This document shows, one piece after another, positions 1 to 64,000 of a DNA stretch of 64,000 nucleotides. Position numbers and translations under genes: made by a program. How positions within the stretch are numbered: position 1 is the first letter of the stretch; every line of letters starts with the position of its first letter. The stretch is from Gemmatimonadaceae bacterium (GTDB lineage Bacteria; Gemmatimonadota; Gemmatimonadetes; Gemmatimonadales; Gemmatimonadaceae). The notes beneath the pieces were generated by a model. That model did not search any database. It was not told the origin of the DNA and saw only the letters and a program-made list of their open reading frames with translations. The DNA lies in assembly GCA_036273715.1 (NCBI GenBank), contig DASUHB010000029.1, positions 1 to 64,000 on the forward strand, in the 5' to 3' direction.

Positions 1-1062
1 CGAGTAAGTAATTACCGCGTTTCCGAGAACGGTGTTCTGCTCGAGGTCGACGTTCTGCGCTAGCACGCCGCCCGTAAAGTGTCCGCCGGTTCCAGTTGTC
101 TTGAGGTGGCCGGTCACGATCACGATGCCGAAGAACTGGAAACCGCCGGCAACCGAAAGATCGCCGTTCACGAGCAGCATGCCCTGCCCAACGCCGCCCG
201 TAACAGAAAGGTTGCCGTTGGAGTAGATGACCGGATAGTAGCTGCTGCAATACGCGGTTGCGGGCACGGTTCGGAGCGGGTCGCCCCAGTTGTTCTGGTC
301 GGTCGTCTTGCATGCCGTGCCGGTATACGAGGGGCCCATACCATTCAATGTGCCGCCCGCATACGTCAGGTTGGCGCTCGATGCGAGGTCTTGGAACGAG
401 ACGCTTCCGAATTGCGTGTACGTGCTGTCGTTGTTCGCCAGTGGCGTCTGTTGGATTTTCGGGCTACCCGCGACGCACGAATCGTTGTTACAGCCCTGGG
501 TGGTGATTTGGGTCGAGTCCGCGATCGCGATACCGGGCAGTGAGGCGGCCGCCGGCGGGCAGTTCCAGTTGCCTACGGTGTCATCGATGCCATCGATGAA
601 CGAGCTTCCACCGATCTTGGTGCTACCGCGCGTGGTCAAAGCACCGAGCAACTTCACAGTCGGGAAGTTGAGCGCCACGATGGCACCGAGCCGTTTGCGG
701 GCTTGCGCGCCGACAATGGTACCGACGCGTCCTTCCGATGTGATGGCGAACTCACCGTTCCCGAGATACACCACGCGGACTGTGTCGACCGAACCATCGC
801 CGGGCGAATACGCTCTCGTGGTGTCCAACGTCCCGGTGATAGACGTGTTGTTCCAGGACTTGCTCCACTGTCCCGTCGACACGATAGCATTGAGACCGTA
901 TTCGGCGGCGGTAAGTGCGCGCGCTTGGAGCACCGTGTTGCGACCAATACGGAACTCCTGTGTGGCGGCGAAGAATACGCCCACAATGAGCGCGCCGATA
1001 ATCACAATGGCGACCAGCGCCACCGTGAGTGCGAAGCCACGTCGTGGCGACCGCGCGATCAT
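1..1062 (-). CDS. PilX-like pseudopilin / pilus assembly protein, 3' end outside window
   Basis: This is a minor type IV pilin-like protein that would be processed by a prepilin peptidase and take part in pilus or pseudopilus assembly. The frame opens with ATG at 1062 behind a strong AGGAGG and stays open to the left edge, 354 codons so far. The N-terminus has a basic stretch, then RRGFALTVALVAIVIIGAL, a prepilin-like cleavage site and membrane helix with the usual Glu-5 replaced, as in PilX N-terminal domains. The rest is Gly/Ser/Thr-rich with repeated GG(S/T) turns, typical of extended pilin-associated passenger regions. It is the last visible gene of a four-gene pseudopilin run. The C-terminus cannot be seen. 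Confidence 0.8.
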   Translation of the reverse strand, partial: MIARSPRRGFALTVALVAIVIIGALIVGVFFAATQEFRIGRNTVLQARALTAAEYGLNAIVSTGQWSKSWNNTSITGTLDTTRAYSPGDGSVDTVRVVYLGNGEFAITSEGRVGTIVGAQARKRLGAIVALNFPTVKLLGALTTRGSTKIGGSSFIDGIDDTVGNWNCPPAAASLPGIAIADSTQITTQGCNNDSCVAGSPKIQQTPLANNDSTYTQFGSVSFQDLASSANLTYAGGTLNGMGPSYTGTACKTTDQNNWGDPLRTVPATAYCSSYYPVIYSNGNLSVTGGVGQGMLLVNGDLSVAGGFQFFGIVIVTGHLKTTGTGGHFTGGVLAQNVDLEQNTVLGNAVITYS

Positions 1063-1092
1063 CGTCGACCTCCTCGGAAGTGCGTTCATCTG

Positions 1093-2028
1093 TCAGTTGC
1101 GGACGGCGAGAAAAACGGACAGCGAGTCCTGGTAGAATCCCTGAGCTCGGCCCGGCGTGTGAATGATGCTTCGACTCTGCGCGCGAGTGACAATGCCGAT
1201 GCGCCGCACCTTCGACGAGTCTGCAGTGACGGCACCGGTGGAGTCGTAATAGGTCAACTCGAGGCCGCTCGTTCCGGCGTTGGCGGCCGGCAGATAGGGG
1301 CCGCTCACCGGTTCGAGTGCCGTGCACGCCGGCGTTCGCGTCGGAAGGCAATCGTAGAAGCCGAGGTACCAGAGGTTATCCGACGCCTGGAACAACTGAT
1401 ATCGCGCGCGGCGGAAAAAACGCATCGCAGCTCCGACGGACACAGTGGACGGTAGCGCGGTGTTGATTGGAATGAGCCATCCTGATCCTGCTTCACCAGC
1501 CGTCGTGGTGAATCCGCTCGTCGTTGGGCAGTTAGCTGATCCCGTGGCGGGCGACGACAGCTGTTCAGGATCCCACTTGTCATCGGACGCGTTGACGCTG
1601 GTATCGGCGTCGTAAACGAAGACGGAATCGCCGTTCTGCGGCGCAGCGATCCACGATGTGAGACCCGTATTCGTGGACAGCACGAGCGGCGGCACGGTGA
1701 CCGATTTGCGATCGACACTGATCGTGCAGGCGATCGCTGCGCCGGTGACTAACCGGAAATCGATGAACGTTCTGCCCATCGCATAAATGTCGCCTTTGCT
1801 CGGCGACAACGAGCGCAGATCGGACGTCAGCATCGCGACGCCGTCACGAACGCTGCCGCGTGTTTCGAGCACGCCCGACGAACCGGAATAGAAGCGCTGC
1901 TGGCGCACAATGATTCCCATCATGCCGCCGGCGACGATCGCCAGCAGCACGATCGCGACGATGAGCTCGATGAGCGTGAAGCCGCGACGCGCAGCGCGGC
2001 GGTCAATCCGGACGCGAGCGTTCAGCAC
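1093..2028 (-). CDS. PilW-like prepilin-type protein
   Basis: A pseudopilin with a class III signal: RRGFTLIELIVAIVLLAI, containing the cleavage Gly-Phe and the conserved Glu at mature position 5. About 280 residues of a mostly beta, Ser/Thr-rich globular part follow. The length (about 311 aa) and gene order (FimT/GspH, PilV, PilW, PilX) suggest the PilW slot. No ATG lies near the signal. The most likely start is the GTG at 2028, which overlaps the stop of the preceding pilV-like gene, as is common in this cluster. The frame is open further upstream, so the start is uncertain by a few codons. It was probably cotranslated with its neighbours. Confidence 0.8.
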   Translation of the reverse strand: MLNARVRIDRRAARRGFTLIELIVAIVLLAIVAGGMMGIIVRQQRFYSGSSGVLETRGSVRDGVAMLTSDLRSLSPSKGDIYAMGRTFIDFRLVTGAAIACTISVDRKSVTVPPLVLSTNTGLTSWIAAPQNGDSVFVYDADTSVNASDDKWDPEQLSSPATGSANCPTTSGFTTTAGEAGSGWLIPINTALPSTVSVGAAMRFFRRARYQLFQASDNLWYLGFYDCLPTRTPACTALEPVSGPYLPAANAGTSGLELTYYDSTGAVTADSSKVRRIGIVTRAQSRSIIHTPGRAQGFYQDSLSVFLAVRN

Positions 2029-2399
2029 TTGACGTAACTCGTGAAGACGAGCGGCGACGGCTTTCGTCCGCCGGCCGCTTTGTAGGTGACGGAGTCGGTC
2101 ACGCTGTCGAGAGCGGCGCCGATGCTCGTCACGTGAAAGTGCTCGGTCATGCCACGGGTGGTGGCGGTCCCGCTGGTGACGCTGGCGCACGAGGTGCTCC
2201 GCATCTGCTCGAAGCGGCTGAGGGCGACGTTCGCGGCAATCGTCTGTTCGGCGCCGCCGCCGATGAGGCGTGAGACGCTGGTGGCGGTGCCGGCCAGGCC
2301 TAACACGCCCAACGCCATGATGACGATGGCGACGAGCACCTCGACGATGGTGAAGCCGCGATTGTTCCGAGCCTGGTTGATCACTGTGCGAGTTGGCAT
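2022..2399 (-). CDS. PilV-like prepilin-type protein
   Basis: A small pseudopilin (about 125 aa). After a short basic leader it carries NNRGFTIVEVLVAIVIMALG, a canonical prepilin cleavage/methylation motif with Glu at +5 and one hydrophobic helix. The PilV name rests on this motif (TIVEVLVAIVIMALGVLGLA is typical of PilV-type minor pilins) and on its place between a GspH/FimT-like and a PilW-like gene. The ATG at 2399 overlaps the upstream gene by 19 bases. An in-frame ATG 36 bases further upstream lies deeper in that gene and would give an unusually long leader. Confidence 0.8.
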   Translation of the reverse strand: MPTRTVINQARNNRGFTIVEVLVAIVIMALGVLGLAGTATSVSRLIGGGAEQTIAANVALSRFEQMRSTSCASVTSGTATTRGMTEHFHVTSIGAALDSVTDSVTYKAAGGRKPSPLVFTSYVKC

Positions 2400-2851
2400 T
2401 GGCTTACCGAGACCTTTCCCCAACCGACGACGCACACCGAATCTTGTACGCCGTTGCGGGAAATGCGGATTTTCGGGGAAGTGGAATACGCGCCCGTCAG
2501 GAGCACGCCGCGGGGATCGAACGTAATCGTGTCACTTGGTGACGCAGCGAGAGTCACGCCATTTCCGCTACCCAGATTCTGCGATGCGAAGCGGCTTTTC
2601 CCTCCACTCGTGGTCGTCACCACCAGCTGGATCGCGTTGCCGCTGCGAACGAAGTACGCGACGCGACCGCTTTGGATCGACAGTGCACGAGCCTGGCTCA
2701 CGTACGACGCCACTTCCGAACGTGCACTTCTCACGGCCAGTACATCGGTGCTGTTTGCGAGCTTCGGCAGCGAGATCGCGGTGATGATGCCGATCAACGC
2801 AAAGACAATCACCATTTCAACCAGGGTCACGCCTGCAACAGATCTTTTCAT
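2381..2851 (-). CDS. GspH/FimT-family pseudopilin
   Basis: First gene of the pseudopilin run (156 aa). It starts MKRSVAGVTLVEMVIVFALI, a short type IV prepilin leader with Gly before the cleaved Val/Thr and Glu at +5, followed by the membrane helix. The C-terminal part, with a Phe-Asp-Pro-Arg-Gly motif and two late Cys, is typical of GspH/FimT domains. The ATG at 2851 has an AGGT element just upstream. The 138-base gap from the response regulator gene upstream is the only sizeable spacer in the first 8.6 kb and probably holds the pilin operon promoter. I could not identify a convincing sigma-54 site there. Confidence 0.85.
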   Translation of the reverse strand: MKRSVAGVTLVEMVIVFALIGIITAISLPKLANSTDVLAVRSARSEVASYVSQARALSIQSGRVAYFVRSGNAIQLVVTTTSGGKSRFASQNLGSGNGVTLAASPSDTITFDPRGVLLTGAYSTSPKIRISRNGVQDSVCVVGWGKVSVSQCQLAQ

Positions 2852-2989
2852 TCGTACCTCGCATCATGAGCGACCTGCAGTGCCGGGCCCATCGCGCAAC
2901 CATCAGTCGAGAGACACGGCCCCATTCAGTCAGGACGAAGGGCGCGCGTCGCCGCAACGCACAATCGGCAAGGAATCTGATTTCGCCAA

Positions 2990-4345
2990 TCAATCGCCAA
3001 GGCCGTAGTCTCGAATTTTGTAGAGCAGCGCGCGGTGCGAGAGCTCGAGGAGTTGGGCCGCGCGTGTCCGATTGCCGCGCGTCTGCTGCAACGCGCGCTG
3101 AATCAGCACGCGTTCGAGCTGTTCGGTTTGACGTTTCACCGAGAGGTCCGTCGGCTCGGCGGCCGTGCTGTCCGTCGAAGGCGTCGTGGCCGTGAGATCG
3201 ACGAGATGCACGGCCTCGATGCTCGGGCCAGTCGCCATGACGAGCGCGCGCTCGATTACGTTCTCGAGCTCGCGTACGTTGCCGGGCCACGGATACGCGG
3301 TCAGCATGCGCATGGCGTCCGGTGCGATGTGCCTAACGTCGAGCGAGAGCCGCGCGTTGTGGCGCCGCAAGAAGTGGAGCGCCAACTCGGCGACGTCTTG
3401 CCGGCGCTCGCGCAGCGGCGGGAGGCGAATCGACACGACGTTGATGCGGTAGTACAGGTCGCCGCGAAAGCGATTGACGCTCACGTCTGCTGCGAGATCG
3501 CGATTGGTCGCCGCGATGACGCGTACGTCCACGCGGCGGGCGGTGTTGGCGCCAACGCGGCGCACCTCTCCCTCTTGAAGTGCGCGCAGGAGCTTGACCT
3601 GGAGCGAAGCGGGCAACTCGCCGATTTCGTCGAGGAACAACGTGCCGCCGTCTGCCTCCTCGAAAAGGCCGGGCTTGTCGCTGGTCGCGCCGGTGAACGA
3701 GCCTTTGACGTGCCCAAACAGCTCGGATTCGAGGAGCATCTCGGGAATCGCGCCGCAGTTGACGGCGACGAAGGACTTGTCGGCGCGCGGACCTTCGTCG
3801 TGGACGAGACGCGCGATCAACTCCTTTCCGGTTCCGCTCTCGCCCGTGATCAGGACCGTCGATGGGTGGCGCGCGACTTTGCGAGCGACGGCGATGGCGG
3901 AGAGCAGCGCCGGGCTTCGACCGATCATGGGTCCGCCGCGCATGGTCGAAAGTTCTTCTTCCAACCGCTCGACCTTGGCGCGGAGCTTTTCGCGCTCGGC
4001 TGCCTTACGGACACAGAGGATCACTTCTTCGGCGCGAAACGGTTTCTGGATGTAGTCGTAGGCGCCGCGTTGCATGGCGGCGATCGCGGTGTCGGCGTCG
4101 CCGTATGCGCTCATCGCGATGACGAGCCCGCGGCCGTGCTGTGCTTCGTAGCGCTCGAGGAACTCGAGGCCGCCCATCGTGGGCATGCGCAGGTCGCAGA
4201 GGACGAGGTCCGCATCGCTGCGCGCGAGCGTTTCCAGCGCTTCGGCGGCATGGCTTGCCGTCGTGGTGTCGAAGCCTTCGGCACCGAGAATGCGATCGAG
4301 CGTTTGGCGGAGTCCCGGCTCGTCGTCGACGATGAGAATCTTCAC
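2990..4345 (-). CDS. NtrC-family sigma-54-dependent response regulator
   Basis: A 451-residue regulator with three parts. The receiver domain (residues 1-115) has acidic pair Asp8-Asp9, phosphoacceptor Asp51 and Lys in IQKPF. The AAA+ sigma-54 activation domain (about 140-365) has Walker A GESGTGKE and a GAFTGA loop written GSFTGA, with ATNRDL and GNVRELENV. The C-terminal Fis-type helix-turn-helix contains TRGNRTRAAQLLELS. Start is the GTG at 4345, which overlaps the stop of the kinase gene as GTGA, so kinase and regulator are translationally coupled. It is the last gene of a four-gene signalling operon and sits directly upstream of the pseudopilins, so pilin control is the likely job (inference). 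Confidence 0.9.
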   Translation of the reverse strand: MKILIVDDEPGLRQTLDRILGAEGFDTTTASHAAEALETLARSDADLVLCDLRMPTMGGLEFLERYEAQHGRGLVIAMSAYGDADTAIAAMQRGAYDYIQKPFRAEEVILCVRKAAEREKLRAKVERLEEELSTMRGGPMIGRSPALLSAIAVARKVARHPSTVLITGESGTGKELIARLVHDEGPRADKSFVAVNCGAIPEMLLESELFGHVKGSFTGATSDKPGLFEEADGGTLFLDEIGELPASLQVKLLRALQEGEVRRVGANTARRVDVRVIAATNRDLAADVSVNRFRGDLYYRINVVSIRLPPLRERRQDVAELALHFLRRHNARLSLDVRHIAPDAMRMLTAYPWPGNVRELENVIERALVMATGPSIEAVHLVDLTATTPSTDSTAAEPTDLSVKRQTEQLERVLIQRALQQTRGNRTRAAQLLELSHRALLYKIRDYGLGD

Positions 4346-5595
4346 GATGCCGGCTCGAGCGGCAGGATGTCGGCGGCCAGATCGTCGGACGGCTCTTGCA
4401 ACGGCACGGGGAAATAGATCACGAATGCGGCGCCGCCCTCGCGCGCTTCGCGCACCCACACCGTTCCGCCGAGGCCTTCGACGATCCGTGCGACGATGGC
4501 GAGACCGAGGCCGGTTCCCTTGCCCGGTTCTTTCGTGGTGAAAAACGGGTCGAAGACGCGCTCGGTCTCGCTCCACGGGATTCCGGGACCGCTGTCGGCG
4601 ACGACCAACGTGATCACTTCACGCAGTTCTCCAACGGAGCGCAGCCAGGCGCGGACGCGAGCGTTAGGCTGGCGGTCGATCGCGATCGCCGCGGCGTCCT
4701 CGCGCCGCCGATCTCCGGCCTCCGTGATGTCGACGAAAGGAATGCACTCCGAGATGACGTTCACCGTGCCGCTGCCGCTCATCGCGTCGACGGCGTTGAG
4801 CAAGAGATTGACCATCACCTGCTCGAGTTCGTGCGCATCGCCGGTGAGGGGCGGCAGCTGGTCGTTGAGCGCGAGGGTGAGGCGGCTCTGGCGGAGGGCG
4901 CCTTGATCGGCGAGCATCTCGGCGACACGGCACACGATCGCGTTGAGATTCACCGGTTCGAGGCTGCGGTGGCGGGGACGCGCGTAGTCGAGCATGCCGC
5001 GCATGATGCGGTCGATGCGCGCGCTCTCGCGTTCGATCCCCGCGATGGCGTCGGCGGCGTCGGCGTTGCCATTCATGCTGCGGCGCAGCAGGTGGGCATA
5101 GCCGTCGATTGCGCCTAACGGATTGCCGATCTCGTGCGCTACGCCTGCCGCCAACCGGCCGACCGAGGCGACCTTCTCGAGGTGTCCGCGTTGGGCCTGC
5201 TCCTCGAGTAGGCGGCTGGTCATCCGGTTGATGCTGCGCGCGAGTCGGGCGAGCTCGATAGTCGACCCGTGCGGGACGCGGCGCGTGAGGTCGCCATTGG
5301 CGATGGCCTCGGTGGCCTCGACCACCCGGTCGATGGGATCGAGGACGAGTCCCTGAACCTTGTAGGCGCCGAAGGCAACGAACACCACGACGTCGGCGAT
5401 GATCAACAGCGCGAGATAGAGCGCGCCGTGCCGGCTCACGACGAGATCGCGGAGCGCGATCACGTTGAGCGCCGCGAGCGACAGCGCCGCCGTGCTGAGC
5501 ACGGCGAGGCTGAGAATCATCTCCGCCTTGAGCGAGGTGAAGGCGCTGAACCGCGCCGCGCGGCGGCCGGACGTGCCTTCGGGCCGAGGGGTCAC
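4342..5595 (-). CDS. Membrane sensor histidine kinase (NtrB/AtoS-like)
   Basis: A 417-residue kinase with two membrane helices (about 25-48 and 57-78) and almost no periplasmic loop. A HAMP linker (about 80-133) follows, then a HisKA domain with phosphoacceptor His154 in [11 protein letters not shown], and a HATPase domain with N box LNAVDAM, DSGPGIP and KGTGLGLAI. The short loop suggests membrane or internal sensing. Start is the GTG at 5595, overlapping the preceding regulator's stop as GTGA. The next gene, the NtrC-type regulator at 2990-4345, overlaps it in the same way and should be its partner. Confidence 0.9.
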
Positions 5596-6974
5596 TCGGC
5601 GACTCCGTACCGCGAGAGCTTGCGGTAGAGCGTCGACGGATCGATGCCTAACACCTCGGCGGCGCGGCTCTTGTTGCCCCCTTCGCTCTGGAGCACCCAC
5701 ATGATGTAGGCGCGCTCGATGACGTCGAGCGTCGGGTTGGCCGCGATCTCGTGTGTCGTGACCAGCGGCTCGGATCGGCGCTCGGTGATGCGCTCGGGCA
5801 GGGCGGTGGCGTCGATCGTGTCACCGTCGCTCAGAATGACGGCGCGCTCGAGCGCGTTCTCGAGCTCGCGCACGTTGCCGGGCCAGGCGTAGGCTTGCAT
5901 CGCATCGAGCGCGGCGTCCGTTAGGCGCTTGGGGTCCGCCGCCCGCTGTTGTGCAGCGCGATGGAGAAAGGCATCGATGAGCAGCGGGATGTCGTCGCGG
6001 CGCGAGCGCAGCGGCGGCAAGTGCAGCGCGAACACGTTGAGGCGGTAGAACAAATCGCTGCGGAACGAACCGCGCTTCATCTCTTCCTCGAGATCGCGGT
6101 TGGTGGCGGCGAGCAGGCGCGTATCGATCGGCACCGCTTCGGTCCCGCCGACCGGAATGACTTCGCGCTGCTGGAGCACGCGCAACAGCTTGACCTGCGT
6201 GGACGGCGTGGTCTCGCCGATTTCGTCGAGGAAGAACGTGCCGCCACCGGCGGCGGTGAAGAGGCCCGATTTGTCCTTCATTGCTCCGGTGAACGAGCCC
6301 TTCACGTGGCCGAACAACTCGCTCTCGAGGAGGCTCTCCGGCAGCGCGCCGCAATTGATGGACAGAAACGCGCCCGACGCACGCGCGGACAACTGATGGA
6401 TGTAGCGCGCGATCACTTCTTTGCCCGTGCCCGACTCGCCCTGAATGAGCACGGTGGACTCCGTCGGCGCGACGGTTTCGGCCAAGCGGAGCACGGACAG
6501 CCAGGCTTTGCTTCGCCCAACGGGCTGGTTCGCACCGTTGCGATCGCGGCGGCTGATTTCCTGGCGGAGCGACCGGTTCTCGACACGCAGCTGGCGGTGC
6601 TCGGCCGCGCGCCGAAGGATCGCGACGATGTCGCCGTTGACGAACGGCTTCTGGATATAGTAGTAGGCGCCTTCGTTGACCGCCTGGATTGCCGAACGAA
6701 GATCGGCCTGGGCCGTCATGAGAATGACGGGCAGATCGGGATCCTTGGCGCGAGCCGCCGAGAGGATTTCGAGGCCGGTGACGCTCGGCATGCGCACGTC
6801 GGTGATGACGATATCCGGTGCAAGAGCGGCGATCTGGTCGAGGCCCTGCTTACCGCCTAACGCAACGTGCGGCGTGAAGCCTTCGTTCTTGAGGAGGATG
6901 CGAAGGGTCTCGAGGATTCCGGTCTCGTCGTCGACGACGAGCACGCTTGGCTTGACGGCCTGGGTGGATGTCAT
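5592..6974 (-). CDS. PilR-like NtrC-family response regulator
   Basis: A 460-residue sigma-54 activator. The receiver has Asp15-Asp16, Asp59 and IQKPF. The AAA+ domain has GESGTGKE, GSFTGA in place of GAFTGA, DEIGE, and WPGNVRELENALERA. The Fis-type HTH contains GGNKSRAAEVLGIDPSTLYRK. It overlaps the PilS-like kinase gene by ATGA (ATG at 6974, kinase stop at 6971-6973). The kinase-regulator pair next to pilin genes matches the PilS-PilR arrangement, in which the regulator drives sigma-54 transcription of pilin. The exact orthology is inferred. Confidence 0.9.
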   Translation of the reverse strand: MTSTQAVKPSVLVVDDETGILETLRILLKNEGFTPHVALGGKQGLDQIAALAPDIVITDVRMPSVTGLEILSAARAKDPDLPVILMTAQADLRSAIQAVNEGAYYYIQKPFVNGDIVAILRRAAEHRQLRVENRSLRQEISRRDRNGANQPVGRSKAWLSVLRLAETVAPTESTVLIQGESGTGKEVIARYIHQLSARASGAFLSINCGALPESLLESELFGHVKGSFTGAMKDKSGLFTAAGGGTFFLDEIGETTPSTQVKLLRVLQQREVIPVGGTEAVPIDTRLLAATNRDLEEEMKRGSFRSDLFYRLNVFALHLPPLRSRRDDIPLLIDAFLHRAAQQRAADPKRLTDAALDAMQAYAWPGNVRELENALERAVILSDGDTIDATALPERITERRSEPLVTTHEIAANPTLDVIERAYIMWVLQSEGGNKSRAAEVLGIDPSTLYRKLSRYGVAE

Positions 6975-8608
6975 GCGGCCTCGGCGCCGGCGGGTTGTGG
7001 CAAGGGGAGCAACACCGTGAAGCGCGTGCCGCGCCGACCGGTATCGAGGAGCACGCACCCGCGATGTGCTTCGATGGCGCGGTGTACGATGGGCAGGCCG
7101 AGGCCGGTGCCGCCTGGCTTTGTCGTAAAGAATGGATCGAACACGCGGTCCTTGATGGCGGCGGGGATGCCGGGGCCGACGTCGGTCACGCGCAAGGCAA
7201 CCGCGCCGCCGCGGAACGTCACGCCGGGTGGCACGTTGTCGCGAGAGAGCGAACGGATCTCGACGGCGACGCGACCGTTGTCGGGCGACGCCTGAATGGC
7301 ATTGAGCGTGATGTTGAAAATCGCGCGATGCAGCAGATCTTCGTCGCCTTCGACAAAGACCGGTTCACGCGGCGGTTGATACACGACGGCGATCCCGCGC
7401 GTGCAATCGGGGTGCGAGGCAGCGAGTCCCGTCGCGGTGCGCGCGATTTCGCCGATGTCGACCATATCGCCGCGCGTCTTCCGGACGCGCGCGAAGTCCA
7501 GGAATTCGGTGAGCAGCCGGGCGAGCCGATCGGATTCGCGAACAATGAGCGTGCCTAACGTGCGTTCATCATCGGTGGCCCGCGGAGCCCGTGCCAGCTG
7601 CTCGACGGCGCTGCGAATGGACGCGAGCGGATTCTTGATCTCGTGCGCGAGCGATGCGCTCAGCTCGGCCACGCCCTCGAGTCGTTCGGCGCGGAGCCGG
7701 AGCTCTTCGAGCCGCTTGTTATCGGTGATGTCCTGAAAGATCGCGGTGGCCGAGAGCGACGCGTCGTCGCCATCCGCATCGAGGATCGTCGTGGTAAAGC
7801 CGATCGGGAACGATCGGGTCGACTGCGTGATCACGGCCTCGCCGCGCGTGACGCGTTCGCCGTCTGCGAGGGCGTGATCGAGCGCCTCGGCGAGGGCGGG
7901 ACACACATTGGCGATGGCATCGCTCACCGGGCGGCCGGGCGCAGACGCGTGATCGAAGCCGAGGAGCGCCCCGGCGGCCGGATTGGCAAACAGCAACCGG
8001 CGTTGGGCGCCGATGGTGACGATACCGCTGCGGATGTTGCGGAGGATGTCTTCGGCCTGGAGTCGGGCCAGGGCGAGTTGGGCTTCCAGTTCTTCGCGGT
8101 CGGTGCCCGCCTCCTTGAGGCGCGCGCTCAAATAGGCGACACCGAGCGCGGCGCCGGCAAACACGGCTAACTGCAGCATCATGCCGACGTCCATCGCGCC
8201 CGTGCGCGAGATGATGACGTCGGCGATGTAGCACGAGATGCCGAGTGCCGCGATGAGCAGACCGCCGCCCGCGGGAAGCAGCAGGGAGGCGCCGGCGGTG
8301 ACCAGGATGTAGAGGGCGGCGAACTGCGACAGCTGTCCGCCGGTGACGTGCACGACGGCTGTCACGAGCGCGACGTCGAACACGGCTTGCAGGTAGAAGA
8401 ACGCTCGGCCCGTTGGGCGTCGCGTTTGCGACTCGTACCAGCGGGATATCGCCGTCACGGTGATGGCGGCGATGACGGCGAGCGAGGCGATGAGCGTGAC
8501 GCGCGCCTCGGCGGCCTGCCATGCGAGCACCGCGGCGACGAAAATCGCGGAGGCGAGCGAGAGGCGGCCGATGTAGATCCACCGGAGGACGCGGCGCTGG
8601 TCGAGCAT
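6971..8608 (-). CDS. PilS-like six-helix membrane histidine kinase with PAS domain
   Basis: A 545-residue kinase. Residues 1-165 form about six membrane helices with very short loops, as in PilS. A short coiled linker leads to a PAS domain (about 185-300), then HisKA with His322 in AHEIKNPLASI, and a HATPase with NITLNAIQ, DVGPGIP and GGTGLGLPI. It is the first gene of the minus-strand signalling operon and starts with ATG at 8608. It is divergent from the CNNM/CBS gene, with 153 bases between. PilS in Pseudomonas senses pilin in the membrane, and the same role is likely here. Confidence 0.88.
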   Translation of the reverse strand: MLDQRRVLRWIYIGRLSLASAIFVAAVLAWQAAEARVTLIASLAVIAAITVTAISRWYESQTRRPTGRAFFYLQAVFDVALVTAVVHVTGGQLSQFAALYILVTAGASLLLPAGGGLLIAALGISCYIADVIISRTGAMDVGMMLQLAVFAGAALGVAYLSARLKEAGTDREELEAQLALARLQAEDILRNIRSGIVTIGAQRRLLFANPAAGALLGFDHASAPGRPVSDAIANVCPALAEALDHALADGERVTRGEAVITQSTRSFPIGFTTTILDADGDDASLSATAIFQDITDNKRLEELRLRAERLEGVAELSASLAHEIKNPLASIRSAVEQLARAPRATDDERTLGTLIVRESDRLARLLTEFLDFARVRKTRGDMVDIGEIARTATGLAASHPDCTRGIAVVYQPPREPVFVEGDEDLLHRAIFNITLNAIQASPDNGRVAVEIRSLSRDNVPPGVTFRGGAVALRVTDVGPGIPAAIKDRVFDPFFTTKPGGTGLGLPIVHRAIEAHRGCVLLDTGRRGTRFTVLLPLPQPAGAEAA

Positions 8609-8761
8609 CGTTATGGTCGAGTGGGTCGGCGGTCGAGGCGCGCGTCCGTCTTATGCAGACGGGATCTGAGCCGGGCGTCTTGTCGCGAAATGAGAGGCCG
8701 ACTTAGCGCGACGCCTGGCGTTTTGCTATATCTTCGACGACTGCCTCTGCCAAGGAGTTAC

Positions 8762-10105
8762 GTGGCCGCACCACCCGACGACCTCACCGCGGGCGCCATT
8801 CTCATCCGGCTGCTCGCGGTCCTGCTGCTCGTGCTCGCCAATGCCTTTTTCGTATCGGCGGAGTTCGGATTGGTGGGGGCACGGAGGAGCCGGATCGACG
8901 CGTTAGCCAGCCGCGGCGACCGGCGCGCGAAGGTCGTTCAAGAGACGCTCAAGCATCTCGATCTCTACATCTCGGCGACCCAGCTCGGGATCACGCTCGC
9001 GTCGCTCGCGCTCGGCTGGATCGGCGAGGCGACGATGGCGACGGTGATCGACCGGTTGCTGCGCGCGTTCGGGTACGTGCCGTCGCCGACGGTGACACAC
9101 AGCGCGGCAGCGGTGACGAGCGCGTTCGTCATCATCACGTTTTTGCATATTGTGTTAGGCGAGCTCGCGCCGAAGTCGATGGCGCTGCTGAATCCCGAAG
9201 GCGTGAGCCGATGGGTGGCGCTACCCCTGCGATTTTTCTCGACGGTCATGCGTCCGTTCATCGCGCTGCTCAACGGCGCGGCGAACGCGTTTCTCCGATT
9301 GCTCGGCTTGCACACCGTGGAAGAAACCGCGCGCGTGCACTCTCCCGAAGAGCTGCGGCTCCTCGTCATGCAGGCGCGGGCGCACGGAATTCTCGACGAG
9401 AGCGACACGCAGATGTTGGCCGGCGTGTTCGACTTTCACAACAAGAAGGCGCGCGATGTCATGCGGCCGAGGACGGAAGTGGTGGCGCTGCAAGCGGACG
9501 CCAACGAGGCCGAGGTGCTCGAGGTGCTGCGGCGCGAACGATATTCGCGATACCCGGTGTACGGTGAAACGCTGGACGACATCGTGGGCGTCCTTCTGGC
9601 GAAGGATCTCTGGCTGCGCGACGGACGCGAGCCATTTGCGCTCAAGCGTTTGGTGCGCGAGGCGATGTACGTGCCGGATACCAGGGCGGCGGAGCGCGTG
9701 CTGGATGACCTGCGTCGGACACGCGCACACATGGCGGTGGTGTTGGATGAGTTCGGGGGCACGTCGGGCATCGTGACGATGGAGGATCTCATCGAGGAGG
9801 TCATCGGCGACATCGCCGATGAATACGACGTTGCCGCGCGTGACGCGCTGATCCAGAATGGCGTGCTGGAGTTGGCAGGATCGATGTCGTTGATCGACGT
9901 GCGCTCGGACCATAACATCCGCATTCCAGACGGGAGCTGGTCGACGTTAGGCGGGTATGTGTTCTCGCAGTTGGGGCGGTTGCCGAAGGTGGGTGACCGG
10001 GTTCCCTTCCCCGGCGGCGAGCTCGAGGTGGTGGCGATGGATGGGAAGCGGGTTGCCGCCGTGCGCGTGCACCGGGCGGCGGCCGAGGGACCCGTGCCCG
10101 CGTGA
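8762..10105 (+). CDS. CNNM/CBS-domain hemolysin-family (CorC/TlyC-like) membrane protein
   Basis: A 447-residue member of the family long called hemolysin C or CorC, now linked to magnesium and metal-ion handling. An N-terminal DUF21/CNNM domain with about four helices contains FVSAEFGLV and LGELAPKSMAL. Two CBS domains follow (about 205-330, with MRPRTEV and MAVVLDEFGGTSGIVTMEDLIEEVIGDI-type motif), then a C-terminal CorC/HlyC domain. Start GTG at 8762 has AAGGAG four bases upstream. The last codons overlap arfB by GTGA, so the two are coupled, although their functions are not obviously related. Confidence 0.88.
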   Translation: MAAPPDDLTAGAILIRLLAVLLLVLANAFFVSAEFGLVGARRSRIDALASRGDRRAKVVQETLKHLDLYISATQLGITLASLALGWIGEATMATVIDRLLRAFGYVPSPTVTHSAAAVTSAFVIITFLHIVLGELAPKSMALLNPEGVSRWVALPLRFFSTVMRPFIALLNGAANAFLRLLGLHTVEETARVHSPEELRLLVMQARAHGILDESDTQMLAGVFDFHNKKARDVMRPRTEVVALQADANEAEVLEVLRRERYSRYPVYGETLDDIVGVLLAKDLWLRDGREPFALKRLVREAMYVPDTRAAERVLDDLRRTRAHMAVVLDEFGGTSGIVTMEDLIEEVIGDIADEYDVAARDALIQNGVLELAGSMSLIDVRSDHNIRIPDGSWSTLGGYVFSQLGRLPKVGDRVPFPGGELEVVAMDGKRVAAVRVHRAAAEGPVPA

Positions 10106-10530
10106 GCGACGGGGTACGGGTGAACGGGCGCGTGACCATTCCGCGCGAGGAGCTGGAGGTGCGGGCGACGCGGTCGGGCGGACCCGGCGGGCAGCACGTG
10201 AACCGATCGGCGACGCGGGTAGAGATCCAGTGGCGGCCGGCGACGTCGCGATCGTTAGGCGATGCCGACCGGGCGCGAGTGCTGGAGCGGCTCGCGTCGC
10301 GCCTTGACTCGGACGGTTTCGTGCGGGTGGTAGCGAGCGACTCGCGGAGCCAGCGGCAGAATCGTGAGGCGGCGGAAGATCGGCTCGCGGCGTTGATTCG
10401 TGCGGCGCTGGTGATTCCCAAGCGGCGGGTGCCGACGCGGACGCCGCGGGTCGCGAAGGAGCGCCGCCTCACGGAAAAAAAACGGCGCTCCGAGCAAAAA
10501 CGATCGCGGCGCAGCTCGATCGACGAATAG
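10102..10530 (+). CDS. arfB: Alternative ribosome-rescue factor ArfB (YaeJ), peptidyl-tRNA hydrolase
   Basis: A 142-residue single-domain release-factor homologue that frees stalled ribosomes. It has the catalytic GGQ (residues 29-31) inside SGGPGGQHVNRSATRVE and ends in a strongly basic tail rich in Lys/Arg (from about 105), the part that in ArfB inserts into the empty mRNA channel. Length is normal for the family (about 140 aa). The start is GTG at 10102, overlapping the upstream stop. A class I release factor is excluded because the codon-recognition domains are absent. Confidence 0.92.
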   Translation: MSDGVRVNGRVTIPREELEVRATRSGGPGGQHVNRSATRVEIQWRPATSRSLGDADRARVLERLASRLDSDGFVRVVASDSRSQRQNREAAEDRLAALIRAALVIPKRRVPTRTPRVAKERRLTEKKRRSEQKRSRRSSIDE

Positions 10531-10547
10531 AGCGGGCGGCCGGTCGC

Positions 10548-11351
10548 TCAGTGCAGCAGTTCGACCCTCGATGTAACGGCCTGGGTGACCGGAATCGTTT
10601 TCCCGGTTTCCTTTTCGCTGATGTTCATGGCCATTGTCTGGCTCGCCGCGGAGCCCAGAAACACGCCATCGCTGCTGATATAGTACACGCCTTCCCCGGA
10701 CCCGTGTCCGTCGATCGTCAGGCTCTGGCCTAACGCGGCCTGCGATCCGGCGATGGTCAAGGCGGCCGCGCGGTGGACGCGCCAGGCGCGCTGGCGGTTG
10801 TACGTCGTGTCGCCGAGAATCGTGGATGTCGTGATCGTCTTGAGATCGAGGTGGGCACCGTTCTGCTCGACGGCATTGTTCGTCGTGTCGACCCATGTGC
10901 TGCCCACGTGCGCGCGTTCGGGCAACGGGACGAGGAAGCGGCTCATTCCTTCGACGAGATTCTGCATGTCGGGATCGTTCGGCTCGGCGGACGACGTGTA
11001 GTGGTACACCCTGCCCGATGGCGACATCACCCCGTGCACCTGTGTTCCCTTCATCTTGGAGATGTCGGGGAGTTGAATGGGCGGGTCGGCGACGATCGTA
11101 CTCGAGTCCATGGTATAGGAAAAATCGAGCGTGTCTGCCGCATGCTGTGCCAGGATGACGGACACGATCTGTTCGTTGGTGATCTTGAACTCGCTGTGCT
11201 GACCGTTCTGATCTTCTCCGCGGGTGACGACCGAGATGAGGTGGTAGCGGCGTGTGCCCGGCGCGTACGTGGCCACCTTCTGCGCGGGCGCCGCCGCGAC
11301 GATGGCGCCGCCAAGTAAAAGGACGATAGTGAGCGTGCGGCGAAGCGACAT
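10548..11351 (-). CDS. Secreted protein of unknown function (DUF6263-like)
   Basis: A 267-residue protein with a Sec signal peptide (about residues 1-23, cleaved near APA-QK). The mature part is probably beta-rich and has no catalytic motif I recognise. It resembles the DUF6263 group of secreted proteins in its pattern of an SVVTRGEDQNG strand, a central MSPSGRV segment and a late GSGEGVYYI segment, but I cannot confirm the family by eye. ATG at 11351 follows AAGGAG with good spacing. It is convergent with arfB, with only 17 bases between the stops, and divergent from mutY. Confidence 0.7.
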   Translation of the reverse strand: MSLRRTLTIVLLLGGAIVAAAPAQKVATYAPGTRRYHLISVVTRGEDQNGQHSEFKITNEQIVSVILAQHAADTLDFSYTMDSSTIVADPPIQLPDISKMKGTQVHGVMSPSGRVYHYTSSAEPNDPDMQNLVEGMSRFLVPLPERAHVGSTWVDTTNNAVEQNGAHLDLKTITTSTILGDTTYNRQRAWRVHRAAALTIAGSQAALGQSLTIDGHGSGEGVYYISSDGVFLGSAASQTMAMNISEKETGKTIPVTQAVTSRVELLH

Positions 11352-11578
11352 ACGCGACTCCTTCTGCGGGAGCGCGGGCGCCCGCTGTGTGAGTGGTTTG
11401 AGATTCGCGGTCATCGCCGCAGAAGATGAAATGATGCATTGCGCTCGCCGGCCGCGACACTGTGGTCGGGGCGGGCGGGCACCAGGCGTTGAATACCCGC
11501 TTCGGAGGGCCGAGGTTTCGGCGTGGACCTTACGATAGAACGATCCGGGCGCGTGCACTGTCGAGCTCGCCGCGCGCA

Positions 11579-12307
11579 ATGAGGCAGCGCGTCGTATCGA
11601 ACGGCGGGCGAGACGCGGCACAGCAGAAAGCGGTGCTCCGGCGTGCCGCGGGGATCCGTCTTCGGTTCGGGCGGTTGCTGCGCGCGTGGTATCGGTCGCA
11701 TCACCGCGATCTCCCTTGGCGGCGGACGCGCGATCCATATCGGGTGTTGGTCTCGGAACTGATGCTGCAGCAAACGCAGGTGTCGCGGGTCGTGCTCAGG
11801 TACGGCGACTTTCTGGAGCGATTTCCGACGCTGGATGCGTTGGCGCGGGCGCGGCCGGCGCGCGTGATGGAGGCGTGGTCGGGGTTAGGCTATTACGCGC
11901 GCGCGAAGAATCTACATCGATTGGCGCGCGGGCTCGCGGCGACGGGCACGCCGGCGGCGCTTCCATCGGGTGCGGACGCGCTGCGGCTGCTGCCGGGCAT
12001 CGGTCCGTACACGGCCGGCGCGGTGGCCTCGTTCGCCTACGAGCAGCGGGAGGCGCTCGTGGACACGAACGTCGCGCGCGTCGTGCGTCGTGTGGTCGCG
12101 CCGGGGCTGGATGCAACGCGCGCGGCGGGCGGTCGGACGATCTGGGCGGTCGCGCGCGCGCTGCTGCCGCGGACGGGTCGCGCGACCTATGTCCATAATC
12201 AGGCGCTAATGGAGTTAGGCGCGTTGGTGTGCACGGCCCGCGTGCGCCACTGCGTCAGGTGTCCGGTGCGCAGCGTGTGCGCGACCTATGAGGCGGATCG
12301 CCGGTGA
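11579..12307 (+). CDS. mutY: Adenine DNA glycosylase MutY, short form
   Basis: Removes adenine mispaired with 8-oxoguanine. The HhH-GPD fold is complete: catalytic Glu60 in VSELMLQQTQV, the helix-hairpin-helix LPGIGPYTAGAV and catalytic Asp162 in VDTNVARV. The iron-sulfur loop Cys218-X6-Cys225-X2-Cys228-X5-Cys234 is intact. The protein ends just after the cluster (242 aa), so the C-terminal NUDIX-like domain that reads 8-oxoG in typical 350-residue MutY proteins is missing. ATG at 11579 is chosen because it precedes the conserved core by about 40 residues. No clear Shine-Dalgarno is seen. The next gene overlaps by GTGA. Confidence 0.85.
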   Translation: MRQRVVSNGGRDAAQQKAVLRRAAGIRLRFGRLLRAWYRSHHRDLPWRRTRDPYRVLVSELMLQQTQVSRVVLRYGDFLERFPTLDALARARPARVMEAWSGLGYYARAKNLHRLARGLAATGTPAALPSGADALRLLPGIGPYTAGAVASFAYEQREALVDTNVARVVRRVVAPGLDATRAAGGRTIWAVARALLPRTGRATYVHNQALMELGALVCTARVRHCVRCPVRSVCATYEADRR

Positions 12308-14067
12308 CGCCGTGGCAGGACACGACGGCGCTGCATCGGTTAGGCAGTTACGTGCCCGTCAACACCGTGCACTACCTGCTGCCGAGCATCGTGGTGGCCG
12401 TGGCGTTCGGCGCCGTGTTTTTCCTGCGGCACAAGCGCCCCCTCCAGCGGGTGCTGCGCGTGAGCGGATCGGTGGCGCCGGTGGTGGTGCCGCGCCTGCT
12501 GGCGGCAACGACGTTTCTGGCCGGCGCGATCCTCATCTTTTCCGGTGCGACCCCGGCAGCAGCGGAGCGGTTGGGCTGGCTGGTGCAGGTACTGCCGCTG
12601 CCGGTCATCGAGTTCTCGCACTTCTTCGGCAGCCTTGCCGGCGTGGGGCTGCTGATTCTGGCCCGCGGTCTCTGGCGGCGGCTGGACGCGGCGTACCACC
12701 TGGCCATCGTGTTGTTAGGCGCCGGCGCGCTGTTCTGTCTTCTCAAGGAACTGGATGTCGAGGAGGCTGTGCTGCTGGCGGCGATGCTGGGCGCCCTGGT
12801 CGCGAGCCGGCGATTCTTCTATCGCAAAGCAAGTTTGTTCGAAGAGCGGTTCACGATGCCGTGGATCGCGGCGATCACGCTCGTGGTGGTGGGATCCATC
12901 GTGTTGGGCATCATCTCGTACGGGTGGCCCGACATCAGCGCGGGGACATTCTGGCGCTTCTCGCCGGGGGCGCAGGCGCCGCGGTTCTTGCGGTCGACGA
13001 CGGGCGTGGTGGTGGTCCTGGTGATCGTGGCAGGAACGCGCCTGCTGAAGCCGGCGCGGGCGCGTCCCGGCCTGCCGGCGGAGGCGGATCTGGACGCGGT
13101 GGCGCCGATCGTCGCCGCCTACCCGGAAGCGGCCGCGAATCTCGCGTTCCTGGGTGACAAGGCGCTTCTGTTCAACGACACGCGCACGGGATTCGTGATG
13201 TACGCGGTGGCACGCCGCACATGGGTTGCGTTAGGCGATCCCGTGGCGCCGCCCGAGGAAGTCGCCGATCTGGCAATGCGGTTCATCACGGCGTGCGACA
13301 AGCACGGGGCGTGGCCGGTGTTCTACAAAGTCGGGATGGCGCAGCTGCACCGCTATTTCGACATCGGCTTGAGCGTCGCCAAGCTGGGCGAGGAGGCGCG
13401 CGTTTCGTTGGGCGATTTCGCGCTCGAGGGCGCCGAGCGCCGCAGCCTCCGGCGCGCCTGGCGGACGGCCGTCAAAGAGGGGTGCAGCTTCGAGATGCTG
13501 CCCGCGGAGTCGGTGGGCGCCCACTTGAGCGAATTGCGGGCGGTGTCGGACGCGTGGCTCTCGGCGAAGCGCGCGCGCGAAAAACGCTTTTCGCTGGGGT
13601 ACTTCGCGGACGGCTATGTGCGGCGGTTCCCAACCGGGATCGTGCGACGAAACGGCGCGATCGTGGCGTTCGCCAACGTTTGGCCGTCAGGGTGTCACGA
13701 AGAGATCGAAGTCGATCTGATGCGGTTCGCGCCGGGCGCGCCGCCGGGGGTCATGCGATACGCCTTGTCCGAGATGATGCTGTGGGGAAAAGCCCTGGGC
13801 TATCGGTGGTTCAACCTCGGCATGGCGCCGCTCTCCGGATTGCAGTCGAGCACCATCGCGCCGTTATGGCATCGGATGGGGACGGCGGCGTTCGGACACG
13901 GCGAACGATTCTACAATTTTCAGGGCGTGCGTGAGTTCAAGGAGTGGTTTCACCCGGTGTGGGTGCCCAAGTATCTCGTGTCGCCGGGCGGCGCGCTGCG
14001 ACCGGTGATCATGGCGAACATCGCATCGCTCGTGGCGGGTGGATTGGAAGGCGTCGTCCGGCGCTAA
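12304..14067 (+). CDS. MprF-type phosphatidylglycerol aminoacyltransferase (DUF2156), shortened membrane part
   Basis: A 587-residue membrane protein. Residues 1-250 hold about seven helices and residues 260-585 a DUF2156 domain of the LPG-synthase type, with FLGDKALLFNDTRTGFVMY, a cysteine-containing SGCHEEIEVDLMRF and the late YNFQGVREFKEWFHPVWVPKYL. Enzymes of this family transfer an amino acid from aminoacyl-tRNA to phosphatidylglycerol, which lowers membrane charge. Full MprF (about 840 aa) has roughly twice the number of helices, including the flippase part, so this is a synthase-only or reduced form. GTG at 12304 overlaps mutY's stop. The amino acid transferred cannot be told from sequence. 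Confidence 0.82.
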   Translation: MTPWQDTTALHRLGSYVPVNTVHYLLPSIVVAVAFGAVFFLRHKRPLQRVLRVSGSVAPVVVPRLLAATTFLAGAILIFSGATPAAAERLGWLVQVLPLPVIEFSHFFGSLAGVGLLILARGLWRRLDAAYHLAIVLLGAGALFCLLKELDVEEAVLLAAMLGALVASRRFFYRKASLFEERFTMPWIAAITLVVVGSIVLGIISYGWPDISAGTFWRFSPGAQAPRFLRSTTGVVVVLVIVAGTRLLKPARARPGLPAEADLDAVAPIVAAYPEAAANLAFLGDKALLFNDTRTGFVMYAVARRTWVALGDPVAPPEEVADLAMRFITACDKHGAWPVFYKVGMAQLHRYFDIGLSVAKLGEEARVSLGDFALEGAERRSLRRAWRTAVKEGCSFEMLPAESVGAHLSELRAVSDAWLSAKRAREKRFSLGYFADGYVRRFPTGIVRRNGAIVAFANVWPSGCHEEIEVDLMRFAPGAPPGVMRYALSEMMLWGKALGYRWFNLGMAPLSGLQSSTIAPLWHRMGTAAFGHGERFYNFQGVREFKEWFHPVWVPKYLVSPGGALRPVIMANIASLVAGGLEGVVRR

Positions 14068-14117
14068 CGCACCCCGTGGCGCGATCTGCGCCGCCATCCT
14101 ATTATCTGCGCACCGCA

Positions 14118-14744
14118 ATGCCCTTCCTTCTCGCCCAACAGATCCCCGACCATCGTGTAGCCGCTGTCGTGGACAGCGTGTTCCGCGGCCGGACGTTCCA
14201 GCGCCTGACGTTGGGACAGGCCATCTGGCAGTGGTTCGTGTCGCTGGTCCTGCGCATCTTCGGCTTGGTGATGTCGTGGTATCAGCAGCTGCGTGCGTCA
14301 CCGGTGTTGTTTTGGGCATTGCTGGTGGTGGTGACTGCGTTAGTCCTGGCCATCGTTGGGCGGGCGGTGATGATGTGGCGATGGCAGCATCTGGACGTGG
14401 CGCGCGGCGCTGTCTGGCGGGGCATGGGGGGCGCGAGCGGGCAAGATCCGTGGGCGGCAGCCGAGGCGCTCGCCGCGTCGGGCGACTACACGAGCGCGGC
14501 GCACGCGCTGTACGCTGCCCTGCTCGAAAGCGCAGCGCGGCAGCAGCAGGTGCGCCTGCATCCATCGAAGACGGTGGGCGACTATGCGCGCGAGCTGCGC
14601 ACGCACTCGTCCTCCCTGTTCGGGAGATTTCGAGAGTTCGGCCGCTCGTACGAGGTGGTGATTTACGGCATCGGGACCTGCGACGCCGCACGATACCATC
14701 AGCTGTACGCGCTGGCAGCGCCGGTGGTGCGGCCCAATGGCTGA
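14118..14744 (+). CDS. DUF4129 domain membrane protein
   Basis: A 208-residue protein with two hydrophobic segments (about 40-58 and 65-88) and a C-terminal cytoplasmic DUF4129 domain, recognisable by AALLESAARQQQVRLHPSKTVGDYAREL. It begins the DUF4129-DUF4350-MoxR-DUF58 run, a conserved neighbourhood whose shared role is not settled but is usually tied to the cell envelope and to MoxR-driven complex assembly. ATG at 14118 follows the MprF-like gene by 50 bases. The stop overlaps the next start (ATGGCTGA). Confidence 0.85.
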   Translation: MPFLLAQQIPDHRVAAVVDSVFRGRTFQRLTLGQAIWQWFVSLVLRIFGLVMSWYQQLRASPVLFWALLVVVTALVLAIVGRAVMMWRWQHLDVARGAVWRGMGGASGQDPWAAAEALAASGDYTSAAHALYAALLESAARQQQVRLHPSKTVGDYARELRTHSSSLFGRFREFGRSYEVVIYGIGTCDAARYHQLYALAAPVVRPNG

Positions 14745-15945
14745 GCGACGACTCGACCGCTGGCTGCGTCCGATCTTCGTGCTGCCCGTGTTGGGCACGT
14801 TGGTGCTGGCGGCGATCATTTCTTCGCCGGGCGGCGCCGCGGGCGCCGTCGATACACGTCTCACGACGTACAACACGTCGCCGTTCGGCGCACTCGCGTT
14901 CTACGATGTGCTGCGACGCCTCGGTTGGAACGTCCAGCGCCGCCGGACGGCGTTTCGAGTGCCCGTGGACCCGGCGGGCACGTACCTGCTGATGTCGCCT
15001 CCGTATCAGCCCAGCGCCACCGAAGTGTCCGCTCTGTTAGGCGCGGTCCGGCGAGGCGCGACGATCGTCGTGTCGCCGCCTGCGGGATCGCCGTTGGCGG
15101 ATTCCCTTCGCATCCGGCGGACGCAGTTCGACCACGATCTCGAGGTGGTGTCGACCGCGGCGGGCGGATCGGACAGCGCGATCTCGCTCGACTCGGCGGC
15201 CGTCCGCGCCGGCTCGTTTTCCCGCTACCTGGTTCCGGTGGCGATCTCGGAGCGCGACACGGCGCCTGTCTTTCCGCCGGACACGAGGACGCTGCTCACC
15301 GTCCATGCCGACACGAGCGTGCGGCCGGCGATCATGATGCGCAAGTTAGGCATGGGGTCGGCGGTCATCGTGTCGGACTGGTCGTTTGCGCGGAACGACA
15401 ACGTGCGCGACACGTCCGGGATGGTTCTCGGGGTGCGCCTGCTGGAACGGGCAGGAATCGATCGCACGCGCCCGTTGGTATTCGATGAGTTTCATCAGGG
15501 CTACGGCAGCACGAACGACATGTTCGAGCAGATCGGAGAGGCGATGTTCAAGACGCCGGTCGGCCGAGCCGGCGTGCAGGCATTGACCGCCGGCGTGCTG
15601 CTGCTTCTGGCCGTCGGCGTTCGGCCGTTCGCGCCGCGCGGCCGTGCGAGCATCGAGCGGCGGTCGCCGCTCGAGCACGTCGGGGCGCTGCGGCTGGCCT
15701 ACGAGCGGATTCACGCGACGAGGCTGGCGACCGGGCGCCTGGTGCGCGGCCTCCGCCGGCGTCATCCGTTAGGCGCTGGCGCGCTGGCCGACGATGCCTA
15801 TCTGAAGCGTCTCGCGGAGCGCGTGCCGGCAACCGCGAGTGATGCAGCGCTGCTGGAGCGCGCGTTGACCACCCCGATGGCCGTCACCGAGTGGGTTGCG
15901 GTGGGCGTTGCCATCGACCACATCGAGAGGGCGACAACTCCGTGA
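14737..15945 (+). CDS. DUF4350 domain membrane protein
   Basis: A 402-residue protein with one N-terminal helix (about 12-30) and a second near 285-300. Between them lies a DUF4350 domain, a Rossmann-like GATase-fold region containing NTSPFGALAFYDVLRRLGW and VFDEFHQGYG. The C-terminal 100 residues are helical and cytoplasmic. In this family the segment resembles ABC-type auxiliary proteins of gliding systems. ATG at 14737 lies inside the upstream stop region and the stop overlaps the MoxR start (TGATG), so the run is translationally coupled. Confidence 0.85.
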   Translation: MAERRLDRWLRPIFVLPVLGTLVLAAIISSPGGAAGAVDTRLTTYNTSPFGALAFYDVLRRLGWNVQRRRTAFRVPVDPAGTYLLMSPPYQPSATEVSALLGAVRRGATIVVSPPAGSPLADSLRIRRTQFDHDLEVVSTAAGGSDSAISLDSAAVRAGSFSRYLVPVAISERDTAPVFPPDTRTLLTVHADTSVRPAIMMRKLGMGSAVIVSDWSFARNDNVRDTSGMVLGVRLLERAGIDRTRPLVFDEFHQGYGSTNDMFEQIGEAMFKTPVGRAGVQALTAGVLLLLAVGVRPFAPRGRASIERRSPLEHVGALRLAYERIHATRLATGRLVRGLRRRHPLGAGALADDAYLKRLAERVPATASDAALLERALTTPMAVTEWVAVGVAIDHIERATTP

Positions 15946-16901
15946 TGACCGCCGAGCAAGTGGCCGAGCGCATGTCCGCGGTGCGGGCCGCCGTGGCGTC
16001 CCGCGTCGTTGGGCAGGACACGGTAATCGACGAAGTGCTGGTTGCGTTCCTGGCGCGCGGGCATGCGCTGGTGGAAGGGGTGCCCGGCACGGCCAAGACG
16101 CTGCTCGTGCGGCTTCTCGCGAGCACGCTCAACGCGCGCTTTGGCCGCATTCAATTCACGCCGGATCTGATGCCGTCCGACATCACCGGCACCACGGTGC
16201 TGCAGGACGTGGGACGGACGAGCGAGTTTCGTCCGGGACCGGTGTTCACGGATTTGCTGCTCGCGGACGAGATCAATCGCGCGCCGGCCAAGACGCAGGC
16301 GGCGCTGCTCGAGGCGATGCAGGAGCGGCAGGTGACCGTCGACGGCACGGCGCGCTCGTTAGGCCCGCTGTTCACCGTCTTCGCGACGCAGAATCCGGTC
16401 GAGTACGAGGGCACGTATCCGCTGCCGGAGGCGCAGCTGGACCGGTTCCTGCTCAAGATCAAGGTCGCCTACCCCTCGAAGGAGTCGGAGCTGGCGATCC
16501 TGGACAACTACGCCGCTGGCTTCGACGCCGAGCGCGCGTCCGATCTGCGTCTCGAACCGGTGCTCGACGCGAACTCGTGCGCGGAGGTGCGCGCGGCTGC
16601 GGACGGCGTGACCGTGGCGCCCGAGGTGCGGGAATACATCACGCAGATCGTGCGGGCGACGCGCGAGGAGGCGGCGCTGACGTTAGGCGGATCGCCGCGC
16701 GCCACCGTCGCGCTCTTTCGTGTGTCGCGCGCGGCAGCGCTTCTCGCCGGCCGGGCCTTCGTCACCCCGGACGACGTGAAAGACTTCGCGTTCCCGGTGC
16801 TGCGGCACCGGGTCGTGGTATCGCCTGAAGTCGAAGTCGAAGGCCGCAGCAGCGACGACGTGCTGCAGGCCGTCCTGATGCGCGTCACGGCGCCGCAATG
16901 A
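15945..16901 (+). CDS. MoxR-family AAA+ ATPase
   Basis: A 318-residue chaperone-like ATPase. It has Walker A EGVPGTAKT, Walker B LLLADEINRAPAKTQAALLEAM, sensor ATQNPVEYEGTYPLPEAQLDRF and a C-terminal lid. MoxR proteins act with DUF58/VWA partners in maturation of complexes, and the DUF58 gene follows directly with an ATGA overlap. ATG at 15945 is preferred. The in-frame GTG three bases earlier is possible and would only add one residue. Confidence 0.93.
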   Translation: MTAEQVAERMSAVRAAVASRVVGQDTVIDEVLVAFLARGHALVEGVPGTAKTLLVRLLASTLNARFGRIQFTPDLMPSDITGTTVLQDVGRTSEFRPGPVFTDLLLADEINRAPAKTQAALLEAMQERQVTVDGTARSLGPLFTVFATQNPVEYEGTYPLPEAQLDRFLLKIKVAYPSKESELAILDNYAAGFDAERASDLRLEPVLDANSCAEVRAAADGVTVAPEVREYITQIVRATREEAALTLGGSPRATVALFRVSRAAALLAGRAFVTPDDVKDFAFPVLRHRVVVSPEVEVEGRSSDDVLQAVLMRVTAPQ

Positions 16902-18310
16902 CGTCGGCAGTGGCCGGTGCGCCGGCGGCGGCGCCGAGCTCGGTCGGACGCAGGGTCGTCCGTGCGATCGTGCGCAGTGTTCGGGCCGCGGTCGCCATCG
17001 TGCCGACGCGTCGATTGGTGGTCGTGACGGCACTGCTGTCGCTCGTGTGGCTCCTGTCGGGCACGCCGAAGGGGACCGCGGTGTCGATCTTCGTGACCGG
17101 GCTGCTCGTCGCCGCGGTGGCGCTCGACGTGCTGACGTTGCCGGCGCGATGGCAACTGGAAGTCGAACGGGCGATCCCGGAGCGCATCGGGTTAGGCGAC
17201 GCGGCGGGGGGGCGATACGTGGTCCGCGTGGCTGCAGGTCGTGCGCTGCACGTCTCGCTCTACGACGACCTGCCGCGCGGCGTCCGCTCGGATGACGCGC
17301 GCTTCGGCGTTCGCGTCGTGCGGCCCGACGCGCCGTGCACGCTTCCAATCGAGCTGGAGGGCGCCGAGCGCGGCACCTGGGCGTTGGGCCGCGTCGTGGT
17401 ACGCGCCGATGGATGGTTAGGCCTCGTACGCCGCACGTATCGCTGGGAGATGCCGGACCAGGTGGTGGTCGTGCCGTCGATGGCGGGCGTCAGTCACTAC
17501 CGGCTGCTGTCTCTGCACCACCGTCTGCGCGATCTTGGCATGCGTAACATCCGCAGGCGCGGCGACGGCTCAACACTATCCGGCCTGCGCGAGTATGTGG
17601 TGGGCGACGAACCGCGCCGCATCGACTGGAAGGCGACGGCGCGACGGGGCGTCCTCATCTCGCGCGAGTACACCGTGGAACAAGGGCAGACGGTGATGCT
17701 CGCCATCGATTGCGGCCGCATGATGACGCAACTCGAGGGAGACGTTCCGCGTTTCGAGTATGCGCTGTCCTCGGCGATGCTGTTGGCGGACGTCGCCACC
17801 CAATCGAAGGATCAGGTGGGCGCGCTGGTGTTCGACGACGAAATCCGCGCATGGGCGCCCGCGACACGCGGCACCGCGGCGCTCGAACGCGTGCACCAGG
17901 CGATCATGCCGACCGCGGCGAGCATGGCCGAGCCGGACTACGCCGCGGCGTTTCGTGTGTTAGGCGAGCGACAGCGCAAACGATCGCTCGTGGTGCTGTT
18001 CACGGACGTCATCGACCCGCGGTCATCGCAGGCGTTGATCGCGCTCACCTCGCGGAGCGCGTCGCGTCATCTGTTGGTCGTCGTGGCGCTGCGCAACGAC
18101 CGGCTGATCGCCGCCGCACGACCGGAGCGGGGCGCCTCGACATCCGGCCTGTTCGAGGCAGCGGCAGCCGAGGAGCTCGTGACGGCTCGCGAGACCGCGC
18201 TCGCGCGGATGCGCCACGCGGGTGTGTCGGTGTTGGACGTGTCGCCGCGCGCGATGACGGCGGCCGTGATCAATCGCTACCTCGAGCTCAAGGCGCGCGC
18301 GTCGCTGTAG
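16898..18310 (+). CDS. DUF58 (VWA-like) domain protein
   Basis: A 470-residue protein with two N-terminal helices (about 40-57 and 63-82) and a C-terminal cytosolic VWA-like region. The DUF58 signature is SGLREYVVGDEPRRIDWKATAR (about 228-249), followed by a MIDAS-like AIDCGRMM strand. It is the partner of MoxR in this gene order. The final 34 bases overlap the convergent RDD/SpoIIM gene, so the two transcripts are antisense at their 3' ends. Confidence 0.9.
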   Translation: MTSAVAGAPAAAPSSVGRRVVRAIVRSVRAAVAIVPTRRLVVVTALLSLVWLLSGTPKGTAVSIFVTGLLVAAVALDVLTLPARWQLEVERAIPERIGLGDAAGGRYVVRVAAGRALHVSLYDDLPRGVRSDDARFGVRVVRPDAPCTLPIELEGAERGTWALGRVVVRADGWLGLVRRTYRWEMPDQVVVVPSMAGVSHYRLLSLHHRLRDLGMRNIRRRGDGSTLSGLREYVVGDEPRRIDWKATARRGVLISREYTVEQGQTVMLAIDCGRMMTQLEGDVPRFEYALSSAMLLADVATQSKDQVGALVFDDEIRAWAPATRGTAALERVHQAIMPTAASMAEPDYAAAFRVLGERQRKRSLVVLFTDVIDPRSSQALIALTSRSASRHLLVVVALRNDRLIAAARPERGASTSGLFEAAAAEELVTARETALARMRHAGVSVLDVSPRAMTAAVINRYLELKARASL

Positions 18311-20154
18311 GCGAACTGCTCCTCGTCGGCGGGATCCATACCGCGTCCTCCGATCAAGCAGTAGAGGAGCAGGACAACGGCGCAGGCCGACGCGATAGCG
18401 ATCTTGACCGTGAGCGAAATGTCGGTGCGCGGCGAGATCAGCCCCTCGATCGTTCCAGCGACGAGGAGCAGCATCGTCGATACCGTGATCAGGCGAATGG
18501 CGCGTCTTCCGTAGATGACTAACGCTTCGCCGCGCGTGTTTCTCCCCGGCACGAGGAGGGCACGGGCGATGAGCAGTCCGCCGGCACCAGCAATGCAGAT
18601 CGCACTGAGCTCGAACACGCTGTGGGACAGAACGAACTCGCCGATTTGGACGAGAATGCCCTTGGATTGGTACAGACCGAGTGCAGCGCCGATCGATACG
18701 CCGTTCGTGACGAGCATGAGAAGCGTGCCGAGTCCGAACGTGATGCCGAAGATGAAGACGGTGTACGTGACTTGAATGTTGTTCGAGATGATCTGCGAAG
18801 CCTCCAGCGGGCGCATGAAGGACTTGATCTCGACGTACGTTCGGTCGCCTTTTTTCGCGCGCGCGACGCCCTCGTTCGCGCGATCGATCATGCCGGGCGG
18901 CAGCAGCGATTCGGACAGGAGCGGATCGTTGACGACTGCCTGATACGTGATCGCCATGGGACCGAACAGTGCCAGCGCCGCGATGGCGATGTATCCCCAG
19001 GAGCGGCGCACCTCACACGGAACGTTGACCGTGACGAACCGCACCGCGGCACGCGCGGTGATCGCACGCTGCCGATACAACAGATTGTGTCCACCGGCCA
19101 CCAAGCGGCTGAGATAGAACACCGCATCGGATGGTGCGCCCTTCGAGGCAGTCGTGAGACGCGCGAGGTCGGTGGCGATCTCCCGGTACTGGGCAACGAA
19201 ATCGCTGACCTCCGCTTCCGACATGTGCCGGAGGCCGCGTCGTTGGGCATCGCGCAGCCTCGTCGCGAAACCGCTCCAGCGGACGGACGAGCGCGCGACG
19301 AGCGCGTGCCGTTCGCGTGCGGCGCCCTTCGCTCCTCGCGGAGCGAGTCCCCGCGCGCGCGCATCGCGCTCGCTGGCATATAGCCTCCGCAGCCGATCGA
19401 GCACCGGCGCGGTTTCGTGCGGCAGGTGGGGCGCGAGTGAGAGCGCCAAGTTCTCCGCCAGAACGTGCAGGCGCTCCGGCGCGAGCGACGCGGAGCGCGA
19501 CAGAAATCGCTCGAGCACATCGTATTCGCCGGCGCTGAGCGCCGCCATCACCGGCACACTCGTGCTCGACTCGACGGTTACGTCCGGCACGACGGGCGCC
19601 CGCTCGATGCGCTCCTGCACGACGAACGTGCCGGCCATCATGTCGCCTAACCGCTTGCCCGACCGGTTGAAGACGGCCGCGATGACGCCAACTCCGTAGA
19701 GAAACCCGGGCTGTCCGTCGATGATGCGGGCAATGTTGCGCACGGCCGATGCACCGAACGACACCGAGTAGCCACCGTCCTGCACGACGCGGATGTGCAG
19801 CAGCCGCTTGCCCGGCGTCTGTCCGTCCCAGAGCGCTTCGAACAGGACGTAGTAGCCCCACTCCAGGCTGAACATGATCAGGAAGGCGATGGCCAGCACC
19901 CACGTGCTCGATTCCTCGGGCGTCGGGTGCGGTCCTGTTGGCCTGAGCTTGGCGAGCAACGACATCGAGAGGAAAAACGAGATGATGAGCGCGGAGATCG
20001 CAAGAAAGTCGATGATCGCCGCTGCCGCGCGCGCGCCGACACCGGCGAGCGTATACGACAGGACCACCTGCTCGGGCGTCTCGATGTCGACCTGTTGGGC
20101 GACGATGGGGGCGCGCACGGGGCCCTTCGTGGAACCCGATTCCGAGGATGTCAT
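18277..20154 (-). CDS. RDD domain fused to SpoIIM-type (DUF95) membrane domain
   Basis: A 625-residue membrane protein with two modules usually encoded separately. Residues about 20-190 form an RDD domain, with ARAAAAIIDFLAI, DGQTPGKRLLHIRVV and GKRLGDMMAGTFVV. Residues about 220-615 form a SpoIIM-like region, with a soluble helical part, then several helices including SNNIQVTYTVFIFGITFGLG and ELSAICIAGAGGLLIA. SpoIIM and RDD genes commonly accompany MoxR-DUF58 clusters, so the fusion belongs functionally to the convergent neighbours. ATG at 20154 is chosen from the RDD match. There is no good Shine-Dalgarno. Confidence 0.82.
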   Translation of the reverse strand: MTSSESGSTKGPVRAPIVAQQVDIETPEQVVLSYTLAGVGARAAAAIIDFLAISALIISFFLSMSLLAKLRPTGPHPTPEESSTWVLAIAFLIMFSLEWGYYVLFEALWDGQTPGKRLLHIRVVQDGGYSVSFGASAVRNIARIIDGQPGFLYGVGVIAAVFNRSGKRLGDMMAGTFVVQERIERAPVVPDVTVESSTSVPVMAALSAGEYDVLERFLSRSASLAPERLHVLAENLALSLAPHLPHETAPVLDRLRRLYASERDARARGLAPRGAKGAARERHALVARSSVRWSGFATRLRDAQRRGLRHMSEAEVSDFVAQYREIATDLARLTTASKGAPSDAVFYLSRLVAGGHNLLYRQRAITARAAVRFVTVNVPCEVRRSWGYIAIAALALFGPMAITYQAVVNDPLLSESLLPPGMIDRANEGVARAKKGDRTYVEIKSFMRPLEASQIISNNIQVTYTVFIFGITFGLGTLLMLVTNGVSIGAALGLYQSKGILVQIGEFVLSHSVFELSAICIAGAGGLLIARALLVPGRNTRGEALVIYGRRAIRLITVSTMLLLVAGTIEGLISPRTDISLTVKIAIASACAVVLLLYCLIGGRGMDPADEEQFAYSDARALSSR

Positions 20155-20191
20155 GGAGGTGCGGGTGGAACGAGCGGCGCGTGGCGACGCT

Positions 20192-22483
20192 TCAGCGCGC
20201 GTCGGCCGACGAATCGGTTGCGCAGCCCAGCGAGCCCGGAGCGGGCGCGCTGTCGCGCATGAGAAGATCGATCTGCGAGCCGCGGTCCGCAAGCGCGCTC
20301 TCGATCGAGCCGCCTAACATGCCGGTGGCAACTTCGGCGCGCGCGACTCCGTACGGCGCGACCATTGCCCAACGCCAGGCATTTTCGGCGGCCAATGCCG
20401 TGCCGCGCTCGCGCATGATGCCGGACGCGCGAGCCCGCGCAGCGAGCTCGACCAGGCGGCGCCGCGCCGCCGCGAGGCGCTGCCCGCGATCGCCGGTCGC
20501 GTTGCCGCAGGAACCGCCATCGACGATGGACATGACGGAGTCGCGCACGGCGCTCACCGGCGCCACGAGGTCAGCGAGCGATGCCGCAGCGCCGATACCC
20601 GTCGTGTCCAACGGCGCCTCGAGCACCCGGCGCACGAGATCGTACGGCGTGAGCACGCGGCCGGGGCCGTAGCGCGTGAGATACCAGTCACGCGTGGCGC
20701 GCGATGGCGGAGCGACGTCGTCGAGCACGCTCACGAGCGCCGAACCTGCTTCGCCGGTGACGTCGGGCGGCGTGACGGTGACGTATCCGGTGAACAGGTC
20801 ATCCTGCACCGACGAAAGATACCCGTTCATGCGTCCCTCGCGCGCGAGCGATACCGCGACGAACCAATCGACGCTGCGCGCGAACACTTCCGTTGGGCGC
20901 ATGCTCAGCACGTCACGATCGTCGGGATCGACAGCGCTCAAGGATGCGGTGGTCAACCCGCGCAACGATGCGGCGAGCTGGCCGCCGTGCGCATCGCGGA
21001 CCGCACGGTCGGTGGCATAGTCGCCGCGCACCGCATAGCGGCGTTCGGCAGCCTGCCAGTCAAGGTCGTGCGCGATTTCATGCGCAATGGTGCCGGCGCT
21101 CGTCGCCGATGGCAGATAGATGATTCGATGCACCGGATCATGCAGCGCGAGCGCGACGCCGCGCAGCGGGTTCTCTCCAAAGTGGATGCGGAGTCCCGTC
21201 AGGTCGAGCGACGGTAGCACGCGATCCAGGTCGGCCAGGGCCGAGCCGAGCATCGTGAGATAGTAGGGGCGCCACGCGCTCGGCACGCTGCTGTCGAAGG
21301 TGATGGCGGTGAGGCCGTACCGGTCCTCGAGCTGCGCGTCGGTCGGCGAGGGGTCGCCAGGGTACCAGGGGGTCTCTTGGGCGTACGCGCGGAGCGCCAC
21401 GGCCGCGGCAAGCGTCGTCCGAGCGACCGCGATGCCGGGGGCACGCTCCGACACCAGGGCCCGCTCCGCCGCAAAGCCTTCCTCGCCGCGCGACCGGTAC
21501 AGAAAGCGCATGCGCGCGCCGCGCTCACCGCCGTCATCGTCGGTCACATGCAGCAGGTCGTCGCGGTGCGTCCACATGGCGACGACCACCGGAGTCTCCG
21601 GCGGACGCGCGGTGCCGAGCGCCAACCGCTCCAGCGAACCGGCGGCGGTGCCTAACAGCGAGAGCCCGGAATCCGCCTTGGTCGGTTTGGTCGAGTCGCC
21701 CGATGCGTCGCGCAACTCGCTTTGCAACTCCGGCGTGAGCTGCATGGCTTCGAGAGCAACGTCGGGAGGCAACCGCTCCATGAGCGGCTGCTCGACGCGG
21801 AAACGGCGCTCACGTCGCCACGTTTGCAAGAGACGCAGGGGGTCGGCGTCATCTCGCCACGCGGCGCGCAGCAAGTCGCTCACGTCGCGCTTGGCCAACT
21901 CGCGATCGCGGACGAGCGCCGCGGCCTGCGCCGCGATGTGCGGCGCATCGGGACGCAACCGATGCTCGGCGGCGGCCAGCGTGTATGCCAGGCGCACCGC
22001 CAATTCTCCTGCTCGCGGGTCGTGCGCGTCGCGCACGGTACGATCAATGAGTGCGAACTGCGTGTTGCCGTCGGGCGCGGCAACGAGCGAGACGCTATCG
22101 GTGAGGGAATCGAGCGCGATCGGATTCACTTGGTCGGCATTGCCGTCGACCGTGCGGGCGAGAAGCGCCCAGGCAACCGAATCCCGGGTGGCAATGGACA
22201 GTCGTGGGTCGCCCAGCGCGTAATCGATCAACCGAAACGGGCCGCCGAGACCGAGTCGCTGGCGCTCGAGGTATCCCAGCGCCAGAACGCGCTCAGAATC
22301 GGCATCGGTGTTCATCACAGAAGGCGGATGTTGGACCAACCGCTCTGCGTACGCGCGACCCATGTGCAGTTGTCCGGCGATCTGCGGACCAACGGCGATG
22401 CGCTCACAGCCCTCAGCGGCGAGGATCAACGCGCCGAGTGCGACCAAGCAGCGTGCGCGATTGCGGTGGAGCGGCGGAATCAT
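20192..22483 (-). CDS. Large exported HExxH protein, possible metalloprotease (unknown)
   Basis: A 763-residue exported protein. It starts at ATG 22483 with a basic N-terminus, a hydrophobic stretch and a Cys at about 26 in LAAEGC, a poor lipobox, so lipid attachment is uncertain. Near residue 500 there is SAGTIAHEIAHDLDWQ, an HExxH zinc site with Asp three residues after the second His. The N-terminal half is Asp/Arg-rich and helical with no recognisable domain. I do not recognise the family. Peptidase activity is a guess from the motif alone. The 3' end lies 37 bases before the RDD/SpoIIM gene start, suggesting one operon. Confidence 0.72.
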   Translation of the reverse strand: MIPPLHRNRARCLVALGALILAAEGCERIAVGPQIAGQLHMGRAYAERLVQHPPSVMNTDADSERVLALGYLERQRLGLGGPFRLIDYALGDPRLSIATRDSVAWALLARTVDGNADQVNPIALDSLTDSVSLVAAPDGNTQFALIDRTVRDAHDPRAGELAVRLAYTLAAAEHRLRPDAPHIAAQAAALVRDRELAKRDVSDLLRAAWRDDADPLRLLQTWRRERRFRVEQPLMERLPPDVALEAMQLTPELQSELRDASGDSTKPTKADSGLSLLGTAAGSLERLALGTARPPETPVVVAMWTHRDDLLHVTDDDGGERGARMRFLYRSRGEEGFAAERALVSERAPGIAVARTTLAAAVALRAYAQETPWYPGDPSPTDAQLEDRYGLTAITFDSSVPSAWRPYYLTMLGSALADLDRVLPSLDLTGLRIHFGENPLRGVALALHDPVHRIIYLPSATSAGTIAHEIAHDLDWQAAERRYAVRGDYATDRAVRDAHGGQLAASLRGLTTASLSAVDPDDRDVLSMRPTEVFARSVDWFVAVSLAREGRMNGYLSSVQDDLFTGYVTVTPPDVTGEAGSALVSVLDDVAPPSRATRDWYLTRYGPGRVLTPYDLVRRVLEAPLDTTGIGAAASLADLVAPVSAVRDSVMSIVDGGSCGNATGDRGQRLAAARRRLVELAARARASGIMRERGTALAAENAWRWAMVAPYGVARAEVATGMLGGSIESALADRGSQIDLLMRDSAPAPGSLGCATDSSADAR

Positions 22484-22627
22484 TGTACTTGCGAATACCC
22501 ACGAAGAAACGTGGAGTTGCCGCGCGCCGAAGGCTCGAGGCTCTGGAGCCCATCTGGAGGGGAGACGAACTACCGGGACGGGCGTCATGCGACAGGAGGG
22601 ACGCGACCTGTCTTACATTACTACCGC

Positions 22628-23653
22628 GTGACGGATGAACAAGTGCGCTACCTCACGGTTGACCCTGACCGGCCGGACGCCGACATCGTGCGACGCGCCG
22701 GAGAGTTGTTGCGGCGCGGCGGGCTCGTCGCCTTCCCGACAGAGACCGTTTACGGCCTCGGCGCGAACGCGTTGGACGCGAACGCGGTTGCGCGAATTTT
22801 CGCCGCCAAGGGACGTCCGACGTACGATCCATTGATCGTTCATGTACTAAACGCTGGAGTTGCTCGCGCGGTTGCACGCGAGTGGCCGGATGCGGCGGAG
22901 CGTCTGGCGAGAGCATTCTGGCCGGGGCCGCTGACGCTCGTGGTGCCCAAGCGGCGAATGATTCCCGACATCGTCACTGCCGGACTGGATACGGTGGGGC
23001 TGCGCGTTCCTTCGCATCCGGTGGCGCGCGCCATTCTCGAAGCGGCCACGGTGCCGATCGCCGCGCCGAGCGCGAATCGGTTCAGCGAATTGTCACCGAC
23101 GCGGGCGGAACACGTGGACCGGGCGTTGGGCGATCGGGTCGATCTGATCGTGGATGGCGGCCCGACGACGGTGGGCATCGAGTCGACGGTGGTCGATGTT
23201 TCCGGTGACCGGCCGGTGATTCTGCGACCGGGGACCATTCCGTCGCCGGAGCTGGCCGCCGCGATCGGTGCGTTAGACATCGCGACGTTGGGCGGGCGGG
23301 ACGACAGCACGCAAGCGCGCCGGGCACCCGGGATGCTGGACCGGCACTACGCTCCGCGCGCCCGGCTGGAAGTGTTCTCGGTCGGGTCGCGGGCGGCGGC
23401 CTTGGCGGCGGCCTACGCAGCGCGCGGCTCGACCGTCGGGGCGCTGCTGTTGGCGCCGTTGGACGGCAGCGCGGCCCAGACGGTGCAAATGCCTAACGAT
23501 CCGGCGGCGTACGCGCGGGCGCTGTATCACGCGTTGCACACGCTCGATGCGGCGGGGTGCGATGTGATCCTCGTGGAAGCGCCACCGGAGGGCGCGGCGT
23601 GGGCCGGCGTCAGGGACCGGTTGTCGCGCGCCGCACGGCCGGCCGGCGCCTAA
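22628..23653 (+). CDS. L-threonylcarbamoyladenylate synthase (Sua5/TsaC)
   Basis: Makes the threonylcarbamoyl-AMP used for t6A at position 37 of ANN-decoding tRNAs. The 341-residue protein has the YrdC domain (about 12-200), with GGLVAFPTETVYGLGANAL, KGRPTYDPLIVHV, WPGPLT and APSANRFSELSPT, plus the C-terminal Sua5 domain after the linker APGMLDRHYAPRA. It is therefore Sua5-type rather than the short TsaC type. The start is the GTG at 22628. No Shine-Dalgarno is seen and an alternative GTG lies at 22643. The stop codon TAA is part of a GCCTAAC motif copy. Confidence 0.92.
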   Translation: MTDEQVRYLTVDPDRPDADIVRRAGELLRRGGLVAFPTETVYGLGANALDANAVARIFAAKGRPTYDPLIVHVLNAGVARAVAREWPDAAERLARAFWPGPLTLVVPKRRMIPDIVTAGLDTVGLRVPSHPVARAILEAATVPIAAPSANRFSELSPTRAEHVDRALGDRVDLIVDGGPTTVGIESTVVDVSGDRPVILRPGTIPSPELAAAIGALDIATLGGRDDSTQARRAPGMLDRHYAPRARLEVFSVGSRAAALAAAYAARGSTVGALLLAPLDGSAAQTVQMPNDPAAYARALYHALHTLDAAGCDVILVEAPPEGAAWAGVRDRLSRAARPAGA

Positions 23654-23659
23654 CGGAAT

Positions 23660-24661
23660 TCACGCGCTCCGCTGGGCGCCGAAGAAGCGGCGGATCATGC
23701 GCATCATGCCGAGCGGCGTCCGACCCCGCTCCAGCGCCGCGGCGAGTTGGCGACCCGTCTGCCACCGCTTGTCCAATTCCTTTTCGAGGCAGCACTCGAT
23801 GGCGCGCACGAGATCGCGAGGCGCGTGCGGGGCGAGGCCTGCCAACGGCGGCACCGGCGAAAAGAGGTGCTTGGCCGTGATCTCGGCGAACGATTCACCG
23901 GTGAACGGCAGGCGGCCGGCCAGCATCAGGTAGCCGAGGACTCCAAGCCCGTAGAGATCGCTGCGTCCATCGAGGTCGGCTTCGCCGACTGCCTGCTCGG
24001 GTGACATGAAGTGCGGCGTGCCGAACGCGCACCGGAGCTCGGACGGGCGCGGATCCCACGAGCGCCGACGCGCGACGCTGAAATCGGCGAGCAGCGCGCG
24101 TCCCGTTTCGCGATCGACGAGCACGTTCTCCGGCTTGAGATCGCGGTGCACCACGCCTTGGCTGTGCGCGTAGTCGAGCGCGCGCGCGAGCTGCAGGAGC
24201 ACGAGTCGCGTTTCTTCCGGGGAGATGCGGCCCAGGGCGCGTATGCGGTCGCCTAACGACTCACCGGGCACGTAGCGCATGGCCATGTACATGACGCGCG
24301 ACGTCTCACCGAACGCGTACAGCGGCACGATACCGGGGTGCTCGAGCTGCGCGGACAGGCGCGCCTCGGCGCGGAACCGCTCGCGCGCATCTTCGCGGGT
24401 CTTGAGGTCGTTGCGAAGCACCTTGAGCGCGACGTGCCGGTGCAGACTGACATCACGGGCGAGATACACGGCGCCCATTCCTCCGCGACCGAGCGGGCGA
24501 ACGACCTGGTACTGCCGTATGAGCTCGCGGGCCACGAGATCCCGTTCGACGTCCGGTGCTCCACGCTCGAGCGTCGGCGTCACCCGGGGTACGCGGGCAG
24601 CGGAGTCGAGAACTAGCGCTTCCATGCGGTGCTCGTGGTCGGAGGAGACGGATGTGCCCAA
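23660..24661 (-). CDS. Soluble eukaryotic-type Ser/Thr protein kinase
   Basis: A 333-residue protein consisting almost only of a Hanks-type kinase domain (about 50-310). It has the Gly loop LGRGGMGAVYLARD, Lys in VALKVL, HRDLKPENVLVD and the activation segment FGTPHFMSPEQA. The magnesium motif reads DFS (ADFSVARR) rather than DFG. There is no transmembrane helix or PASTA tail, so it is cytosolic, unlike PknB types. Start is placed at TTG 24661, which has GGAG eight bases upstream. ATG at 24625 is the alternative and would remove 12 residues. It is convergent with sua5, with six bases between stops. Confidence 0.88.
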   Translation of the reverse strand: MGTSVSSDHEHRMEALVLDSAARVPRVTPTLERGAPDVERDLVARELIRQYQVVRPLGRGGMGAVYLARDVSLHRHVALKVLRNDLKTREDARERFRAEARLSAQLEHPGIVPLYAFGETSRVMYMAMRYVPGESLGDRIRALGRISPEETRLVLLQLARALDYAHSQGVVHRDLKPENVLVDRETGRALLADFSVARRRSWDPRPSELRCAFGTPHFMSPEQAVGEADLDGRSDLYGLGVLGYLMLAGRLPFTGESFAEITAKHLFSPVPPLAGLAPHAPRDLVRAIECCLEKELDKRWQTGRQLAAALERGRTPLGMMRMIRRFFGAQRSA

Positions 24662-25018
24662 CTGTGGTTCTCCATAAGAAAGTACCGGGCCAATGCTATC
24701 CGTCGCGGAACTCGTTGTGCGTCAAAACGTTGCGTCGCCGTCGCCCGCCGTTTTCGTCCGGCAGTTGTCCGATCCTGGGACAGCACGTGCCGAGAATGGA
24801 ACGGCGTTTGGGCGACTGCACGACGTTCATGGAGTTGGATGGTCGAACTGTGCGTTTGGTTGCTTCGCGTCTCGCAACGGCGGTTGCACGTGACGCGAAG
24901 GTGACCGCGCGCTCAGATGATGACGGGTCACGAGACGCGCTCCTTGGGTCGTGCGCCGGCCGCTAGGTTTCGCGATGCGCGCTGCATGAGCAGTGCGCAT
25001 TCAACGGCGGAGATCGGC
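24662..25018. other. Divergent intergenic region, 357 bases, no gene seen
   Basis: This spacer separates the divergent kinase and M16 protease genes and must hold both promoters. I see no open frame with a plausible start and coding pattern, no hairpin followed by T residues, no RNA gene, and no GTTAGGC copy, although the motif averages one per 750 bases elsewhere. Near 24690-24780 the sequence is slightly richer in A and T. I could not pick a confident -35/-10 pair for either direction. Confidence 0.5.
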
Positions 25019-27868
25019 ATGGTGTCTCGGATTCGTACGGCGGCAGTCTGGCTCGCTCTGGCAGTGCTCGTTGGAACCGGCGATGCGGCACGCGCGGCCG
25101 CGCAGGACTCGGCGGTCCAGGCGCCGCCGCTCTCGGCGCCGATCCCGACGGATCCGAGCGTGACGATCGGCGTTTTGCCTAACGGGCTGCGATATTACAT
25201 TCGCGAGAATCACAGGCCCGAGCACCGCGCGGAGCTGCGGCTGGTGGTGAACGCCGGATCGATTCTGGAGGACAGTGCCCAACGCGGACTGGCGCACCTG
25301 ATCGAGCACATGGCGTTCGCCGGCACGCGGCATTTTGCGCGACAGGCGCTGGTCAACTATCTGGAGTCGACGGGCGTTCGCTACGGCGCGGACCTCAACG
25401 CCGGGACGAGCTTCGACGAAACCGTGTATCAGCTCACGGTGCCGACCGACAGTGCGAAACTGCTGGAGCGCGGGGTCGAGATTCTGGAGGACTGGGCAGA
25501 CGGCGTGACGTTCGACTCGACGGGCCTGGCGCGCGAACGGAAAGTCGTGACCGAAGAGTGGCGGTTAGGCAGAGGCGCCGCCCAGCGGATTCGCGACAAG
25601 CAGTTCCCGGTGCTGTTCGCGAACTCGCGGTACGCGCGCCGGATACCGATCGGCGATCCGAACATCATCGCGACGGCACCGCGCTCGGAGCTGCTCGAGT
25701 TCTATCACGAGTGGTATCGCCCCGATCTCATGGCGGTGGTGATCGTGGGGGATTTCGACAAGGCGCAGGTCGAGCGCTGGGTGAAGTCCGACCTGGGCCA
25801 GGTGCCGGCCCCGACGACGCGCCTCGATCGGCCGGTATACCCGGTCCCCGATCACGACAGCACGCTGGTTTCGGTGGTCACCGACCCCGAAGAGACGTCA
25901 TCGAGCGTGGCGCTGTACTACCTGCAGCCCGTGCACCGGGACAGCACGGTGGGCGATTATCGCGAGGCGCTCGTGCGGGGGCTGTACAACGACATGCTCG
26001 ACGAGCGGCTGTCGGAGATCTCGCAGCGGCCGAACGCGCCGTTCATCGGCGCGGAGTCCGAGCAGGGCCGGCTCATCCGGTCGAAGGAGGTGTACGCGTT
26101 GACGGCGGTGGTGAAGGACGGCGGCATCGCGCGCGGCCTGCGTGCCGTCCTAACGGAAGCGGCGCGGGTGGAGCAGCACGGGTTCACGCCCACGGAGCTG
26201 GCGCGCGAGAAGGAGAACTACCTCCGCGAGACGGAGCAGGCGTACGACGAGCGGGACAAGACGCCGTCGGACGTGTTCGTCGCCGACTACATCGACAACT
26301 ACCTCGAGCAGACGGCGATTCCGAGCATCGCCCAGGACTGGGATCTGACGCGCGCGCTGCTGCCGGGCATCACGCTGGACGAGGTGAACCGGCTGGCGAG
26401 CGCGTATCTGTCGGGCACGAGCCGGGTGATCACCGCCAGCGGGCCGAGCCGCGACAGCGCCGAAATGCCTAACGCGAAGGAATTGACCGCCATCGTCGAC
26501 AGCGTCGGTCGCACGTCGGTCGCCGCGTACGTCGATTCGGTGGCGAACCAGCCCCTGGTGGCGCATGCGCCGACGCCGGGCACGGTGGTTTCGGCGCAGG
26601 CGATCCCGTCGGTGGGTGTGATCGAGTGGACGCTCTCGAACGGGGCGCACGTGCTTCTCAAGCCGACGACCTTCAAGGACGACGAGCTGTTGTTCCGCGC
26701 GTTCGGCCCCGGCGGCGTCTCTCTGGCCAACGACTCGATGCTCGTGCCCGCGCAAACTGCGACCGATGTGATCGATGCGAGCGGCGTCGGGGCATTCACC
26801 GCGACCGAGCTGGACAAAGCGCTCGCCGGAAAGACGGTCTCGGTTGAACCGTATATCAGCTCGTACGAGGAAGGGATGACGGGAAGCGGGTCGCCGCGCG
26901 ACGCCGAGACGATGCTGCAGCTGGTCTACCTGTACTTCACGGATCCGCGCGCCGATACGGAGGCGTTCACCGCGTTGCAAACGCGCCTGAAGGAGCTGCT
27001 GGCGAACAGAAGTGCGAGCCCGTCGGCGGCATTCGGCGACACGATCGAAGCCACGCTCTACGGACACAATCGGCGGCTTGCGCCATTCACGAGCGCGACG
27101 ACCGCAAAAATGAATCTTGATGAGTCGCTCGCGTTCTATCGTGCCAGATTCAAGAATGCGAGCGACTTCACGTTCATGTTCGTGGGGAACATCGACACGA
27201 CGGCGCTCAAGCCGCTCGTCGAGAAGTACATTGGCGGGTTGCCGGCATCGGGCGCGCATCAGTCCTGGCGCGATGTGGGGATCGATTTCGCGCGCGGCGT
27301 GATTCATCGAGCGGTGCACCGCGGCGCGGAGCCGAAGAGCAACACGGACATCATCTACAGCGGACCGCTGGCGTTTTCGAGGCACGCCGTGTACGAGATG
27401 CAGGCGCTCGAAGACGTTCTGCAGATCCGGCTGCGGCAGCGCCTGCGCGAGAAGCTGGGCGGCACGTATGGCGTGAACGTGAGCGTGACGCCGATGCTGG
27501 TGCCGAGGCCGCGGTATGAGGTGTCGATCACGTTCGGCTCGGCACCGGATCGGGTGGACGAACTCGTGCGCGCGACGCACGCCGAGCTCGATTCGATCAA
27601 GGCGTACGGTCCAACGGCGGCGGACCTCGAAAAAGTCCGCGCCACGGAGATGCGGGAACGCGAGACCGGCCTGACGCAGAACCATTTCTGGCTAACGCTT
27701 CTGCACAGCTATCTGTATAACAAGTGGAATCTCGACGACATTCACGCCTTCGACAGCGAGGTCCGCGGCCTGACCGCGGCGTCGGTTCGCGATGCGGCAC
27801 GACGGTATCTCGATGAGCGGAACGTGGTGCAAGTGTCCCTCTATCCCCAGTTAGGCGCAAGCCGGTAG
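25019..27868 (+). CDS. Secreted M16-family zinc metallopeptidase (PqqL-like)
   Basis: A 949-residue double-length M16 (insulinase/pitrilysin) peptidase with a signal peptide (about 1-28, ending near ARAAAQ). The inverted zinc motif HLIEHMAF (HxxEH) lies in RGLAHLIEHMAFAGTRHF at about residue 95, with the downstream Glu ligand region ERKVVTEEWRLG. A second, inactive-like M16 half covers the C-terminus, as in PqqL. These enzymes degrade peptides in the periplasm or outside. Start ATG 25019 follows GGCGGAG. An upstream in-frame ATG at 24986 would spoil the signal peptide. It runs into the transglutaminase gene with 96 bases between. Confidence 0.92.
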   Translation: MVSRIRTAAVWLALAVLVGTGDAARAAAQDSAVQAPPLSAPIPTDPSVTIGVLPNGLRYYIRENHRPEHRAELRLVVNAGSILEDSAQRGLAHLIEHMAFAGTRHFARQALVNYLESTGVRYGADLNAGTSFDETVYQLTVPTDSAKLLERGVEILEDWADGVTFDSTGLARERKVVTEEWRLGRGAAQRIRDKQFPVLFANSRYARRIPIGDPNIIATAPRSELLEFYHEWYRPDLMAVVIVGDFDKAQVERWVKSDLGQVPAPTTRLDRPVYPVPDHDSTLVSVVTDPEETSSSVALYYLQPVHRDSTVGDYREALVRGLYNDMLDERLSEISQRPNAPFIGAESEQGRLIRSKEVYALTAVVKDGGIARGLRAVLTEAARVEQHGFTPTELAREKENYLRETEQAYDERDKTPSDVFVADYIDNYLEQTAIPSIAQDWDLTRALLPGITLDEVNRLASAYLSGTSRVITASGPSRDSAEMPNAKELTAIVDSVGRTSVAAYVDSVANQPLVAHAPTPGTVVSAQAIPSVGVIEWTLSNGAHVLLKPTTFKDDELLFRAFGPGGVSLANDSMLVPAQTATDVIDASGVGAFTATELDKALAGKTVSVEPYISSYEEGMTGSGSPRDAETMLQLVYLYFTDPRADTEAFTALQTRLKELLANRSASPSAAFGDTIEATLYGHNRRLAPFTSATTAKMNLDESLAFYRARFKNASDFTFMFVGNIDTTALKPLVEKYIGGLPASGAHQSWRDVGIDFARGVIHRAVHRGAEPKSNTDIIYSGPLAFSRHAVYEMQALEDVLQIRLRQRLREKLGGTYGVNVSVTPMLVPRPRYEVSITFGSAPDRVDELVRATHAELDSIKAYGPTAADLEKVRATEMRERETGLTQNHFWLTLLHSYLYNKWNLDDIHAFDSEVRGLTAASVRDAARRYLDERNVVQVSLYPQLGASR

Positions 27869-27964
27869 CGGACGGCCGGGGCGGTGTGACGCCGCGCTGC
27901 CGCCCGCCGTCAATCGAGAATGGTTTTCGTCTTCCCTTCCCACACCGAGCGCTGGTCTCTTTCT

Positions 27965-29923
27965 ATGCGTGTGCTGGCTGCCGTGGTCGCGGTGTCGTTC
28001 GTCGCTCTGTCCGCCGGCGCGCAGGCGCCGCACATCACCCCGGCGGGCGATCCGTCGGTGAAGAGCGATACCATTTATTCGCTGGCGGTGCCGGCCGGCT
28101 CGCACACCGATGAGCCGTACGTGCTCCTGCTCGATGACGGCGTGGTGAAGATCGAGCCGGACGGGCGCCTGACGACGACGTATCGGCAGGTGGTGCAGAT
28201 CCTCACGCAGGAGGCCGCCGAGCGATGGGGCGAGCATACGTTCAGCTACTCGGCTGGCCGCGAGAAGCTGACCGTGAACTGGATTCGCGTGCTGAAGCCG
28301 AACGGCGAGGTGGTGAGCGAGAAGCCGACGCACGAGCAGGAGTCGCTGGCGCCGGTCTCGCTCGATGCGCCCGTGTATTCCGATCTCAAGCTGCACCGGG
28401 TCACGTTAGGCGGGGTCGCGCCGGGCACGCTGATCGACTACAGCGTGACCACGGAGACGGCGAGCCCGCTGATTCCGAGCGATTTTTTGACATCGTGGAG
28501 CGTGCAGACCGGGGTGTTCACGCGCCGGTCGCGGTACATGGTGGACGTGCCGGCGAATTACACGCCGCGCATCGAAGAGCACCACATTCCGTTCAAGCGC
28601 GCGGAGCATGTGTCCAACGGGCGCCGCGTGATCACGTGGGCGGCGCAGGACGTACCGAAGCCGGAGCCGGAGCCGCTGGCGCCGGACTCGTCGTACGGCG
28701 AATCGCTGACGATCGCGGCGCCGCGCACGTGGAGCGACGTGGCGCACTGGTACGCGGGTCTGGCGCGCGACCGCTACACGACCACCCCGGCCATCGACGC
28801 CAAGATCGCCGAGGTAGTGAAGAACGCGAAGACGCTCGACGACTCGATCCGCGCGGTGCACCGCTGGGTGGCCCAGGACTTCCGCTACGTGTCCCTGTCG
28901 TTAGGCATCGGCGGGTACCAGCCGCACCAGCCGGAGTCGATGTTCGAGAACAAATACGGCGACTGCAAGGACAAGGCGACGTTCTTCATCGCCGCGATGC
29001 GCCGGTTAGGCGTGACCGCGTACCCGGTGCTGCTGAGCGCCGACGGCGGCGTGGATCCGTCGTTGCCGAGCGCGCACCAGTTCGACCACATGATCGCGGC
29101 GGTCAAGCGCGCCGATGGGCGGTACACGTACGTCGATCTGACGGCGGACCTCGCGCCGTATGGTGCGCTGCCGCCGGGCGAGCCGGGCGAATTCGGGCTG
29201 GTGGTGCATCCCGATGGCACGAGCGAAGAAATCACGTTCCCGATGGACTCGGCGGCGCGCAACCTGTCGCGCGTCGACATCGACGGGTCGCTGTCGCCGG
29301 ACGGGCTGTTCGCCGGCAAATGGATGCGGACGGCGACCGGGCTGCAGCAGTACGGTCTGCGGAGCTCGATGTCGCGGTCGACGCAAATGGATTCGACGCA
29401 GCGTGCGCGCGCGACGCTGGCGATTGCCAACGCGATCATCCAGGGCGCCACGGGCGACAGCCTGCAGGTGTTCGACGGCCGCGACCTGAGCGCGAAACCG
29501 CGCATTTCGGTGCGGCTCTCCAACGGCAAGATGGTGAGCGACGCCGGCGCGACGAAGATTCTGACGCTGCCGATTCGCGACTTTGCCGTGCCTAACGTCG
29601 TCGCGTCACTCGAGCAGCGCGGTCCGCGCGTGAATCCGATCGACATCGAGAAGGTGTGGGGGCCGCACGAGGAGCTCGAGGACTTCGAGGTGACGCTGCC
29701 CCGAGGGTGGAAGGCGCAGCTGCCCAAGTCGCTGACCGAGTCGAGCGCGTTCGGCACGTACACGGCGAAATACGAACAGGATGGTGACACGCTGCACGTG
29801 TCGCGCTCGCTCGTGGGGGACACCGGGGTGCAGCCGGCGAGCGCGATGCCCGCGCTCATCGCATGGCTCAAGGCGATGTCGGCGGACGACGTGAAGTACA
29901 TCGTGATCAACGCGGGGAGCTGA
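27965..29923 (+). CDS. Secreted DUF3857 and transglutaminase-domain protein
   Basis: A 652-residue exported protein (signal peptide about 1-20, cleaved at SAGAQA). A DUF3857 domain (about 55-220) is followed by a transglutaminase-like core, where the triad is visible as Cys in KYGDCKDKATFF, His in HQFDHMIAAV and Asp in YVDLTADLAPYG. A C-terminal beta domain ends with the common EEL(E)DFEVTLPRGW segment. Proteins of this layout are frequent in Bacteroidota, Acidobacteriota and Gemmatimonadota. The substrate is unknown. It is probably cotranscribed with the M16 peptidase. Confidence 0.9.
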   Translation: MRVLAAVVAVSFVALSAGAQAPHITPAGDPSVKSDTIYSLAVPAGSHTDEPYVLLLDDGVVKIEPDGRLTTTYRQVVQILTQEAAERWGEHTFSYSAGREKLTVNWIRVLKPNGEVVSEKPTHEQESLAPVSLDAPVYSDLKLHRVTLGGVAPGTLIDYSVTTETASPLIPSDFLTSWSVQTGVFTRRSRYMVDVPANYTPRIEEHHIPFKRAEHVSNGRRVITWAAQDVPKPEPEPLAPDSSYGESLTIAAPRTWSDVAHWYAGLARDRYTTTPAIDAKIAEVVKNAKTLDDSIRAVHRWVAQDFRYVSLSLGIGGYQPHQPESMFENKYGDCKDKATFFIAAMRRLGVTAYPVLLSADGGVDPSLPSAHQFDHMIAAVKRADGRYTYVDLTADLAPYGALPPGEPGEFGLVVHPDGTSEEITFPMDSAARNLSRVDIDGSLSPDGLFAGKWMRTATGLQQYGLRSSMSRSTQMDSTQRARATLAIANAIIQGATGDSLQVFDGRDLSAKPRISVRLSNGKMVSDAGATKILTLPIRDFAVPNVVASLEQRGPRVNPIDIEKVWGPHEELEDFEVTLPRGWKAQLPKSLTESSAFGTYTAKYEQDGDTLHVSRSLVGDTGVQPASAMPALIAWLKAMSADDVKYIVINAGS

Positions 29924-30064
29924 CCGGCAACGATTGGTACCGCGTGCCGGTTCTCCGATGACGGCACGAGGGTGGGGTGAGCGTACGATGTTCGCGCGCG
30001 GTCGATCGACCGCCACGAGCACCGTACGCTCGTTTGTTCCCCACGCTTCATCGAGGTGGCCGTC

Positions 30065-32608
30065 ATGCACACCATTCATCGGTGCCTGTCCATCGTCGCG
30101 ATCATCGCGGTCGCGGGCGCGTGCTCGGATCCGATAGCCGGTCCGTCGCGAAAACCACGTTCAGACATCACGTCGCCAGCGCCCGCTGCCGAGCAGGTGG
30201 TCTTTCTTCCACCGCTCGGCACCGGCGGCATGCCGAGGGGGGCATCGGACGTGTCGCGCCAGGTGGTGTTGGAGGTGTGCGTGCGGGCGGATACGGCGTG
30301 TGTCGGAGCGGCCATCGCGCGAATCGATACGGCGGCCGGCCTGCGGGTGGTGGGTGACGCGCAGGTCGCGGAGGCGGGGCGAGCGACCTATGAGGCGGTG
30401 TGGCGCGTGCCGCGTGCAATGGGCGAGAGCGGCGCGAGCCTCCGGCTGCGGGTGATCGTCGACGGCTCGGAGCTCGGCCATCTGGACCTGCGCGTTCGCG
30501 GCACGCGCGACGGGAGTGATTCCGTCTGGTCGCCTAACGGAAGGATGGTCAGTCCGGACGCGGCGCTGCCGATTCGATTCTGGATCCAGCGGCCGCCGCG
30601 CCGGTTCACGGTGCTCGTCGGGCCGGGAGTGCGCGGCGATCCGGGTGCGTCGGATTCGTTGTGGACGTACGGGACGCGGGTGCCATATGCGTTCGCCGCG
30701 GCGGCGGGTTACGAGAACGTGCTGGTGCGGTTGGACGGGATGCCGGCAACGCAGACGGGTGTGGTGGTGACCGACACGGAGCACGTGCTAACGGTGACAG
30801 CGGATCGGCACGTCGTGTTGGGCAGTGCTGCTCTCCCGTTGTATGCGCTGGCGCGGGCGGTGTTGACCTCGGCGGATCCGGTCGGGGCGTACCAGGCGTA
30901 TCTCGATATGGCGTCGGCGTACGTGGGGTCTTCGGGGCGCGGAGCCGAGGAGTCATTGCGGGATGTACGCGACGTGGAGTTTCTCGCCTTCGATCCGATC
31001 CGCGACTCGGCTGCCTTACGGAGAGTGGATGGGGCGTTGGCGGGGCATCTCTTCAGCACGGGCGAAACGACGCCGAACTTGACGTCTGCGCGCGTGGCAG
31101 TTCCGCGATCATCCGTTCGTGGCTTGGATGCGTTAGACGCGACGGACAGCACCGAGCAGACGGCCTTTGTGTACGTGAACGGAATCGCGACACCACAGCT
31201 CGGACCACAAGGCGCAATTGCTACTCAGTTCGAGCTTCGGAACATCGTTTCCGAAATTTCCTTGTTTCGCGGCAACGACGATTTCGACGTCAAGCTGTTC
31301 TACAACCGCACCTACAGTGAACAGCGCCCATCGCCGGAGCAACAACGCGCGCACTGCGTGTCGCTATTTGCAGCGCGTCTCGCGTTCGGTTATGTGGGCG
31401 TCAATTCGCTCGCGTCGTTCATGGAGAAATGCACGTCCGATCAGACATTTCGGCGCTTCTCGGATCACGATCTCCTGGAATGCATTCGCCAAATGTGGAC
31501 GATCGTTGCGAATACCGATGGCGCCGAAGTCGACGCTGTTGCTCTCGCATCTCGGATTCAGGAGTTACGTGTAGCCGGCACCCATGTGATCCTCGTGCCA
31601 CATTCGCAGGGCAACCTGATGGCCAATCAAGCAATTCATCGCCTACACTCGGTCACTCACGAATTCGATCCAACGAGCGATTCGACCTGCATTGGACTGG
31701 TATCACTCGCCTCACCAACGAGCCATCGTTGGGAGTTATCCGAGCACTACATTGCTCCGATTGTCGTACGCGGCGATGTTGTTCCACTGATAGACAACGA
31801 ATGGGAACCCATCGACACCGACCTTTCAGAAGAGTTGCTCGATCATCCATCTATTGCGACGCTCTTCAAGCCAACGGGCATCCTGCTGCACCAAGTGCTC
31901 GAAAGCTACCTTCTTCAGCCTCAATCGCGGGCCGCGATACGGGCCGGGCTCGAGAACGTGTATCGCGCCTGCAGCGTGGCGAGCCTCGTAATCCGGCCGA
32001 CGTCGGTCACCCTCTCGGTCGGAGCGGCAACGACCCTTACTGCCGGCGCCTTGAATGCATTCGGGGATACGTTAGGCGGGCGGTCAGTGTCTTGGACGAG
32101 CACCACACCAACGGTCGTATCGGTCACGCCGATCGGCGCACTCTCTGCGACAGCTCGTGGTGTCGGCCCAGGAGGTGGATCCATCGTCGCACACCGCTCA
32201 AATCGTCGCGCGGAGTCAGCAGTGTCGGTCTTCAATCCTGTTCCGCAGGAAGATCCGTTCACCTTTACGTACATCGCTTCGTATCAAGAAGGCTTTCTCG
32301 GTGACGATCAGCACTTGAGCGGCACGGTCGCTCACCCCGGTGCCGTGCCGCTCCCTGCTGGTACTCTTAGACTCTCATTCACAAGGCAGTTCGGACGTAT
32401 CAGTGCCGCTGTAAATAACTCGCTCTACACGGTCAGCACGATCGGAACAGACTCCGTTATCCTTGGCGGCAACCCCGGCTCATCGTATCGGCTCGGGTGG
32501 AACGAGGACCACACAAAGCTGTCTGGTCGCTTCGATACCTTACAGTGGATTTTTGGTGTGGGTTTTGTACAAGCAGCACTGCCAGTGACGTTCGAGCGAC
32601 AGCAGTAA
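30065..32608 (+). CDS. Large lipoprotein with serine-hydrolase-like motif and Ig-like (Big2) domain
   Basis: An 847-residue putative lipoprotein (signal then AVAGAC at about residue 20). Residues about 30-300 are beta-rich and unrecognised. Around residue 515 is HVILVPHSQGNLMANQAI, a nucleophile-elbow-like HSQG seen in lipase/esterase folds, with PTSHRW and DVVPL further on. A bacterial Ig-like group 2 domain follows (about 640-725, with SVTLSVGAATTLTAGA and VSWTSTTPTVVSV), then a C-terminal domain of about 115 residues. GC content falls from about 68 to about 53 percent near 31150, inside the gene. ATG 30065 has GAGG upstream. Hydrolase activity is unproven. Confidence 0.7.
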   Translation: MHTIHRCLSIVAIIAVAGACSDPIAGPSRKPRSDITSPAPAAEQVVFLPPLGTGGMPRGASDVSRQVVLEVCVRADTACVGAAIARIDTAAGLRVVGDAQVAEAGRATYEAVWRVPRAMGESGASLRLRVIVDGSELGHLDLRVRGTRDGSDSVWSPNGRMVSPDAALPIRFWIQRPPRRFTVLVGPGVRGDPGASDSLWTYGTRVPYAFAAAAGYENVLVRLDGMPATQTGVVVTDTEHVLTVTADRHVVLGSAALPLYALARAVLTSADPVGAYQAYLDMASAYVGSSGRGAEESLRDVRDVEFLAFDPIRDSAALRRVDGALAGHLFSTGETTPNLTSARVAVPRSSVRGLDALDATDSTEQTAFVYVNGIATPQLGPQGAIATQFELRNIVSEISLFRGNDDFDVKLFYNRTYSEQRPSPEQQRAHCVSLFAARLAFGYVGVNSLASFMEKCTSDQTFRRFSDHDLLECIRQMWTIVANTDGAEVDAVALASRIQELRVAGTHVILVPHSQGNLMANQAIHRLHSVTHEFDPTSDSTCIGLVSLASPTSHRWELSEHYIAPIVVRGDVVPLIDNEWEPIDTDLSEELLDHPSIATLFKPTGILLHQVLESYLLQPQSRAAIRAGLENVYRACSVASLVIRPTSVTLSVGAATTLTAGALNAFGDTLGGRSVSWTSTTPTVVSVTPIGALSATARGVGPGGGSIVAHRSNRRAESAVSVFNPVPQEDPFTFTYIASYQEGFLGDDQHLSGTVAHPGAVPLPAGTLRLSFTRQFGRISAAVNNSLYTVSTIGTDSVILGGNPGSSYRLGWNEDHTKLSGRFDTLQWIFGVGFVQAALPVTFERQQ

Positions 32609-32611
32609 AGC

Positions 32612-33046
32612 GTGGGAAGGCCATTAATTCGATCGATTATTGGCACAGCGGCGCTGTGCATCGTGGCGAGCGCCTGCAGGCGCCCGCCACGAAACAGCGT
32701 GCATTCGGTGCCGCAAAGCGTGACCCGCTACCCGCATGCAACCGACAGATTCGTGAACTTGGTGCGTCAGCAACTCACTTCTCGCGATCCTGTCGTAGTC
32801 GAACAAGAAATCATGTGCGAGGGAGTGCGGATTTCTCGTGTACTAGGCGATGCCGAAACGTCGATACGCATCAGGTCCGCGCTAGACACGGCATACGTTC
32901 GCCGTATCGATAGCTTGGCGTTTCGCCGTGTTGCTCAGGCACTGGAGGGGCACATGCTCGGCACCGGCGGCCACGTGTGCGATTCGCTCATCGCAGCCGC
33001 CGACAGCGTCGATCCGATTGTTGCGGTTAGGCAGCGCGCGCCGTAG
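32612..33046 (+). CDS. Small putative lipoprotein, unknown
   Basis: A 144-residue protein directly after the large lipoprotein gene (three bases after its stop), starting with GTG at 32612. The N-terminus has a signal with CIVASAC as possible lipobox (Cys about 22). The mature part is helical with two further Cys (ICEG-type MCEG and HVCD). No family recognised. It shares the lower GC content of the upstream gene's 3' half, so the two probably arrived together. It is convergent with the esterase gene, with four bases between the stops. Confidence 0.6.
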   Translation: MGRPLIRSIIGTAALCIVASACRRPPRNSVHSVPQSVTRYPHATDRFVNLVRQQLTSRDPVVVEQEIMCEGVRISRVLGDAETSIRIRSALDTAYVRRIDSLAFRRVAQALEGHMLGTGGHVCDSLIAAADSVDPIVAVRQRAP

Positions 33047-33050
33047 GCCC

Positions 33051-33737
33051 TTACGGCACTCCCGCCGGGCTGGCAGCGAGCGAAATCAACGTCTCATCAT
33101 CAAGGCGGTGGCCGCCCTTGAACGTGATCGTGCGCGCCACAATCGATTCACGCGCCATGCGCTCGCTCTGCTCCGCCACCGCAGCCGACGTGACGAGCCC
33201 GTCCTCCGCGCCGACCACAATGACGATGTCCGCGGTCCGGGCACCACCGGGCGCGGCAAGCGTCGCCAAGTCGAGATCATGCGGGATGAGGCCACCCCAG
33301 ATGATCAGCCGGTCGGTGACGATCTGGCCCTGCGTTGCCCAGCGACACGCCGTCGCCACGCCCTGCGAGAAGCCAAGCGTCACCACACGCGGAAGCCGGC
33401 CGCCGACATCGCGCCGAATCTGATCGGCCAGCGCGTCCAAGTACTCGATGTAGTCATCGATCTCGCTCAAGCGATCCTCGCGCGTCATCCACGAGGCGCC
33501 CACCTGCGAATGGGTATGGCTGCCCGTCACCGTGTCGAGATAAAAGCGGGACAGCGCCTCCGGCGCGACAATCAAACGCCGCCCGTCGTTCACTACCTCG
33601 AAATGCCGAATGAAACGGGACGCCAACTGCCCGTAGCCGTGCAACACGAACCAGACTTCGCTCGGCGCGCGCTGCGGATCGCCCAGGGTGAAGAATCGAG
33701 CGGTCCGGCCGACAGGAAGATGGTGTTCGCGCATCAT
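33051..33737 (-). CDS. Alpha/beta hydrolase, phospholipase/carboxylesterase family
   Basis: A 228-residue cytosolic hydrolase of the carboxylesterase type. It has oxyanion-loop FVLHGYGQ, nucleophile elbow TLGFSQGVATA, acid region VVGAEDGLVT and a late His in FKGGHRLDDE. The substrate is unknown. The start could be ATG 33737 or the adjacent ATG 33734. A TTG at 33773 would add 12 residues with no homology signal. It lies downstream of the YdjC deacetylase in a minus-strand run. Confidence 0.85.
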   Translation of the reverse strand: MMREHHLPVGRTARFFTLGDPQRAPSEVWFVLHGYGQLASRFIRHFEVVNDGRRLIVAPEALSRFYLDTVTGSHTHSQVGASWMTREDRLSEIDDYIEYLDALADQIRRDVGGRLPRVVTLGFSQGVATACRWATQGQIVTDRLIIWGGLIPHDLDLATLAAPGGARTADIVIVVGAEDGLVTSAAVAEQSERMARESIVARTITFKGGHRLDDETLISLAASPAGVP

Positions 33738-33798
33738 GAGCCAAGACTGGCCCGGCGAGCAGCGCTTCGTCAATGGCGGACGAGGCCGCTCGACACGG

Positions 33799-34698
33799 TC
33801 ATGTCAGCGCGCCGAAGTTGATGAGATCGATGTCGCCGCGGCTCAGGCGCTCGCGCACCGCCGGGGATGTGAGCGCGGCGAGCTCCGCGTCCCGCTGCCA
33901 GGTGTAGCCATCCAACGACGCGAGCTCCGCGTCGCTGTGACCTGGGTGCACCATGAGCTCGGTCGTGCCCGGCGCGAGATTGTCGAGCGCGCGCAGGAGA
34001 TTTCGCTGGACATCGCGTCCGCCCTGCAGTGAGATGCCGATGAAATGATCCGGGTAGCGAAGCGGTGATGCGGTGCGGCGAATGCTCGCCCAACTGAGCG
34101 CGATGAGCACATTCACCGGGACGCGCATCGGCTCGAGCGGTGTGTTTCGGAACGATTCGACCGGCCATCGCATGGCGTGAATCCCGGCGCGGACCGCGGC
34201 GGCGGCAATCGGATGCCAGAGCGCGGGGATCGCATGTGTGTGCATATGGCTGTCCACATGCGTGGGTTCTACTCCGGCGCGGCGCACGGCGGCGATCTGC
34301 GCGTCGCACTCGGCGCCGACTTCGTCGGGATCGATGGCGCCGGCGAACGCGCGGGCCACGAGGGCCGGCAGGCGGTGAAAGCGACCAGTCTTCGCGTCGA
34401 CGAGCGTGCGGACGCGCGCGAGCGGCTCGCCCTGCACCAGATTGATGTGCACGCCCACGCCTAACGGCGCCGCGACGTCCCATACGGCGCGCACCGCGTC
34501 GTCGAATGCGGGCATGTTCGCGAGGAGCGTCGTCGATGACACCGTGCCCGCGCGATGCGCCTCGAGAATTCCTTGGGTGATGCCCCTTGTGTAACCGAAA
34601 TCGTCCGCGTTGATGATCAGGCGGGACGAATCAGTCGTAGCGCCTCCGCCACTCGTTCGTGCGGATACGGGCGAGGTCGCGCGCCATGTTGGCTGCAT
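33799..34698 (-). CDS. ChbG/HpnK (YdjC)-family carbohydrate deacetylase
   Basis: A 299-residue YdjC-fold hydrolase. Metal ligands are visible in LIINADDFGYTRGI (Asp-Asp), THVDSHMHTH (two His) and ELMVHPGHSD. The family removes N-acetyl groups from chito-oligosaccharides or hopanoid-linked sugars. Here it is next to a lipid-type glycosyltransferase, which favours an envelope glycolipid role (inference). ATG 34698 lies 68 bases inside the end of the glycosyltransferase gene, so the first 23 or so residues are read from that gene in another frame. No later ATG, GTG or TTG precedes the core. Confidence 0.88.
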   Translation of the reverse strand: MQPTWRATSPVSARTSGGGATTDSSRLIINADDFGYTRGITQGILEAHRAGTVSSTTLLANMPAFDDAVRAVWDVAAPLGVGVHINLVQGEPLARVRTLVDAKTGRFHRLPALVARAFAGAIDPDEVGAECDAQIAAVRRAGVEPTHVDSHMHTHAIPALWHPIAAAAVRAGIHAMRWPVESFRNTPLEPMRVPVNVLIALSWASIRRTASPLRYPDHFIGISLQGGRDVQRNLLRALDNLAPGTTELMVHPGHSDAELASLDGYTWQRDAELAALTSPAVRERLSRGDIDLINFGALT

Positions 34699-35449
34699 CC
34701 TTCACGAAGCGCACGGTAGTGGGCTCTTCATCGTAGCGGAAGTTAACCGCAACCTGCTGAATCGTGAGACCGAACTTGCGGGCGATGAACAGCGCTTCGA
34801 CGTCGAAGCCGAATCTCGGGATCGTCAATCGCGGGAACACCAGATCCGCCGCCTTCGCCGAGAAGCCTTTGAGGCCTGCCTGCGTGTCGCGGACGCGCGG
34901 AATGAGCGTCCAGCGGACGAGCGCGTTGAACAAGCGGCTCATCACGTGGCGCGTGTAGAGGTACGAGAAGAAGCTCGGACTCATGAGATAGCGCGAGTCG
35001 GGCAGCACGCGGCAGGCAACGGCGACATCGGCCCCCTGCTGCAGCGCGTCGAGAATCTTGTCGATTTCGGTGGTGGGATAGGCGAGGTCGGCGTCGGTGA
35101 ACACGCGAAACCTGCCGCGTGCCGCGCGCATGCCGCGACTCACGGAATATCCCTTCCCCATGTTTCGGTCGTTGTGCAGCACCTGCACGCACGGTGCTTC
35201 GGTCGAGAACGCATCGAGCATCTGCGCGACGCGGTCGTCGCTGTGATCGTCGACGAAAATGAGCTCCCACGAATAGGGCCGCGACCGGAGGAACGCGCGG
35301 AATTGATCGAGCGCCGCGGGGAGTCGTGCGACGCCGTTGTACACTGGAACGACCAGCGAGAGCAGCGGCGGCCGAGTCGCCGAAGGGATCTGGGAAATCA
35401 CGCCCGATCGTTTGGAGAGTGAAGCGGCGGTGCGAGATCCAACATACAC
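34631..35449 (-). CDS. GT2-family glycosyltransferase, dolichyl/polyprenyl-phosphate sugar synthase-like
   Basis: A 272-residue glycosyltransferase with LSLVVPVYNG, FVDDHSDD, the DxD-type FTDADLAYPTTE, and DTQAGLKGFSAKAA, the last being characteristic of dolichyl-phosphate beta-glucosyltransferase relatives. It would load a sugar onto a polyprenyl phosphate carrier. There is no C-terminal membrane helix. The start is placed at GTG 35449, and GTG 35401 is also possible. Neither has a clear Shine-Dalgarno. The 3' end overlaps the deacetylase start by 68 bases. Confidence 0.85.
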   Translation of the reverse strand: MYVGSRTAASLSKRSGVISQIPSATRPPLLSLVVPVYNGVARLPAALDQFRAFLRSRPYSWELIFVDDHSDDRVAQMLDAFSTEAPCVQVLHNDRNMGKGYSVSRGMRAARGRFRVFTDADLAYPTTEIDKILDALQQGADVAVACRVLPDSRYLMSPSFFSYLYTRHVMSRLFNALVRWTLIPRVRDTQAGLKGFSAKAADLVFPRLTIPRFGFDVEALFIARKFGLTIQQVAVNFRYDEEPTTVRFVKDAANMARDLARIRTNEWRRRYD

Positions 35450-35497
35450 CGTCAGCGGACACAGCGGTCCGGCCGCGGCTGCTTCTTCGCGAAATCT

Positions 35498-36490
35498 TTA
35501 GTCGGCCATGGCGAGCACAACTTTTCCGTGCGTCTCGTTGGACTCGACCCGACGGTGCGCCTCGCACGCATCGCGCACGGGAAACACCCGGTCGACCGTT
35601 GGGCGGACGACGCTTCTCGACAGGAGGGGCAGCACCTCGTGTGCGAACGCGCGCGTGGCGGCGATCTTCTCCTCGAGCGGGCGAGCGCGGAGAACGGTGC
35701 CGCGGATCGTGAGCCGCGACGTGAGGACCTGCCCAACGGGAATCGTGGCCTCGCGGCCGGCGAGCGTGCCGATGAGCACGAGCCGGCCGCGCACGCCGAG
35801 GCACTCGATGGCGGCGCGGACGTAGGGACCGCCTACGAGGTCGAGCACGACATCGACGCCCGCACCATCGCTCCAGCCGCGGGCGGCGGCGACCAACGGA
35901 GCCAGGTCGTCGGTGGTCACGCGGCCATCCGTTAGGCCCAAGGCGCGCGCGGCCTCGATCTTGGATGCGCGTCGGGCACTGCCGTAGACGCTCGCCCCCA
36001 TGGCGCGCGCGAGTTGCACGGCGGCGAGGCCGACGCCGGAGCCGACGGCGTGGATGAGGACGCGCTCGCCGGAGCGCAGCGCGGCGCCGGCACCCAGCGC
36101 ATCGTGCGCGGTGATGAACGCTTCGGGCACGGCGGCGGCATCGGCCCAGGACAGGTCGGACGGCATCTCCACGAGCAGCCGTTCGTGCGTCACCAGGTAC
36201 TCGGCGTAGGCGCCGCCGCCGGCGAGACCGAACACGCGCTGCCCGATGCGCCAATCGCGGACGCCGTCGCCTAACGCAGCGATCTCGCCGGCGAATTCGA
36301 GGCCGGGGATGTCGGCCGGCGCATCGGCGGGCGCGGGATAGTGGCCCTCGCGCTGCAGGATATCGGCGCGGTTGACCGCGGTGGCGTGGACGCGGACCAG
36401 CACCTGGCCGTAGCCGGGCGCGGGCCGGGGCACGTCGCGGAGGACGAGCACATCCGGGCCGCCGGGGCGCGCGATGACGATGGCGCGCAT
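35498..36490 (-). CDS. NAD(P)H quinone oxidoreductase (PIG3-type zinc-free MDR)
   Basis: A 330-residue medium-chain reductase. The N-terminal GroES-like domain has MRAIVIARPGGPDVL and NRADILQREGHYP, the latter typical of PIG3/quinone oxidoreductases. The Rossmann part has HAVGSGVGLAAVQLARAMGA, and no structural-zinc Cys cluster is present. ATG 36490 matches where family members begin. In-frame GTG codons at 36505 and 36511 would add a few residues. Probable role: NADPH-dependent reduction of quinones or reactive carbonyls. Confidence 0.9.
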   Translation of the reverse strand: MRAIVIARPGGPDVLVLRDVPRPAPGYGQVLVRVHATAVNRADILQREGHYPAPADAPADIPGLEFAGEIAALGDGVRDWRIGQRVFGLAGGGAYAEYLVTHERLLVEMPSDLSWADAAAVPEAFITAHDALGAGAALRSGERVLIHAVGSGVGLAAVQLARAMGASVYGSARRASKIEAARALGLTDGRVTTDDLAPLVAAARGWSDGAGVDVVLDLVGGPYVRAAIECLGVRGRLVLIGTLAGREATIPVGQVLTSRLTIRGTVLRARPLEEKIAATRAFAHEVLPLLSRSVVRPTVDRVFPVRDACEAHRRVESNETHGKVVLAMAD

Positions 36491-36547
36491 CCTGGAAGCG
36501 CTCACGGCCACCGCCCGGCGCGCGCTGGGCCTAACTGACGCACGCGC

Positions 36548-38101
36548 TCAGGCGGGGCGCGGCGCGCGGGGCACGATGTGCAGGGCGCCGGTGCGGGGCG
36601 AGTAGATGTCGGCGCGCGTGCGCGGCAGCATCACACGGCCGCGCGCGTCCGGCTTGCCGAACAGGACCTGCGCCAATCCGATGCGTCCGCTGGCGAACGC
36701 GTGCGCCGATGCCGACATGTACAGGCGCCACACCCGGTACGACTGCTCGCCGACCATCGCGACCGCCGCGTCGCGCGCGTGCTCGAGACGCCGCACCCAG
36801 TGCCGCAGCGTGAGCGCATAGTGTTCGCGCAACGATTCGACGTCCCGCGCTTCGAGGCCGGCGCGCTCCCCGCAGCGCACCGCCGTCTCCAACGGCACGA
36901 GCTCGCCATCGGGAAACACGTATCGCTGGATGAACGCACCCTGCCGCCACGCCAGGCGCCTGAGGCGCCCGAGTACCGTGGCTTCCTCCGCGCGCACGAT
37001 GCCGTGGTTGAGGAACAGGCCGCCGGGTTTCGTTAGGCTCGCAGCGGTACGGAAATACTCCGCCTGGCGCGAGCGTCCGACGTGCTCGAACATGCCGACG
37101 CTGACGACCTTGTCGAACTGGACGCCGTCGCCGAGTTCGCGGTAGTCGCGCACCTCGACGCGGCATCGCCCCTCGAGGCCATCGGCGTGAATGCGCTCGC
37201 GCGCCAGCTTGGCTTGTTGCTCGCTCAGCGTGATGCCCAACGCATGGACGCCGTAGTTGCGCGCAGCATGGCGGATCAGGCCGCCCCATCCGCATCCGAT
37301 GTCGAGCAGCCGCTCGCCGGGGCGGAGGCGCAGCTTGCGGCAGAGCAGATCGAGCTTGGCGTGCTGAGCCGCGTCGATGTCTTCCGCACCCGTGACGAAA
37401 TAGCCGCACGAGTACACCATGTCGCGATCGAGCCAGAGCGAATAGAACTCGTTGCCGACGTCATAGTGCGACCGCACGGCGGCGCGGTCGCGGCGGCGCG
37501 AGTGGCGCAGTCCCTGGTGCGACAATCCGGGTCGGCGCTCGTGCGCTTGCTCGGGAGCGTGGTCGCTTGGCAGCGCAACGAGCGCGCGCGCGGCGCGGAG
37601 CAGCATGGCGGGCGATGACATGCGAGCGCGCAGCGCATCGCCCAGTTCGGCGGCGGCTTCCATGTTGCCTTCGATGTCGATGTCGCCGCGCACGTAGGCC
37701 TCGCCGAGGTGCAGCTCGGACGGCGTGAGGAATGCGCGCCGGAGCGCGCCGGGCGACCGGATGACGAGCGTGAACGCGGTCGGCGCGGCGCCGGCCTGCG
37801 GCTCGACTGTTCCATCCCAGTAGCGAACCGAGAAGCGGCGCATGTCGGGCGGTCCGAAGAGTGCGGCGACGGCCGCGCGGGCGCGGTCACGCGCGCGCGC
37901 CTCGCCCAACGCAGCGGGCGCCGGCGTTTCGTGTGTCCAGAGCACGGTCCGCGGCTCGACGGATACGGGCACCGACCGCGCTTCCTCGGTTCGCGTACGC
38001 GCGCCGTTTTGCGTGATCCGCGAATCGCGCCGCGTGCGCGTCTCGCGTCCGTGTGTCGCGCCAGTGGCGCGGTCCTCCCGTCCCTCCGACTCAGGCTGCA
38101 T
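36548..38101 (-). CDS. Cyclopropane-fatty-acyl-phospholipid synthase family
   Basis: A 517-residue SAM-dependent enzyme that adds a methylene to unsaturated acyl chains. The N-terminal lipid-binding region (about 75-200) precedes a methyltransferase domain with HYDVGNEFYSLWLDRDMVYSC split as HYDVGNEFY and MVYSCGYF, LDIGCGWGG, GITLSEQQAKLA and SVGMFEHVG. The first about 70 residues are Arg/Thr-rich, low complexity and not part of the family core. ATG 38101 has AAGGAG eight bases upstream, so this extension is probably real. The protein is about 100 residues longer than E. coli Cfa. Confidence 0.9.
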   Translation of the reverse strand: MQPESEGREDRATGATHGRETRTRRDSRITQNGARTRTEEARSVPVSVEPRTVLWTHETPAPAALGEARARDRARAAVAALFGPPDMRRFSVRYWDGTVEPQAGAAPTAFTLVIRSPGALRRAFLTPSELHLGEAYVRGDIDIEGNMEAAAELGDALRARMSSPAMLLRAARALVALPSDHAPEQAHERRPGLSHQGLRHSRRRDRAAVRSHYDVGNEFYSLWLDRDMVYSCGYFVTGAEDIDAAQHAKLDLLCRKLRLRPGERLLDIGCGWGGLIRHAARNYGVHALGITLSEQQAKLARERIHADGLEGRCRVEVRDYRELGDGVQFDKVVSVGMFEHVGRSRQAEYFRTAASLTKPGGLFLNHGIVRAEEATVLGRLRRLAWRQGAFIQRYVFPDGELVPLETAVRCGERAGLEARDVESLREHYALTLRHWVRRLEHARDAAVAMVGEQSYRVWRLYMSASAHAFASGRIGLAQVLFGKPDARGRVMLPRTRADIYSPRTGALHIVPRAPRPA

Positions 38102-38266
38102 TGTCGTCTCCTTGTCCCGATGCGTCGTTGGGCATCACGCACCGCCTGGCGCCCGTACGGCGCGCCGCTTACCTTGTGCCCTCTCGTCGCGCAACGCGAG
38201 ACGGATGCCAATCGTCTCTCGCCGGCTGCTCGTCAGCCGCGTATCTGCATCTCCCACCACGTTTTC

Positions 38267-38836
38267 ATGCGTCGTCGCCGTCTCCACAGTGCCGCCGGGC
38301 TTGCCGTTCTGCTGCTAGGCATGGCGTTCACTCGTTCCAGCGCACAATCCCTTCGCGGCTCCCACCACGCTGTCCAGTTCGCGTATGCGTACGCGAATCA
38401 TCACGACCTCGAGCTGTACCGGACGCCGGCCGAGGTGCGGCGCGCGGTTCGCGATGGAGACCTCGTGCGGCTCAGGCCCAACGGACACTACACGCTGCAC
38501 CGCGTCAGCTATCCCTACGTCACGCCCACCACGCGGACGTTCGTCGAGCGCCTGGCGGGCGAATATCATCAAGCATGCGGCGCGCCACTCGAGATCACCA
38601 GCGCCGTCCGTCCGACGCGGCGTCAGCCGGCGAACAGCTCACCGCTTTCGGTGCATCCGGCGGGAATCGCGTTGGATCTGCATCGTCCAACCGGCGCCTG
38701 CCTCGCGTGGCTGCGTCACACGCTGCTGACGCTGGAAGCGGCACGGGTGGTGGATGCCACCGAAGAGCGGCATCCGGCGCATTTTCACGTCATCGTGTTC
38801 GGAGCCCCGTACCGGCGCTTCCTCGCGTCGCGGTAA
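38267..38836 (+). CDS. Exported DUF5715 / M15-like peptidase-fold protein
   Basis: A 189-residue exported protein with a twin-basic start (MRRRRL) and hydrophobic signal ending near SSAQS. The C-terminal half has LSVHPAGIALDLHRP and HPAHFHVIVFG, that is His-x6-Asp plus His-x-His, the zinc-ligand pattern of M15 D,D-/L,D-carboxypeptidases. The match supports a peptidoglycan-related role, but activity is inferred. ATG 38267 has no clear ribosome site. The gene is divergent from the cyclopropane synthase, with 165 bases between. Confidence 0.78.
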   Translation: MRRRRLHSAAGLAVLLLGMAFTRSSAQSLRGSHHAVQFAYAYANHHDLELYRTPAEVRRAVRDGDLVRLRPNGHYTLHRVSYPYVTPTTRTFVERLAGEYHQACGAPLEITSAVRPTRRQPANSSPLSVHPAGIALDLHRPTGACLAWLRHTLLTLEAARVVDATEERHPAHFHVIVFGAPYRRFLASR

Positions 38837-38911
38837 CGCGCATCGCGCATCCAGCGCGCGTCGCCCCCGTTCGGAAGCACAAAGAAGTATTCGCGGACGT
38901 GTGATGTCCCG

Positions 38912-38939
38912 TTGCGTGACTCGTCCAATAAAATAGATT
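38912..38939 (+). promoter_or_regulatory. Possible sigma-70 promoter of the Pal gene
   Basis: TTGCGT (38912-38917) and TAGATT (38934-38939) are separated by 16 bases in a locally AT-rich stretch, about 50 bases upstream of the Pal start. The match is moderate and unsupported by anything else. Confidence 0.3.
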
Positions 38940-38989
38940 GGGTCCCATTCAACTGCCGTCAAGTCCCCACCCCACAGGAGCGCTGTACT

Positions 38990-39553
38990 ATGTCCCGCAA
39001 GAGCCTCGCCCCCGCGGCGCTGCTCGCCGTTTCGACGATGCTGTCGGCCTGCCACCATGCGCCGCAACAAGTCGCGCAAGCGCCTGCACCGGCGCCTGCA
39101 CCGGCTCCGGCGCCCGCACCGGCGACGCCGCCGGCGGATCACAGCGCCGACAGCGCACAAGCTGCGCAGGCGCGCATGGCGCAGGCACGATCGGCGATCG
39201 AGGCGCGCATCCACTTCGAGTTCGACAAGTCCGACATTCGCACGGACGACAAGGCGGTGCTGGATGCGAAGCTGCCGATCCTGCGCGCCAATCCGAACAT
39301 GCGCATTCGCATCGAGGGCAATTGTGACGATCGCGGATCGGAAGAGTACAATCTCGCGCTCGGCCAGCGGCGCGCGGCGGCGGCGAAGCGCTATCTGACG
39401 GATTTCGGCATCGACGCCGGCCGCATCGACATCATCTCGTACGGTCACGAGCGCCCCGTGTGCTCGCAGGACTCCGAGGACTGTTATTCGCAGAATCGCC
39501 GCGATGATTTCGTGATCATCGCCGGCGGCGACAACATCGTCTCGATGCGTTAG
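38990..39553 (+). CDS. pal: Peptidoglycan-associated lipoprotein (Pal/OmpA-like)
   Basis: A 187-residue outer-membrane lipoprotein that anchors the outer membrane to peptidoglycan. Lipobox LSAC puts the lipidated Cys at 21. An Ala-Pro repeat linker (about 27-46) and a short helix precede the OmpA C-terminal domain (about 75-185), with IHFEFDKSDIR, IRIEGNCDDRGSEEYN and LALGQRRAAAAKRYL. The linker shows this is a surface spacer rather than a pore. AGGAG lies 11 bases before ATG 38990. The stop TAG is inside a GTTAGGC copy. tolA/tolB are not nearby. Confidence 0.92.
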   Translation: MSRKSLAPAALLAVSTMLSACHHAPQQVAQAPAPAPAPAPAPAPATPPADHSADSAQAAQARMAQARSAIEARIHFEFDKSDIRTDDKAVLDAKLPILRANPNMRIRIEGNCDDRGSEEYNLALGQRRAAAAKRYLTDFGIDAGRIDIISYGHERPVCSQDSEDCYSQNRRDDFVIIAGGDNIVSMR

Positions 39554-39706
39554 GCAGCAGGACCGGCCGCGCGTCCTTCCGGCGCGCGGTCCGCGGCGCC
39601 CGTGTGACGCCGCGCCGGCCGGCGTCCTCCGGGCGCCGGGCGAGATCATGTTGCGCGCGGGGTTGGTCGTGTAGCTTTCGCTGCTGACCGATCCACGAGA
39701 CGCCTC

Positions 39707-40333
39707 ATGTGCCCCGATCCTTCCGCGATCTCACTCGCGCCGACAGCGATACAGCGCGAGCAAATCGTGCAGCGGTTGTGCACGCACTTCGCGAGCAACC
39801 ATCTCACGATGGACGAGCTCGAGCAGCGCATCGATCGCGCGTACAAGGCGCCATCCGTGGCCGAGCTCGATGCGCTGGTGGCCGGCCTGCCGGTGCTGCC
39901 GGATGAGCCCGTCGCAGCGACTTCGGCGGTTGCATCTGCTGCCCCGAACGCGCTTCCGCTCAGCGTGCCGGACCGAGACGTGCTCATCGGTATCATGAGC
40001 GGGCACACGCGACGCGGTCCGTGGCCGGTGCCGCGTCACCTGAAGGTGCTCACGGTGATGGGCGGCATCGTCCTCGATCTCCGCGAGGCCATCATCGCTC
40101 CGGGCGTGTCCGAAATCGAAATCACGGCCGTAATGGCAGGGGTCGAGATTTTCGTTCCGCCGGGGGTACGTGTCGAGTGCACCGGCTCGGCGTTCATGGG
40201 TGCGTTCGAGGTGCATCAGCGTGCGCAAGCGAGCGCGGCGGGCAATGATCGCGTGCTTCGCGTGACGGGATTTGCGCTCATGGCCGGCGTCGAAGTGAAA
40301 ATGCGTTCGATCCGGGAACTCCTGACGGGTTGA
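39707..40333 (+). CDS. DUF1707 and LiaF-type (DUF2154) cell-envelope protein
   Basis: A 208-residue soluble protein. Residues about 12-65 form a DUF1707 segment (REQIVQRLCTHFASNHLTMDELEQRIDRAY), and the C-terminal half is a LiaF-like beta-helix with VMGGIVLDLREA, ITAVMAGVEIFVPPGVRVE and FALMAGVEVKM. Relatives modulate envelope-stress signalling, but here no adjacent two-component partner exists. ATG 39707. It ends six bases before the convergent aroH stop. Confidence 0.83.
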   Translation: MCPDPSAISLAPTAIQREQIVQRLCTHFASNHLTMDELEQRIDRAYKAPSVAELDALVAGLPVLPDEPVAATSAVASAAPNALPLSVPDRDVLIGIMSGHTRRGPWPVPRHLKVLTVMGGIVLDLREAIIAPGVSEIEITAVMAGVEIFVPPGVRVECTGSAFMGAFEVHQRAQASAAGNDRVLRVTGFALMAGVEVKMRSIRELLTG

Positions 40334-40338
40334 CGGGG

Positions 40339-40749
40339 TCAGGCCCGGGACGCGAGGTCCGGGCGGAGCGAAGCCGCCTTTCGCAGGTAGATGGGGAGCG
40401 GCCGTGCGCGTTCGCGCGGGACATCCACGTGCATGAGCACGCGCACGCATCGGGCGAGTCCCGTCGGCACCGAAATCTCGGACATGCACAGCACGGGAAC
40501 ATGGTCCCAGCCGAGCTCGCGGGCGGCCCGGGACGGATCGGCGCTGGATAGGTCCCGGGTGGTGGTGAAAATGATGCTGACGACGTCGCCGACGCCGAGG
40601 GCGTTGCGGTCGAGCAGCGCGCGCAGGAGCTCGGCGGCGGCGCCGAGCAGATCCGCGGCGCTGTCGCGGTCGACGGTGGTGGCGCCGCGGAGCGCGCGGA
40701 GACTGCGCATCGCGGGCATGTCTGGCGGGCGAGCCGACGGACCGGTCAC
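40339..40749 (-). CDS. aroH: Monofunctional chorismate mutase, AroH class
   Basis: Converts chorismate to prephenate on the way to Phe and Tyr. The 136-residue protein matches AroH throughout: LRALRGATTVDRDS, IIFTTTRDLSSADPSRAARELGWDHVP (in parts), ISVPTGLARCVRVLMHVDV and IYLRKAASLRPDL. Start GTG 40749 follows AGGAGG with nine-base spacing. A 7-bp perfect stem with a GAA loop lies 29-45 bases upstream (40778-40794). It lies 15 kb from phhA, so the two are not one operon but feed the same aromatic pathway. Confidence 0.92.
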   Translation of the reverse strand: MTGPSARPPDMPAMRSLRALRGATTVDRDSAADLLGAAAELLRALLDRNALGVGDVVSIIFTTTRDLSSADPSRAARELGWDHVPVLCMSEISVPTGLARCVRVLMHVDVPRERARPLPIYLRKAASLRPDLASRA

Positions 40750-40777
40750 GTGGATCTCCCTCCTGTTTCGTTAGGCC

Positions 40778-40794
40778 GACCCGCTTCGCGGGTC
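40778..40794 (-). other. Hairpin in the aroH 5' region
   Basis: Perfect 7-bp inverted repeat GACCCGC / GCGGGTC with a 3-base loop, in the aroH leader just upstream of a GCCTAAC copy and the AGGAGG. No T run follows, so it is not an intrinsic terminator. A leader-RNA role is possible but unsupported. Confidence 0.3.
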
Positions 40795-40915
40795 TGCAGC
40801 ACACGGGGTTACATTCGGGAATGGCGCCGGCGAAGGTGTGCGGCGGCGGATCGGTCTGTCAAGCGCGCCCCGGGGCGCGCCTTTCATCGGGAGTGTGAGT
40901 GGAGAGCGGGGGGTC

Positions 40916-41590
40916 ATGCGCATAGCGATCATTGGGGCAGGGCACGTGGGCGGGACGCTGGGTCGCCGGTGGGCGACGGCGAACGACGCGCGCCACACGG
41001 TGGTATTCGGATTGCGACCCGGCGACGAGCCGGATGCACAGTTAGGCGAGTTCATCGAAGGGTCGGGCGGCGCCGCGCGCGCCCTTCCGGTGCGGGACGC
41101 GGCGCGCGACGCCGAGGTGGTGGTGTTCGCCACGCCGTGGAAGGCGACGCAGGAGGCGGTGCAGTCGGCCGGCCCGCTCACGGGCAAGATCGTGATCGAC
41201 TGCACGAATCCATTCGCTCCAGGCCTAACGGGCCTCGATGTCCCGGACGGCGGCTCGGCCGGGGAGGCGGTGGCGTCGTGGGCGCCGGGCGCGCGCGTCG
41301 TGAAAGCGTTCAACACGACCGGATTCAACATCATGGCGAACCCGGTGTTTCCCGAGGGGCCGGCGACGATGTTTTATTGCGGCGACGATGCGTCGGCCAA
41401 GCGCGTCGCGCACGGGCTCGCGGCGGAGCTGGGGTTCGAGCCGATCGACGCCGGTCCGTTGTCGCGCGCGCGGGTGCTCGAGAGCATGGCGTTGTTGTGG
41501 GTGAGTCTGGCGATGGGCGGCGTGTCGGGCGGCACGGAGCTCGGCCGCGACATCGCCTTCCGGCTGGCGCGGCGCAAGTCCGCGGCGTGA
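40916..41590 (+). CDS. NADPH-dependent F420 reductase-like / NAD(P)-binding protein
   Basis: A 224-residue Rossmann protein: MRIAIIGAGHVGGTLGRRWA, VVVFATPWKATQEAV, VIDCTNPFAPGLTG, VKAFNTTGFNIMANP and MALLWVSLAMGG. The layout matches the NADPH:F420 oxidoreductase-like family, which also contains metalloreductase-type NADPH proteins. Use of F420 cannot be confirmed. ATG 40916 follows a G-rich ribosome site. A perfect 18-base palindrome (40863-40880) lies just upstream. The gene ends 88 bases before copZ. Confidence 0.85.
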   Translation: MRIAIIGAGHVGGTLGRRWATANDARHTVVFGLRPGDEPDAQLGEFIEGSGGAARALPVRDAARDAEVVVFATPWKATQEAVQSAGPLTGKIVIDCTNPFAPGLTGLDVPDGGSAGEAVASWAPGARVVKAFNTTGFNIMANPVFPEGPATMFYCGDDASAKRVAHGLAAELGFEPIDAGPLSRARVLESMALLWVSLAMGGVSGGTELGRDIAFRLARRKSAA

Positions 41591-41604
41591 CGCGGCCCCA
41601 GGGC

Positions 41605-41633
41605 TTGACATAGGCCCCCGGGGTATCGATGCT
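41605..41633 (+). promoter_or_regulatory. Promoter of the copper operon
   Basis: Perfect -35 TTGACA (41605-41610), 17-base spacer and GATGCT (41628-41633, three of six matches). The spacer contains CCCCCGGGGTATC, a CsoR half-site-like element. It lies 46 bases before the copZ start. A weak -10 with a perfect -35 and operators around it suits a strongly repressed promoter. Confidence 0.5.
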
Positions 41634-41638
41634 TCGGA

Positions 41639-41658
41639 GGTACCCCGTGGGGGTATCC
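41639..41658 (+). promoter_or_regulatory. CsoR-type operator
   Basis: GGTACCCCGTGGGGGTATCC is a near-perfect inverted repeat (TACCCC facing GGGGTA) of the kind bound by CsoR copper sensors. It lies just downstream of the predicted -10, over the transcription start region. The cognate regulator gene csoR is the last gene of the same operon. Cu(I) binding would release the repressor and turn on copZ-copA. Confidence 0.65.
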
Positions 41659-41678
41659 TCTTTCTTCGGAGCAGCGTT

Positions 41679-41906
41679 ATGGAACGGGTGACCATCCTGA
41701 TCGACGGCATGTCGTGCGGCCACTGCGTGGCCGCGGTCCGCCGCGCGTTAGGCGCAGTGCCGGGCGTGACCGTGGAACAGATCGAGCTCGGCTCGGCGAC
41801 GCTCGCCTACGACGCGGGCGCGGCCTCGCTCGACCGCATCCGCGCCGCCGTGCGCGCCGAGGGCTACGTGCCGCGCGACGATGCCGGAGCGCCGGGGGCG
41901 GCATGA
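41679..41906 (+). CDS. copZ: CopZ-like copper chaperone (HMA domain)
   Basis: A 75-residue single heavy-metal-associated domain with the Cu(I) site MSCGHC (Cys12 and Cys15 in GMSCGHCVAAV-type order MSCGHCVAAVRRAL). It delivers Cu(I) to the ATPase. ATG 41679 has CGGAG upstream. It is the first gene behind the CsoR operator, and its stop overlaps the small membrane peptide gene by ATGA. Confidence 0.92.
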   Translation: MERVTILIDGMSCGHCVAAVRRALGAVPGVTVEQIELGSATLAYDAGAASLDRIRAAVRAEGYVPRDDAGAPGAA

Positions 41907-41992
41907 GCCCGGCATCGGTGATCGTCATTGCGTTAGGCATCGCGGCCGTGGCCTGGATCCACTGGTATTTCCGGCCGTTCTCGGGGCGCTGA
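41903..41992 (+). CDS. 29-residue single-helix membrane peptide between copZ and copA
   Basis: A tiny open frame that starts with ATG 41903, overlaps the copZ stop as ATGA and ends one base before copA's ATG. The product is one hydrophobic helix ([19 protein letters not shown]) followed by RPFSGR, so it should insert with a short basic cytosolic tail. The coupling on both sides argues it is translated. It resembles the N-terminal anchor of cupredoxin-like proteins seen in copper operons, or a small transporter-associated peptide such as CcoS. A role in CopA assembly is speculation. Confidence 0.6.
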
Positions 41993-41993
41993 C

Positions 41994-44363
41994 ATGGGCG
42001 CCGCGACACACCCGGCGTGCGAGACCGTCATCATTCCGGTCTCCGGGATGACGTGCGCCGCGTGCTCGAGCCGCGTGCAGCGCGCGCTCCAGGCGCGCCC
42101 GGGCGTCGAAGAGGCGGCGGTGAATCTGCTGTTGGGCAGCGCCACGATCACGTTCGATCCGCATCAGGCGACCGCCGGCGACCTGGTGGATACGGTCCGT
42201 GCCACCGGCTACGGCGCCGAGCTGCCGGCCGAGGAATCGGCGCACACGGTGCACCTGCACTCGCACGAAGCCGGCGCGCGACGGTCGGCATGGCGCGCCG
42301 GGCTCGCGCTCGCCGCCGCGTGTGTCTCGATGGTGCTGTCGATGGCGTTAGGCGGGGGCGCGATGGCCGGTTCCGCCGCATCGGTCGATCCCTTCATGCG
42401 CTGGTCGATGGCCGTGCTCACGCCGGCCGTGTCGGCGGCCGCGCCGTGGTTGTTCGCCGCCCCGAAAGCTGTGCTGCTCGGCGTTCTCCTCGCGCTGACG
42501 GTCGCCGTCATGGGGTGGGCGGGGCGCGAATTTTACACGCGCGCATGGAGTGCGTTTCGGCATCGCGGCGCCGACATGAACACGCTGATCGCCGTCGGCA
42601 CCGGGGCGGCGTTCCTCTACTCGCTGGCGGCGACGCTGGCCCCGGGCTTCTTCGTGGCGCACGGCGTGCCGGCCGACGTGTACTACGAGGCGGTGACGTT
42701 CATCATCGCGCTGATTCTGTTAGGCAACGCCATCGAGGCGCGCGCCACGCAGCGGACGTCGGCGGCGCTGCACGCGCTGGCCGCGCTGCAGCCGCCACGG
42801 GCGCGCGTCGTCGTGGATGGCGAAGAGCACGACGTACCGGTACACGAGGTGCGATCCGGCGACATCCTCGCGGTGCGGCCCGGGGAGCGCATTCCAGTCG
42901 ACGGACTCCTCGTGGCGGGTGAAAGCGCCGTCGACGAGTCGATGCTGACCGGCGAATCGATGCCGGTCGACAAGCGTCCCGGCGACGCCGTCATCGGCGC
43001 GACGATCAACGGGGCCGGCGCGTTCCGGTATCGCGCCACGGCGTTGGGCGCTGACAGCGTGCTGTCGCGCATCGTCCGGATGGTCCGCGACGCGCAGGCA
43101 ACGCGCGCGCCGATTCAGGCCCTGGCGGATCGGGTGAGCGCGGTGTTCGTCCCGGTCGTGCTCGAGATTGCGGTGGTGACGTTCGTGGTCTGGTTCGTCG
43201 CGCTGAATGGCGCTGGCGCCGGCGCGACCGCCGCCGTGCGCGCGTTTGCCGCGGCGATCGCGGTGCTGGTGATTGCGTGTCCGTGCGCGATGGGCCTCGC
43301 GGTGCCGACGGCCGTGATGGTGGCGACCGGGCGCGCGGCGCAGTCCGGTCTCCTGATCAAGGGCGGCGCGGCGCTGCAGCGCGCGGGCGATGTGCGCACG
43401 GTGGTGCTGGACAAGACCGGCACCATCACCGAGGGCAGGCCTGCAGTGACCGATGTCGTACCGGCACCCGGGGGCTCCTGGCCGGCAGCCGAGATCGTGA
43501 GGCGGGCCGCCGCCGTGGAGCGCTCGAGCGAGCACCCGGTGGCCGGCGCGATCGTCGCGCGCGCGTCGGCGTCCGATCCGTTAGGCGAAGCGGCCGACTT
43601 CCGTTCGATTCCCGGACAGGGCGCGCTGGGGTCGGTCGAGGGCAAGCAGGTCGCCGTCGGGAACGCCGCGCTCATGGCCGCGGCCGGGATCGACGTGGCG
43701 CCGCTCGCCGAGGCGGCCGCGCGCCTTACGGACGACGGGAAGAGCCTGGTGTACGTCGCCGTGGACGACATACTGGCCGGGCTGATCGCCGTCGCCGACC
43801 CGGTGCGCCCGACATCGCGCGGCGCCATCGCGCGGCTGCGCGCGTTAGGCATCGACGTCGTCATGCTCACCGGCGACAACCCGCGGACGGCACACGCCAT
43901 CGCACGCGCGGCCGGAATCGATCGCGTCGTGGCCGGCCTCCTGCCCGAAGGCAAGGTGGCCGAGATCGAGCGGCTCGGGCGCGAGACGCTCGGCGCGGTG
44001 GCGATGGTCGGCGATGGCGTCAACGATGCGCCGGCCCTGGCGCGCGCCGACGTGGGCATTGCCATCGGGTGGGGAGCCGGAACCGATGTCGCCGCCGAGG
44101 CGAGCGACATCACGCTCATGCGCGGCGGCGTCGAGGGCGTGGTCACCGCGATCGCTCTCTCGCGGCGCACCATGGCGACGATGCGCGAAAACCTCGGTTG
44201 GGCATTCGCCTACAATGTCGTCGGCATCCCGATCGCGGCGGGCGTGTTGTACCCGGCGTTCGGGATCCTCCTCAGTCCCGTCATTGCCAGCGCCGCCATG
44301 GCATTCAGTTCCGTTAGCGTCGTGGCGAACAGCCTCCGACTCCGGCGCGCTCGGCTCGACTAG
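41994..44363 (+). CDS. copA: Cu(I)-exporting P1B-type ATPase CopA
   Basis: A 789-residue copper pump. It has one N-terminal HMA domain ([11 protein letters not shown]), a His-rich linker (about 84-92), and then eight helices. P-type motifs are TGES, CPC in [33 protein letters not shown] and [11 protein letters not shown]. The last helices carry YN and MxxSS (AFAYNVVG and [13 protein letters not shown]), which define the Cu(I) subgroup 1B-1. [16 protein letters not shown] stretch replaces the more common GTGTDVA, a small variation. ATG 41994 follows the small peptide's stop by one base. Confidence 0.95.
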
Positions 44364-44402
44364 CGCGGCGGCACATCACACGCATTCACTCGAGGCGTCC
44401 CC

Positions 44403-44696
44403 ATGCCCAAGACCGCGCGACACGTCGAACCGGATCTGAAAGCGCGCAACCTGACTCGACTGCGCCGGATCGAAGGCCAGGTCCGGGGGCTGCAGCGCAT
44501 GGTCGAGCAGGATCGCTACTGCGCGGACATCATGACGCAGATCTCGTCGGTGCAAGAGGCGTTGCGCGCGGTCGGAAAGGAACTCATGCGCAACCACCTC
44601 AAGCATTGTGCGACTCAGGCGATCCGCGCCGGCAACAGCGAAGCGAACGCGATGTACGACGAACTGATCGACCTGATTTACGCTCGCACGCGATAA
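44403..44696 (+). CDS. csoR: CsoR-family copper-sensing repressor
   Basis: A 97-residue helical regulator. The Cu(I) ligands Cys40, His65 and Cys69 (RYCADIM, NHLKHCA) match the Cys-His-Cys set of CsoR, not the ligands of FrmR or RcnR. DNA contact residues lie in LTRLRRIEGQVRGLQRM. It closes the copper operon and should bind the operator at 41639-41658, giving negative feedback. ATG 44403 lies 40 bases after copA. Confidence 0.93.
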   Translation: MPKTARHVEPDLKARNLTRLRRIEGQVRGLQRMVEQDRYCADIMTQISSVQEALRAVGKELMRNHLKHCATQAIRAGNSEANAMYDELIDLIYARTR

Positions 44697-44759
44697 CGCC
44701 CCGGCGGCGGGGTGTCGGCCGCTTAGCCAAAGTGTGACCGATGGCCCATTTCTCGCTCG

Positions 44760-46154
44760 ATGGCCGTCGAGGCCGGCGTCCCCAAGCCAAGTGGCAGGAC
44801 GAGAGTGATGCGGCGGGGGCGGCGTGCGCGGGGCGAACCGGCATCTGGCAGGCGAGTCGTGAATCGTGCATCGAAGAAGGCCGCTCGTGGCAGCGGCAGC
44901 CACACCAAAAAAAGCGGCCGACGGCGATCCGATGCACGACGGGCACAGGATCTGGTGTGCATGTTCGTCGAGCACATCGCGGATCTCGCGATCTACGCCG
45001 TGGATGCTCGCGCGACGGTTCTGAGTTGGAATCTCGGCGCCGAGCATTGCACGGGGTTCGCGCCGAACGAGATGATCGGCCAGCCGATGTCTCGCTTGTA
45101 CACGACGACGGACCTGGCCAGCAACCTCCCGGCACGCGAGCTCGAGCAGGCGATGTCCGTTGGGCGCTACGAGTGTGAGGGATGGCGGGTGCGTCGGGAT
45201 GGGTCGCAATTCTGGGCGAAGGTCATCTTCACCGCTCTCCACGACCAAGATGACACGCTCGCTGGTTTCGGCATCGTGCTGCAAGATCTCACGGCCCAGC
45301 GTGAGATGGAGCGGCAGGAGTATGAGCACGCGCTGCAACTGGCTGCTCGCGACGCCGCGCGCATCGAGGCGGAGAAACGCGCTCGGGATCTCGCCGACTT
45401 GGTCGATCAGATCAGCGCGCAGGCGGTGGAGCTGGATCGCCGGCGGGTGGAGGCGGATGCGGCGAACCGCGCCAAGACGGATTTTCTCGCGGCGATGTCG
45501 CACGAGTTGCTCACGCCGCTCAACGCGATCGGCGGGTACGCATCGTTGCTGTCGATGGGGTTGCGTGGCCCGCTCACGAACGAGCAGCGGTCCGACGTGG
45601 ATCGCATTCGCGGGAGTCAGCTTCAGCTGCTCGGCCTGATCAACGATCTGTTGAATTTCAGCCGGATCGAGTCGGGTCGGGTTCCGTTTTCGCTGGACGA
45701 CGTGGTGCTGTCGGAGGTCGTCCGCGAGGTGACCGAGCGGATGGCGCCGCAAGTGTCGGCGCGGCGGCTGATCGAGGACCGAGTGGATTGCCCCGACGCG
45801 GTAGTCGCGCGCGCGGACCGCAGGAAGGTGGAACAGATTCTTCTGAATTTGTTGTCCAACGCGGTGAAGTACACGGCGCCGGGCGGCCGGCTCACGTGGT
45901 CGTGTTCGGCGGCCGGGGAGCGCGCGCGTCTCACGATACGCGACACGGGCCGGGGCATTCCGGCGGACCGATTGGAGGACATCTTCGAGCCGTTCGTGCA
46001 GGTGGGCCGGGGGTTCGCGCGGCCGGACGAAGGCGCTGGGTTAGGCCTGGCGATCAGCCGGGATCTGGCGCGTGCGATGGGCGGCGACCTGATGGTAGAG
46101 AGCGAGCCGAACGTGGGGTCGGCCTTCACGCTGGTCCTGCCGCGCGCTCGTTAG
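44760..46154 (+). CDS. Soluble PAS-domain sensor histidine kinase
   Basis: A cytosolic kinase of up to 464 residues. A Lys/Arg-rich N-terminal extension of about 65 residues precedes a PAS domain (about 70-185), a coiled coil (about 185-235), HisKA with SHELLTPLNAI (Leu replaces the usual Arg) and HATPase with LLNLLSNAVKY, DTGRGIP and GAGLGLAI. No membrane helix or receiver domain. No cognate regulator is adjacent. Starts at 44808 and 44961 are also possible; 44961 would remove the basic extension. The stop TAG lies in a GTTAGGC copy. Confidence 0.85.
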   Translation: MAVEAGVPKPSGRTRVMRRGRRARGEPASGRRVVNRASKKAARGSGSHTKKSGRRRSDARRAQDLVCMFVEHIADLAIYAVDARATVLSWNLGAEHCTGFAPNEMIGQPMSRLYTTTDLASNLPARELEQAMSVGRYECEGWRVRRDGSQFWAKVIFTALHDQDDTLAGFGIVLQDLTAQREMERQEYEHALQLAARDAARIEAEKRARDLADLVDQISAQAVELDRRRVEADAANRAKTDFLAAMSHELLTPLNAIGGYASLLSMGLRGPLTNEQRSDVDRIRGSQLQLLGLINDLLNFSRIESGRVPFSLDDVVLSEVVREVTERMAPQVSARRLIEDRVDCPDAVVARADRRKVEQILLNLLSNAVKYTAPGGRLTWSCSAAGERARLTIRDTGRGIPADRLEDIFEPFVQVGRGFARPDEGAGLGLAISRDLARAMGGDLMVESEPNVGSAFTLVLPRAR

Positions 46155-46364
46155 GCGCGCGGGTCGCCTCGGGGCGATCCGGCGATTCAGGACGCCGGCT
46201 CCAGTCGTTTGAGCTTCGGGATAACCCGATCCGCACGCCGTCGGCGGTGCGGTCGCAACGCGACGGCCCCACGCGGTGTCCAAGGATGAAGGTCAGCGAA
46301 ACACCACCGGGCAACTCGCCGTATCGGTCATCATGGTGGAAGCGCACCGGAGAGCGTCAGCGGA

Positions 46365-46982
46365 ATGACCACCCAACTCGTGAACGCCGCGCCGGACCGG
46401 CACGGGCGTGCAGTCGCCGCATCGGTCTCGCGCATCATGCGACTTCGCGACGGCATGCGGGGCGACAGGAACGCCGCGCATCCGTTCGTGCACATCGACT
46501 GCGGCGACGGCAGGGTGGCGGCGCTGGTGTCGGCGGGCGCCGCGCGCCTTGCGTTGGGCGCGGATCGGGCCCCGCCGCGCCGCGGCGCCGTTCCGATGGT
46601 GGCGTGCCTGGTCGATCGATTGCCCTTCCCCGACGGCGCGGCCGCGTACGTCGTGCTCTCCGACGTGCTGCGCTGCGCGACCGATCCCGTGCGGCTGGTG
46701 CGCGAGGCGCTGCGCGTCGCGCGCCACGGCGTGATCCTGTGCGACCGGCTGGTGAAGCGTCGCGGCGACCGGCTGCTCCTGCGCGCGTTAGACCTGGCCG
46801 ACGGCCGGCCGACGCCTCGGTACTGGACCGAGCGGCAGTGGTGGGAGATGGCAGAACGCGCGGGTGCGCACGTGACGCATTGGGATCGGGTGCGCGACGT
46901 CTATCCGGCGCCGGCCTCGTGGATGTTCGGAGGCCACTTGCACGTCGTGATGGTGCTTGAGCCGGCGCCCCCAGCTGCCTAA
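46365..46982 (+). CDS. Methyltransferase-like protein (class I fold, degenerate)
   Basis: A 205-residue protein with the outline of a SAM methyltransferase of the Methyltransf_11 type: HIDCGDGRVAALVSAGAARL takes the place of motif I, DRLPFPDGAAAYVVLSDVLRCATDP fits the middle strand, and VREALRVARHGVIL the post-IV region. The motif I glycine pattern is poor, so SAM binding is doubtful. The ATG 46365 lies 210 bases after the kinase gene. The stop TAA is part of a GCCTAAC copy. It is convergent with the ADOP permease (4 bases between the stops). Confidence 0.65.
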   Translation: MTTQLVNAAPDRHGRAVAASVSRIMRLRDGMRGDRNAAHPFVHIDCGDGRVAALVSAGAARLALGADRAPPRRGAVPMVACLVDRLPFPDGAAAYVVLSDVLRCATDPVRLVREALRVARHGVILCDRLVKRRGDRLLLRALDLADGRPTPRYWTERQWWEMAERAGAHVTHWDRVRDVYPAPASWMFGGHLHVVMVLEPAPPAA

Positions 46983-46986
46983 CGGG

Positions 46987-49641
46987 CTACGCGTCTCGGA
47001 TGGCCTCGGCCAGATCGATCCTCGCGGCGCGGCGGGCCGGCGCCCAGCTCGCGGCGAGGGCCACCATCAGGAGCACGACGATCACCAGCCCGAACGTCAG
47101 CGGGTCCGTGGGACTCACCTCGAACAGCTTGGACCTGAGCCAGCGCGTGGCGAGGAGCGCGGCGAGCACGCCGATGGCCGCGCCCAGCCCGGCGTGCGCC
47201 ATGCCGCGGCCGACGATCATCCCGGTCACGGCGCGGCGCCGCGCGCCTAACGCAAGCCGCACGCCGATCTCCCGCCGGCGCATGCTCACCGTGTAGGAGA
47301 GCGTCCCGAAGACGCCAATCGCCGCGAGCAGCGCCGCCACGATCGCAACACCGGCGACCAGCGACGCCGCATGGCGCGGGTCGGCGATCGATGCAGACAA
47401 CCGGTCCGCCATCGGCAGGGCATCGGCGACGGTCACCGACGGTTCCACCGAGCGCAGCGCCGCGCCGATCGCGGGAATCGCCGCGGCCGGATCCCCGCTG
47501 GTACGCACCACGAGCGCAAGCGTGCGTCCCCAGCCTTCCGTCATCGGCTCGTACACTCCCTCGGGCGGGTCGCCGAGGTGCGTGTATGTCACGTCGCTAA
47601 CAATGCCAATGACCGTGACGAGCGGACACGACGTGCACCCGCCCGAGACGAGCTTCCGACCGATCGCCGTGCCGTCCGGAAAATACCGATTCGCCCAGGA
47701 ACGGCTCACCAGCAGCACGGGATGCTGTCCACCGGTATCGGACGGCAGGAACATGCGGCCGTCCAACAAGCGGACGCCGAGCGCGGCGAAATAGTCTTTT
47801 GTGACGACGGTCCATGGTGTTACCGGTTGCGCCGTTCCCGCGGGTACTGGTTTGTCGACGAGGTCGAAATTGTTTTCGTTGAGATTGCCGCCGGAGAGCG
47901 GGAGTTGATCGGCCAGCCCGGCGGCAACGACGCCCGGCACCTCGCGGACGTCGTTCAATGCACGCGTCCAGTACGACGAGATCGCGGTATCGGACCCGTT
48001 GATCGGCGAGTATCTGGCGGACGGCAGCGACACGTTCACTGTGAGCACGTGCGATGGATCGAAGCCCGGACTCGTGCGCTGCAAGCGCAGGACGCTGTTG
48101 AGCAGCAGCGCCGCCGCCGCCAGGAGCGGAAGCGCCAGCGCGAATTCGGCGACGACGAATGCCGCGCGGAGCATGCGGGCGCCGCGCGTGCCGCCCACGG
48201 ATCGTTCGCCGCCGAGCACGCCGGCGGCGGAGCGTTCGCGGGCGAGATGGATCACCGGATAGGCGCCGATGATGAGCCCCGAGATCAACGCGACCACGAC
48301 GGCGAACACGATGGCCCGCACGTGGACGTGCGCCTCGGCGAGCCGCGACACCCGCGGCCCGACGACGAGCATGACGCGCACGCCCAACGTGCCTAACGCG
48401 ACGCCGGCGGCGGCGCCGGCCAGCGACACCATGATGCTTTCCGTGATCAGGAGGCGCGCCACGCGCGCCCGCGTGGCGCCGAGCACCGCGCGCAGGGACA
48501 CTTCGCGCCACCGGCCGGCCGCGCGGACCAGCATCAGGCCGGCCACGTTCGACACCGCGATGAGCATGACGAGCACGACGGCCGCGCTGAAGAGAGCGAG
48601 CGTCTTCGGGGCATCGCCGAGCATCACGCGCCGCAGCGAAACCGGGACCAGCTTCGCGTCGTGGTCCTGAAAGCTCGCCTGCCACACGACGAACTCGCGG
48701 CGGCTCACGCGCTCGAGATCGCGAGCCGCATCGGCGATGGTGAGGCCGTCCTTGAGCCGGCCGATGACGACCATGCCGAAGGGGCCGCGGCGATCCGGCG
48801 GTTTGAGCCGCGCGTCGGGCCACACCTCGCCGCGGCGGCCGCCGAGCGAGGTGTAGCGCGCATCGAGCACGCCGACGACGGAATACGCGATGTCATCGAC
48901 GTCGACGGTCTTGCCTAACGCAGCCCGGTCGCCCCCCAGATGCTCGACGGCGAAGTGGTGGGTCACGACCGCCGCGGGCGGGGCGCCGGGCGCGTCGTCG
49001 GCTGGACCCAGCGGGCGGCCGACCGCCGGCTTCACGCCCAACGTCCGCAGGAAGCCGGACGTCACGTAGCCAACGGGCAGGCGCTGCGGCGCACCGCCCG
49101 CGGCGACGGACACGTCGGTCTGCCGCAGCAATCCGACGTCGGTGAAGCTGCGCTGCCACGCCTGGATGGCCTGGAAGTCGGCGACCGACAACGGCCACTG
49201 GTTGGTGGGGGAGTTGCGCTCGAAGATCTGCACGAGGCGGTCGTCGTTGGGATACGGCAGGTGCGAGATGACGACGGCGTCGAGCACGCTGAACACCGCC
49301 GTGCACGCGCCGATGCCTAACGCAAGGATGGCGACGGCGGAAATCGTGAACGTCGGGCCGCGGCGGAGCGCGCGCGCCGCGTAGCGGATGTCCTGCTGCA
49401 ACTCGTCGAGCCACCGGGTGCCGCGCGCGTCGCGGTGCGCCTCCTTGTATCGCTCGATGCCGCCGAACGCGACCAACGCCCGGCGTCGCGCGTCCGCTGG
49501 CGACAGATGATGCAGCCGCTCGAGCTCCTTCGCCTCGAGTGCCACGTGCAGCCGCACCTCCTCATCGAGCTCGCGGTCGAGCGCACCGGGCCGCACCAAC
49601 GCGCGGATGCGCCGCACCAACTTCCGAATGGACAGGCCCAT
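46987..49641 (-). CDS. ADOP-type ABC permease (MacB/FtsX family)
   Basis: An 884-residue permease of the duplicated-orphan type frequent in Acidobacteriota and Gemmatimonadota. The N-terminal about 100 residues (DRELDEEVRLHVALEAKELE) are a non-membrane ADOP segment. Then come two FtsX/MacB units, each with a periplasmic MacB-PCD domain and FtsX helices, the first with SNVAGLMLVRAAGRWREVSLRAVLGA and the second with IGVFGTLSYTVSMRRREIGVRLALGA. No ABC ATPase gene is nearby. ATG 49641 follows GAGGG. It lies 11 bases after the PadR regulator gene and is surely cotranscribed. Confidence 0.9.
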   Translation of the reverse strand: MGLSIRKLVRRIRALVRPGALDRELDEEVRLHVALEAKELERLHHLSPADARRRALVAFGGIERYKEAHRDARGTRWLDELQQDIRYAARALRRGPTFTISAVAILALGIGACTAVFSVLDAVVISHLPYPNDDRLVQIFERNSPTNQWPLSVADFQAIQAWQRSFTDVGLLRQTDVSVAAGGAPQRLPVGYVTSGFLRTLGVKPAVGRPLGPADDAPGAPPAAVVTHHFAVEHLGGDRAALGKTVDVDDIAYSVVGVLDARYTSLGGRRGEVWPDARLKPPDRRGPFGMVVIGRLKDGLTIADAARDLERVSRREFVVWQASFQDHDAKLVPVSLRRVMLGDAPKTLALFSAAVVLVMLIAVSNVAGLMLVRAAGRWREVSLRAVLGATRARVARLLITESIMVSLAGAAAGVALGTLGVRVMLVVGPRVSRLAEAHVHVRAIVFAVVVALISGLIIGAYPVIHLARERSAAGVLGGERSVGGTRGARMLRAAFVVAEFALALPLLAAAALLLNSVLRLQRTSPGFDPSHVLTVNVSLPSARYSPINGSDTAISSYWTRALNDVREVPGVVAAGLADQLPLSGGNLNENNFDLVDKPVPAGTAQPVTPWTVVTKDYFAALGVRLLDGRMFLPSDTGGQHPVLLVSRSWANRYFPDGTAIGRKLVSGGCTSCPLVTVIGIVSDVTYTHLGDPPEGVYEPMTEGWGRTLALVVRTSGDPAAAIPAIGAALRSVEPSVTVADALPMADRLSASIADPRHAASLVAGVAIVAALLAAIGVFGTLSYTVSMRRREIGVRLALGARRRAVTGMIVGRGMAHAGLGAAIGVLAALLATRWLRSKLFEVSPTDPLTFGLVIVVLLMVALAASWAPARRAARIDLAEAIRDA

Positions 49642-49652
49642 GCTCGAGTCCC

Positions 49653-49988
49653 TCACGTCGCCTTGAGTACGCGCTCCACTGCCGTCGAGAACAGCCGCCA
49701 CTGAGAGCGTTCGGCAGCGAATTGTTTGCGGCCGTCCGCCGTCAGGCTGTAGAACTTGGCGCGTCGACCGCCCGCTTCCGGACTCGTGCCCCACTCGGCG
49801 CGAATCCACCCGCGATCCTCGAGTCGATAGAGCGCTGGATAGAGACTCCCCTGCCCGACCTCGAGCACGTCATCCGAAAGCTGACGGAGACGCTTCGAGA
49901 TGGCCCAGCCATGGAGCGGCCCGAGCACGAGCGTCTTGAGGACGAGGAGGTCGAGAGTACCCTGCAGCAGATCGGCGCGGTCAGCCAT
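49653..49988 (-). CDS. PadR-family transcriptional regulator
   Basis: A 111-residue winged-helix regulator: LLQGTLDLLVLKTLVLGPLHGWAISKRL, LEVGQGSLYPALYRLEDRGWI and a C-terminal dimerisation helix. PadR-ADOP pairs are a recurrent unit. The regulator sits first in the operon behind an operator matching its family (ACAT-N8-ATGT), so it probably represses itself and the permease until a ligand binds. ATG 49988 has only a weak ribosome site. Confidence 0.9.
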   Translation of the reverse strand: MADRADLLQGTLDLLVLKTLVLGPLHGWAISKRLRQLSDDVLEVGQGSLYPALYRLEDRGWIRAEWGTSPEAGGRRAKFYSLTADGRKQFAAERSQWRLFSTAVERVLKAT

Positions 49989-50022
49989 GTCGATTCCGTC
50001 GAAAGGGTGATGCCTTGTCGTT

Positions 50023-50056
50023 CGACAACATAGACGGGCATGTTGTCGGATGTCAA
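50023..50056 (-). promoter_or_regulatory. PadR promoter with overlapping PadR operator
   Basis: On the minus strand TTGACA (50051-50056) and TATGTT (50027-50032) form a sigma-70 promoter with 18-base spacing. A perfect 9-bp inverted repeat, CGACAACAT - 8 bases - ATGTTGTCG (50023-50031 and 50040-50048), covers the spacer and -10. The core ACAT/ATGT with eight-base gap matches the classic PadR operator. It is 35 bases upstream of the padR start, ideal for autorepression of padR and the ADOP permease. Confidence 0.75.
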
Positions 50057-50258
50057 GGTATCCGGTGGCCGGGCACCTGTTCGGTATGGGCGTCGAAGCG
50101 CGACGGTGGCGCGCCGCCGCTGGGAGATGCGAGGTGGTGGGCGCGGCCGGCGCCGGATGCCCTGGCTCTGGCGCGGCAGCCCGTCGGCGAGCAAATAGAG
50201 GCGACGCACCCCGCATCTCCGGCGCGGCGGACCCGTGCGCACGCTTTACGGAGCCAGC

Positions 50259-50999
50259 ATGCCATCATCGATTCGCATCGTCCTCGTCGGCGACAGATCG
50301 GATGCGGTCCTCGCGCACCGCGCGATTCCCGTGGCGTTGGCGCGGGCCTCGCACGACGTGCAGCGCGTCGTCCGAGCACAGTGGATGCACACCGGATCGT
50401 CAGGTCCGGAGATGGCCGCGCGACTGACGAGTGCCGATGGCGTGTGGTGCGTCCCCGGGAGCCCGTACGCGAACATGCATGCGGCGCTCGCGGCCATCGG
50501 ATTCGCGCGCCGGTCGGGCGTCCCATTCCTCGGCACCTGCGCCGGATTCCAGCATGCCCTCCTTGAATACGCGCGATCGGTCCTCGGCCTAACGGACGCG
50601 GAGCACGCTGAAAGCAATCCGGAGGCCGAGGACCCGTTGATTACGGCGTTGTCGTGCGGACTGGTGGAAGTGGAAGGCCGGGTCCATCTGGCCGAGGGAT
50701 CGCGAATGCGCGCGATCTATGGTTGCGCGGCGGCGACGGAGGCATACCATTGCAACTACGGGCTCGACCCGAGGCACGCCGAACGCTTCGCACACGCGAG
50801 CCTTCGCATCACGGCGACGGACGACGACGGCGCTGCGCGCGCCGTCGAATTGGCCGACCATCCATTCTTCGTTGCGACGCTGTTTCAACCCGAGCGTGCG
50901 GCGCTCGCCGGGCGTTCGCATCCCGTGGTCGGCGCATTCATGCAGGCGGCCGCGGCCGCCTCAGACCGGCGCAGCGGCTCGCCGGCGAGCGCGAGCTGA
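50259..50999 (+). CDS. CTP-synthase C-terminal-related class I glutamine amidotransferase-like protein
   Basis: A 246-residue stand-alone protein with the fold of the PyrG glutaminase domain: CVPGSPYANMHAALAAI, nucleophile elbow PFLGTCAGFQHALLEYAR and a C-terminal ATLFQPERAAL. In PyrG the last motif is FHPE with catalytic His; here Gln stands in its place, while Cys and Glu remain. A family of CTP synthase C-terminal-related proteins, in some species with Sec in place of Cys, has this look. The function is unknown, and glutaminase activity is doubtful. ATG 50259 has CGGAG upstream. It is divergent from padR. Confidence 0.8.
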   Translation: MPSSIRIVLVGDRSDAVLAHRAIPVALARASHDVQRVVRAQWMHTGSSGPEMAARLTSADGVWCVPGSPYANMHAALAAIGFARRSGVPFLGTCAGFQHALLEYARSVLGLTDAEHAESNPEAEDPLITALSCGLVEVEGRVHLAEGSRMRAIYGCAAATEAYHCNYGLDPRHAERFAHASLRITATDDDGAARAVELADHPFFVATLFQPERAALAGRSHPVVGAFMQAAAAASDRRSGSPASAS

Positions 51000-51120
51000 C
51001 TGTTCGTTCGCGCCGCGCGTGAGCACGTAAGCGTTTGGCGAACAGGCGACATCCAATCGATACAGCCGTCCGGCGCCTCACTGGTCTGCCGGCCACGCAC
51101 TCAATTCGACTGGAGGTCTC

Positions 51121-51645
51121 ATGAACCGCCGACGGAACGCAGTCACAGTGGCGCTTGTGTGCGTTGCGGCGATCGCCGCGGCGACACCAGCGTCGTCCCG
51201 CGCGGCATCCTTCGCGGTTGCTGCATTCAAGTGGCCGCCGTGGTTGTCCGTTGAATGGCCGGTGAATCCGTACGATCGCGCAAACCGCGATGCGTTGCTG
51301 CTCGTGCACGCCGCCATGCGCGAGGGCGTGCCGACGACTCGCGATCTTGCCGGGAGCGCCGAGGGCATCGTAAACGGACAACGTCAGACGGTGATGCTTT
51401 GGTTCGACGCCACGTCGGAGCCCGGCGTATTTGCGTTGCGTCGTCAATGGCCGTCGGAGGGCGCGTGGCTGCTCAGGATTACGTTGGCCAAGTCGACGAC
51501 GGCGCTCGTGTCGCTCGACCGGTCCGGTGCCGTCTCGTCGGTGGACGTGCCGATGCGCGCGGGAACGGGCGATCGCCTTCCGCGCGCGGTCGCGGCGCAC
51601 GAGATCGACTCGACGCTTGCAGTGATCGCGTCGCAGCGGCCCTGA
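51121..51645 (+). CDS. Exported protein of unknown function
   Basis: A 174-residue protein with a signal peptide (about 1-28, ending ASSRAAS). The mature part contains KWPPWLSVEWPVNPYD near its start and a C-terminal beta region. I do not recognise a family. ATG 51121 has GGAGG upstream. It precedes the ECF sigma operon by 112 bases in the same direction and may be cotranscribed or a target of that sigma factor (speculative). Confidence 0.65.
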   Translation: MNRRRNAVTVALVCVAAIAAATPASSRAASFAVAAFKWPPWLSVEWPVNPYDRANRDALLLVHAAMREGVPTTRDLAGSAEGIVNGQRQTVMLWFDATSEPGVFALRRQWPSEGAWLLRITLAKSTTALVSLDRSGAVSSVDVPMRAGTGDRLPRAVAAHEIDSTLAVIASQRP

Positions 51646-51757
51646 TGCGGCGCTCGCGAGTTGCCTCCGGCGACCGTTTCATCGCATCATGACGCACCAC
51701 TCTGCGGCTCGGCGCGTGGCCGTGACGTCGCACGGCCGCGCGATCCGGGGTGCGCGC

Positions 51758-52342
51758 ATGGCGACCGAGATGACGGATGAATCGCCTGCGCCGCCGGCGT
51801 GGGCGGCGGCGACAATCGACTCGGCCGTCGCCGACGCGGTGCGCCGGGCGCGCGCCGGGGACGTGGACGCGTTCGGGATCGTGTACCGCGTCCACGCCCC
51901 GGCGATCCACGCGTTGTGCCGTCGCATGTTAGGCAACGAGCAGGACGCGCGCGACGCGCTCCAGGACGTATTCGTGCGGGCCTGGGAAAAGTTGGGATCG
52001 TTTCGCGGGGAGAGCGCGCTGCGCACGTGGCTGCATCGGTTGGGCATCAACGTGATCCTGGAGCGGCTGCGCGCCAGCCGCCGGGACGCGCTCCGATTCG
52101 ACGACCAGGCGGGCGACGTCGCGCCGTCGGGCTCGACACCGGCCGAGCGCGCCGAGGCGGCGATCGACGTGGCGGCGGCACTGGACCGGCTGCCTAACGG
52201 CGCGCGAATCGTGCTCGTGCTGTACGACATCGAAGGCTACTCGCACGAGGAAATCGCGGCGATGACGGGCATTGCGCCCGGCACGTCGCGCGCGCAGCTC
52301 TGGCGCGCGCGACGCCATCTCTCGAGGATACTCGGCGCATGA
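51758..52342 (+). CDS. ECF-family RNA polymerase sigma factor
   Basis: A 194-residue sigma factor. Region 2 is about 40-110, with ARAGDVDAFGIVY, GNEQDARDALQDVFVRAWEKL and SFRGESALRTWLHRLGIN. Region 4 is about 135-190, with LPNGARIVLVLYDIEGYSHEEIAAMTGI and GTSRAQLWRARRHLSRIL. Start at ATG 51758 is chosen because it leaves a normal N-terminus. ATG 51689 would add 23 residues. The stop overlaps the zinc-finger anti-sigma gene by ATGA, the usual pairing. Confidence 0.92.
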   Translation: MATEMTDESPAPPAWAAATIDSAVADAVRRARAGDVDAFGIVYRVHAPAIHALCRRMLGNEQDARDALQDVFVRAWEKLGSFRGESALRTWLHRLGINVILERLRASRRDALRFDDQAGDVAPSGSTPAERAEAAIDVAAALDRLPNGARIVLVLYDIEGYSHEEIAAMTGIAPGTSRAQLWRARRHLSRILGA

Positions 52343-52998
52343 CCCATCTCACCGAGGCGGACCGCCAGGATCTGGCCGACGGCAGCGCTCCCGCGGAGCG
52401 GGCCCGAGCGCTCGAGTCGCACGTGGCGGGATGCGCCGAGTGCGCGGCGGATGTCGAGCGCCTCCGGGCCGTGGTGGCGCGTGTGCGCTCATCGTCTGTG
52501 CCTGAGGATGCGGTCGAGGCGATGTGGCCCGCGATTCGCGACCGCATCGAGCGCGGCAAGGTGGCGCCGCTGTCCGCGGCCGCCGCGCGGCGTGCGCGTC
52601 CGTGGCGGGCGGCCTGGATGGGTGCCGGCGCGGCCGCCGCGGCGGTGTGCGTCGTGCTGCTGCTCGAGGTGCGGCCGCACGAACCGGCCGGCCAGCCGCC
52701 GCCGGCCGGACGCTCTGTGCCTAACGGGCAGCGCGGCGTGCAGCCGATCTCGGATACCGCCGGCGGGAGCCAGGCCGATGTGCAGCGCCTGCTCGACGAA
52801 ATCGAGCTCGAGAAATCCATGCTGCCGCCGGCGACGGCAGCCGTCGCAGACAGCGATCTCCGGGTGATCGATCGGGCGATCGCGGAGCTCAAGGACGCGC
52901 TCGCTCGGGATCCCAACAATCCGGCCCTCCGGCAGATGCTCGCGGACTCGTATCGGCAACAACAGGACCTGCTCAGGCGGATGCACAATGCGTCGTGA
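52339..52998 (+). CDS. Membrane anti-sigma factor with zinc-finger (zf-HC2) domain
   Basis: A 219-residue protein. The N-terminal anti-sigma domain has the ZAS motif His-x3-Cys-x2-Cys (SHVAGCAEC, about 28-36). One membrane helix (about 93-110) is followed by a periplasmic region with a helical tail. It should hold the ECF factor until an envelope signal arrives. The ATGA overlap ensures stoichiometric synthesis. Confidence 0.9.
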   Translation: MTHLTEADRQDLADGSAPAERARALESHVAGCAECAADVERLRAVVARVRSSSVPEDAVEAMWPAIRDRIERGKVAPLSAAAARRARPWRAAWMGAGAAAAAVCVVLLLEVRPHEPAGQPPPAGRSVPNGQRGVQPISDTAGGSQADVQRLLDEIELEKSMLPPATAAVADSDLRVIDRAIAELKDALARDPNNPALRQMLADSYRQQQDLLRRMHNAS

Positions 52999-53908
52999 CC
53001 GCGGTCCTTCCGGAGCGATGGGGTTGCGGCGCGCGATAGCGGTTGTCGCCTGCGCCTTCTGCTGTGCGGCCGCCAATGCCAGCGCGCAGCGCGAGCCGCC
53101 CAGGCTTCGCGCACAGCACCTGGATCCGACCGCGCCGGTCAAGGTGTTTTTCCCGACCGGCACGATCCGGGTGCTGGCGTGGGACTTGGACTCGATCGAG
53201 GCTCTCGGCACGATCGCGAGAGGCGAGCGGTTCTATGTCGCGGGCGACGCACGCGGGGTGAAAGTGGGCGTCATGGATCATGCGGATGGTACGCCGGTTC
53301 GCCCTTCGGCCGTGGTGCTAATGGTGCCCCGCCGCAGCCAGGTTTCGGTGAAGTCGGTGAGCGCGTCGATCGGCGGGCGCGACGCGTCGGGGTGGTTCTA
53401 CAGCGTGTCCGGTCCCATTCGCCTAACGGGAGCCGTGTCGAGCATCGACGTGGAGTCGATGGCCGGCGACGTGGCGCTGGATGTCACGGCGCCCTGGGTG
53501 CGGGCTCGGACCGGCGGCGGCCGCCTCGCCATTGCCGGCGCGCCGGAAGATCTGGATGCGGCCACGGTGCGCGGCGCGCTCGAGGTGCGTCACGCCGCCG
53601 TGGCGCGCGGCCGCTTTGTCTCGGTGGATGGCGACATCACGTTCGAGGGAGCGCCGCCGGCCGGCGCGGTGTTCGAATTTTCGAATCACGCCGGCGGCGT
53701 CGCGCTCCTGCTGCCGGATTCCGCGTCGGCGCTCCTCGATCTGTCGACGATCACGGGCACGATCGCGAACGGGTTCACGCAGGTACGGCCGGTGGCCGGA
53801 CAGGACGGACGCGGCGGCGCCTTGCACCTCCGGCTTGGGTTAGGCGCGGCGAGGATGACCGTGCGGACCTACAAGGGCACGATCACCCTCGCCAGACAAT
53901 CGCCGTAG
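52988..53908 (+). CDS. Exported DUF4097-like beta-repeat protein
   Basis: A 306-residue protein with signal peptide (about 10-33, ANASAQ). The body is a right-handed beta solenoid-like series with SISGPIRLTG-type turns (SVSGPIRLTGAVSSIDVES, GRFVSVDGDITFEG, STITGTIANGF), as in DUF4097 proteins that often follow ECF sigma/anti-sigma pairs. Probably surface or periplasmic, function unknown. ATG 52988 overlaps the anti-sigma gene by 11 bases. ATG 53018 is a possible alternative. Confidence 0.8.
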   Translation: MRRDRGPSGAMGLRRAIAVVACAFCCAAANASAQREPPRLRAQHLDPTAPVKVFFPTGTIRVLAWDLDSIEALGTIARGERFYVAGDARGVKVGVMDHADGTPVRPSAVVLMVPRRSQVSVKSVSASIGGRDASGWFYSVSGPIRLTGAVSSIDVESMAGDVALDVTAPWVRARTGGGRLAIAGAPEDLDAATVRGALEVRHAAVARGRFVSVDGDITFEGAPPAGAVFEFSNHAGGVALLLPDSASALLDLSTITGTIANGFTQVRPVAGQDGRGGALHLRLGLGAARMTVRTYKGTITLARQSP

Positions 53909-53915
53909 CGACCGA

Positions 53916-55970
53916 CTACCAGATGTGCGCGCGCAGGCTGTCGGGGCGGACCATCGGGTCGCCGTCCTTGCAGCCCCACGCGGCCCTGAACTCGGGCATG
54001 TTCGACAGCGGGCCATCCACGCGCCACTTACTCGGCGCGTGCTCGTTGACGTTCACGAGCGTCCGCTGCATTTCCGGCCGCATCTGCTCGCGCCACACCT
54101 GCGCCCAACTGAGGAAGAAGCGCTGCTCGGGCGTGAAGCCGTCGATGAGCGGGGGCCGCCCCTTGTCCTTGAGCGACTTCTCGAGGGCCAGGTACGCGAT
54201 CTTGAGGCCGCCCAGGTCGCCGATGTTCTCGCCTAACGTCAGCTTGCCGTTGACGTGCGTGCCGGAGTCGACCACGGTGTAGCTGTTGAACTGATCGACG
54301 ACGAGCTTGGCCTGCGCGTTGTACTTGGCCGCGTCTTCGGCGGTCCACCAGTCGCGGAGATTCCCCTTGGGATCGAACTGGCGGCCCTCGTCATCGAAGC
54401 CGTGCGTCATCTCGTGTCCGATCACCGCGCCCATGGCGCCGTAGTTCACGGCGTCGTCGGCGTTCGGATCGAAGAACGGCGGCTGCAGGATCCCGGCCGG
54501 GAACACGATCTCGTTCATCTGCGGATTGTAGTAGGCGTTGACGGTCGGAGGCGTCATGCCCCACTCGGTGCGATCCACCGGCTTGCCCAGGCGAGACCAG
54601 TTGTCGGCGCGCCGGAAGTCGGAGGCGTGGCGGAGATTGGCCAGGTAGTGGCCGGGCTCCACCTCGAGCTTGCTGTAGTCCTTCCACTTGTCGGGGTAGC
54701 CGATCTTTTTCGTGAACGCATCGAGCTTCTCGACGGCGCGCTGCTTCGTGCTGTCGCTCATCCAGGCCAGCTGCTGGATGTCGGCGCGCAGCGTGGCGAC
54801 GAGGTTGTCGACCATCGCCAGCGCGCGCGCTTTCGCGGCGGGCGTGAACGTGCGCTTGACGTACTCCTGGCCGATGGCCTCGCCTAACACGCCGTTGGCG
54901 GTGGCGGCGCAGCGCTTCCACCGCGGCAGCTGCTCCTTGGCGCCCGTGAGGTGCTGCGACCACTTGAAGTTCTCATCGGCGAACCTGGATGGCAGCGCGC
55001 CCGCCGTGTTGTCCAGCAGGTGCCAGCGGAGGTAGGCCTTCCACGTCGCGACGGGCACGCTGGTGAGGAGCGAATCCGCGGCGCTGAAGAAGGCCGGCTG
55101 GGCGACGTTGATCTCGCGCACCACCGGTGCGCCTAACGAATGGAGGAAAGCCTGCAGGTCGACGTCGGGCGTGAGCTTCTGCATGTCCGACAGCGGCATC
55201 TTGTGATAGGTCGCGTTCGGATCGCGCATCGCGACGCGCGGCATGGAGGCCTGGGCCAGCTTCGTCTCGAGATCCATGATCTGCTGCGCATCCGCGGACG
55301 CCTCGCTCTCGCTCTCGCCCGAGAGCTGGAGCATCGTCGTCACGTGCGCCACGTAGGCATCACGGAGCGCCTTGCTCTTGTCGTCGGTGCGGAAATAGTA
55401 GTCGCGCTCCGGCAGGCCCAAGCCACCCTGGCCGGCGTTGGCGATTTCTTCGCTCGAGTTCTTGGTGTCGGGCCGCACGAAGAAGCCGAACGGCGCGAGG
55501 CCGGCCTGCGCGTCGAGTTTGCCCAACGAGGCGCGCAGCGACTCGCTGCTGTTGATCGCGGCGATTTCCTGGAGCTGCGGCTCGATCGGCTTCGTGCCTA
55601 ACGCTTCGATCGCCGTCGTGTCCATGCAGGCATCGTAGAACGTGCCGACTTTCCATTCGTTGGTCCCGGGCTTGGCTTTCCGGTCCCGCACGGCTGCCGC
55701 TTCGTCGTCGAGGATCTGATGGACCACGTTGGTGTTGTGATCCTGCAGCTCGTTGAACGACCCCCAGGACGAGTAGGCGGCCGGTATGCTGGTCTTCGCG
55801 ATCCAGCCGCCGTTGGCGAAGGTGTAGAAGTCCGTGCATGGCGCGCACGTCGTGTCGAGATTCGCGCGGTCCAGCGGATGCGAGGCGCCCGTCTGTTGGG
55901 CAGCGAGCGGCGCCGCACAGGTGAGTGACACCGCCGCCGCGGCGATCGTGCGAACCAGATGTGGTCTCAT
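53916..55970 (-). CDS. Secreted M13-family (neprilysin-like) zinc endopeptidase
   Basis: A 684-residue peptidase with signal peptide (about 1-24, PLAAQ). Zinc site VIGHEMTHGFDDEGRQFD gives HExxH, with the third ligand Glu and Asp in LGENIGDLGGLKIAY. NAYYNPQMNEIVFPAGIL is the substrate-binding motif and the C-terminal tryptophan end (HIW) is typical. These enzymes degrade peptides outside the cytoplasm. ATG 55970 fits the signal. It is divergent from the phhA leader and convergent with the DUF4097 gene. Confidence 0.93.
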   Translation of the reverse strand: MRPHLVRTIAAAAVSLTCAAPLAAQQTGASHPLDRANLDTTCAPCTDFYTFANGGWIAKTSIPAAYSSWGSFNELQDHNTNVVHQILDDEAAAVRDRKAKPGTNEWKVGTFYDACMDTTAIEALGTKPIEPQLQEIAAINSSESLRASLGKLDAQAGLAPFGFFVRPDTKNSSEEIANAGQGGLGLPERDYYFRTDDKSKALRDAYVAHVTTMLQLSGESESEASADAQQIMDLETKLAQASMPRVAMRDPNATYHKMPLSDMQKLTPDVDLQAFLHSLGAPVVREINVAQPAFFSAADSLLTSVPVATWKAYLRWHLLDNTAGALPSRFADENFKWSQHLTGAKEQLPRWKRCAATANGVLGEAIGQEYVKRTFTPAAKARALAMVDNLVATLRADIQQLAWMSDSTKQRAVEKLDAFTKKIGYPDKWKDYSKLEVEPGHYLANLRHASDFRRADNWSRLGKPVDRTEWGMTPPTVNAYYNPQMNEIVFPAGILQPPFFDPNADDAVNYGAMGAVIGHEMTHGFDDEGRQFDPKGNLRDWWTAEDAAKYNAQAKLVVDQFNSYTVVDSGTHVNGKLTLGENIGDLGGLKIAYLALEKSLKDKGRPPLIDGFTPEQRFFLSWAQVWREQMRPEMQRTLVNVNEHAPSKWRVDGPLSNMPEFRAAWGCKDGDPMVRPDSLRAHIW

Positions 55971-56050
55971 TGCAGAGCCTGGGCTTGGGAATGGGTGCTT
56001 GAAGATGGCCGGCGGAAGGAGCAACGCAATGCGCAAGCGGTTTTTTGGCG

Positions 56051-56079
56051 TTGACATCCGCTGGTTAGCCGCCTACCGT
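56051..56079 (+). promoter_or_regulatory. Promoter of the phhA leader
   Basis: Perfect -35 TTGACA (56051-56056), 17-base spacer, -10 TACCGT (56074-56079). The expected start of transcription (about 56085-56087) coincides with the ATG of the leader peptide, so the leader mRNA may be leaderless. This fits the lack of a Shine-Dalgarno for the leader. Confidence 0.6.
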
Positions 56080-56086
56080 ACGAGCC

Positions 56087-56173
56087 ATGAATCGCGCGCC
56101 GCGCAGCTACTCCTACCGCTATTACTACGTGCCCCGAGCCACGGGACGCGAGCGGAGGCGTGTGCGCGACTGA
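56087..56173 (+). CDS. Tyrosine-rich attenuator leader peptide of phhA
   Basis: A 28-codon open frame directly downstream of the promoter. It reads MNRAPRSYSYRYYYVPRATG followed by a basic end, with Tyr at positions 8, 10, 12, 13 and 14. Five Tyr codons in seven is far above chance and matches leader peptides of amino-acid attenuators, where the ribosome senses charged tRNA. The stop codon TGA (56171-56173) precedes an intrinsic terminator by 24 bases, and phhA, whose enzyme makes tyrosine, follows. Position and pairing are described under the attenuator entry. Confidence 0.75.
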   Translation: MNRAPRSYSYRYYYVPRATGRERRRVRD

Positions 56174-56231
56174 ACAAGTTGCGACATGAGATCCCCGGCG
56201 GCCCGTGGAAGTTCCACGGGCCGCTTTTTTT
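56128..56231 (+). promoter_or_regulatory. Transcription attenuator with mutually exclusive hairpins upstream of phhA
   Basis: Four segments can be traced. Segment 1 (56128-56134, CGTGCCC, starting at the last Tyr codon) pairs with segment 2 (143-150 side of 56139-56149). Segment 2, CCACGGGACGC, pairs with segment 3 (56198-56208, GCGGCCCGTGG) in 10 of 11 positions. Segment 3 also pairs perfectly with segment 4 (56214-56224, CCACGGGCCGC), the terminator. Segments 2 and 4 are near copies, the hallmark of attenuation. A ribosome stalled at Tyr codons covers segment 1, frees 2 to pair with 3 and lets transcription continue. Without stalling, 1:2 forms and 3:4 terminates. Confidence 0.75.
56198..56231 (+). 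terminator. Intrinsic terminator in the phhA leader
   Basis: Perfect 11-bp GC-rich stem (56198-56208 with 56214-56224), loop AAGTT, followed by seven T (56225-56231). It is located 27 bases upstream of the phhA ATG and downstream of the leader peptide. No gene ends in this direction just before it, so its natural role is attenuation. Confidence 0.88.
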
Positions 56232-56258
56232 GTCCCCCTCAGGCAGGAGAGCACGACC

Positions 56259-57035
56259 ATGCAGCAGGCAGACACCGGCAGCGCCGCCGCGCCGCACGAC
56301 GCATCAGAGGACGCCGACCTTCCCGCGTTCATCGAGCAGGATTACGCCCGCTATGACCGCGAATCGCACGCGGTGTGGCAAATCCTGTATGAGCGCCGGA
56401 TGATGACCCTGCGCGACACGGGGAGCGAGGTGTTCCTGAACGGCATCGAGCGCATCGGCCTGGCATCGGATCGCGTTCCGGACCTCGTCGACGTGAATCG
56501 ACGGCTCGGGGCGCGCACGGGATGGCGCGCGGTGGGCGTGGCGGGCTTCATCCCCGCCGCCCAGTTCTTCCGGTGTCTGGCGCAACGCCGCTTCCCGACG
56601 ACGCTCTCGGTGCGGCCGCGAAGCCAGCTCGATTATCTGCCGGAGCCCGACATTTTCCACGACGTGTTCGGCCACGTGCCCCTGCACGCCGAGCCCATCT
56701 TCGCGGATTTCCTGCAGCGGTTCGGCGAGTTGGGCGCGGCCGCGCGGAACGAACAGGAAACCGAAGCGCTCGCCCGGCTGTTCTGGTTCACGGTCGAATT
56801 CGGGCTGATCGAGGAGGGCGAAGGCCCGCACGTCTACGGCAGCGGCCTCATCTCCTCCCACGGCGACGCGGCCAACGCGTTAGGCCCGTCCTGCGAACGG
56901 CGGCCGTTCAGCCTCGATGCCGTCATCGCGCAGCCGTTCGAGATCGACCACTTCCAACCGGTGCTGTTCGTGGTGCCGTCGTTCGATTCGTTGTACCGGG
57001 CGGTGGAAGAGTTAGGCGCACGGTTCGCATCGTGA
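56259..57035 (+). CDS. phhA: Phenylalanine 4-monooxygenase (phenylalanine hydroxylase)
   Basis: Hydroxylates Phe to Tyr with non-heme iron and tetrahydropterin. The 258-residue length is that of bacterial PAH. Iron ligands are His134 and His139 (DIFHDVFGHVPLH) and Glu180 (FWFTVEFGLIEEG), spaced as in the Chromobacterium enzyme. Pterin and substrate contacts RPRSQLDYLPEPD and GSGLISSHGDA are present. ATG 56259 has AGGAGA nine bases upstream. The pterin carbinolamine dehydratase is not adjacent. Control by the leader attenuator suggests it serves tyrosine synthesis rather than Phe breakdown (inference). Confidence 0.95.
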   Translation: MQQADTGSAAAPHDASEDADLPAFIEQDYARYDRESHAVWQILYERRMMTLRDTGSEVFLNGIERIGLASDRVPDLVDVNRRLGARTGWRAVGVAGFIPAAQFFRCLAQRRFPTTLSVRPRSQLDYLPEPDIFHDVFGHVPLHAEPIFADFLQRFGELGAAARNEQETEALARLFWFTVEFGLIEEGEGPHVYGSGLISSHGDAANALGPSCERRPFSLDAVIAQPFEIDHFQPVLFVVPSFDSLYRAVEELGARFAS

Positions 57036-57072
57036 GCCCGGCCGTCTGCCGGGCCACGATGCGCAGGCCGGC

Positions 57073-57792
57073 CTACTGAACCGGCGAGCCCGCCGCGAAC
57101 GTGAGGACGATGCCCTGGACGTCGGCGCCGGCAAACGCCGCCGTGGGCCCGGCGCCGCCCGTGCCAAACTCGGGAACGGTGCTCGTGATGTTGAACGCGA
57201 TGTGCATGGTTTCCTGGGCGCACGTGACGCCGGTCGGCGCCTGGTAGGCGCCGCAGCCTCCGTTAGGCCCGTCGCCCGTGACGGTGACGACGCCCTGCGT
57301 CGGGGCCCAGGTGAGGCTGCTGTCGCCCGAGACCTGAAACACGAATCCGGTGGCGCTGGTGCCCGACGAACCGTCGAACGAACCGCTCGCCGCGTCCGAG
57401 CCCGGCGCGAAGACATCCAGGATCATGAACGTCTGCGGATCCGATGGATTGTCGAAGGCCAGGACGTCGAACTCGGGTCCGAAGCCCGGCGAGCCGGAGA
57501 ACACTCGCTTGAGTCCGAACGCGTAGAACGGGCCGGCGCCGAGATCGCCGCTCAGGTTAATGGCGCTGACGCCGACGCCGGCCTGGATGCCGACCATGAT
57601 GGAATCTGCCAGATCGGAAATCCCCGGATTGCTCGCGGCGATTTGCTGGAGTCGCTGCGTCATGGCCTGCGCCTGCGCCGACGTCAGTTGCAGCGTTGGC
57701 GGCTTGGGCGACGTCGCCGACTGACTCGAGCAAGCGGCCAGCAACGTCAGCACGCCGGCGACGGAGCATGGACGGACCGAAAGGATGCGCAT
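57073..57792 (-). CDS. Putative lipoprotein, unknown
   Basis: A 239-residue lipoprotein: signal then LLAACSSQS (lipobox Cys at 21). The mature part starts with a short helix (SAQAQAMTQRLQQIAASNPG) and continues as a Gly/Ser/Thr-rich beta domain with two Cys. No family recognised. ATG 57792 has AGG close upstream. It lies 190 bases downstream of the VPS10-like gene and ends opposite phhA, with a 7-bp hairpin (57036-57054) between the stops but no T run. Confidence 0.7.
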   Translation of the reverse strand: MRILSVRPCSVAGVLTLLAACSSQSATSPKPPTLQLTSAQAQAMTQRLQQIAASNPGISDLADSIMVGIQAGVGVSAINLSGDLGAGPFYAFGLKRVFSGSPGFGPEFDVLAFDNPSDPQTFMILDVFAPGSDAASGSFDGSSGTSATGFVFQVSGDSSLTWAPTQGVVTVTGDGPNGGCGAYQAPTGVTCAQETMHIAFNITSTVPEFGTGGAGPTAAFAGADVQGIVLTFAAGSPVQ

Positions 57793-57982
57793 GGGACCTG
57801 TACGGTGGATGTGGAATGGTTCCAACCGCGTCGCGGCCGTGACGCGGCCACCCCTTGTACCCGTGCTTTGCTGCGTTGGTCACCTGGTCGCAAGCGACCA
57901 ACGCCCGCCCCGTGAAGCCTGCACTTCACCCCGTCGCCGGGCCGATTCAAGTGCGCGCGGCGCATCCGTGATACTCAGCGGC

Positions 57983-60900
57983 CTAACGCGTCGCGCGCGC
58001 CGTTCCCCGCAATGCCTTCCACTTCGCCAGCACCGCCTCGGATTCCGCGCGGGCGTGGTCGCAGGCGGCCACTTCCGCGGCCGTCGGCGTAGTCTCGGCG
58101 CCCTGCATGGCCATTGCCGCTTCCATGAGCGAGCTGCTCGCGCTCTGCAGCGTAGGCGGCGCGTTGCGCGCGACGCGCCGGCCGAAGGCGAACTGGCGCG
58201 GGCCGGTCGCCGGCGGCGGCGCCAACGAGTCGAGCTTGGCGCGCAACGCGCTCGTCGAGTCGGTGCGCTCAGCCAGCGCGCGCGCCGAGTCGTACGCGGC
58301 CTGCGTCGCGACCGCGCGATCGTACATGTCGCGCGACAGCGCGGCGAGGCGGGTGAGGCCCAGCGCGGGCGTCTTGACGCGCGGGTCGAGGCGCACCGTG
58401 AGCGGTTGCGTGTAGCTGCGGCCGTTCACCGTTAGGCGCACGGTGTAGCGGCCGGGGGGCGCCCACGGGGCGTACGGCTGGGGGTACGTGTGGTGCGGCA
58501 CGGCGCCGGTCGCGTCCTCGTCGCCGCGGGACGGCGACGCCATGCCCGGCACCGGCTGATAGTGCAGGTCCCACGAGAACCGGTGCATGCCGCGCTTGGT
58601 CGACAGCACGATCGGCGGCGCGGGCCAGTAAAGCGGCAGCGCGCAGTAGGGCGCCGTTGGGCGCTCGTGACACACCAGGTCGTAGGCCGCCGGGTCGGTC
58701 GCGGGTTCCGGGTTCGGCACCGAGTCGTCGCTCGAGTAGGAGCGCACGACTTTCCCGGCCCCGTCGAGGATGTCGAGCGTCACCGCGGTCGGCGCATCTG
58801 ATGCGAGATAGTAATCGATGATGCCGCCCGGCATCGGATTCTCGCCGGCCGGCAGCTCGGGCGGCCACGGCGTCGGGTCGTTGGTGGCGAATCGCACGCG
58901 GACCGCGGTCGCCGGCTTGTACAGGTACACGTCCTGCGCGGCCAGTGCCTGCGCTTCCTGCCTGAGCGGCGTCACATCATCCAGAATCCAGAAGCCGCGG
59001 CCGTGCGTGCCGGCGATGAGGTCGGAACAGAGACAGGCGCTGTCGTCCTTGAGCTGGAGGTCGCGCACGGAAATCGCCGGCATATTGAGGCGCAGCGACT
59101 GCCAGTGGTCGCCATCGTCGAACGACACCCAGACCTGGGTCTCGGTCGCCGCGTAGAGTAATCCTTTCTGCCGCGGATCTTCGCGAATCGAGTTCGCCGC
59201 GGCGCCCGGCGCGATCCCGTTGTCGATTTCCGTCCACGTCTTGCCGCCATCATGCGTGCGGAAGAAGTGGGGGTTCGCGTCGTCGATTCGCATCGTGTTG
59301 GCGGCGGCGTACGCCGTGCGATCGTCGAAGTGGCCGGCGTCGATGTTGAAGATGCGCGTCCACGGTTTGATGGCGGGCGGTGTGACGTTGGTCCAGGTGA
59401 CGCCGCCGTTCATGGTGACCTGGATGTTGCCGTCGTCGGTGCCGGCCCAGAGGACGCGCGCGGACCGCGGCGACGGCGCGAGCGCGGTGATCGTGCCTAA
59501 CGGCGACGCGGTGACGCCGGTCGCGTACTTGCCGGCGGATGCGGGCACGGTCCAGGACTGGCGGGCGAGATCGGGGCTGATGCGCGTCCACGAGTGCGCG
59601 TGGTCGGCCGATTTCCAGACGACGTTGGAGGTGTAGTAGAGGACGTTGGCATCTTCGGGCGACCACACGATGGGCATCGTGCGGACGTTGCGATTGTACG
59701 TGTCCCCGTTAGGCCCCGGCCCGCTCATGTCGGGACCGACGTAGGTCGTCTGGCCGGTCTTGCGGTTGTACAGCGAGACGTTGGTCCGCATGCTGCCGTA
59801 CACGAGATCCGGGTCGCGCGGATCGGGCGCGGCCACCCCGTACTCCTGGATGTTCACCGGGTGCCAGTCGTGGAACGTGATTTCGCCGTCGTCGGAGCGG
59901 CTCTTTACGCACGCGGAGCCCGAGTCCTGCTGGCCGCCGCAGACGCGGTACACGAACGTGTTGTCGGTAGACACGTGATACATCGCGGCCGTCGGCTGCG
60001 TGTACCAGTTGCTCCACGACTGGCCGCGATTGGCGGACACCACGCCGCCCTGGTCGCTCACCTGGATGATGATGTTCGGGTTGAGCGGATTGATCCACGT
60101 CTTCTGATAGTCGTCGCCGCCGGGCGCACCGCGCACGGCGGACCAAGTGATGCCGCCGTCCTCGGTGCGCCAGAGCACCGTGGAGGAGCTGTACACCACG
60201 TTCTCATCCTTGGGATCGACGATGATGGTCGGCAGGTCGCCCCCGCCGATGCGGACCAACGGGCGCGGGTCGACGGGGCGGCTCGTTAGGCCGGGACCAT
60301 CGACGAGCGTCCAGTGCGCGCCGGCGTCGCTGGACTTGTAGAACGCGACCACGCCGGCGCCGTAGCCGGCCGCGACGACGCCCGGCCGGTTGGACGGCTG
60401 CGCGACCATCGCGTAGACGACGTTCGGATTGCTGCGCGAAATCGCGATGTTGGCCTCGAGCACCGACGGCGGCAGTCCGTCCTTGAGCTCGGTCCACGTC
60501 GTGCCGCCGTCCGTGGACTTGTACAGGCCGCCCGAATTGCCGCCGAACCCGCCGCCTTCGCGGAATTCCTCCTGCTGCTGCCAGAGCGACGCGTACACCA
60601 CCATCGGATTGGACGGATCGATGTGCACGTCGTTGGCGCTCGTGTACTCATCCTTGTACAACACTTTGGTGAACGTGTGACCGCCATCGGTCGATCGGAA
60701 CACGCCGCGCTGTTCGTTAGGCCCGTAGGGATGGCCGAGCGCGGCGACGAAGACGCGGTCGGGATTGAACGGGTCGACGTCCACGGCCGCGATCATCTGG
60801 CTGTCGTCGAGGCCGATGTGCGTCCACGTCTTGCCGGCGTCGGTGGATTTGTACATGCCGTTGCCGGTCGCCAGATCGGGTCGAATGATGCCGGCGCCCG

Positions 60901-61219
60901 TGCCGACGTAGATGATGTTCGGGTTGGACGGCGCGACCGCGATCGCCCCGATCGAGCCGGTCGGCTGGTTGTCGAAGATGGGGGTCCAGGTCGAGCCGTA
61001 GTCGGTCGAGCGCCACACGCCGCCGTTGTCGAACCCGATGTAGGCGACGTTGGGCTGGCTGGCCGCGCCCGATACGGCGCGTGCGCGGCCGGCCCGCGTT
61101 GGGCCGATCTCGCGCCAGTGCATGTCCGAATACAGATCGGTCGACTGCGTGCGCGCCGTGGCCGGTGCGACGGCCGCGGCGAGGAGGAAAAGGATCAGGC
61201 AAGAGATGGACGTGCGCAC
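57983..61219 (-). CDS. Large secreted VPS10/BNR-repeat (sialidase-like beta-propeller) protein
   Basis: A 1078-residue exported protein with signal peptide (about 1-24, APATA). Residues about 30-760 hold more than ten repeats of the BNR/Asp-box type, SxDxGxTW: STDYGSTW, STDAGKTW, STDGGHTF, STDGGTTW, SSDAGAHW, TEDGGITW, THDGGKTW. This is the layout of sortilin VPS10 domains and xyloglucanase-like propellers. The C-terminal part has a FlgD-like Ig segment (PPGRYTVRLTVNGRSYTQPL) and a helical tail. Substrate unknown. The GTG 61219 start has GAGG upstream. The stop TAG lies in a motif copy. Confidence 0.85.
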   Translation of the reverse strand: MRTSISCLILFLLAAAVAPATARTQSTDLYSDMHWREIGPTRAGRARAVSGAASQPNVAYIGFDNGGVWRSTDYGSTWTPIFDNQPTGSIGAIAVAPSNPNIIYVGTGAGIIRPDLATGNGMYKSTDAGKTWTHIGLDDSQMIAAVDVDPFNPDRVFVAALGHPYGPNEQRGVFRSTDGGHTFTKVLYKDEYTSANDVHIDPSNPMVVYASLWQQQEEFREGGGFGGNSGGLYKSTDGGTTWTELKDGLPPSVLEANIAISRSNPNVVYAMVAQPSNRPGVVAAGYGAGVVAFYKSSDAGAHWTLVDGPGLTSRPVDPRPLVRIGGGDLPTIIVDPKDENVVYSSSTVLWRTEDGGITWSAVRGAPGGDDYQKTWINPLNPNIIIQVSDQGGVVSANRGQSWSNWYTQPTAAMYHVSTDNTFVYRVCGGQQDSGSACVKSRSDDGEITFHDWHPVNIQEYGVAAPDPRDPDLVYGSMRTNVSLYNRKTGQTTYVGPDMSGPGPNGDTYNRNVRTMPIVWSPEDANVLYYTSNVVWKSADHAHSWTRISPDLARQSWTVPASAGKYATGVTASPLGTITALAPSPRSARVLWAGTDDGNIQVTMNGGVTWTNVTPPAIKPWTRIFNIDAGHFDDRTAYAAANTMRIDDANPHFFRTHDGGKTWTEIDNGIAPGAAANSIREDPRQKGLLYAATETQVWVSFDDGDHWQSLRLNMPAISVRDLQLKDDSACLCSDLIAGTHGRGFWILDDVTPLRQEAQALAAQDVYLYKPATAVRVRFATNDPTPWPPELPAGENPMPGGIIDYYLASDAPTAVTLDILDGAGKVVRSYSSDDSVPNPEPATDPAAYDLVCHERPTAPYCALPLYWPAPPIVLSTKRGMHRFSWDLHYQPVPGMASPSRGDEDATGAVPHHTYPQPYAPWAPPGRYTVRLTVNGRSYTQPLTVRLDPRVKTPALGLTRLAALSRDMYDRAVATQAAYDSARALAERTDSTSALRAKLDSLAPPPATGPRQFAFGRRVARNAPPTLQSASSSLMEAAMAMQGAETTPTAAEVAACDHARAESEAVLAKWKALRGTARATR

Positions 61220-61380
61220 GAAAACGGCCTCGACGATAGAGCGAAAAGGATGACGACGTGACGTCCGTGACCGCGAGGAATATGGGGCTGGGACACGCGC
61301 GCGGCTATGCAGAAGCACGCCGCGATTGCGCCCCATGTCCGCCAATTCTATCGTAGCGGAGCCTTCCTCCGGTGGTGCGC

Positions 61381-61839
61381 ATGACTACGCCCGAGCTCCT
61401 CGCGTTCATGCAGGGGAACAAACTCGCAGTACAAGCGTCGGTGTCGGCGACGAGCGCGGCTCAGGCGGCCGTGGTGGGCATCGCGGTCACCGATGCGCTC
61501 GAGGTGGTATTCGACACGCTCGACTCGACGCGCAAAGTGGCGAATCTGCGCACGAATCCGCGGCTCGCGTTCGTGATCGGCGGCGCGGTGCCCGGCGACG
61601 AACGCACGGTGCAGTACGAAGGCGTGGCGGACGAGCCGACTGGCCCGGAGTGCGAGCGGATCCGCGCGGCGTATTTCAGCGCGTGGCCGGATGGCCGCTC
61701 GCGTGCCAACTGGCCCGGGCTCATCTACGTACGCGTGCGTCCGACCTGGATCCGCTACAGCGATTTCAACCAGAACCCGCCGCTGGTGGTCGAATTCGAC
61801 GCGCGCCAGTTATCGCCGGCGGTTTCGGCAATCCGTTAG
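61381..61839 (+). CDS. Pyridoxamine 5'-phosphate oxidase-fold (FMN-binding) protein
   Basis: A 152-residue split-barrel protein: TTPELLAFMQGNKLAVQASVS, VVFDTLDSTRKVANLRTNPRLAFV, VQYEGVADEP and YVRVRPTWIRYSDF. The family binds flavin and reduces small molecules or stays uncharacterised. ATG 61381 is the first ATG in frame. GTG codons at 61372 and 61375 are alternatives. The stop codon TAG is formed by a GTTAGGC copy, and the macrodomain gene begins seven bases later. Confidence 0.82.
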   Translation: MTTPELLAFMQGNKLAVQASVSATSAAQAAVVGIAVTDALEVVFDTLDSTRKVANLRTNPRLAFVIGGAVPGDERTVQYEGVADEPTGPECERIRAAYFSAWPDGRSRANWPGLIYVRVRPTWIRYSDFNQNPPLVVEFDARQLSPAVSAIR

Positions 61840-61845
61840 GCAGCA

Positions 61846-62340
61846 ATGATCGAAGTGGTGGTCGCGGACATCACGACGATGCCGACGGACGCGATCGTAA
61901 ACGCCGCGAACAGCGGCCTCGCGGGCGGCGGCGGCGTGGACGGCGCGATCCACCGGCGCGCCGGACCGGCGCTCGCGCGCGCCGCGACGACGCTGGGCCC
62001 CTGCCCCGCCGGCCACGCGGTGATCACACCGGGCTTTGGTCTGCTCGCCCGCTATGTGATCCATGCCGTCGGCCCAGTGTGGCACGGCGGACATCGGGAT
62101 GAAGCCGCGGTGCTCGCCCGCGCCTACGAGCGCAGCTTCGCGCTCGCACGCGCACAGCAAGACATCCGATCGATCGCGTTCCCCGCCATTTCCACCGGTG
62201 CATACGGTTTCCCGAAAGAACTGGCGGCGCAGGTCGCGCTCTCGGCGATGCGCGCCCACGAGGCAGCGGTCGACCGGGTCGTCGCATGTCTGTTCGATGA
62301 GGAGAGCGCGCGCATTTATCGGGCGCTGGTCGACGGCTAG
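61846..62340 (+). CDS. Macrodomain protein, O-acetyl-ADP-ribose deacetylase-like (YmdB type)
   Basis: A 164-residue single macrodomain with the ADP-ribose motifs DAIVNAANSGLAGGGGVDGAIH, VIHAVGPVWHGG and AFPAISTGAYGFP. Members hydrolyse O-acetyl-ADP-ribose or mono-ADP-ribose on proteins. ATG 61846 overlaps no gene but follows closely, so the pair is cotranscribed. The length is normal. Confidence 0.93.
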   Translation: MIEVVVADITTMPTDAIVNAANSGLAGGGGVDGAIHRRAGPALARAATTLGPCPAGHAVITPGFGLLARYVIHAVGPVWHGGHRDEAAVLARAYERSFALARAQQDIRSIAFPAISTGAYGFPKELAAQVALSAMRAHEAAVDRVVACLFDEESARIYRALVDG

Positions 62341-62390
62341 CGGAGCGAGTCGCGATGCCTGATCGCGCTCGAGCATTGCGACGCGCCGCG

Positions 62391-63464
62391 CTATTTCGGG
62401 AAGATCACCGGGAACACCTCGCGCGTCGTGTAGATGCATCGATCGTTGTGTCCGCACTCGGGCACGATGATGGCCGTTGCGGTCTTGGCGCCGAGGGTTT
62501 CGGTGACGTACTTGAAGAACGCTTCACCGCGCGCGCGGCGCGTGGGTCCCTGCGCCATCGCCGACGGCGACGAATCGAAGCCGCCTAATGGGAGGACGTC
62601 GACCTGTCCCAACAGATACGTCGTGGTACGCTCGGCCAGCTGCTTCCGGAGCTGCTCGTCGCTCATCTGCGCAGTGTAGCCGTGGCGATCTTCCAGACCG
62701 GCCGGCCAGTGGTTGTAGCGCGGCACCCTGGTCGAGTCGAACGGTCCGTAGGCGTACGTCGTATGCACCGTCTCGCCCAACTTGCCTAACGGTTCGCCGA
62801 GCGCCGCATCGGGGCTGGCGTCGCCCGTGGGGAGCGGCCGCACGGCCGCCGGCCACGCATAGCTGGACGGGTTTGCCACCACGTACCTGATGCGTACGCC
62901 GAGCGTGCCGTCAACCTTGTTGGCCATCTCGTAGCGCGTCGCGAACTGCCCGCCGGCCGAGTGTCCGGCGACCACGATCGTGGCAAGGTTGGGGAACACG
63001 TTCTTGTCGGCGAGCGTGCGCAGGATCTCATCCATGAAATCGAACGAGGACAGCGTGGGATTGGAGGGCGACATGCCGCCAGAACGCCACGTATCGCCGC
63101 GCTCCGGCCACCGCACCTCGTTGGGCTGCGCCGTGTCGCGCTCGGCAATGAAGTGCGGGGCGACGACGATCGTGTTCCCGAGCGCGCCGTCGAGGAACGC
63201 GGCGGCGGTCGCAGTCCGGAAATAATGGTCGGCATTGCGCGCGGCGCCGTGCACCATGATCAGCGCACGCGTGATGGCGGCGTTAGGCGTTCGGAGCGCG
63301 TAGGTGGCGTACACCATTGAGCGTGCCGGGCCGGCGCCGTAGATGACCCATTGTTCGCAGGCCGTCGTGGCCGTGGTGCACGGCGCCGCCGGGGAAGCGG
63401 GAGGCGCCTGGCGCGCCGCCGGCGCTGCGCCGAGCGCGACGAGGGCGATGAGAGGGATTCGCAT
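62391..63464 (-). CDS. Exported alpha/beta hydrolase
   Basis: A 357-residue exported protein (signal about 1-18). The fold motifs are IMVHGAARNADHYF (oxyanion loop), VVAGHSAGGQFATRYE (nucleophile Ser), a central region with NPSSYAW and a late VPECGHNDRCIYTT (His). Two Cys near the N-terminus (CTTATTAC) may form a disulfide. Relatives include poly-hydroxyalkanoate depolymerase-like and DUF-type esterases. The substrate is unknown. ATG 63464 is chosen for the signal peptide. It is convergent with the macrodomain gene. Confidence 0.8.
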   Translation of the reverse strand: MRIPLIALVALGAAPAARQAPPASPAAPCTTATTACEQWVIYGAGPARSMVYATYALRTPNAAITRALIMVHGAARNADHYFRTATAAAFLDGALGNTIVVAPHFIAERDTAQPNEVRWPERGDTWRSGGMSPSNPTLSSFDFMDEILRTLADKNVFPNLATIVVAGHSAGGQFATRYEMANKVDGTLGVRIRYVVANPSSYAWPAAVRPLPTGDASPDAALGEPLGKLGETVHTTYAYGPFDSTRVPRYNHWPAGLEDRHGYTAQMSDEQLRKQLAERTTTYLLGQVDVLPLGGFDSSPSAMAQGPTRRARGEAFFKYVTETLGAKTATAIIVPECGHNDRCIYTTREVFPVIFPK

Positions 63465-63614
63465 CTGGCAAATCGGGAACGGGGAGGATTGTACCTGGAA
63501 AAGGCGCCGCGACACGACGCCCGAAGGAGCACGCGTTCGCGATGCCACAAGGTGATGGGATGGTTTGGAGGTCACAAGGCCCGCGTCTCGGCGCGCGGCG
63601 CGGCGCGCCTTCCG

Positions 63615-63905
63615 TTAGCCCTCGATCGTGTAGATCTCCCGCTTGCCGTGGTCGACCAGATCGTGGTAGCCCTTCATGACTTCCTCGAACTGCTTCCGAT
63701 CGTCGGCCGACATCATCCTCGGCGACATCATCTCCTCGAACGTCTTGAGGTCCGGCACCTCCATCTCGGCGACCACCGTCCAGTATTGCTCGGCGCACAT
63801 GTCGGTCATGACCTTCATGCGCGGGCCGCCGAGTTTTTCACCGAGCTTCGACATGGCGATGAACTTCTCGACCATCGGCCCCACCTTGCCCGGCTTGCAG
63901 TACAT
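63615..63905 (-). CDS. Small NIPSNAP/ABM-like ferredoxin-fold protein
   Basis: A 96-residue protein from ATG 63905, with MYCKPGKVGPMVEKFIAMSK, CAEQYWTVVAEMEVPDLKTFEEM and a C-terminal EVMKGYHDLVDHGKREIYTIE. It looks like a dimeric alpha+beta-barrel protein. Seven codons upstream, in frame, lies ATA TAT CTC ATC AGG GAC ATC, giving IYLIRDI before the annotated Met, with GGGAGGGAAGC just before the ATA. Family members often begin MYLIRD, so the true start may be the ATA at 63926. Confidence 0.72.
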   Translation of the reverse strand: MYCKPGKVGPMVEKFIAMSKLGEKLGGPRMKVMTDMCAEQYWTVVAEMEVPDLKTFEEMMSPRMMSADDRKQFEEVMKGYHDLVDHGKREIYTIEG

Positions 63906-63972
63906 GATGTCCCTGATGAGATATATGCTTCCCTCCCGCCCCAGACGTTGACGTAATCGGACTCTCTGTACC

Positions 63973-64000
63973 TATTTACCACGACGCGGAGATACGTCAA
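63973..64000 (-). promoter_or_regulatory. Possible promoter of the NIPSNAP-like gene
   Basis: On the minus strand TTGACG (63995-64000), 16-base spacer and TAAATA (63973-63978). It lies about 50 bases upstream of the ATA at 63926 and is the most AT-rich spot in the upstream region. It sits at the window edge, so the context is incomplete. Confidence 0.35.

What the first reader, a model, noticed from the sequence alone, without database searches (positions are those of the whole stretch)
31150..33046. Abrupt GC drop inside a lipoprotein gene
The first about 1.1 kb of the gene at 30065-32608 reads near 68 percent GC in 60-base rows, while rows from about 31200 on are near 52-55 percent and the following small gene is similar. 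The step coincides with the start of the hydrolase-like and Ig-like part, suggesting a host-type N-terminus joined to an acquired module, or a hot spot of exchange of C-terminal effector domains. The downstream small lipoprotein could be its partner or immunity-type protein (speculative).
Basis: partly seen in the sequence, partly recalled or inferred. Interest (0 to 1): 0.5.

Follow-up and report, generated by a model that had tools for sequence, protein, structure and literature searches.

The report
Lipoprotein hydrolase and its helical partner
A sharp drop in GC inside a soil-bacterium enzyme gene is real, but it follows an old domain boundary rather than a recent splice, and the small gene next door turns out to be a free-standing relative of the helical domain just before the enzyme part.

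Summary
The GC step is real: best change point 31108, GC 0.686 before and 0.570 after; third-position GC 0.80 to 0.62. It is the largest within-gene step of the 28 genes tested in the window. It lies at the linker between a helical domain and a cutinase-like alpha/beta-hydrolase domain.

It is probably not a host N-terminus joined to an acquired C-terminus. Full-length homologues with the same domain order exist in relatives. The helical-hydrolase join recurs in 16 of 18 hydrolase-matching frames examined, and amino-acid distances of both halves and a flanking gene scale together. About half of the step is protein composition. The synonymous part is confined to one sub-clade of the genus.

The unexpected result: the small downstream lipoprotein is homologous to that helical domain. 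Free forms have two cysteines (14 of 14); embedded forms none (0 of 16). The pair is adjacent in three different arrangements. My best reading is an exported lipoprotein esterase with a cis helical module and a trans copy that caps or chaperones it. That function is inferred, not shown. Organism: most likely an uncultivated Gemmatimonadaceae bacterium.

The parts
30065..32608 (+). Lipoprotein alpha/beta-hydrolase gene, 847 aa
   Evidence: ORF list; full-length homologues in same genus; Pfam weak Big_2 and DUF676
30065..30124 (+). Signal peptide ending in a lipobox-like ...AGAC, Cys20 (lipobox recalled, not run through a predictor)
   Evidence: Sequence, alignment A1
30170..30604 (+). N1: beta-rich N-terminal domain, the variable module of the family
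   Evidence: Beta strands in the model; profile A6 absent from some hydrolase homologues
30596..30802 (+). Small beta domain, residues 178-246 (InlB-repeat-like by eye, recalled)
   Evidence: strands; pilin rows for residues 177-250, Z about 6, too low to lean on
30803..31099 (+). Helical domain, residues 247-345, homologous to the small downstream lipoprotein; no cysteine
   Evidence: Helices 254-325 in model; BLASTP 5e-6; hhalign 1.1e-5; Cys count
31094..31135 (+). Disordered linker and composition change point (GC 31108; GC3 codon 344)
   Evidence: pLDDT below 50 at 334-362
31127..31969 (+). Alpha/beta-hydrolase domain, residues 355-635; candidate triad Ser514 (31604-31606), Asp571 (31775-31777), His609 (31889-31891)
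   Evidence: VIA-align cutinase Z 12.8, 3.6 A, 182 residues; conserved columns; residue numbers; triad assignment inferred
31976..32161 (+). Big_2 Ig-like domain, residues 638-699
   Evidence: Pfam E 7.5e-4, below curated cut-off in this protein; 7 of 9 homologues match, best 4.6e-9
32252..32605 (+). C-terminal beta-rich part
   Evidence: Low-confidence model; little aligned identity to G003 and G034 there
32612..33046 (+). Small helical lipoprotein, 144 aa, free form of the helical domain with Cys69 and Cys123; starts 3 nt after the hydrolase stop

Best explanation
The feature is an old two-gene unit, not a recent splice. Gene 1 is an exported lipoprotein: variable beta domain, small beta domain, four-helix domain, flexible linker, cutinase-like alpha/beta hydrolase, Ig-like domain. 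Gene 2 is a lipoprotein made of the same kind of helical domain alone, with two conserved cysteines. Shown: the homology, the domain order, the cysteine split, the adjacency in three arrangements. Inferred: the hydrolase is an active esterase or lipase outside the cytoplasm; the embedded helical domain packs on or steers the catalytic domain; and the free copy acts in trans on the same site as a cap (inhibitor) or steric chaperone, made in step with the enzyme by translational coupling. The GC step follows the domain boundary because (a) the hydrolase protein needs more A+T-rich codons and (b) in this sub-clade the hydrolase half and the small gene have lost the G-ending codon bias of their upstream neighbours. 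The cause of (b), relaxed codon selection or low local recombination, is inferred.
For: Domain order and synteny. Amino-acid share of the step: with the window's average codon use, protein composition alone predicts 0.705 to 0.643, observed 0.686 to 0.571; GC at positions 1+2 falls 0.63 to 0.55 also in G002 and G003. Synonymous share confined to window, G004, G005, G001. Amino-acid distance ratios to the flanking M16 gene are steady, worked out: C-half 1.33, 1.41, 1.35 and N-half 1.78, 1.82, 1.65 against G005, G001, G002. Window-lineage third-position changes in the C-half: 13 toward A/T, 2 toward G/C, the opposite of amelioration. Homology of small gene to helical domain; profile of free forms hits embedded domains at 5.9e-11 (G228), 7e-11 (G257), 1.3e-7 (window). 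Free forms 14 of 14 with two Cys, embedded 0 of 16; one branch separates them, support 88/94. Adjacency: downstream in window, G004, G001, G005, G002, divergent in G003, upstream in G257 (free-form profile built without it, E 4.6e-8). Stop and start overlap in G001 (TGATG) and lie 3 nt apart in the window and G004. Genus-level co-occurrence: 9 and 7 genera of 138, 4 shared, hypergeometric 2.8e-4, post hoc. Hydrolase fold.
Against: No experiment shows activity or contact between the two proteins, and no complex was modelled. Pairing is not universal: for the hydrolases of G034, G069, G210, G313, G220, G056, G355, G188 and G374 no free copy is listed (G313 has a weak 54-residue match, E 0.004), and for the free copies in G155, G386 and G340 no hydrolase is listed. 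Both calls score only the best few candidates per genome. In G215 both are present but on different contigs, both internal. G228's pair is split over contig ends, so it is only compatible with adjacency. Four-fold-site divergence of the C-half against G001 and G005 (0.71, 0.66) is above the N-half (0.50, 0.47) and the flanking genes (0.35-0.48), though equal to the N-half against G004 (0.17 and 0.17); old replacement is not excluded. The A/T-ward excess is also seen in flanking genes (window lineage M16 16 to 3, DUF3857 9 to 2, FSH1 7 to 2) and not in G004's C-half (2 to 3). In G003 the GC3 change lies at the same junction but with the opposite sign (0.73 to 0.90). The full-length model is mediocre (mean pLDDT 63.7).
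Confidence: 0.43

Rival explanations
1. Acquired module: a host-type N-terminus was joined to a foreign low-GC hydrolase at about 31150, or this is a hot spot where C-terminal effector domains are exchanged.
For: The step is real and coincides with the hydrolase start. G003 shows a change of opposite sign at the same junction.
Against: The same helical-hydrolase join is found in other genera and in another family of the class. Amino-acid distances of the two halves scale together with M16. Half of the step is amino-acid composition. It is the N1 domain, not the C-terminal half, that is unmatched in several homologues. No match in the phage collection.
Confidence: 0.06
2. Old allelic replacement: in the ancestor of the window, G004, G005 and G001, the stretch from the linker through the small gene was replaced by homologous recombination with a lower-GC version of the same genes.
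For: GC3 step present in that sub-clade and absent in G002; C-half and small gene share the low GC3 and few G-ending codons; elevated four-fold divergence there.
Against: Steady distance ratios to M16, also against G002; drift toward A/T instead of recovery in the window lineage; no donor found.
Confidence: 0.22
3. Toxin and immunity: the hydrolase is an antibacterial phospholipase and the small lipoprotein protects the producer, as for Tle3/Tli3 or TslA/TilA.
For: Alpha/beta-hydrolase beside a small lipoprotein; weak Tle3 profile match in one of 9 homologues (E 0.013). Abstracts of PMC10730906 and PMC9860674 describe such pairs.
Against: The enzyme appears to carry its own lipoprotein signal and no delivery domain was matched; the small protein is homologous to part of the enzyme, while Tli3 is described as a new fold of stacked beta-sheets (abstract); several hydrolases have no free copy listed.
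Confidence: 0.12
4. No functional link: the free helical lipoprotein is an independent family whose neighbour position is inherited by chance, and its shared ancestry with the embedded domain is ancient history.
For: Free copies without a listed hydrolase in G155, G386, G340; hydrolases without a listed free copy in nine genomes; non-adjacent in G215.
Against: Adjacency in three different arrangements; genus-level co-occurrence; tight start-stop spacing.
Confidence: 0.25

Closest known systems
SUB1-ProM, stand-alone propeptide-like inhibitor of the subtilase SUB1 (PMC6993865; abstract read)
   Same: A free protein related to a domain that precedes a catalytic domain, encoded beside the enzyme gene.
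   Different: Protease, eukaryote; there the propeptide is cut off and inhibition is measured. Here no cleavage or inhibition is known, the enzyme is an esterase-like hydrolase, and both look like lipoproteins.
Lipase-specific foldase LipH/Lif with LipA (PMC13381987; abstract read)
   Same: Membrane-anchored partner of an exported alpha/beta-hydrolase.
   Different: No Lif profile was listed for the small protein in Pfam; LipA carries no domain related to its foldase (recalled); here the enzyme carries a relative of the partner's domain.
Tle3/Tli3 T6SS phospholipase and immunity lipoprotein (PMC9860674; abstract read)
   Same: Alpha/beta-hydrolase and cognate small lipoprotein.
   Different: Tli3 is beta-rich and its loop enters the catalytic crevice (abstract); Tle3 has no lipoprotein signal (recalled); no T6SS delivery domain was matched here.
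TslA/TlaA/TilA type VII lipase toxin (PMC10730906; abstract read)
   Same: Lipase with a helical domain, small helical partners and a lipoprotein partner.
   Different: Gram-positive T7SS, helical domain at the C-terminus, two kinds of partner.
Cutinase and carboxylesterase folds (1cub, 1auo)
   Same: Fold of residues about 329-640, Z 12.8 and 10.7.
   Different: Sequence identity 14%; no Pfam hydrolase family reaches its cut-off in the window protein.

Membership tests
Alpha/beta-hydrolase superfamily | Alpha/beta-hydrolase fold | tested here: met
   VIA-align against cutinase 1cub Z 12.8, rmsd 3.6 A, 182 aligned; the first 50 Foldseek rows for the whole model were Ig-type chains
Alpha/beta-hydrolase superfamily | Nucleophile elbow with Ser, then Asp and His in order | tested here: met
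   HSQGN, D and H invariant in all 8 rows of A4; Ser514, Asp571, His609; catalysis itself not tested
DUF676 / Lipase_3 / DUF900 / Tle3 (Pfam) | Score above curated cut-off | tested here: not met
   DUF676 14.3 of 20.3 bits in the window protein; Lipase_3, DUF900 and Tle3 below cut-off where shown in homologues
Lipase-specific foldase (Lif, Pfam Lipase_chap as recalled) | Profile match of the small protein | tested here: not met
   Only DUF6420 at E 0.049 was listed up to E 1
Lipase-specific foldase (Lif) | Needed in trans for folding of the hydrolase | not testable with these tools
   Needs expression with and without the small protein
Stand-alone propeptide-like inhibitor | Free protein homologous to a domain N-terminal to the catalytic domain | tested here: met
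Stand-alone propeptide-like inhibitor | Inhibits the enzyme; cis domain is a cleaved propeptide | not testable with these tools
   No assay; no cleavage site tested
Toxin-immunity lipoprotein pair (Tle/Tli) | Delivery by a secretion system and neutralisation by the partner | not testable with these tools
   No delivery domain matched; PADLOC only E 0.027 for the small protein
Recently acquired C-terminal module | Junction absent from vertical homologues | tested here: not met
   Junction present across genera
Bacterial lipoprotein | Signal peptide with lipobox cysteine | tested here: inconclusive
   Cys20 in the large protein and Cys22 in the small after hydrophobic stretches, with a Cys there in most aligned homologues; position -3 is often not the classical residue; no predictor run

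The most novel reading that the evidence does not exclude
The helical domain defines a new class of hydrolase-controlling module: in cis it gates an exported esterase, and a cysteine-tied copy on its own lipid anchor competes for the same site in trans, so that the ratio of the two lipoproteins sets enzyme activity. It would be a bacterial lipase counterpart of propeptide-like inhibitors, and free tandem copies (G386) would control other enzymes.
Probability: 0.2. Interest if true: 0.55.

Novelty: new variant of a known kind. Interest (0 to 1): 0.3.

Why it matters
It shows that an abrupt GC step inside one gene need not mark a recent transfer: here about half of it is protein composition and the rest is sub-clade-specific codon usage in a gene that otherwise travels with its neighbours. 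It also brings out a helical domain family in Gemmatimonadota that no library searched here names, with a clean free/embedded split marked by two cysteines, and gives a directly testable enzyme-partner pair.

Tried and rejected
Considered and rejected: a junction between two foreign pieces at 31150 (full-length homologues). Mobile-element or phage cargo: no match of the large protein in the phage collection. Recent duplication of the domain into the small gene: rejected, because free and embedded forms split deep on the tree. Amelioration of foreign DNA: polarised changes run the other way in the window lineage (13 to 2), with small counts, 15 further changes unassigned, and no such excess in G004 (2 toward A/T, 3 toward G/C).

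Led nowhere: Foldseek with the whole large model listed Ig-type chains in its first 50 rows; the small model's best PDB match had E 3.8, which shows neither a new nor a known fold. NCBIfam gave nothing for the window protein at E 0.1. PDB sequences gave Big_2-type and weak matches. PADLOC gave only a weak match (E 0.027) for the small protein. A first tree held one row in the wrong frame, G155; I rebuilt it with the right frame and use only the second. In one search the YdjC row of G002 was in the wrong frame and is not used. Paper searches showed nothing on this family in the listings seen; 83 and 84 were the ones aimed at hydrolase-lipoprotein pairs, and I claim no wider absence.

Rows dropped or limited: the free-form alignment A7 has 13 rows and leaves out the G003 fragment, the broken middle G386 copy and G024. 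The tree has 30 rows. One search examined frames from the loci then held; hydrolase matches in G188 and G374 were not fetched at length, so their helical domain was not looked for. Of its 16 frames with both profiles, six supplied the rows of the helical profile, and two frames (G005) are pieces of one gene. The co-occurrence count used genera with a free form except g20 (G024); it is post hoc, genera are not independent, and I take to have drawn the same 395 genomes, which the outputs suggest but do not state. Weak free-form matches in G094, G096, G118 and G313 (E 0.002-0.008) were not followed.
Full report
WHAT IS THERE. The window lies in a 4.34-Mb draft genome, contig C29. The near relatives whose records carry names are Gemmatimonadaceae or Gemmatimonadetes metagenome genomes. 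The gene at 30065-32608 encodes 847 aa with a signal peptide and Cys20; the gene at 32612-33046 encodes 144 aa with a signal peptide and Cys22. From the model, the profile matches and the structure comparison the large protein reads: signal; N1 beta domain (about 36-177); small beta domain (178-246); helical domain (247-345); disordered linker (334-362); alpha/beta hydrolase (355-635, cutinase-like, Z 12.8); Big_2 Ig-like domain (638-699); C-terminal beta part. The candidate triad is Ser514, Asp571, His609; HSQGN, the Asp and the His are invariant in the eight rows compared.

THE GC STEP IS REAL. GC falls from 0.686 to 0.570 with the best change point at 31108. GC3 falls from 0.80 to 0.62 at codon 344, reached by 0 of 300 permutations. 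It is the largest within-gene step of 28 window genes of at least 260 codons (0.119; next 0.096). The C-half GC3 of 0.623 lies below all 49 other called genes (mean 0.818, SD 0.052, minimum 0.673). The Ig-like stretch is less low (0.64) than the hydrolase (0.55).

WHERE THE STEP COMES FROM. First, protein composition: with the window's average codon usage the two halves are expected at 0.705 and 0.643, about half of the observed step. In agreement, GC at codon positions 1 and 2 drops by 0.05 to 0.10 in all six genus members, including G002 (0.627 to 0.556) and G003 (0.631 to 0.547), whose GC3 shows no such drop. Second, synonymous usage: GC3 goes 0.80 to 0.62 in the window, 0.80 to 0.67 in G004, 0.77 to 0.65 in G001, and in G005 0.80 to 0.72 (first 67 codons) and 0.64 (the other piece); it is nearly level in G002 (0.785 to 0.763) and rises in G003 (0.75 to 0.90). 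The permutation test agrees: G004 0 of 300, G001 1 of 300, G002 213 of 300, G034 110 of 300; in G003 the change is significant (0 of 300), at the same junction and of opposite sign. In the window the loss is of G-ending codons (0.51 to 0.27) and not of C-ending ones (0.29 to 0.35). In the window lineage, polarised against G005, C-half third-position changes are 13 toward A/T and 2 toward G/C, 15 changes being unassignable; in G004 they are 2 and 3. The flanking genes also lean toward A/T in the window lineage (M16 16 to 3, DUF3857 9 to 2, FSH1 7 to 2). A stretch already at GC3 0.62 that still leans this way is not returning to host composition, but the counts are small.

INHERITANCE. The M16 and DUF3857 genes upstream and the FSH1, YdjC-like, GT2 and CFA-like genes downstream flank the pair in G001 and G002. 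G005's two contig pieces show the same set, and G004's short pieces show M16, DUF3857 and FSH1. Amino-acid distances from the window to G005, G001 and G002 are 0.24, 0.31, 0.42 for the C-half, 0.32, 0.40, 0.51 for the N-half and 0.18, 0.22, 0.31 for M16, so the ratios are steady. Against this reading, four-fold divergence in the C-half to G001 and G005 (0.71, 0.66) exceeds the N-half (0.50, 0.47) and the flanking genes (0.35-0.48), while against the close G004 the halves are equal (0.172, 0.166). An old replacement of the C-half plus small gene in the sub-clade ancestor is therefore kept as a rival.

THE JUNCTION IS OLD. Hydrolase homologues were found in 16 of 395 genomes of the phylum sample at E 1e-8. 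Of the 18 frames that match the hydrolase profile in the loci I then held, 16 also match the helical profile just before it; six of these supplied the profile itself, the other ten did not. The two exceptions are a G005 piece that starts inside the hydrolase and G056, where the free-form profile later hit the expected place. The N1 domain is the part that comes and goes: its profile missed G003, G228, G215, G220, G056 and one G257 copy. Planctomycetota relatives of the hydrolase show no helical match at E 0.01.

GENE-LEVEL GAIN. In G003 the M16 gene and the FSH1 gene lie about 60 bp apart with no DUF3857, hydrolase or small gene between them, no DUF3857 homologue was found at E 1e-30, and its hydrolase lies on another contig. 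In the 12-kb stretches of G155, G006 and G033 the homologue of window gene 21722 lies 4-5 kb from FSH1 without an M16 match. So a three-gene block was probably gained at this place inside the genus, or lost from G003; its left edge is about 27.9 kb, not the GC step. Polarity is not proven.

THE SMALL GENE IS RELATED TO THE HELICAL DOMAIN. BLASTP of the two window proteins gives 38% over 72 residues, E 5e-6 for this one comparison; in whole-genome searches the same match is weak (E 0.13 and 0.005). Profile against profile gives E 1.1e-5; the free-form profile hits embedded domains at 5.9e-11 in G228, 7e-11 in G257 and 1.3e-7 in the window. Free forms have Cys69 and Cys123 in 13 of 13 rows and two cysteines in 14 of 14 domain segments, embedded forms none in 16 of 16; one branch separates the groups, support 88/94, which is moderate. 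G324 and G024 carry an intermediate form, the small beta domain plus helical domain without hydrolase and with both cysteines. G386 has three copies in a row, the middle one broken.

PAIRING. The free gene is directly downstream in the window, G004, G001, G005 and G002, divergently upstream in G003 (a 30-residue fragment at a contig end, E 5e-6), and directly upstream on the same strand in G257, another family of the class. In G228 both lie at contig ends. In G215 they are not adjacent. By genus, hydrolase 9 and free form 7 of 138, 4 shared, hypergeometric 2.8e-4, post hoc. Counter-cases are listed under evidence against.

MECHANISM. I think the embedded helical domain steers or covers the hydrolase and the free copy acts on the same surface in trans, as inhibitor or chaperone. 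The nearest parallel I found is SUB1-ProM, a stand-alone propeptide-like inhibitor encoded near its enzyme (PMC6993865, abstract). Every functional step is inferred. The linker of low confidence between the two domains fits a tethered module but proves nothing.

VERDICT. Interest is moderate: the composition part is ordinary, the domain pair is a new variant of a known kind.

Noticed in passing
window 27870-33046; L152 5961-6025: G003 of the same genus has M16 and FSH1 about 60 bp apart: an empty site for the three-gene block DUF3857, hydrolase, small lipoprotein.
   Followed up: partly
L084 4604-5809: G386 has three free helical lipoprotein copies in a row, the middle one broken by a stop beside an unknown base.
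   Followed up: no
L089 4943-5638; L117 5131-5910: Stand-alone proteins of small beta domain plus helical domain, both cysteines, no hydrolase.
   Followed up: partly
L013 (G003), codons near the hydrolase start: GC3 step at the same junction but upward, 0.73 to 0.90; unexplained.
   Followed up: no
G003 genome: 17 matches at E 1e-30 to the window's M16-type peptidase in one 3.8-Mb draft, some of them partial and perhaps pieces of one gene: an expanded family.
   Followed up: no

Follow-up and report, generated by a model that had tools for sequence, protein, structure and literature searches.

A predicted tyrosine-reading transcription attenuator before phenylalanine hydroxylase genes, and its codon-swapped relatives, in Gemmatimonadota

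The region upstream of phhA in the Gemmatimonadaceae genome considered here carries a real and conserved attenuator that, judged from sequence comparison, reads tyrosine; the comparative case for it is unusually complete. We hold it to be very likely that this leader is a ribosome-mediated transcription attenuator of the trp/his/phe type, which would read charged tRNA-Tyr and control phhA. The element belongs to a scaffold family that is spread over the class. With less assurance, we also favor a broader reading: that Gemmatimonadota use a single leaderless attenuator scaffold that has taken on different regulatory codons (Tyr, Phe, His, Thr) in coming to control phhA, tyrA, aroF, pheA, hisG and thrA; that its Tyr form is the first described ribosome-mediated attenuator for Tyr alone; and that PhhA is a Tyr-making rather than a breakdown enzyme in these organisms.

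The window, i.e. the whole stretch of 64,000 nucleotides that was analysed, comes from contig C29 of the draft genome G000, and its phhA shows 87% identity to that of the nearest named relative in our collection. The features of the locus are as follows:

56051-56079, forward strand: sigma-70-type promoter TTGACA-17-TACCGT (TTGACA 56051-56056, 17 nt, TACCGT 56074-56079), from the sequence
56087-56173, forward strand: leader ORF of 28 codons, ATG at 56087 to TGA at 56171-56173, MNRAPRSYSYRYYYVPRATGRERRRVRD, from the sequence and kept in relatives
56120-56128, forward strand: TAT TAC TAC, three Tyr codons in a row, the presumed main stall codons, from codon-column conservation
56128-56134, forward strand: segment 1, whose partner is 56143-56150 with a bulged A56146, from covariation and, in part, RNAalifold
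56139-56150, forward strand: segment 2, a near copy of segment 4 that can partner segment 1 or segment 3, from 2:3 covariation
56198-56209, forward strand: segment 3, both the 5' arm of the terminator and the 3' arm of the antiterminator, from sequence, covariation and folding
56213-56231, forward strand: segment 4, the 3' arm of the terminator (56213-56224) followed by T7 (56225-56231), from sequence and covariation
56245-56249, forward strand: Shine-Dalgarno AGGAG of phhA, from the sequence
56259-57035, forward strand: phhA, phenylalanine 4-monooxygenase, the gene under proposed control (PF00351, E 9e-45; NF008877 above cut-off)

The phhA product possesses a Biopterin_H domain (PF00351) and scores 299 bits against the NCBIfam equivalog NF008877 (cut-off 247), and lies slightly under the cut-off of TIGR01267 (257 vs 264.75). 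Its divergent neighbor (53916-55970, reverse strand) codes for an M13-family endopeptidase (PF05649, PF01431). The original prediction had described the promoter, and a 28-codon leader with Tyr at codons 8, 10, 12, 13 and 14 (five Tyr in 28 codons) and a stop at 56171-56173: direct reading recovered the former at its place and the latter to the base. It had also described the terminator as a perfect 11-bp hairpin with seven T, of which the hairpin and the T7 stand and the length does not: the stem has 12 perfect pairs plus one G-U, with arms at 56198-56209 and 56213-56224 and the loop AGT. The near copy of the terminator 3' arm that had been noticed inside the leader is indeed present (CCACGGGACGC, 56139-56149, against CCACGGGCCGC, 10 of 11 identical), as is the pairing of 56128-56134 with 56143-56150 around one bulged A. 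Downstream of segment 2 we observed a conserved stretch, GGAGGCGT (56154-56167), which in the window pairs with the Tyr-codon stretch, lengthening 1:2.

The leaders of trp-type attenuators sense the amino acid whose codons they carry. In the mechanism that we propose for phhA, RNA polymerase would begin transcribing at, or immediately beside, the leader AUG, where translation by a ribosome would set in at once. With ample Tyr-tRNA this ribosome would pass the Tyr codons and reach the stop, and 1:2 would re-form behind it, leaving segment 3 free to pair with segment 4, so that transcription would end at the T run before phhA. With scarce Tyr-tRNA it would instead stall on the Tyr codons, covering segment 1: segments 2 and 3 would then pair, the terminator would be blocked, phhA would be transcribed and Tyr would be made from Phe. 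The start of this process is suggested by the promoter. The leader ATG of the window lies 7 nt past the -10 hexamer, and an exact TTGAC is found 35-38 nt 5' of the leader ATG in all 28 of the phhA leaders that have one (10 are without any) and at 35-40 nt in 54 of the 57 other members of the scaffold family that have it. This distance, together with the 17-nt spacer, puts the predicted start of transcription at the AUG or directly beside it; hence, the leader mRNA is probably leaderless.

We gathered phhA upstream regions from relatives, among which 38 distinct loci with the leader form the comparison set. In each of these, phhA is preceded by a Tyr-rich leader ORF and then by a GC-rich hairpin with a T run after it; both of the alternative pairings and the terminator are kept, with compensatory changes. 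One outcome had been named beforehand as counting against the original prediction: that relatives fail to conserve the Tyr codons or the 2/4 copy. Both are kept across the 38 loci. The leader is missing upstream of about 16 close phhA relatives, which indicates that this control is not universal. It is likewise absent from the Planctomycete phhA upstream regions and from those of a second, more distant Gemmatimonadota phhA subfamily of the same order, with the exception of L154 (G093:C292). This distant phhA (about 41% identity) has a Tyr leader of its own with another terminator sequence; this leader may have been gained independently. We also observed leader-phhA loci in MAGs labelled Acidobacteriales/Acidobacteriaceae (L039, L043, L046), which might reflect inter-phylum transfer or mis-binning.

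The pairings were evaluated in an alignment for covariation (A1), with two controls: the partner slid by 1-3 columns, and 500 shuffles. The 1:2 and 3:4 pairs are formed in 89.3% of the cells of A1, as against 30-46% when slid, and show 39 two-sided changes, as against 9.6 in the shuffles, none of which is as high; among relatives, two-sided change is seen in 4 of the 7 pairs of 1:2 and 7 of the 12 pairs of 3:4. The 2:3 pairs are formed in 84.3% of cells (29-42% when slid), with 15 two-sided cells (0/500 shuffles as high) and 6 pairs altered on both sides (7/500). In some relatives (L042, L111, L118) all three segments have changed together. Unaided, RNAalifold finds most of the 3:4 stem and some of 1:2. 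The window leader folds with z = -4.75, and its RNA without segments 1 and 4 has the 2:3 hairpin as both the MFE and the centroid fold, with z = -4.39; given these values and the recurrence with covariation in 38 relatives, the anatomy of the leader is more than chance. Thus, a Tyr-rich leader ORF, an intrinsic 3:4 terminator before phhA and mutually exclusive, covarying 2:3 and 1:2 pairings are all found at this locus. Around the leader stop codon, a further conserved hairpin looked convincing by eye but was dropped, as its combined p against shuffles was 0.46.

Folding models of the 38 leaders point to the same alternation. With a ribosome placed at the last Tyr codon and segment 4 not yet made, 2:3 has a median probability of 0.81; the median is 0.00 in naked RNA, and that of 3:4 is 0.98 in full-length RNA. 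A point against the attenuator reading is that naked-RNA folding populates the 1:2 stem only in part in several relatives. When the segment-1 stretch is shuffled, 34 of the 38 leaders show more 2:3 in naked RNA, implying that segment 1 is part of what restrains 2:3.

Across the 38 leaders, Tyr accounts for 134 of 984 codons (13.6%) and Phe for 9 of 984 (0.9%); the background rates, from five in-frame proteins of the window, are 2.1% and 3.7%, respectively. This more than sixfold enrichment of Tyr is restricted to an 8-codon stretch adjoining segment 1, within which the number (1 to 5) and order of Tyr vary freely between leaders. Taking the last Tyr codon column, occupied by Tyr in 34 of 38 leaders, as offset 0, the occupied range is -7 to 0, and the eight codons past it hold a single case of Tyr among the 38. 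Modelled ribosome stalls give a median 2:3 probability of about 0.75-0.8 at offsets -8 to 0, and of 0.61, 0.07 and 0 at +1, +2 and +3. From this range and the loss of 2:3 at later stalls, the run of Tyr codons is predicted to stop close to the point at which a stalled ribosome starts to cover segment 2: codon offsets and stall folding agree in placing the regulatory codons where a stall would hide segment 1 and not segment 2.

With a covariance model built from the phhA leaders alone (R1), we searched the order (288 genomes) and the phylum (395 genomes). The model recovered leaders of the same scaffold before several other genes: hisG, with 13 distinct leaders having 24% His; pheA, with 14% Phe; aroF (DAHP synthase, often followed by tyrA), with 13% Tyr and 7.5% Phe, the Tyr/Phe leaders of L209-L229 and others in many cases having tyrA next on the same strand; tyrA, with 15% Tyr; and thrA, with runs of Thr codons before ThrA-like aspartate kinase/homoserine dehydrogenase genes (L306, G447:C195; L309, G419:C92). 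The window's own genome has such a His-rich leader, MHAHRVTHHHALHHHGPTGRGGARMRMTR, before hisG (L241:252-370; G000:C73:54431-54549, forward strand). Since R1 derives only from phhA leaders and spans at most the last two Tyr positions, the match of codons to products in these sister elements tests the codon rule independently. These leaders amount to a natural codon-swap experiment for attenuation, and the covariance model can be used to annotate operons with such leaders in Gemmatimonadota. The phylum-search matches listed with E of 1e-8 or lower all belong to one class (families f1, f2, f4, f5 and f6); a plasmid search gave no match. A weak R1 match precedes a citramalate synthase gene (L274, G044:C269), with the leader MTPTHPRALGNIIRLPLSARGGARARG, perhaps an Ile/Leu form. 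Matches before purA (L250, L254, L255, L261, L263, L279, L281) have no fitting leader and were rejected as likely reflecting only similar terminators. Together, covariation, codon placement and the codon-product match of the sister elements support the 1:2, 2:3, 3:4 logic of trp-type attenuation that had been proposed for this leader, and with it the original prediction of Tyr-sensing attenuation overall; that phhA itself responds to Tyr-tRNA by ribosome stalling and readthrough of the terminator is what we infer from them.

What the attenuator is for is a separate question from how it works. It could serve Phe/Tyr breakdown, with a catabolic phhA being shut when its product accumulates. A 4-hydroxyphenylpyruvate dioxygenase scores above cut-off in 22 of the 25 leader-phhA genomes searched, so Tyr breakdown also occurs in most of them, which allows for such a role. 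However, a gene for breakdown would be expected to be induced by its substrate Phe, and repression by Tyr would oppose Tyr breakdown; the scaffold elsewhere sits on biosynthetic genes; neither the window's genome nor G202 has the dioxygenase above cut-off; and several leader-phhA genomes, including the single-contig G251, are without TyrA above cut-off. We therefore regard the catabolic purpose as unlikely. TyrA above cut-off is absent in 14 of 23 good-quality leader-phhA genomes, an association that is modest and ignores kinship. PDH_N matches in G251 (25.1 bits) were not accepted as TyrA: they fall short of the cut-off and resemble an F420-type oxidoreductase instead. The window's genome has a divergent TyrA-like gene (PDH_N 42.6 bits, PDH_C); hence, PhhA need not be its only source of Tyr. 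There is precedent for a biosynthetic role: in Dyella, Echinicola and Legionella, GapMind reports that phenylalanine hydroxylase provides a route to Tyr (PMC7311316). Because it is the product Tyr that the leader reads, rather than the substrate Phe, PhhA, an enzyme usually treated as catabolic, is predicted to serve Tyr supply, and cells of these soil Gemmatimonadota with this phhA probably make Tyr through it only when Tyr is short. Given the leader-phhA genomes without TyrA above cut-off, oxygen-dependent hydroxylation may be how an entire lineage makes its Tyr.

The reading of Tyr-tRNA has itself to be weighed against a TnaC-like arrest peptide, in which the nascent Tyr-rich chain or free Tyr, rather than a shortage of Tyr-tRNA, would stall the ribosome. 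The C-termini of the leader peptides do share the pattern TGR..RRR.R, as might be expected of such a peptide, but the common TGR falls in segment 2, a stretch that is conserved in its RNA pairing; this, the free variation of Tyr in number and order, and the His, Phe and Thr leaders, which preserve the scaffold and change nothing but the codons, to fit the gene product, make an arrest peptide most improbable. We give as little credence to a fixed leaky terminator beside an unrelated short ORF, with constant low phhA expression and no response to Tyr: a terminator that separates a gene from its promoter can hold expression at a constant level, but the confined Tyr enrichment, the covarying 2:3 antiterminator, for which a plain terminator has no need, and the codon-product match of the sister elements all speak against it.

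Attenuation by a leader peptide is a known kind of mechanism; its sensing of Tyr alone, its phhA target and the swappable scaffold appear to be undescribed in the literature that we searched, in which no phhA attenuator and no leader-peptide attenuation in Gemmatimonadetes was found, subscription journals being mostly outside its coverage. In Pseudomonas, according to PMC1173090, phhABC is controlled by PhhR/sigma-54: this too regulates phhA, but through a protein activator of a catabolic operon. The same source predicts putative terminator/antiterminator pairs 5' of aroA-tyrA and hisHb-tyrA operons; these differ in belonging to other phyla and to tyrA operons, and the part available names neither a Tyr leader peptide nor phhA. 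Tyr T-boxes are a known means of Tyr control (PMC1262725) and, like the phhA leader, would link the charging of tRNA-Tyr to a terminator, in their case by sensing the uncharged form; a T-box, however, has no leader peptide, and no curated T-box model matches in the leader region (Rfam at gathering and E up to 1). The aroR attenuator of Corynebacterium glutamicum has a leader peptide with Tyr and Phe codons before a DAHP synthase gene, and the Gemmatimonadota aroF members match it in gene and codons; its Phe-Tyr-Phe leader before aroF is reported to respond to Phe and not Tyr (Neshat et al. 2014, as summarised in PMC11802643), whereas the phhA leaders are Tyr-rich and nearly without Phe. No Rfam family (Phe_leader, His_leader and others) matches the phhA leader at gathering or E up to 1. 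With the pheL-pheA, hisL-his and trpL-trp attenuators of Escherichia coli, the phhA leader shares a leader peptide with the codons of the product, three alternative hairpins and a terminator before the gene; it is set apart from them by its Tyr codons, its phhA target, its unrelated sequence and its probably leaderless mRNA.
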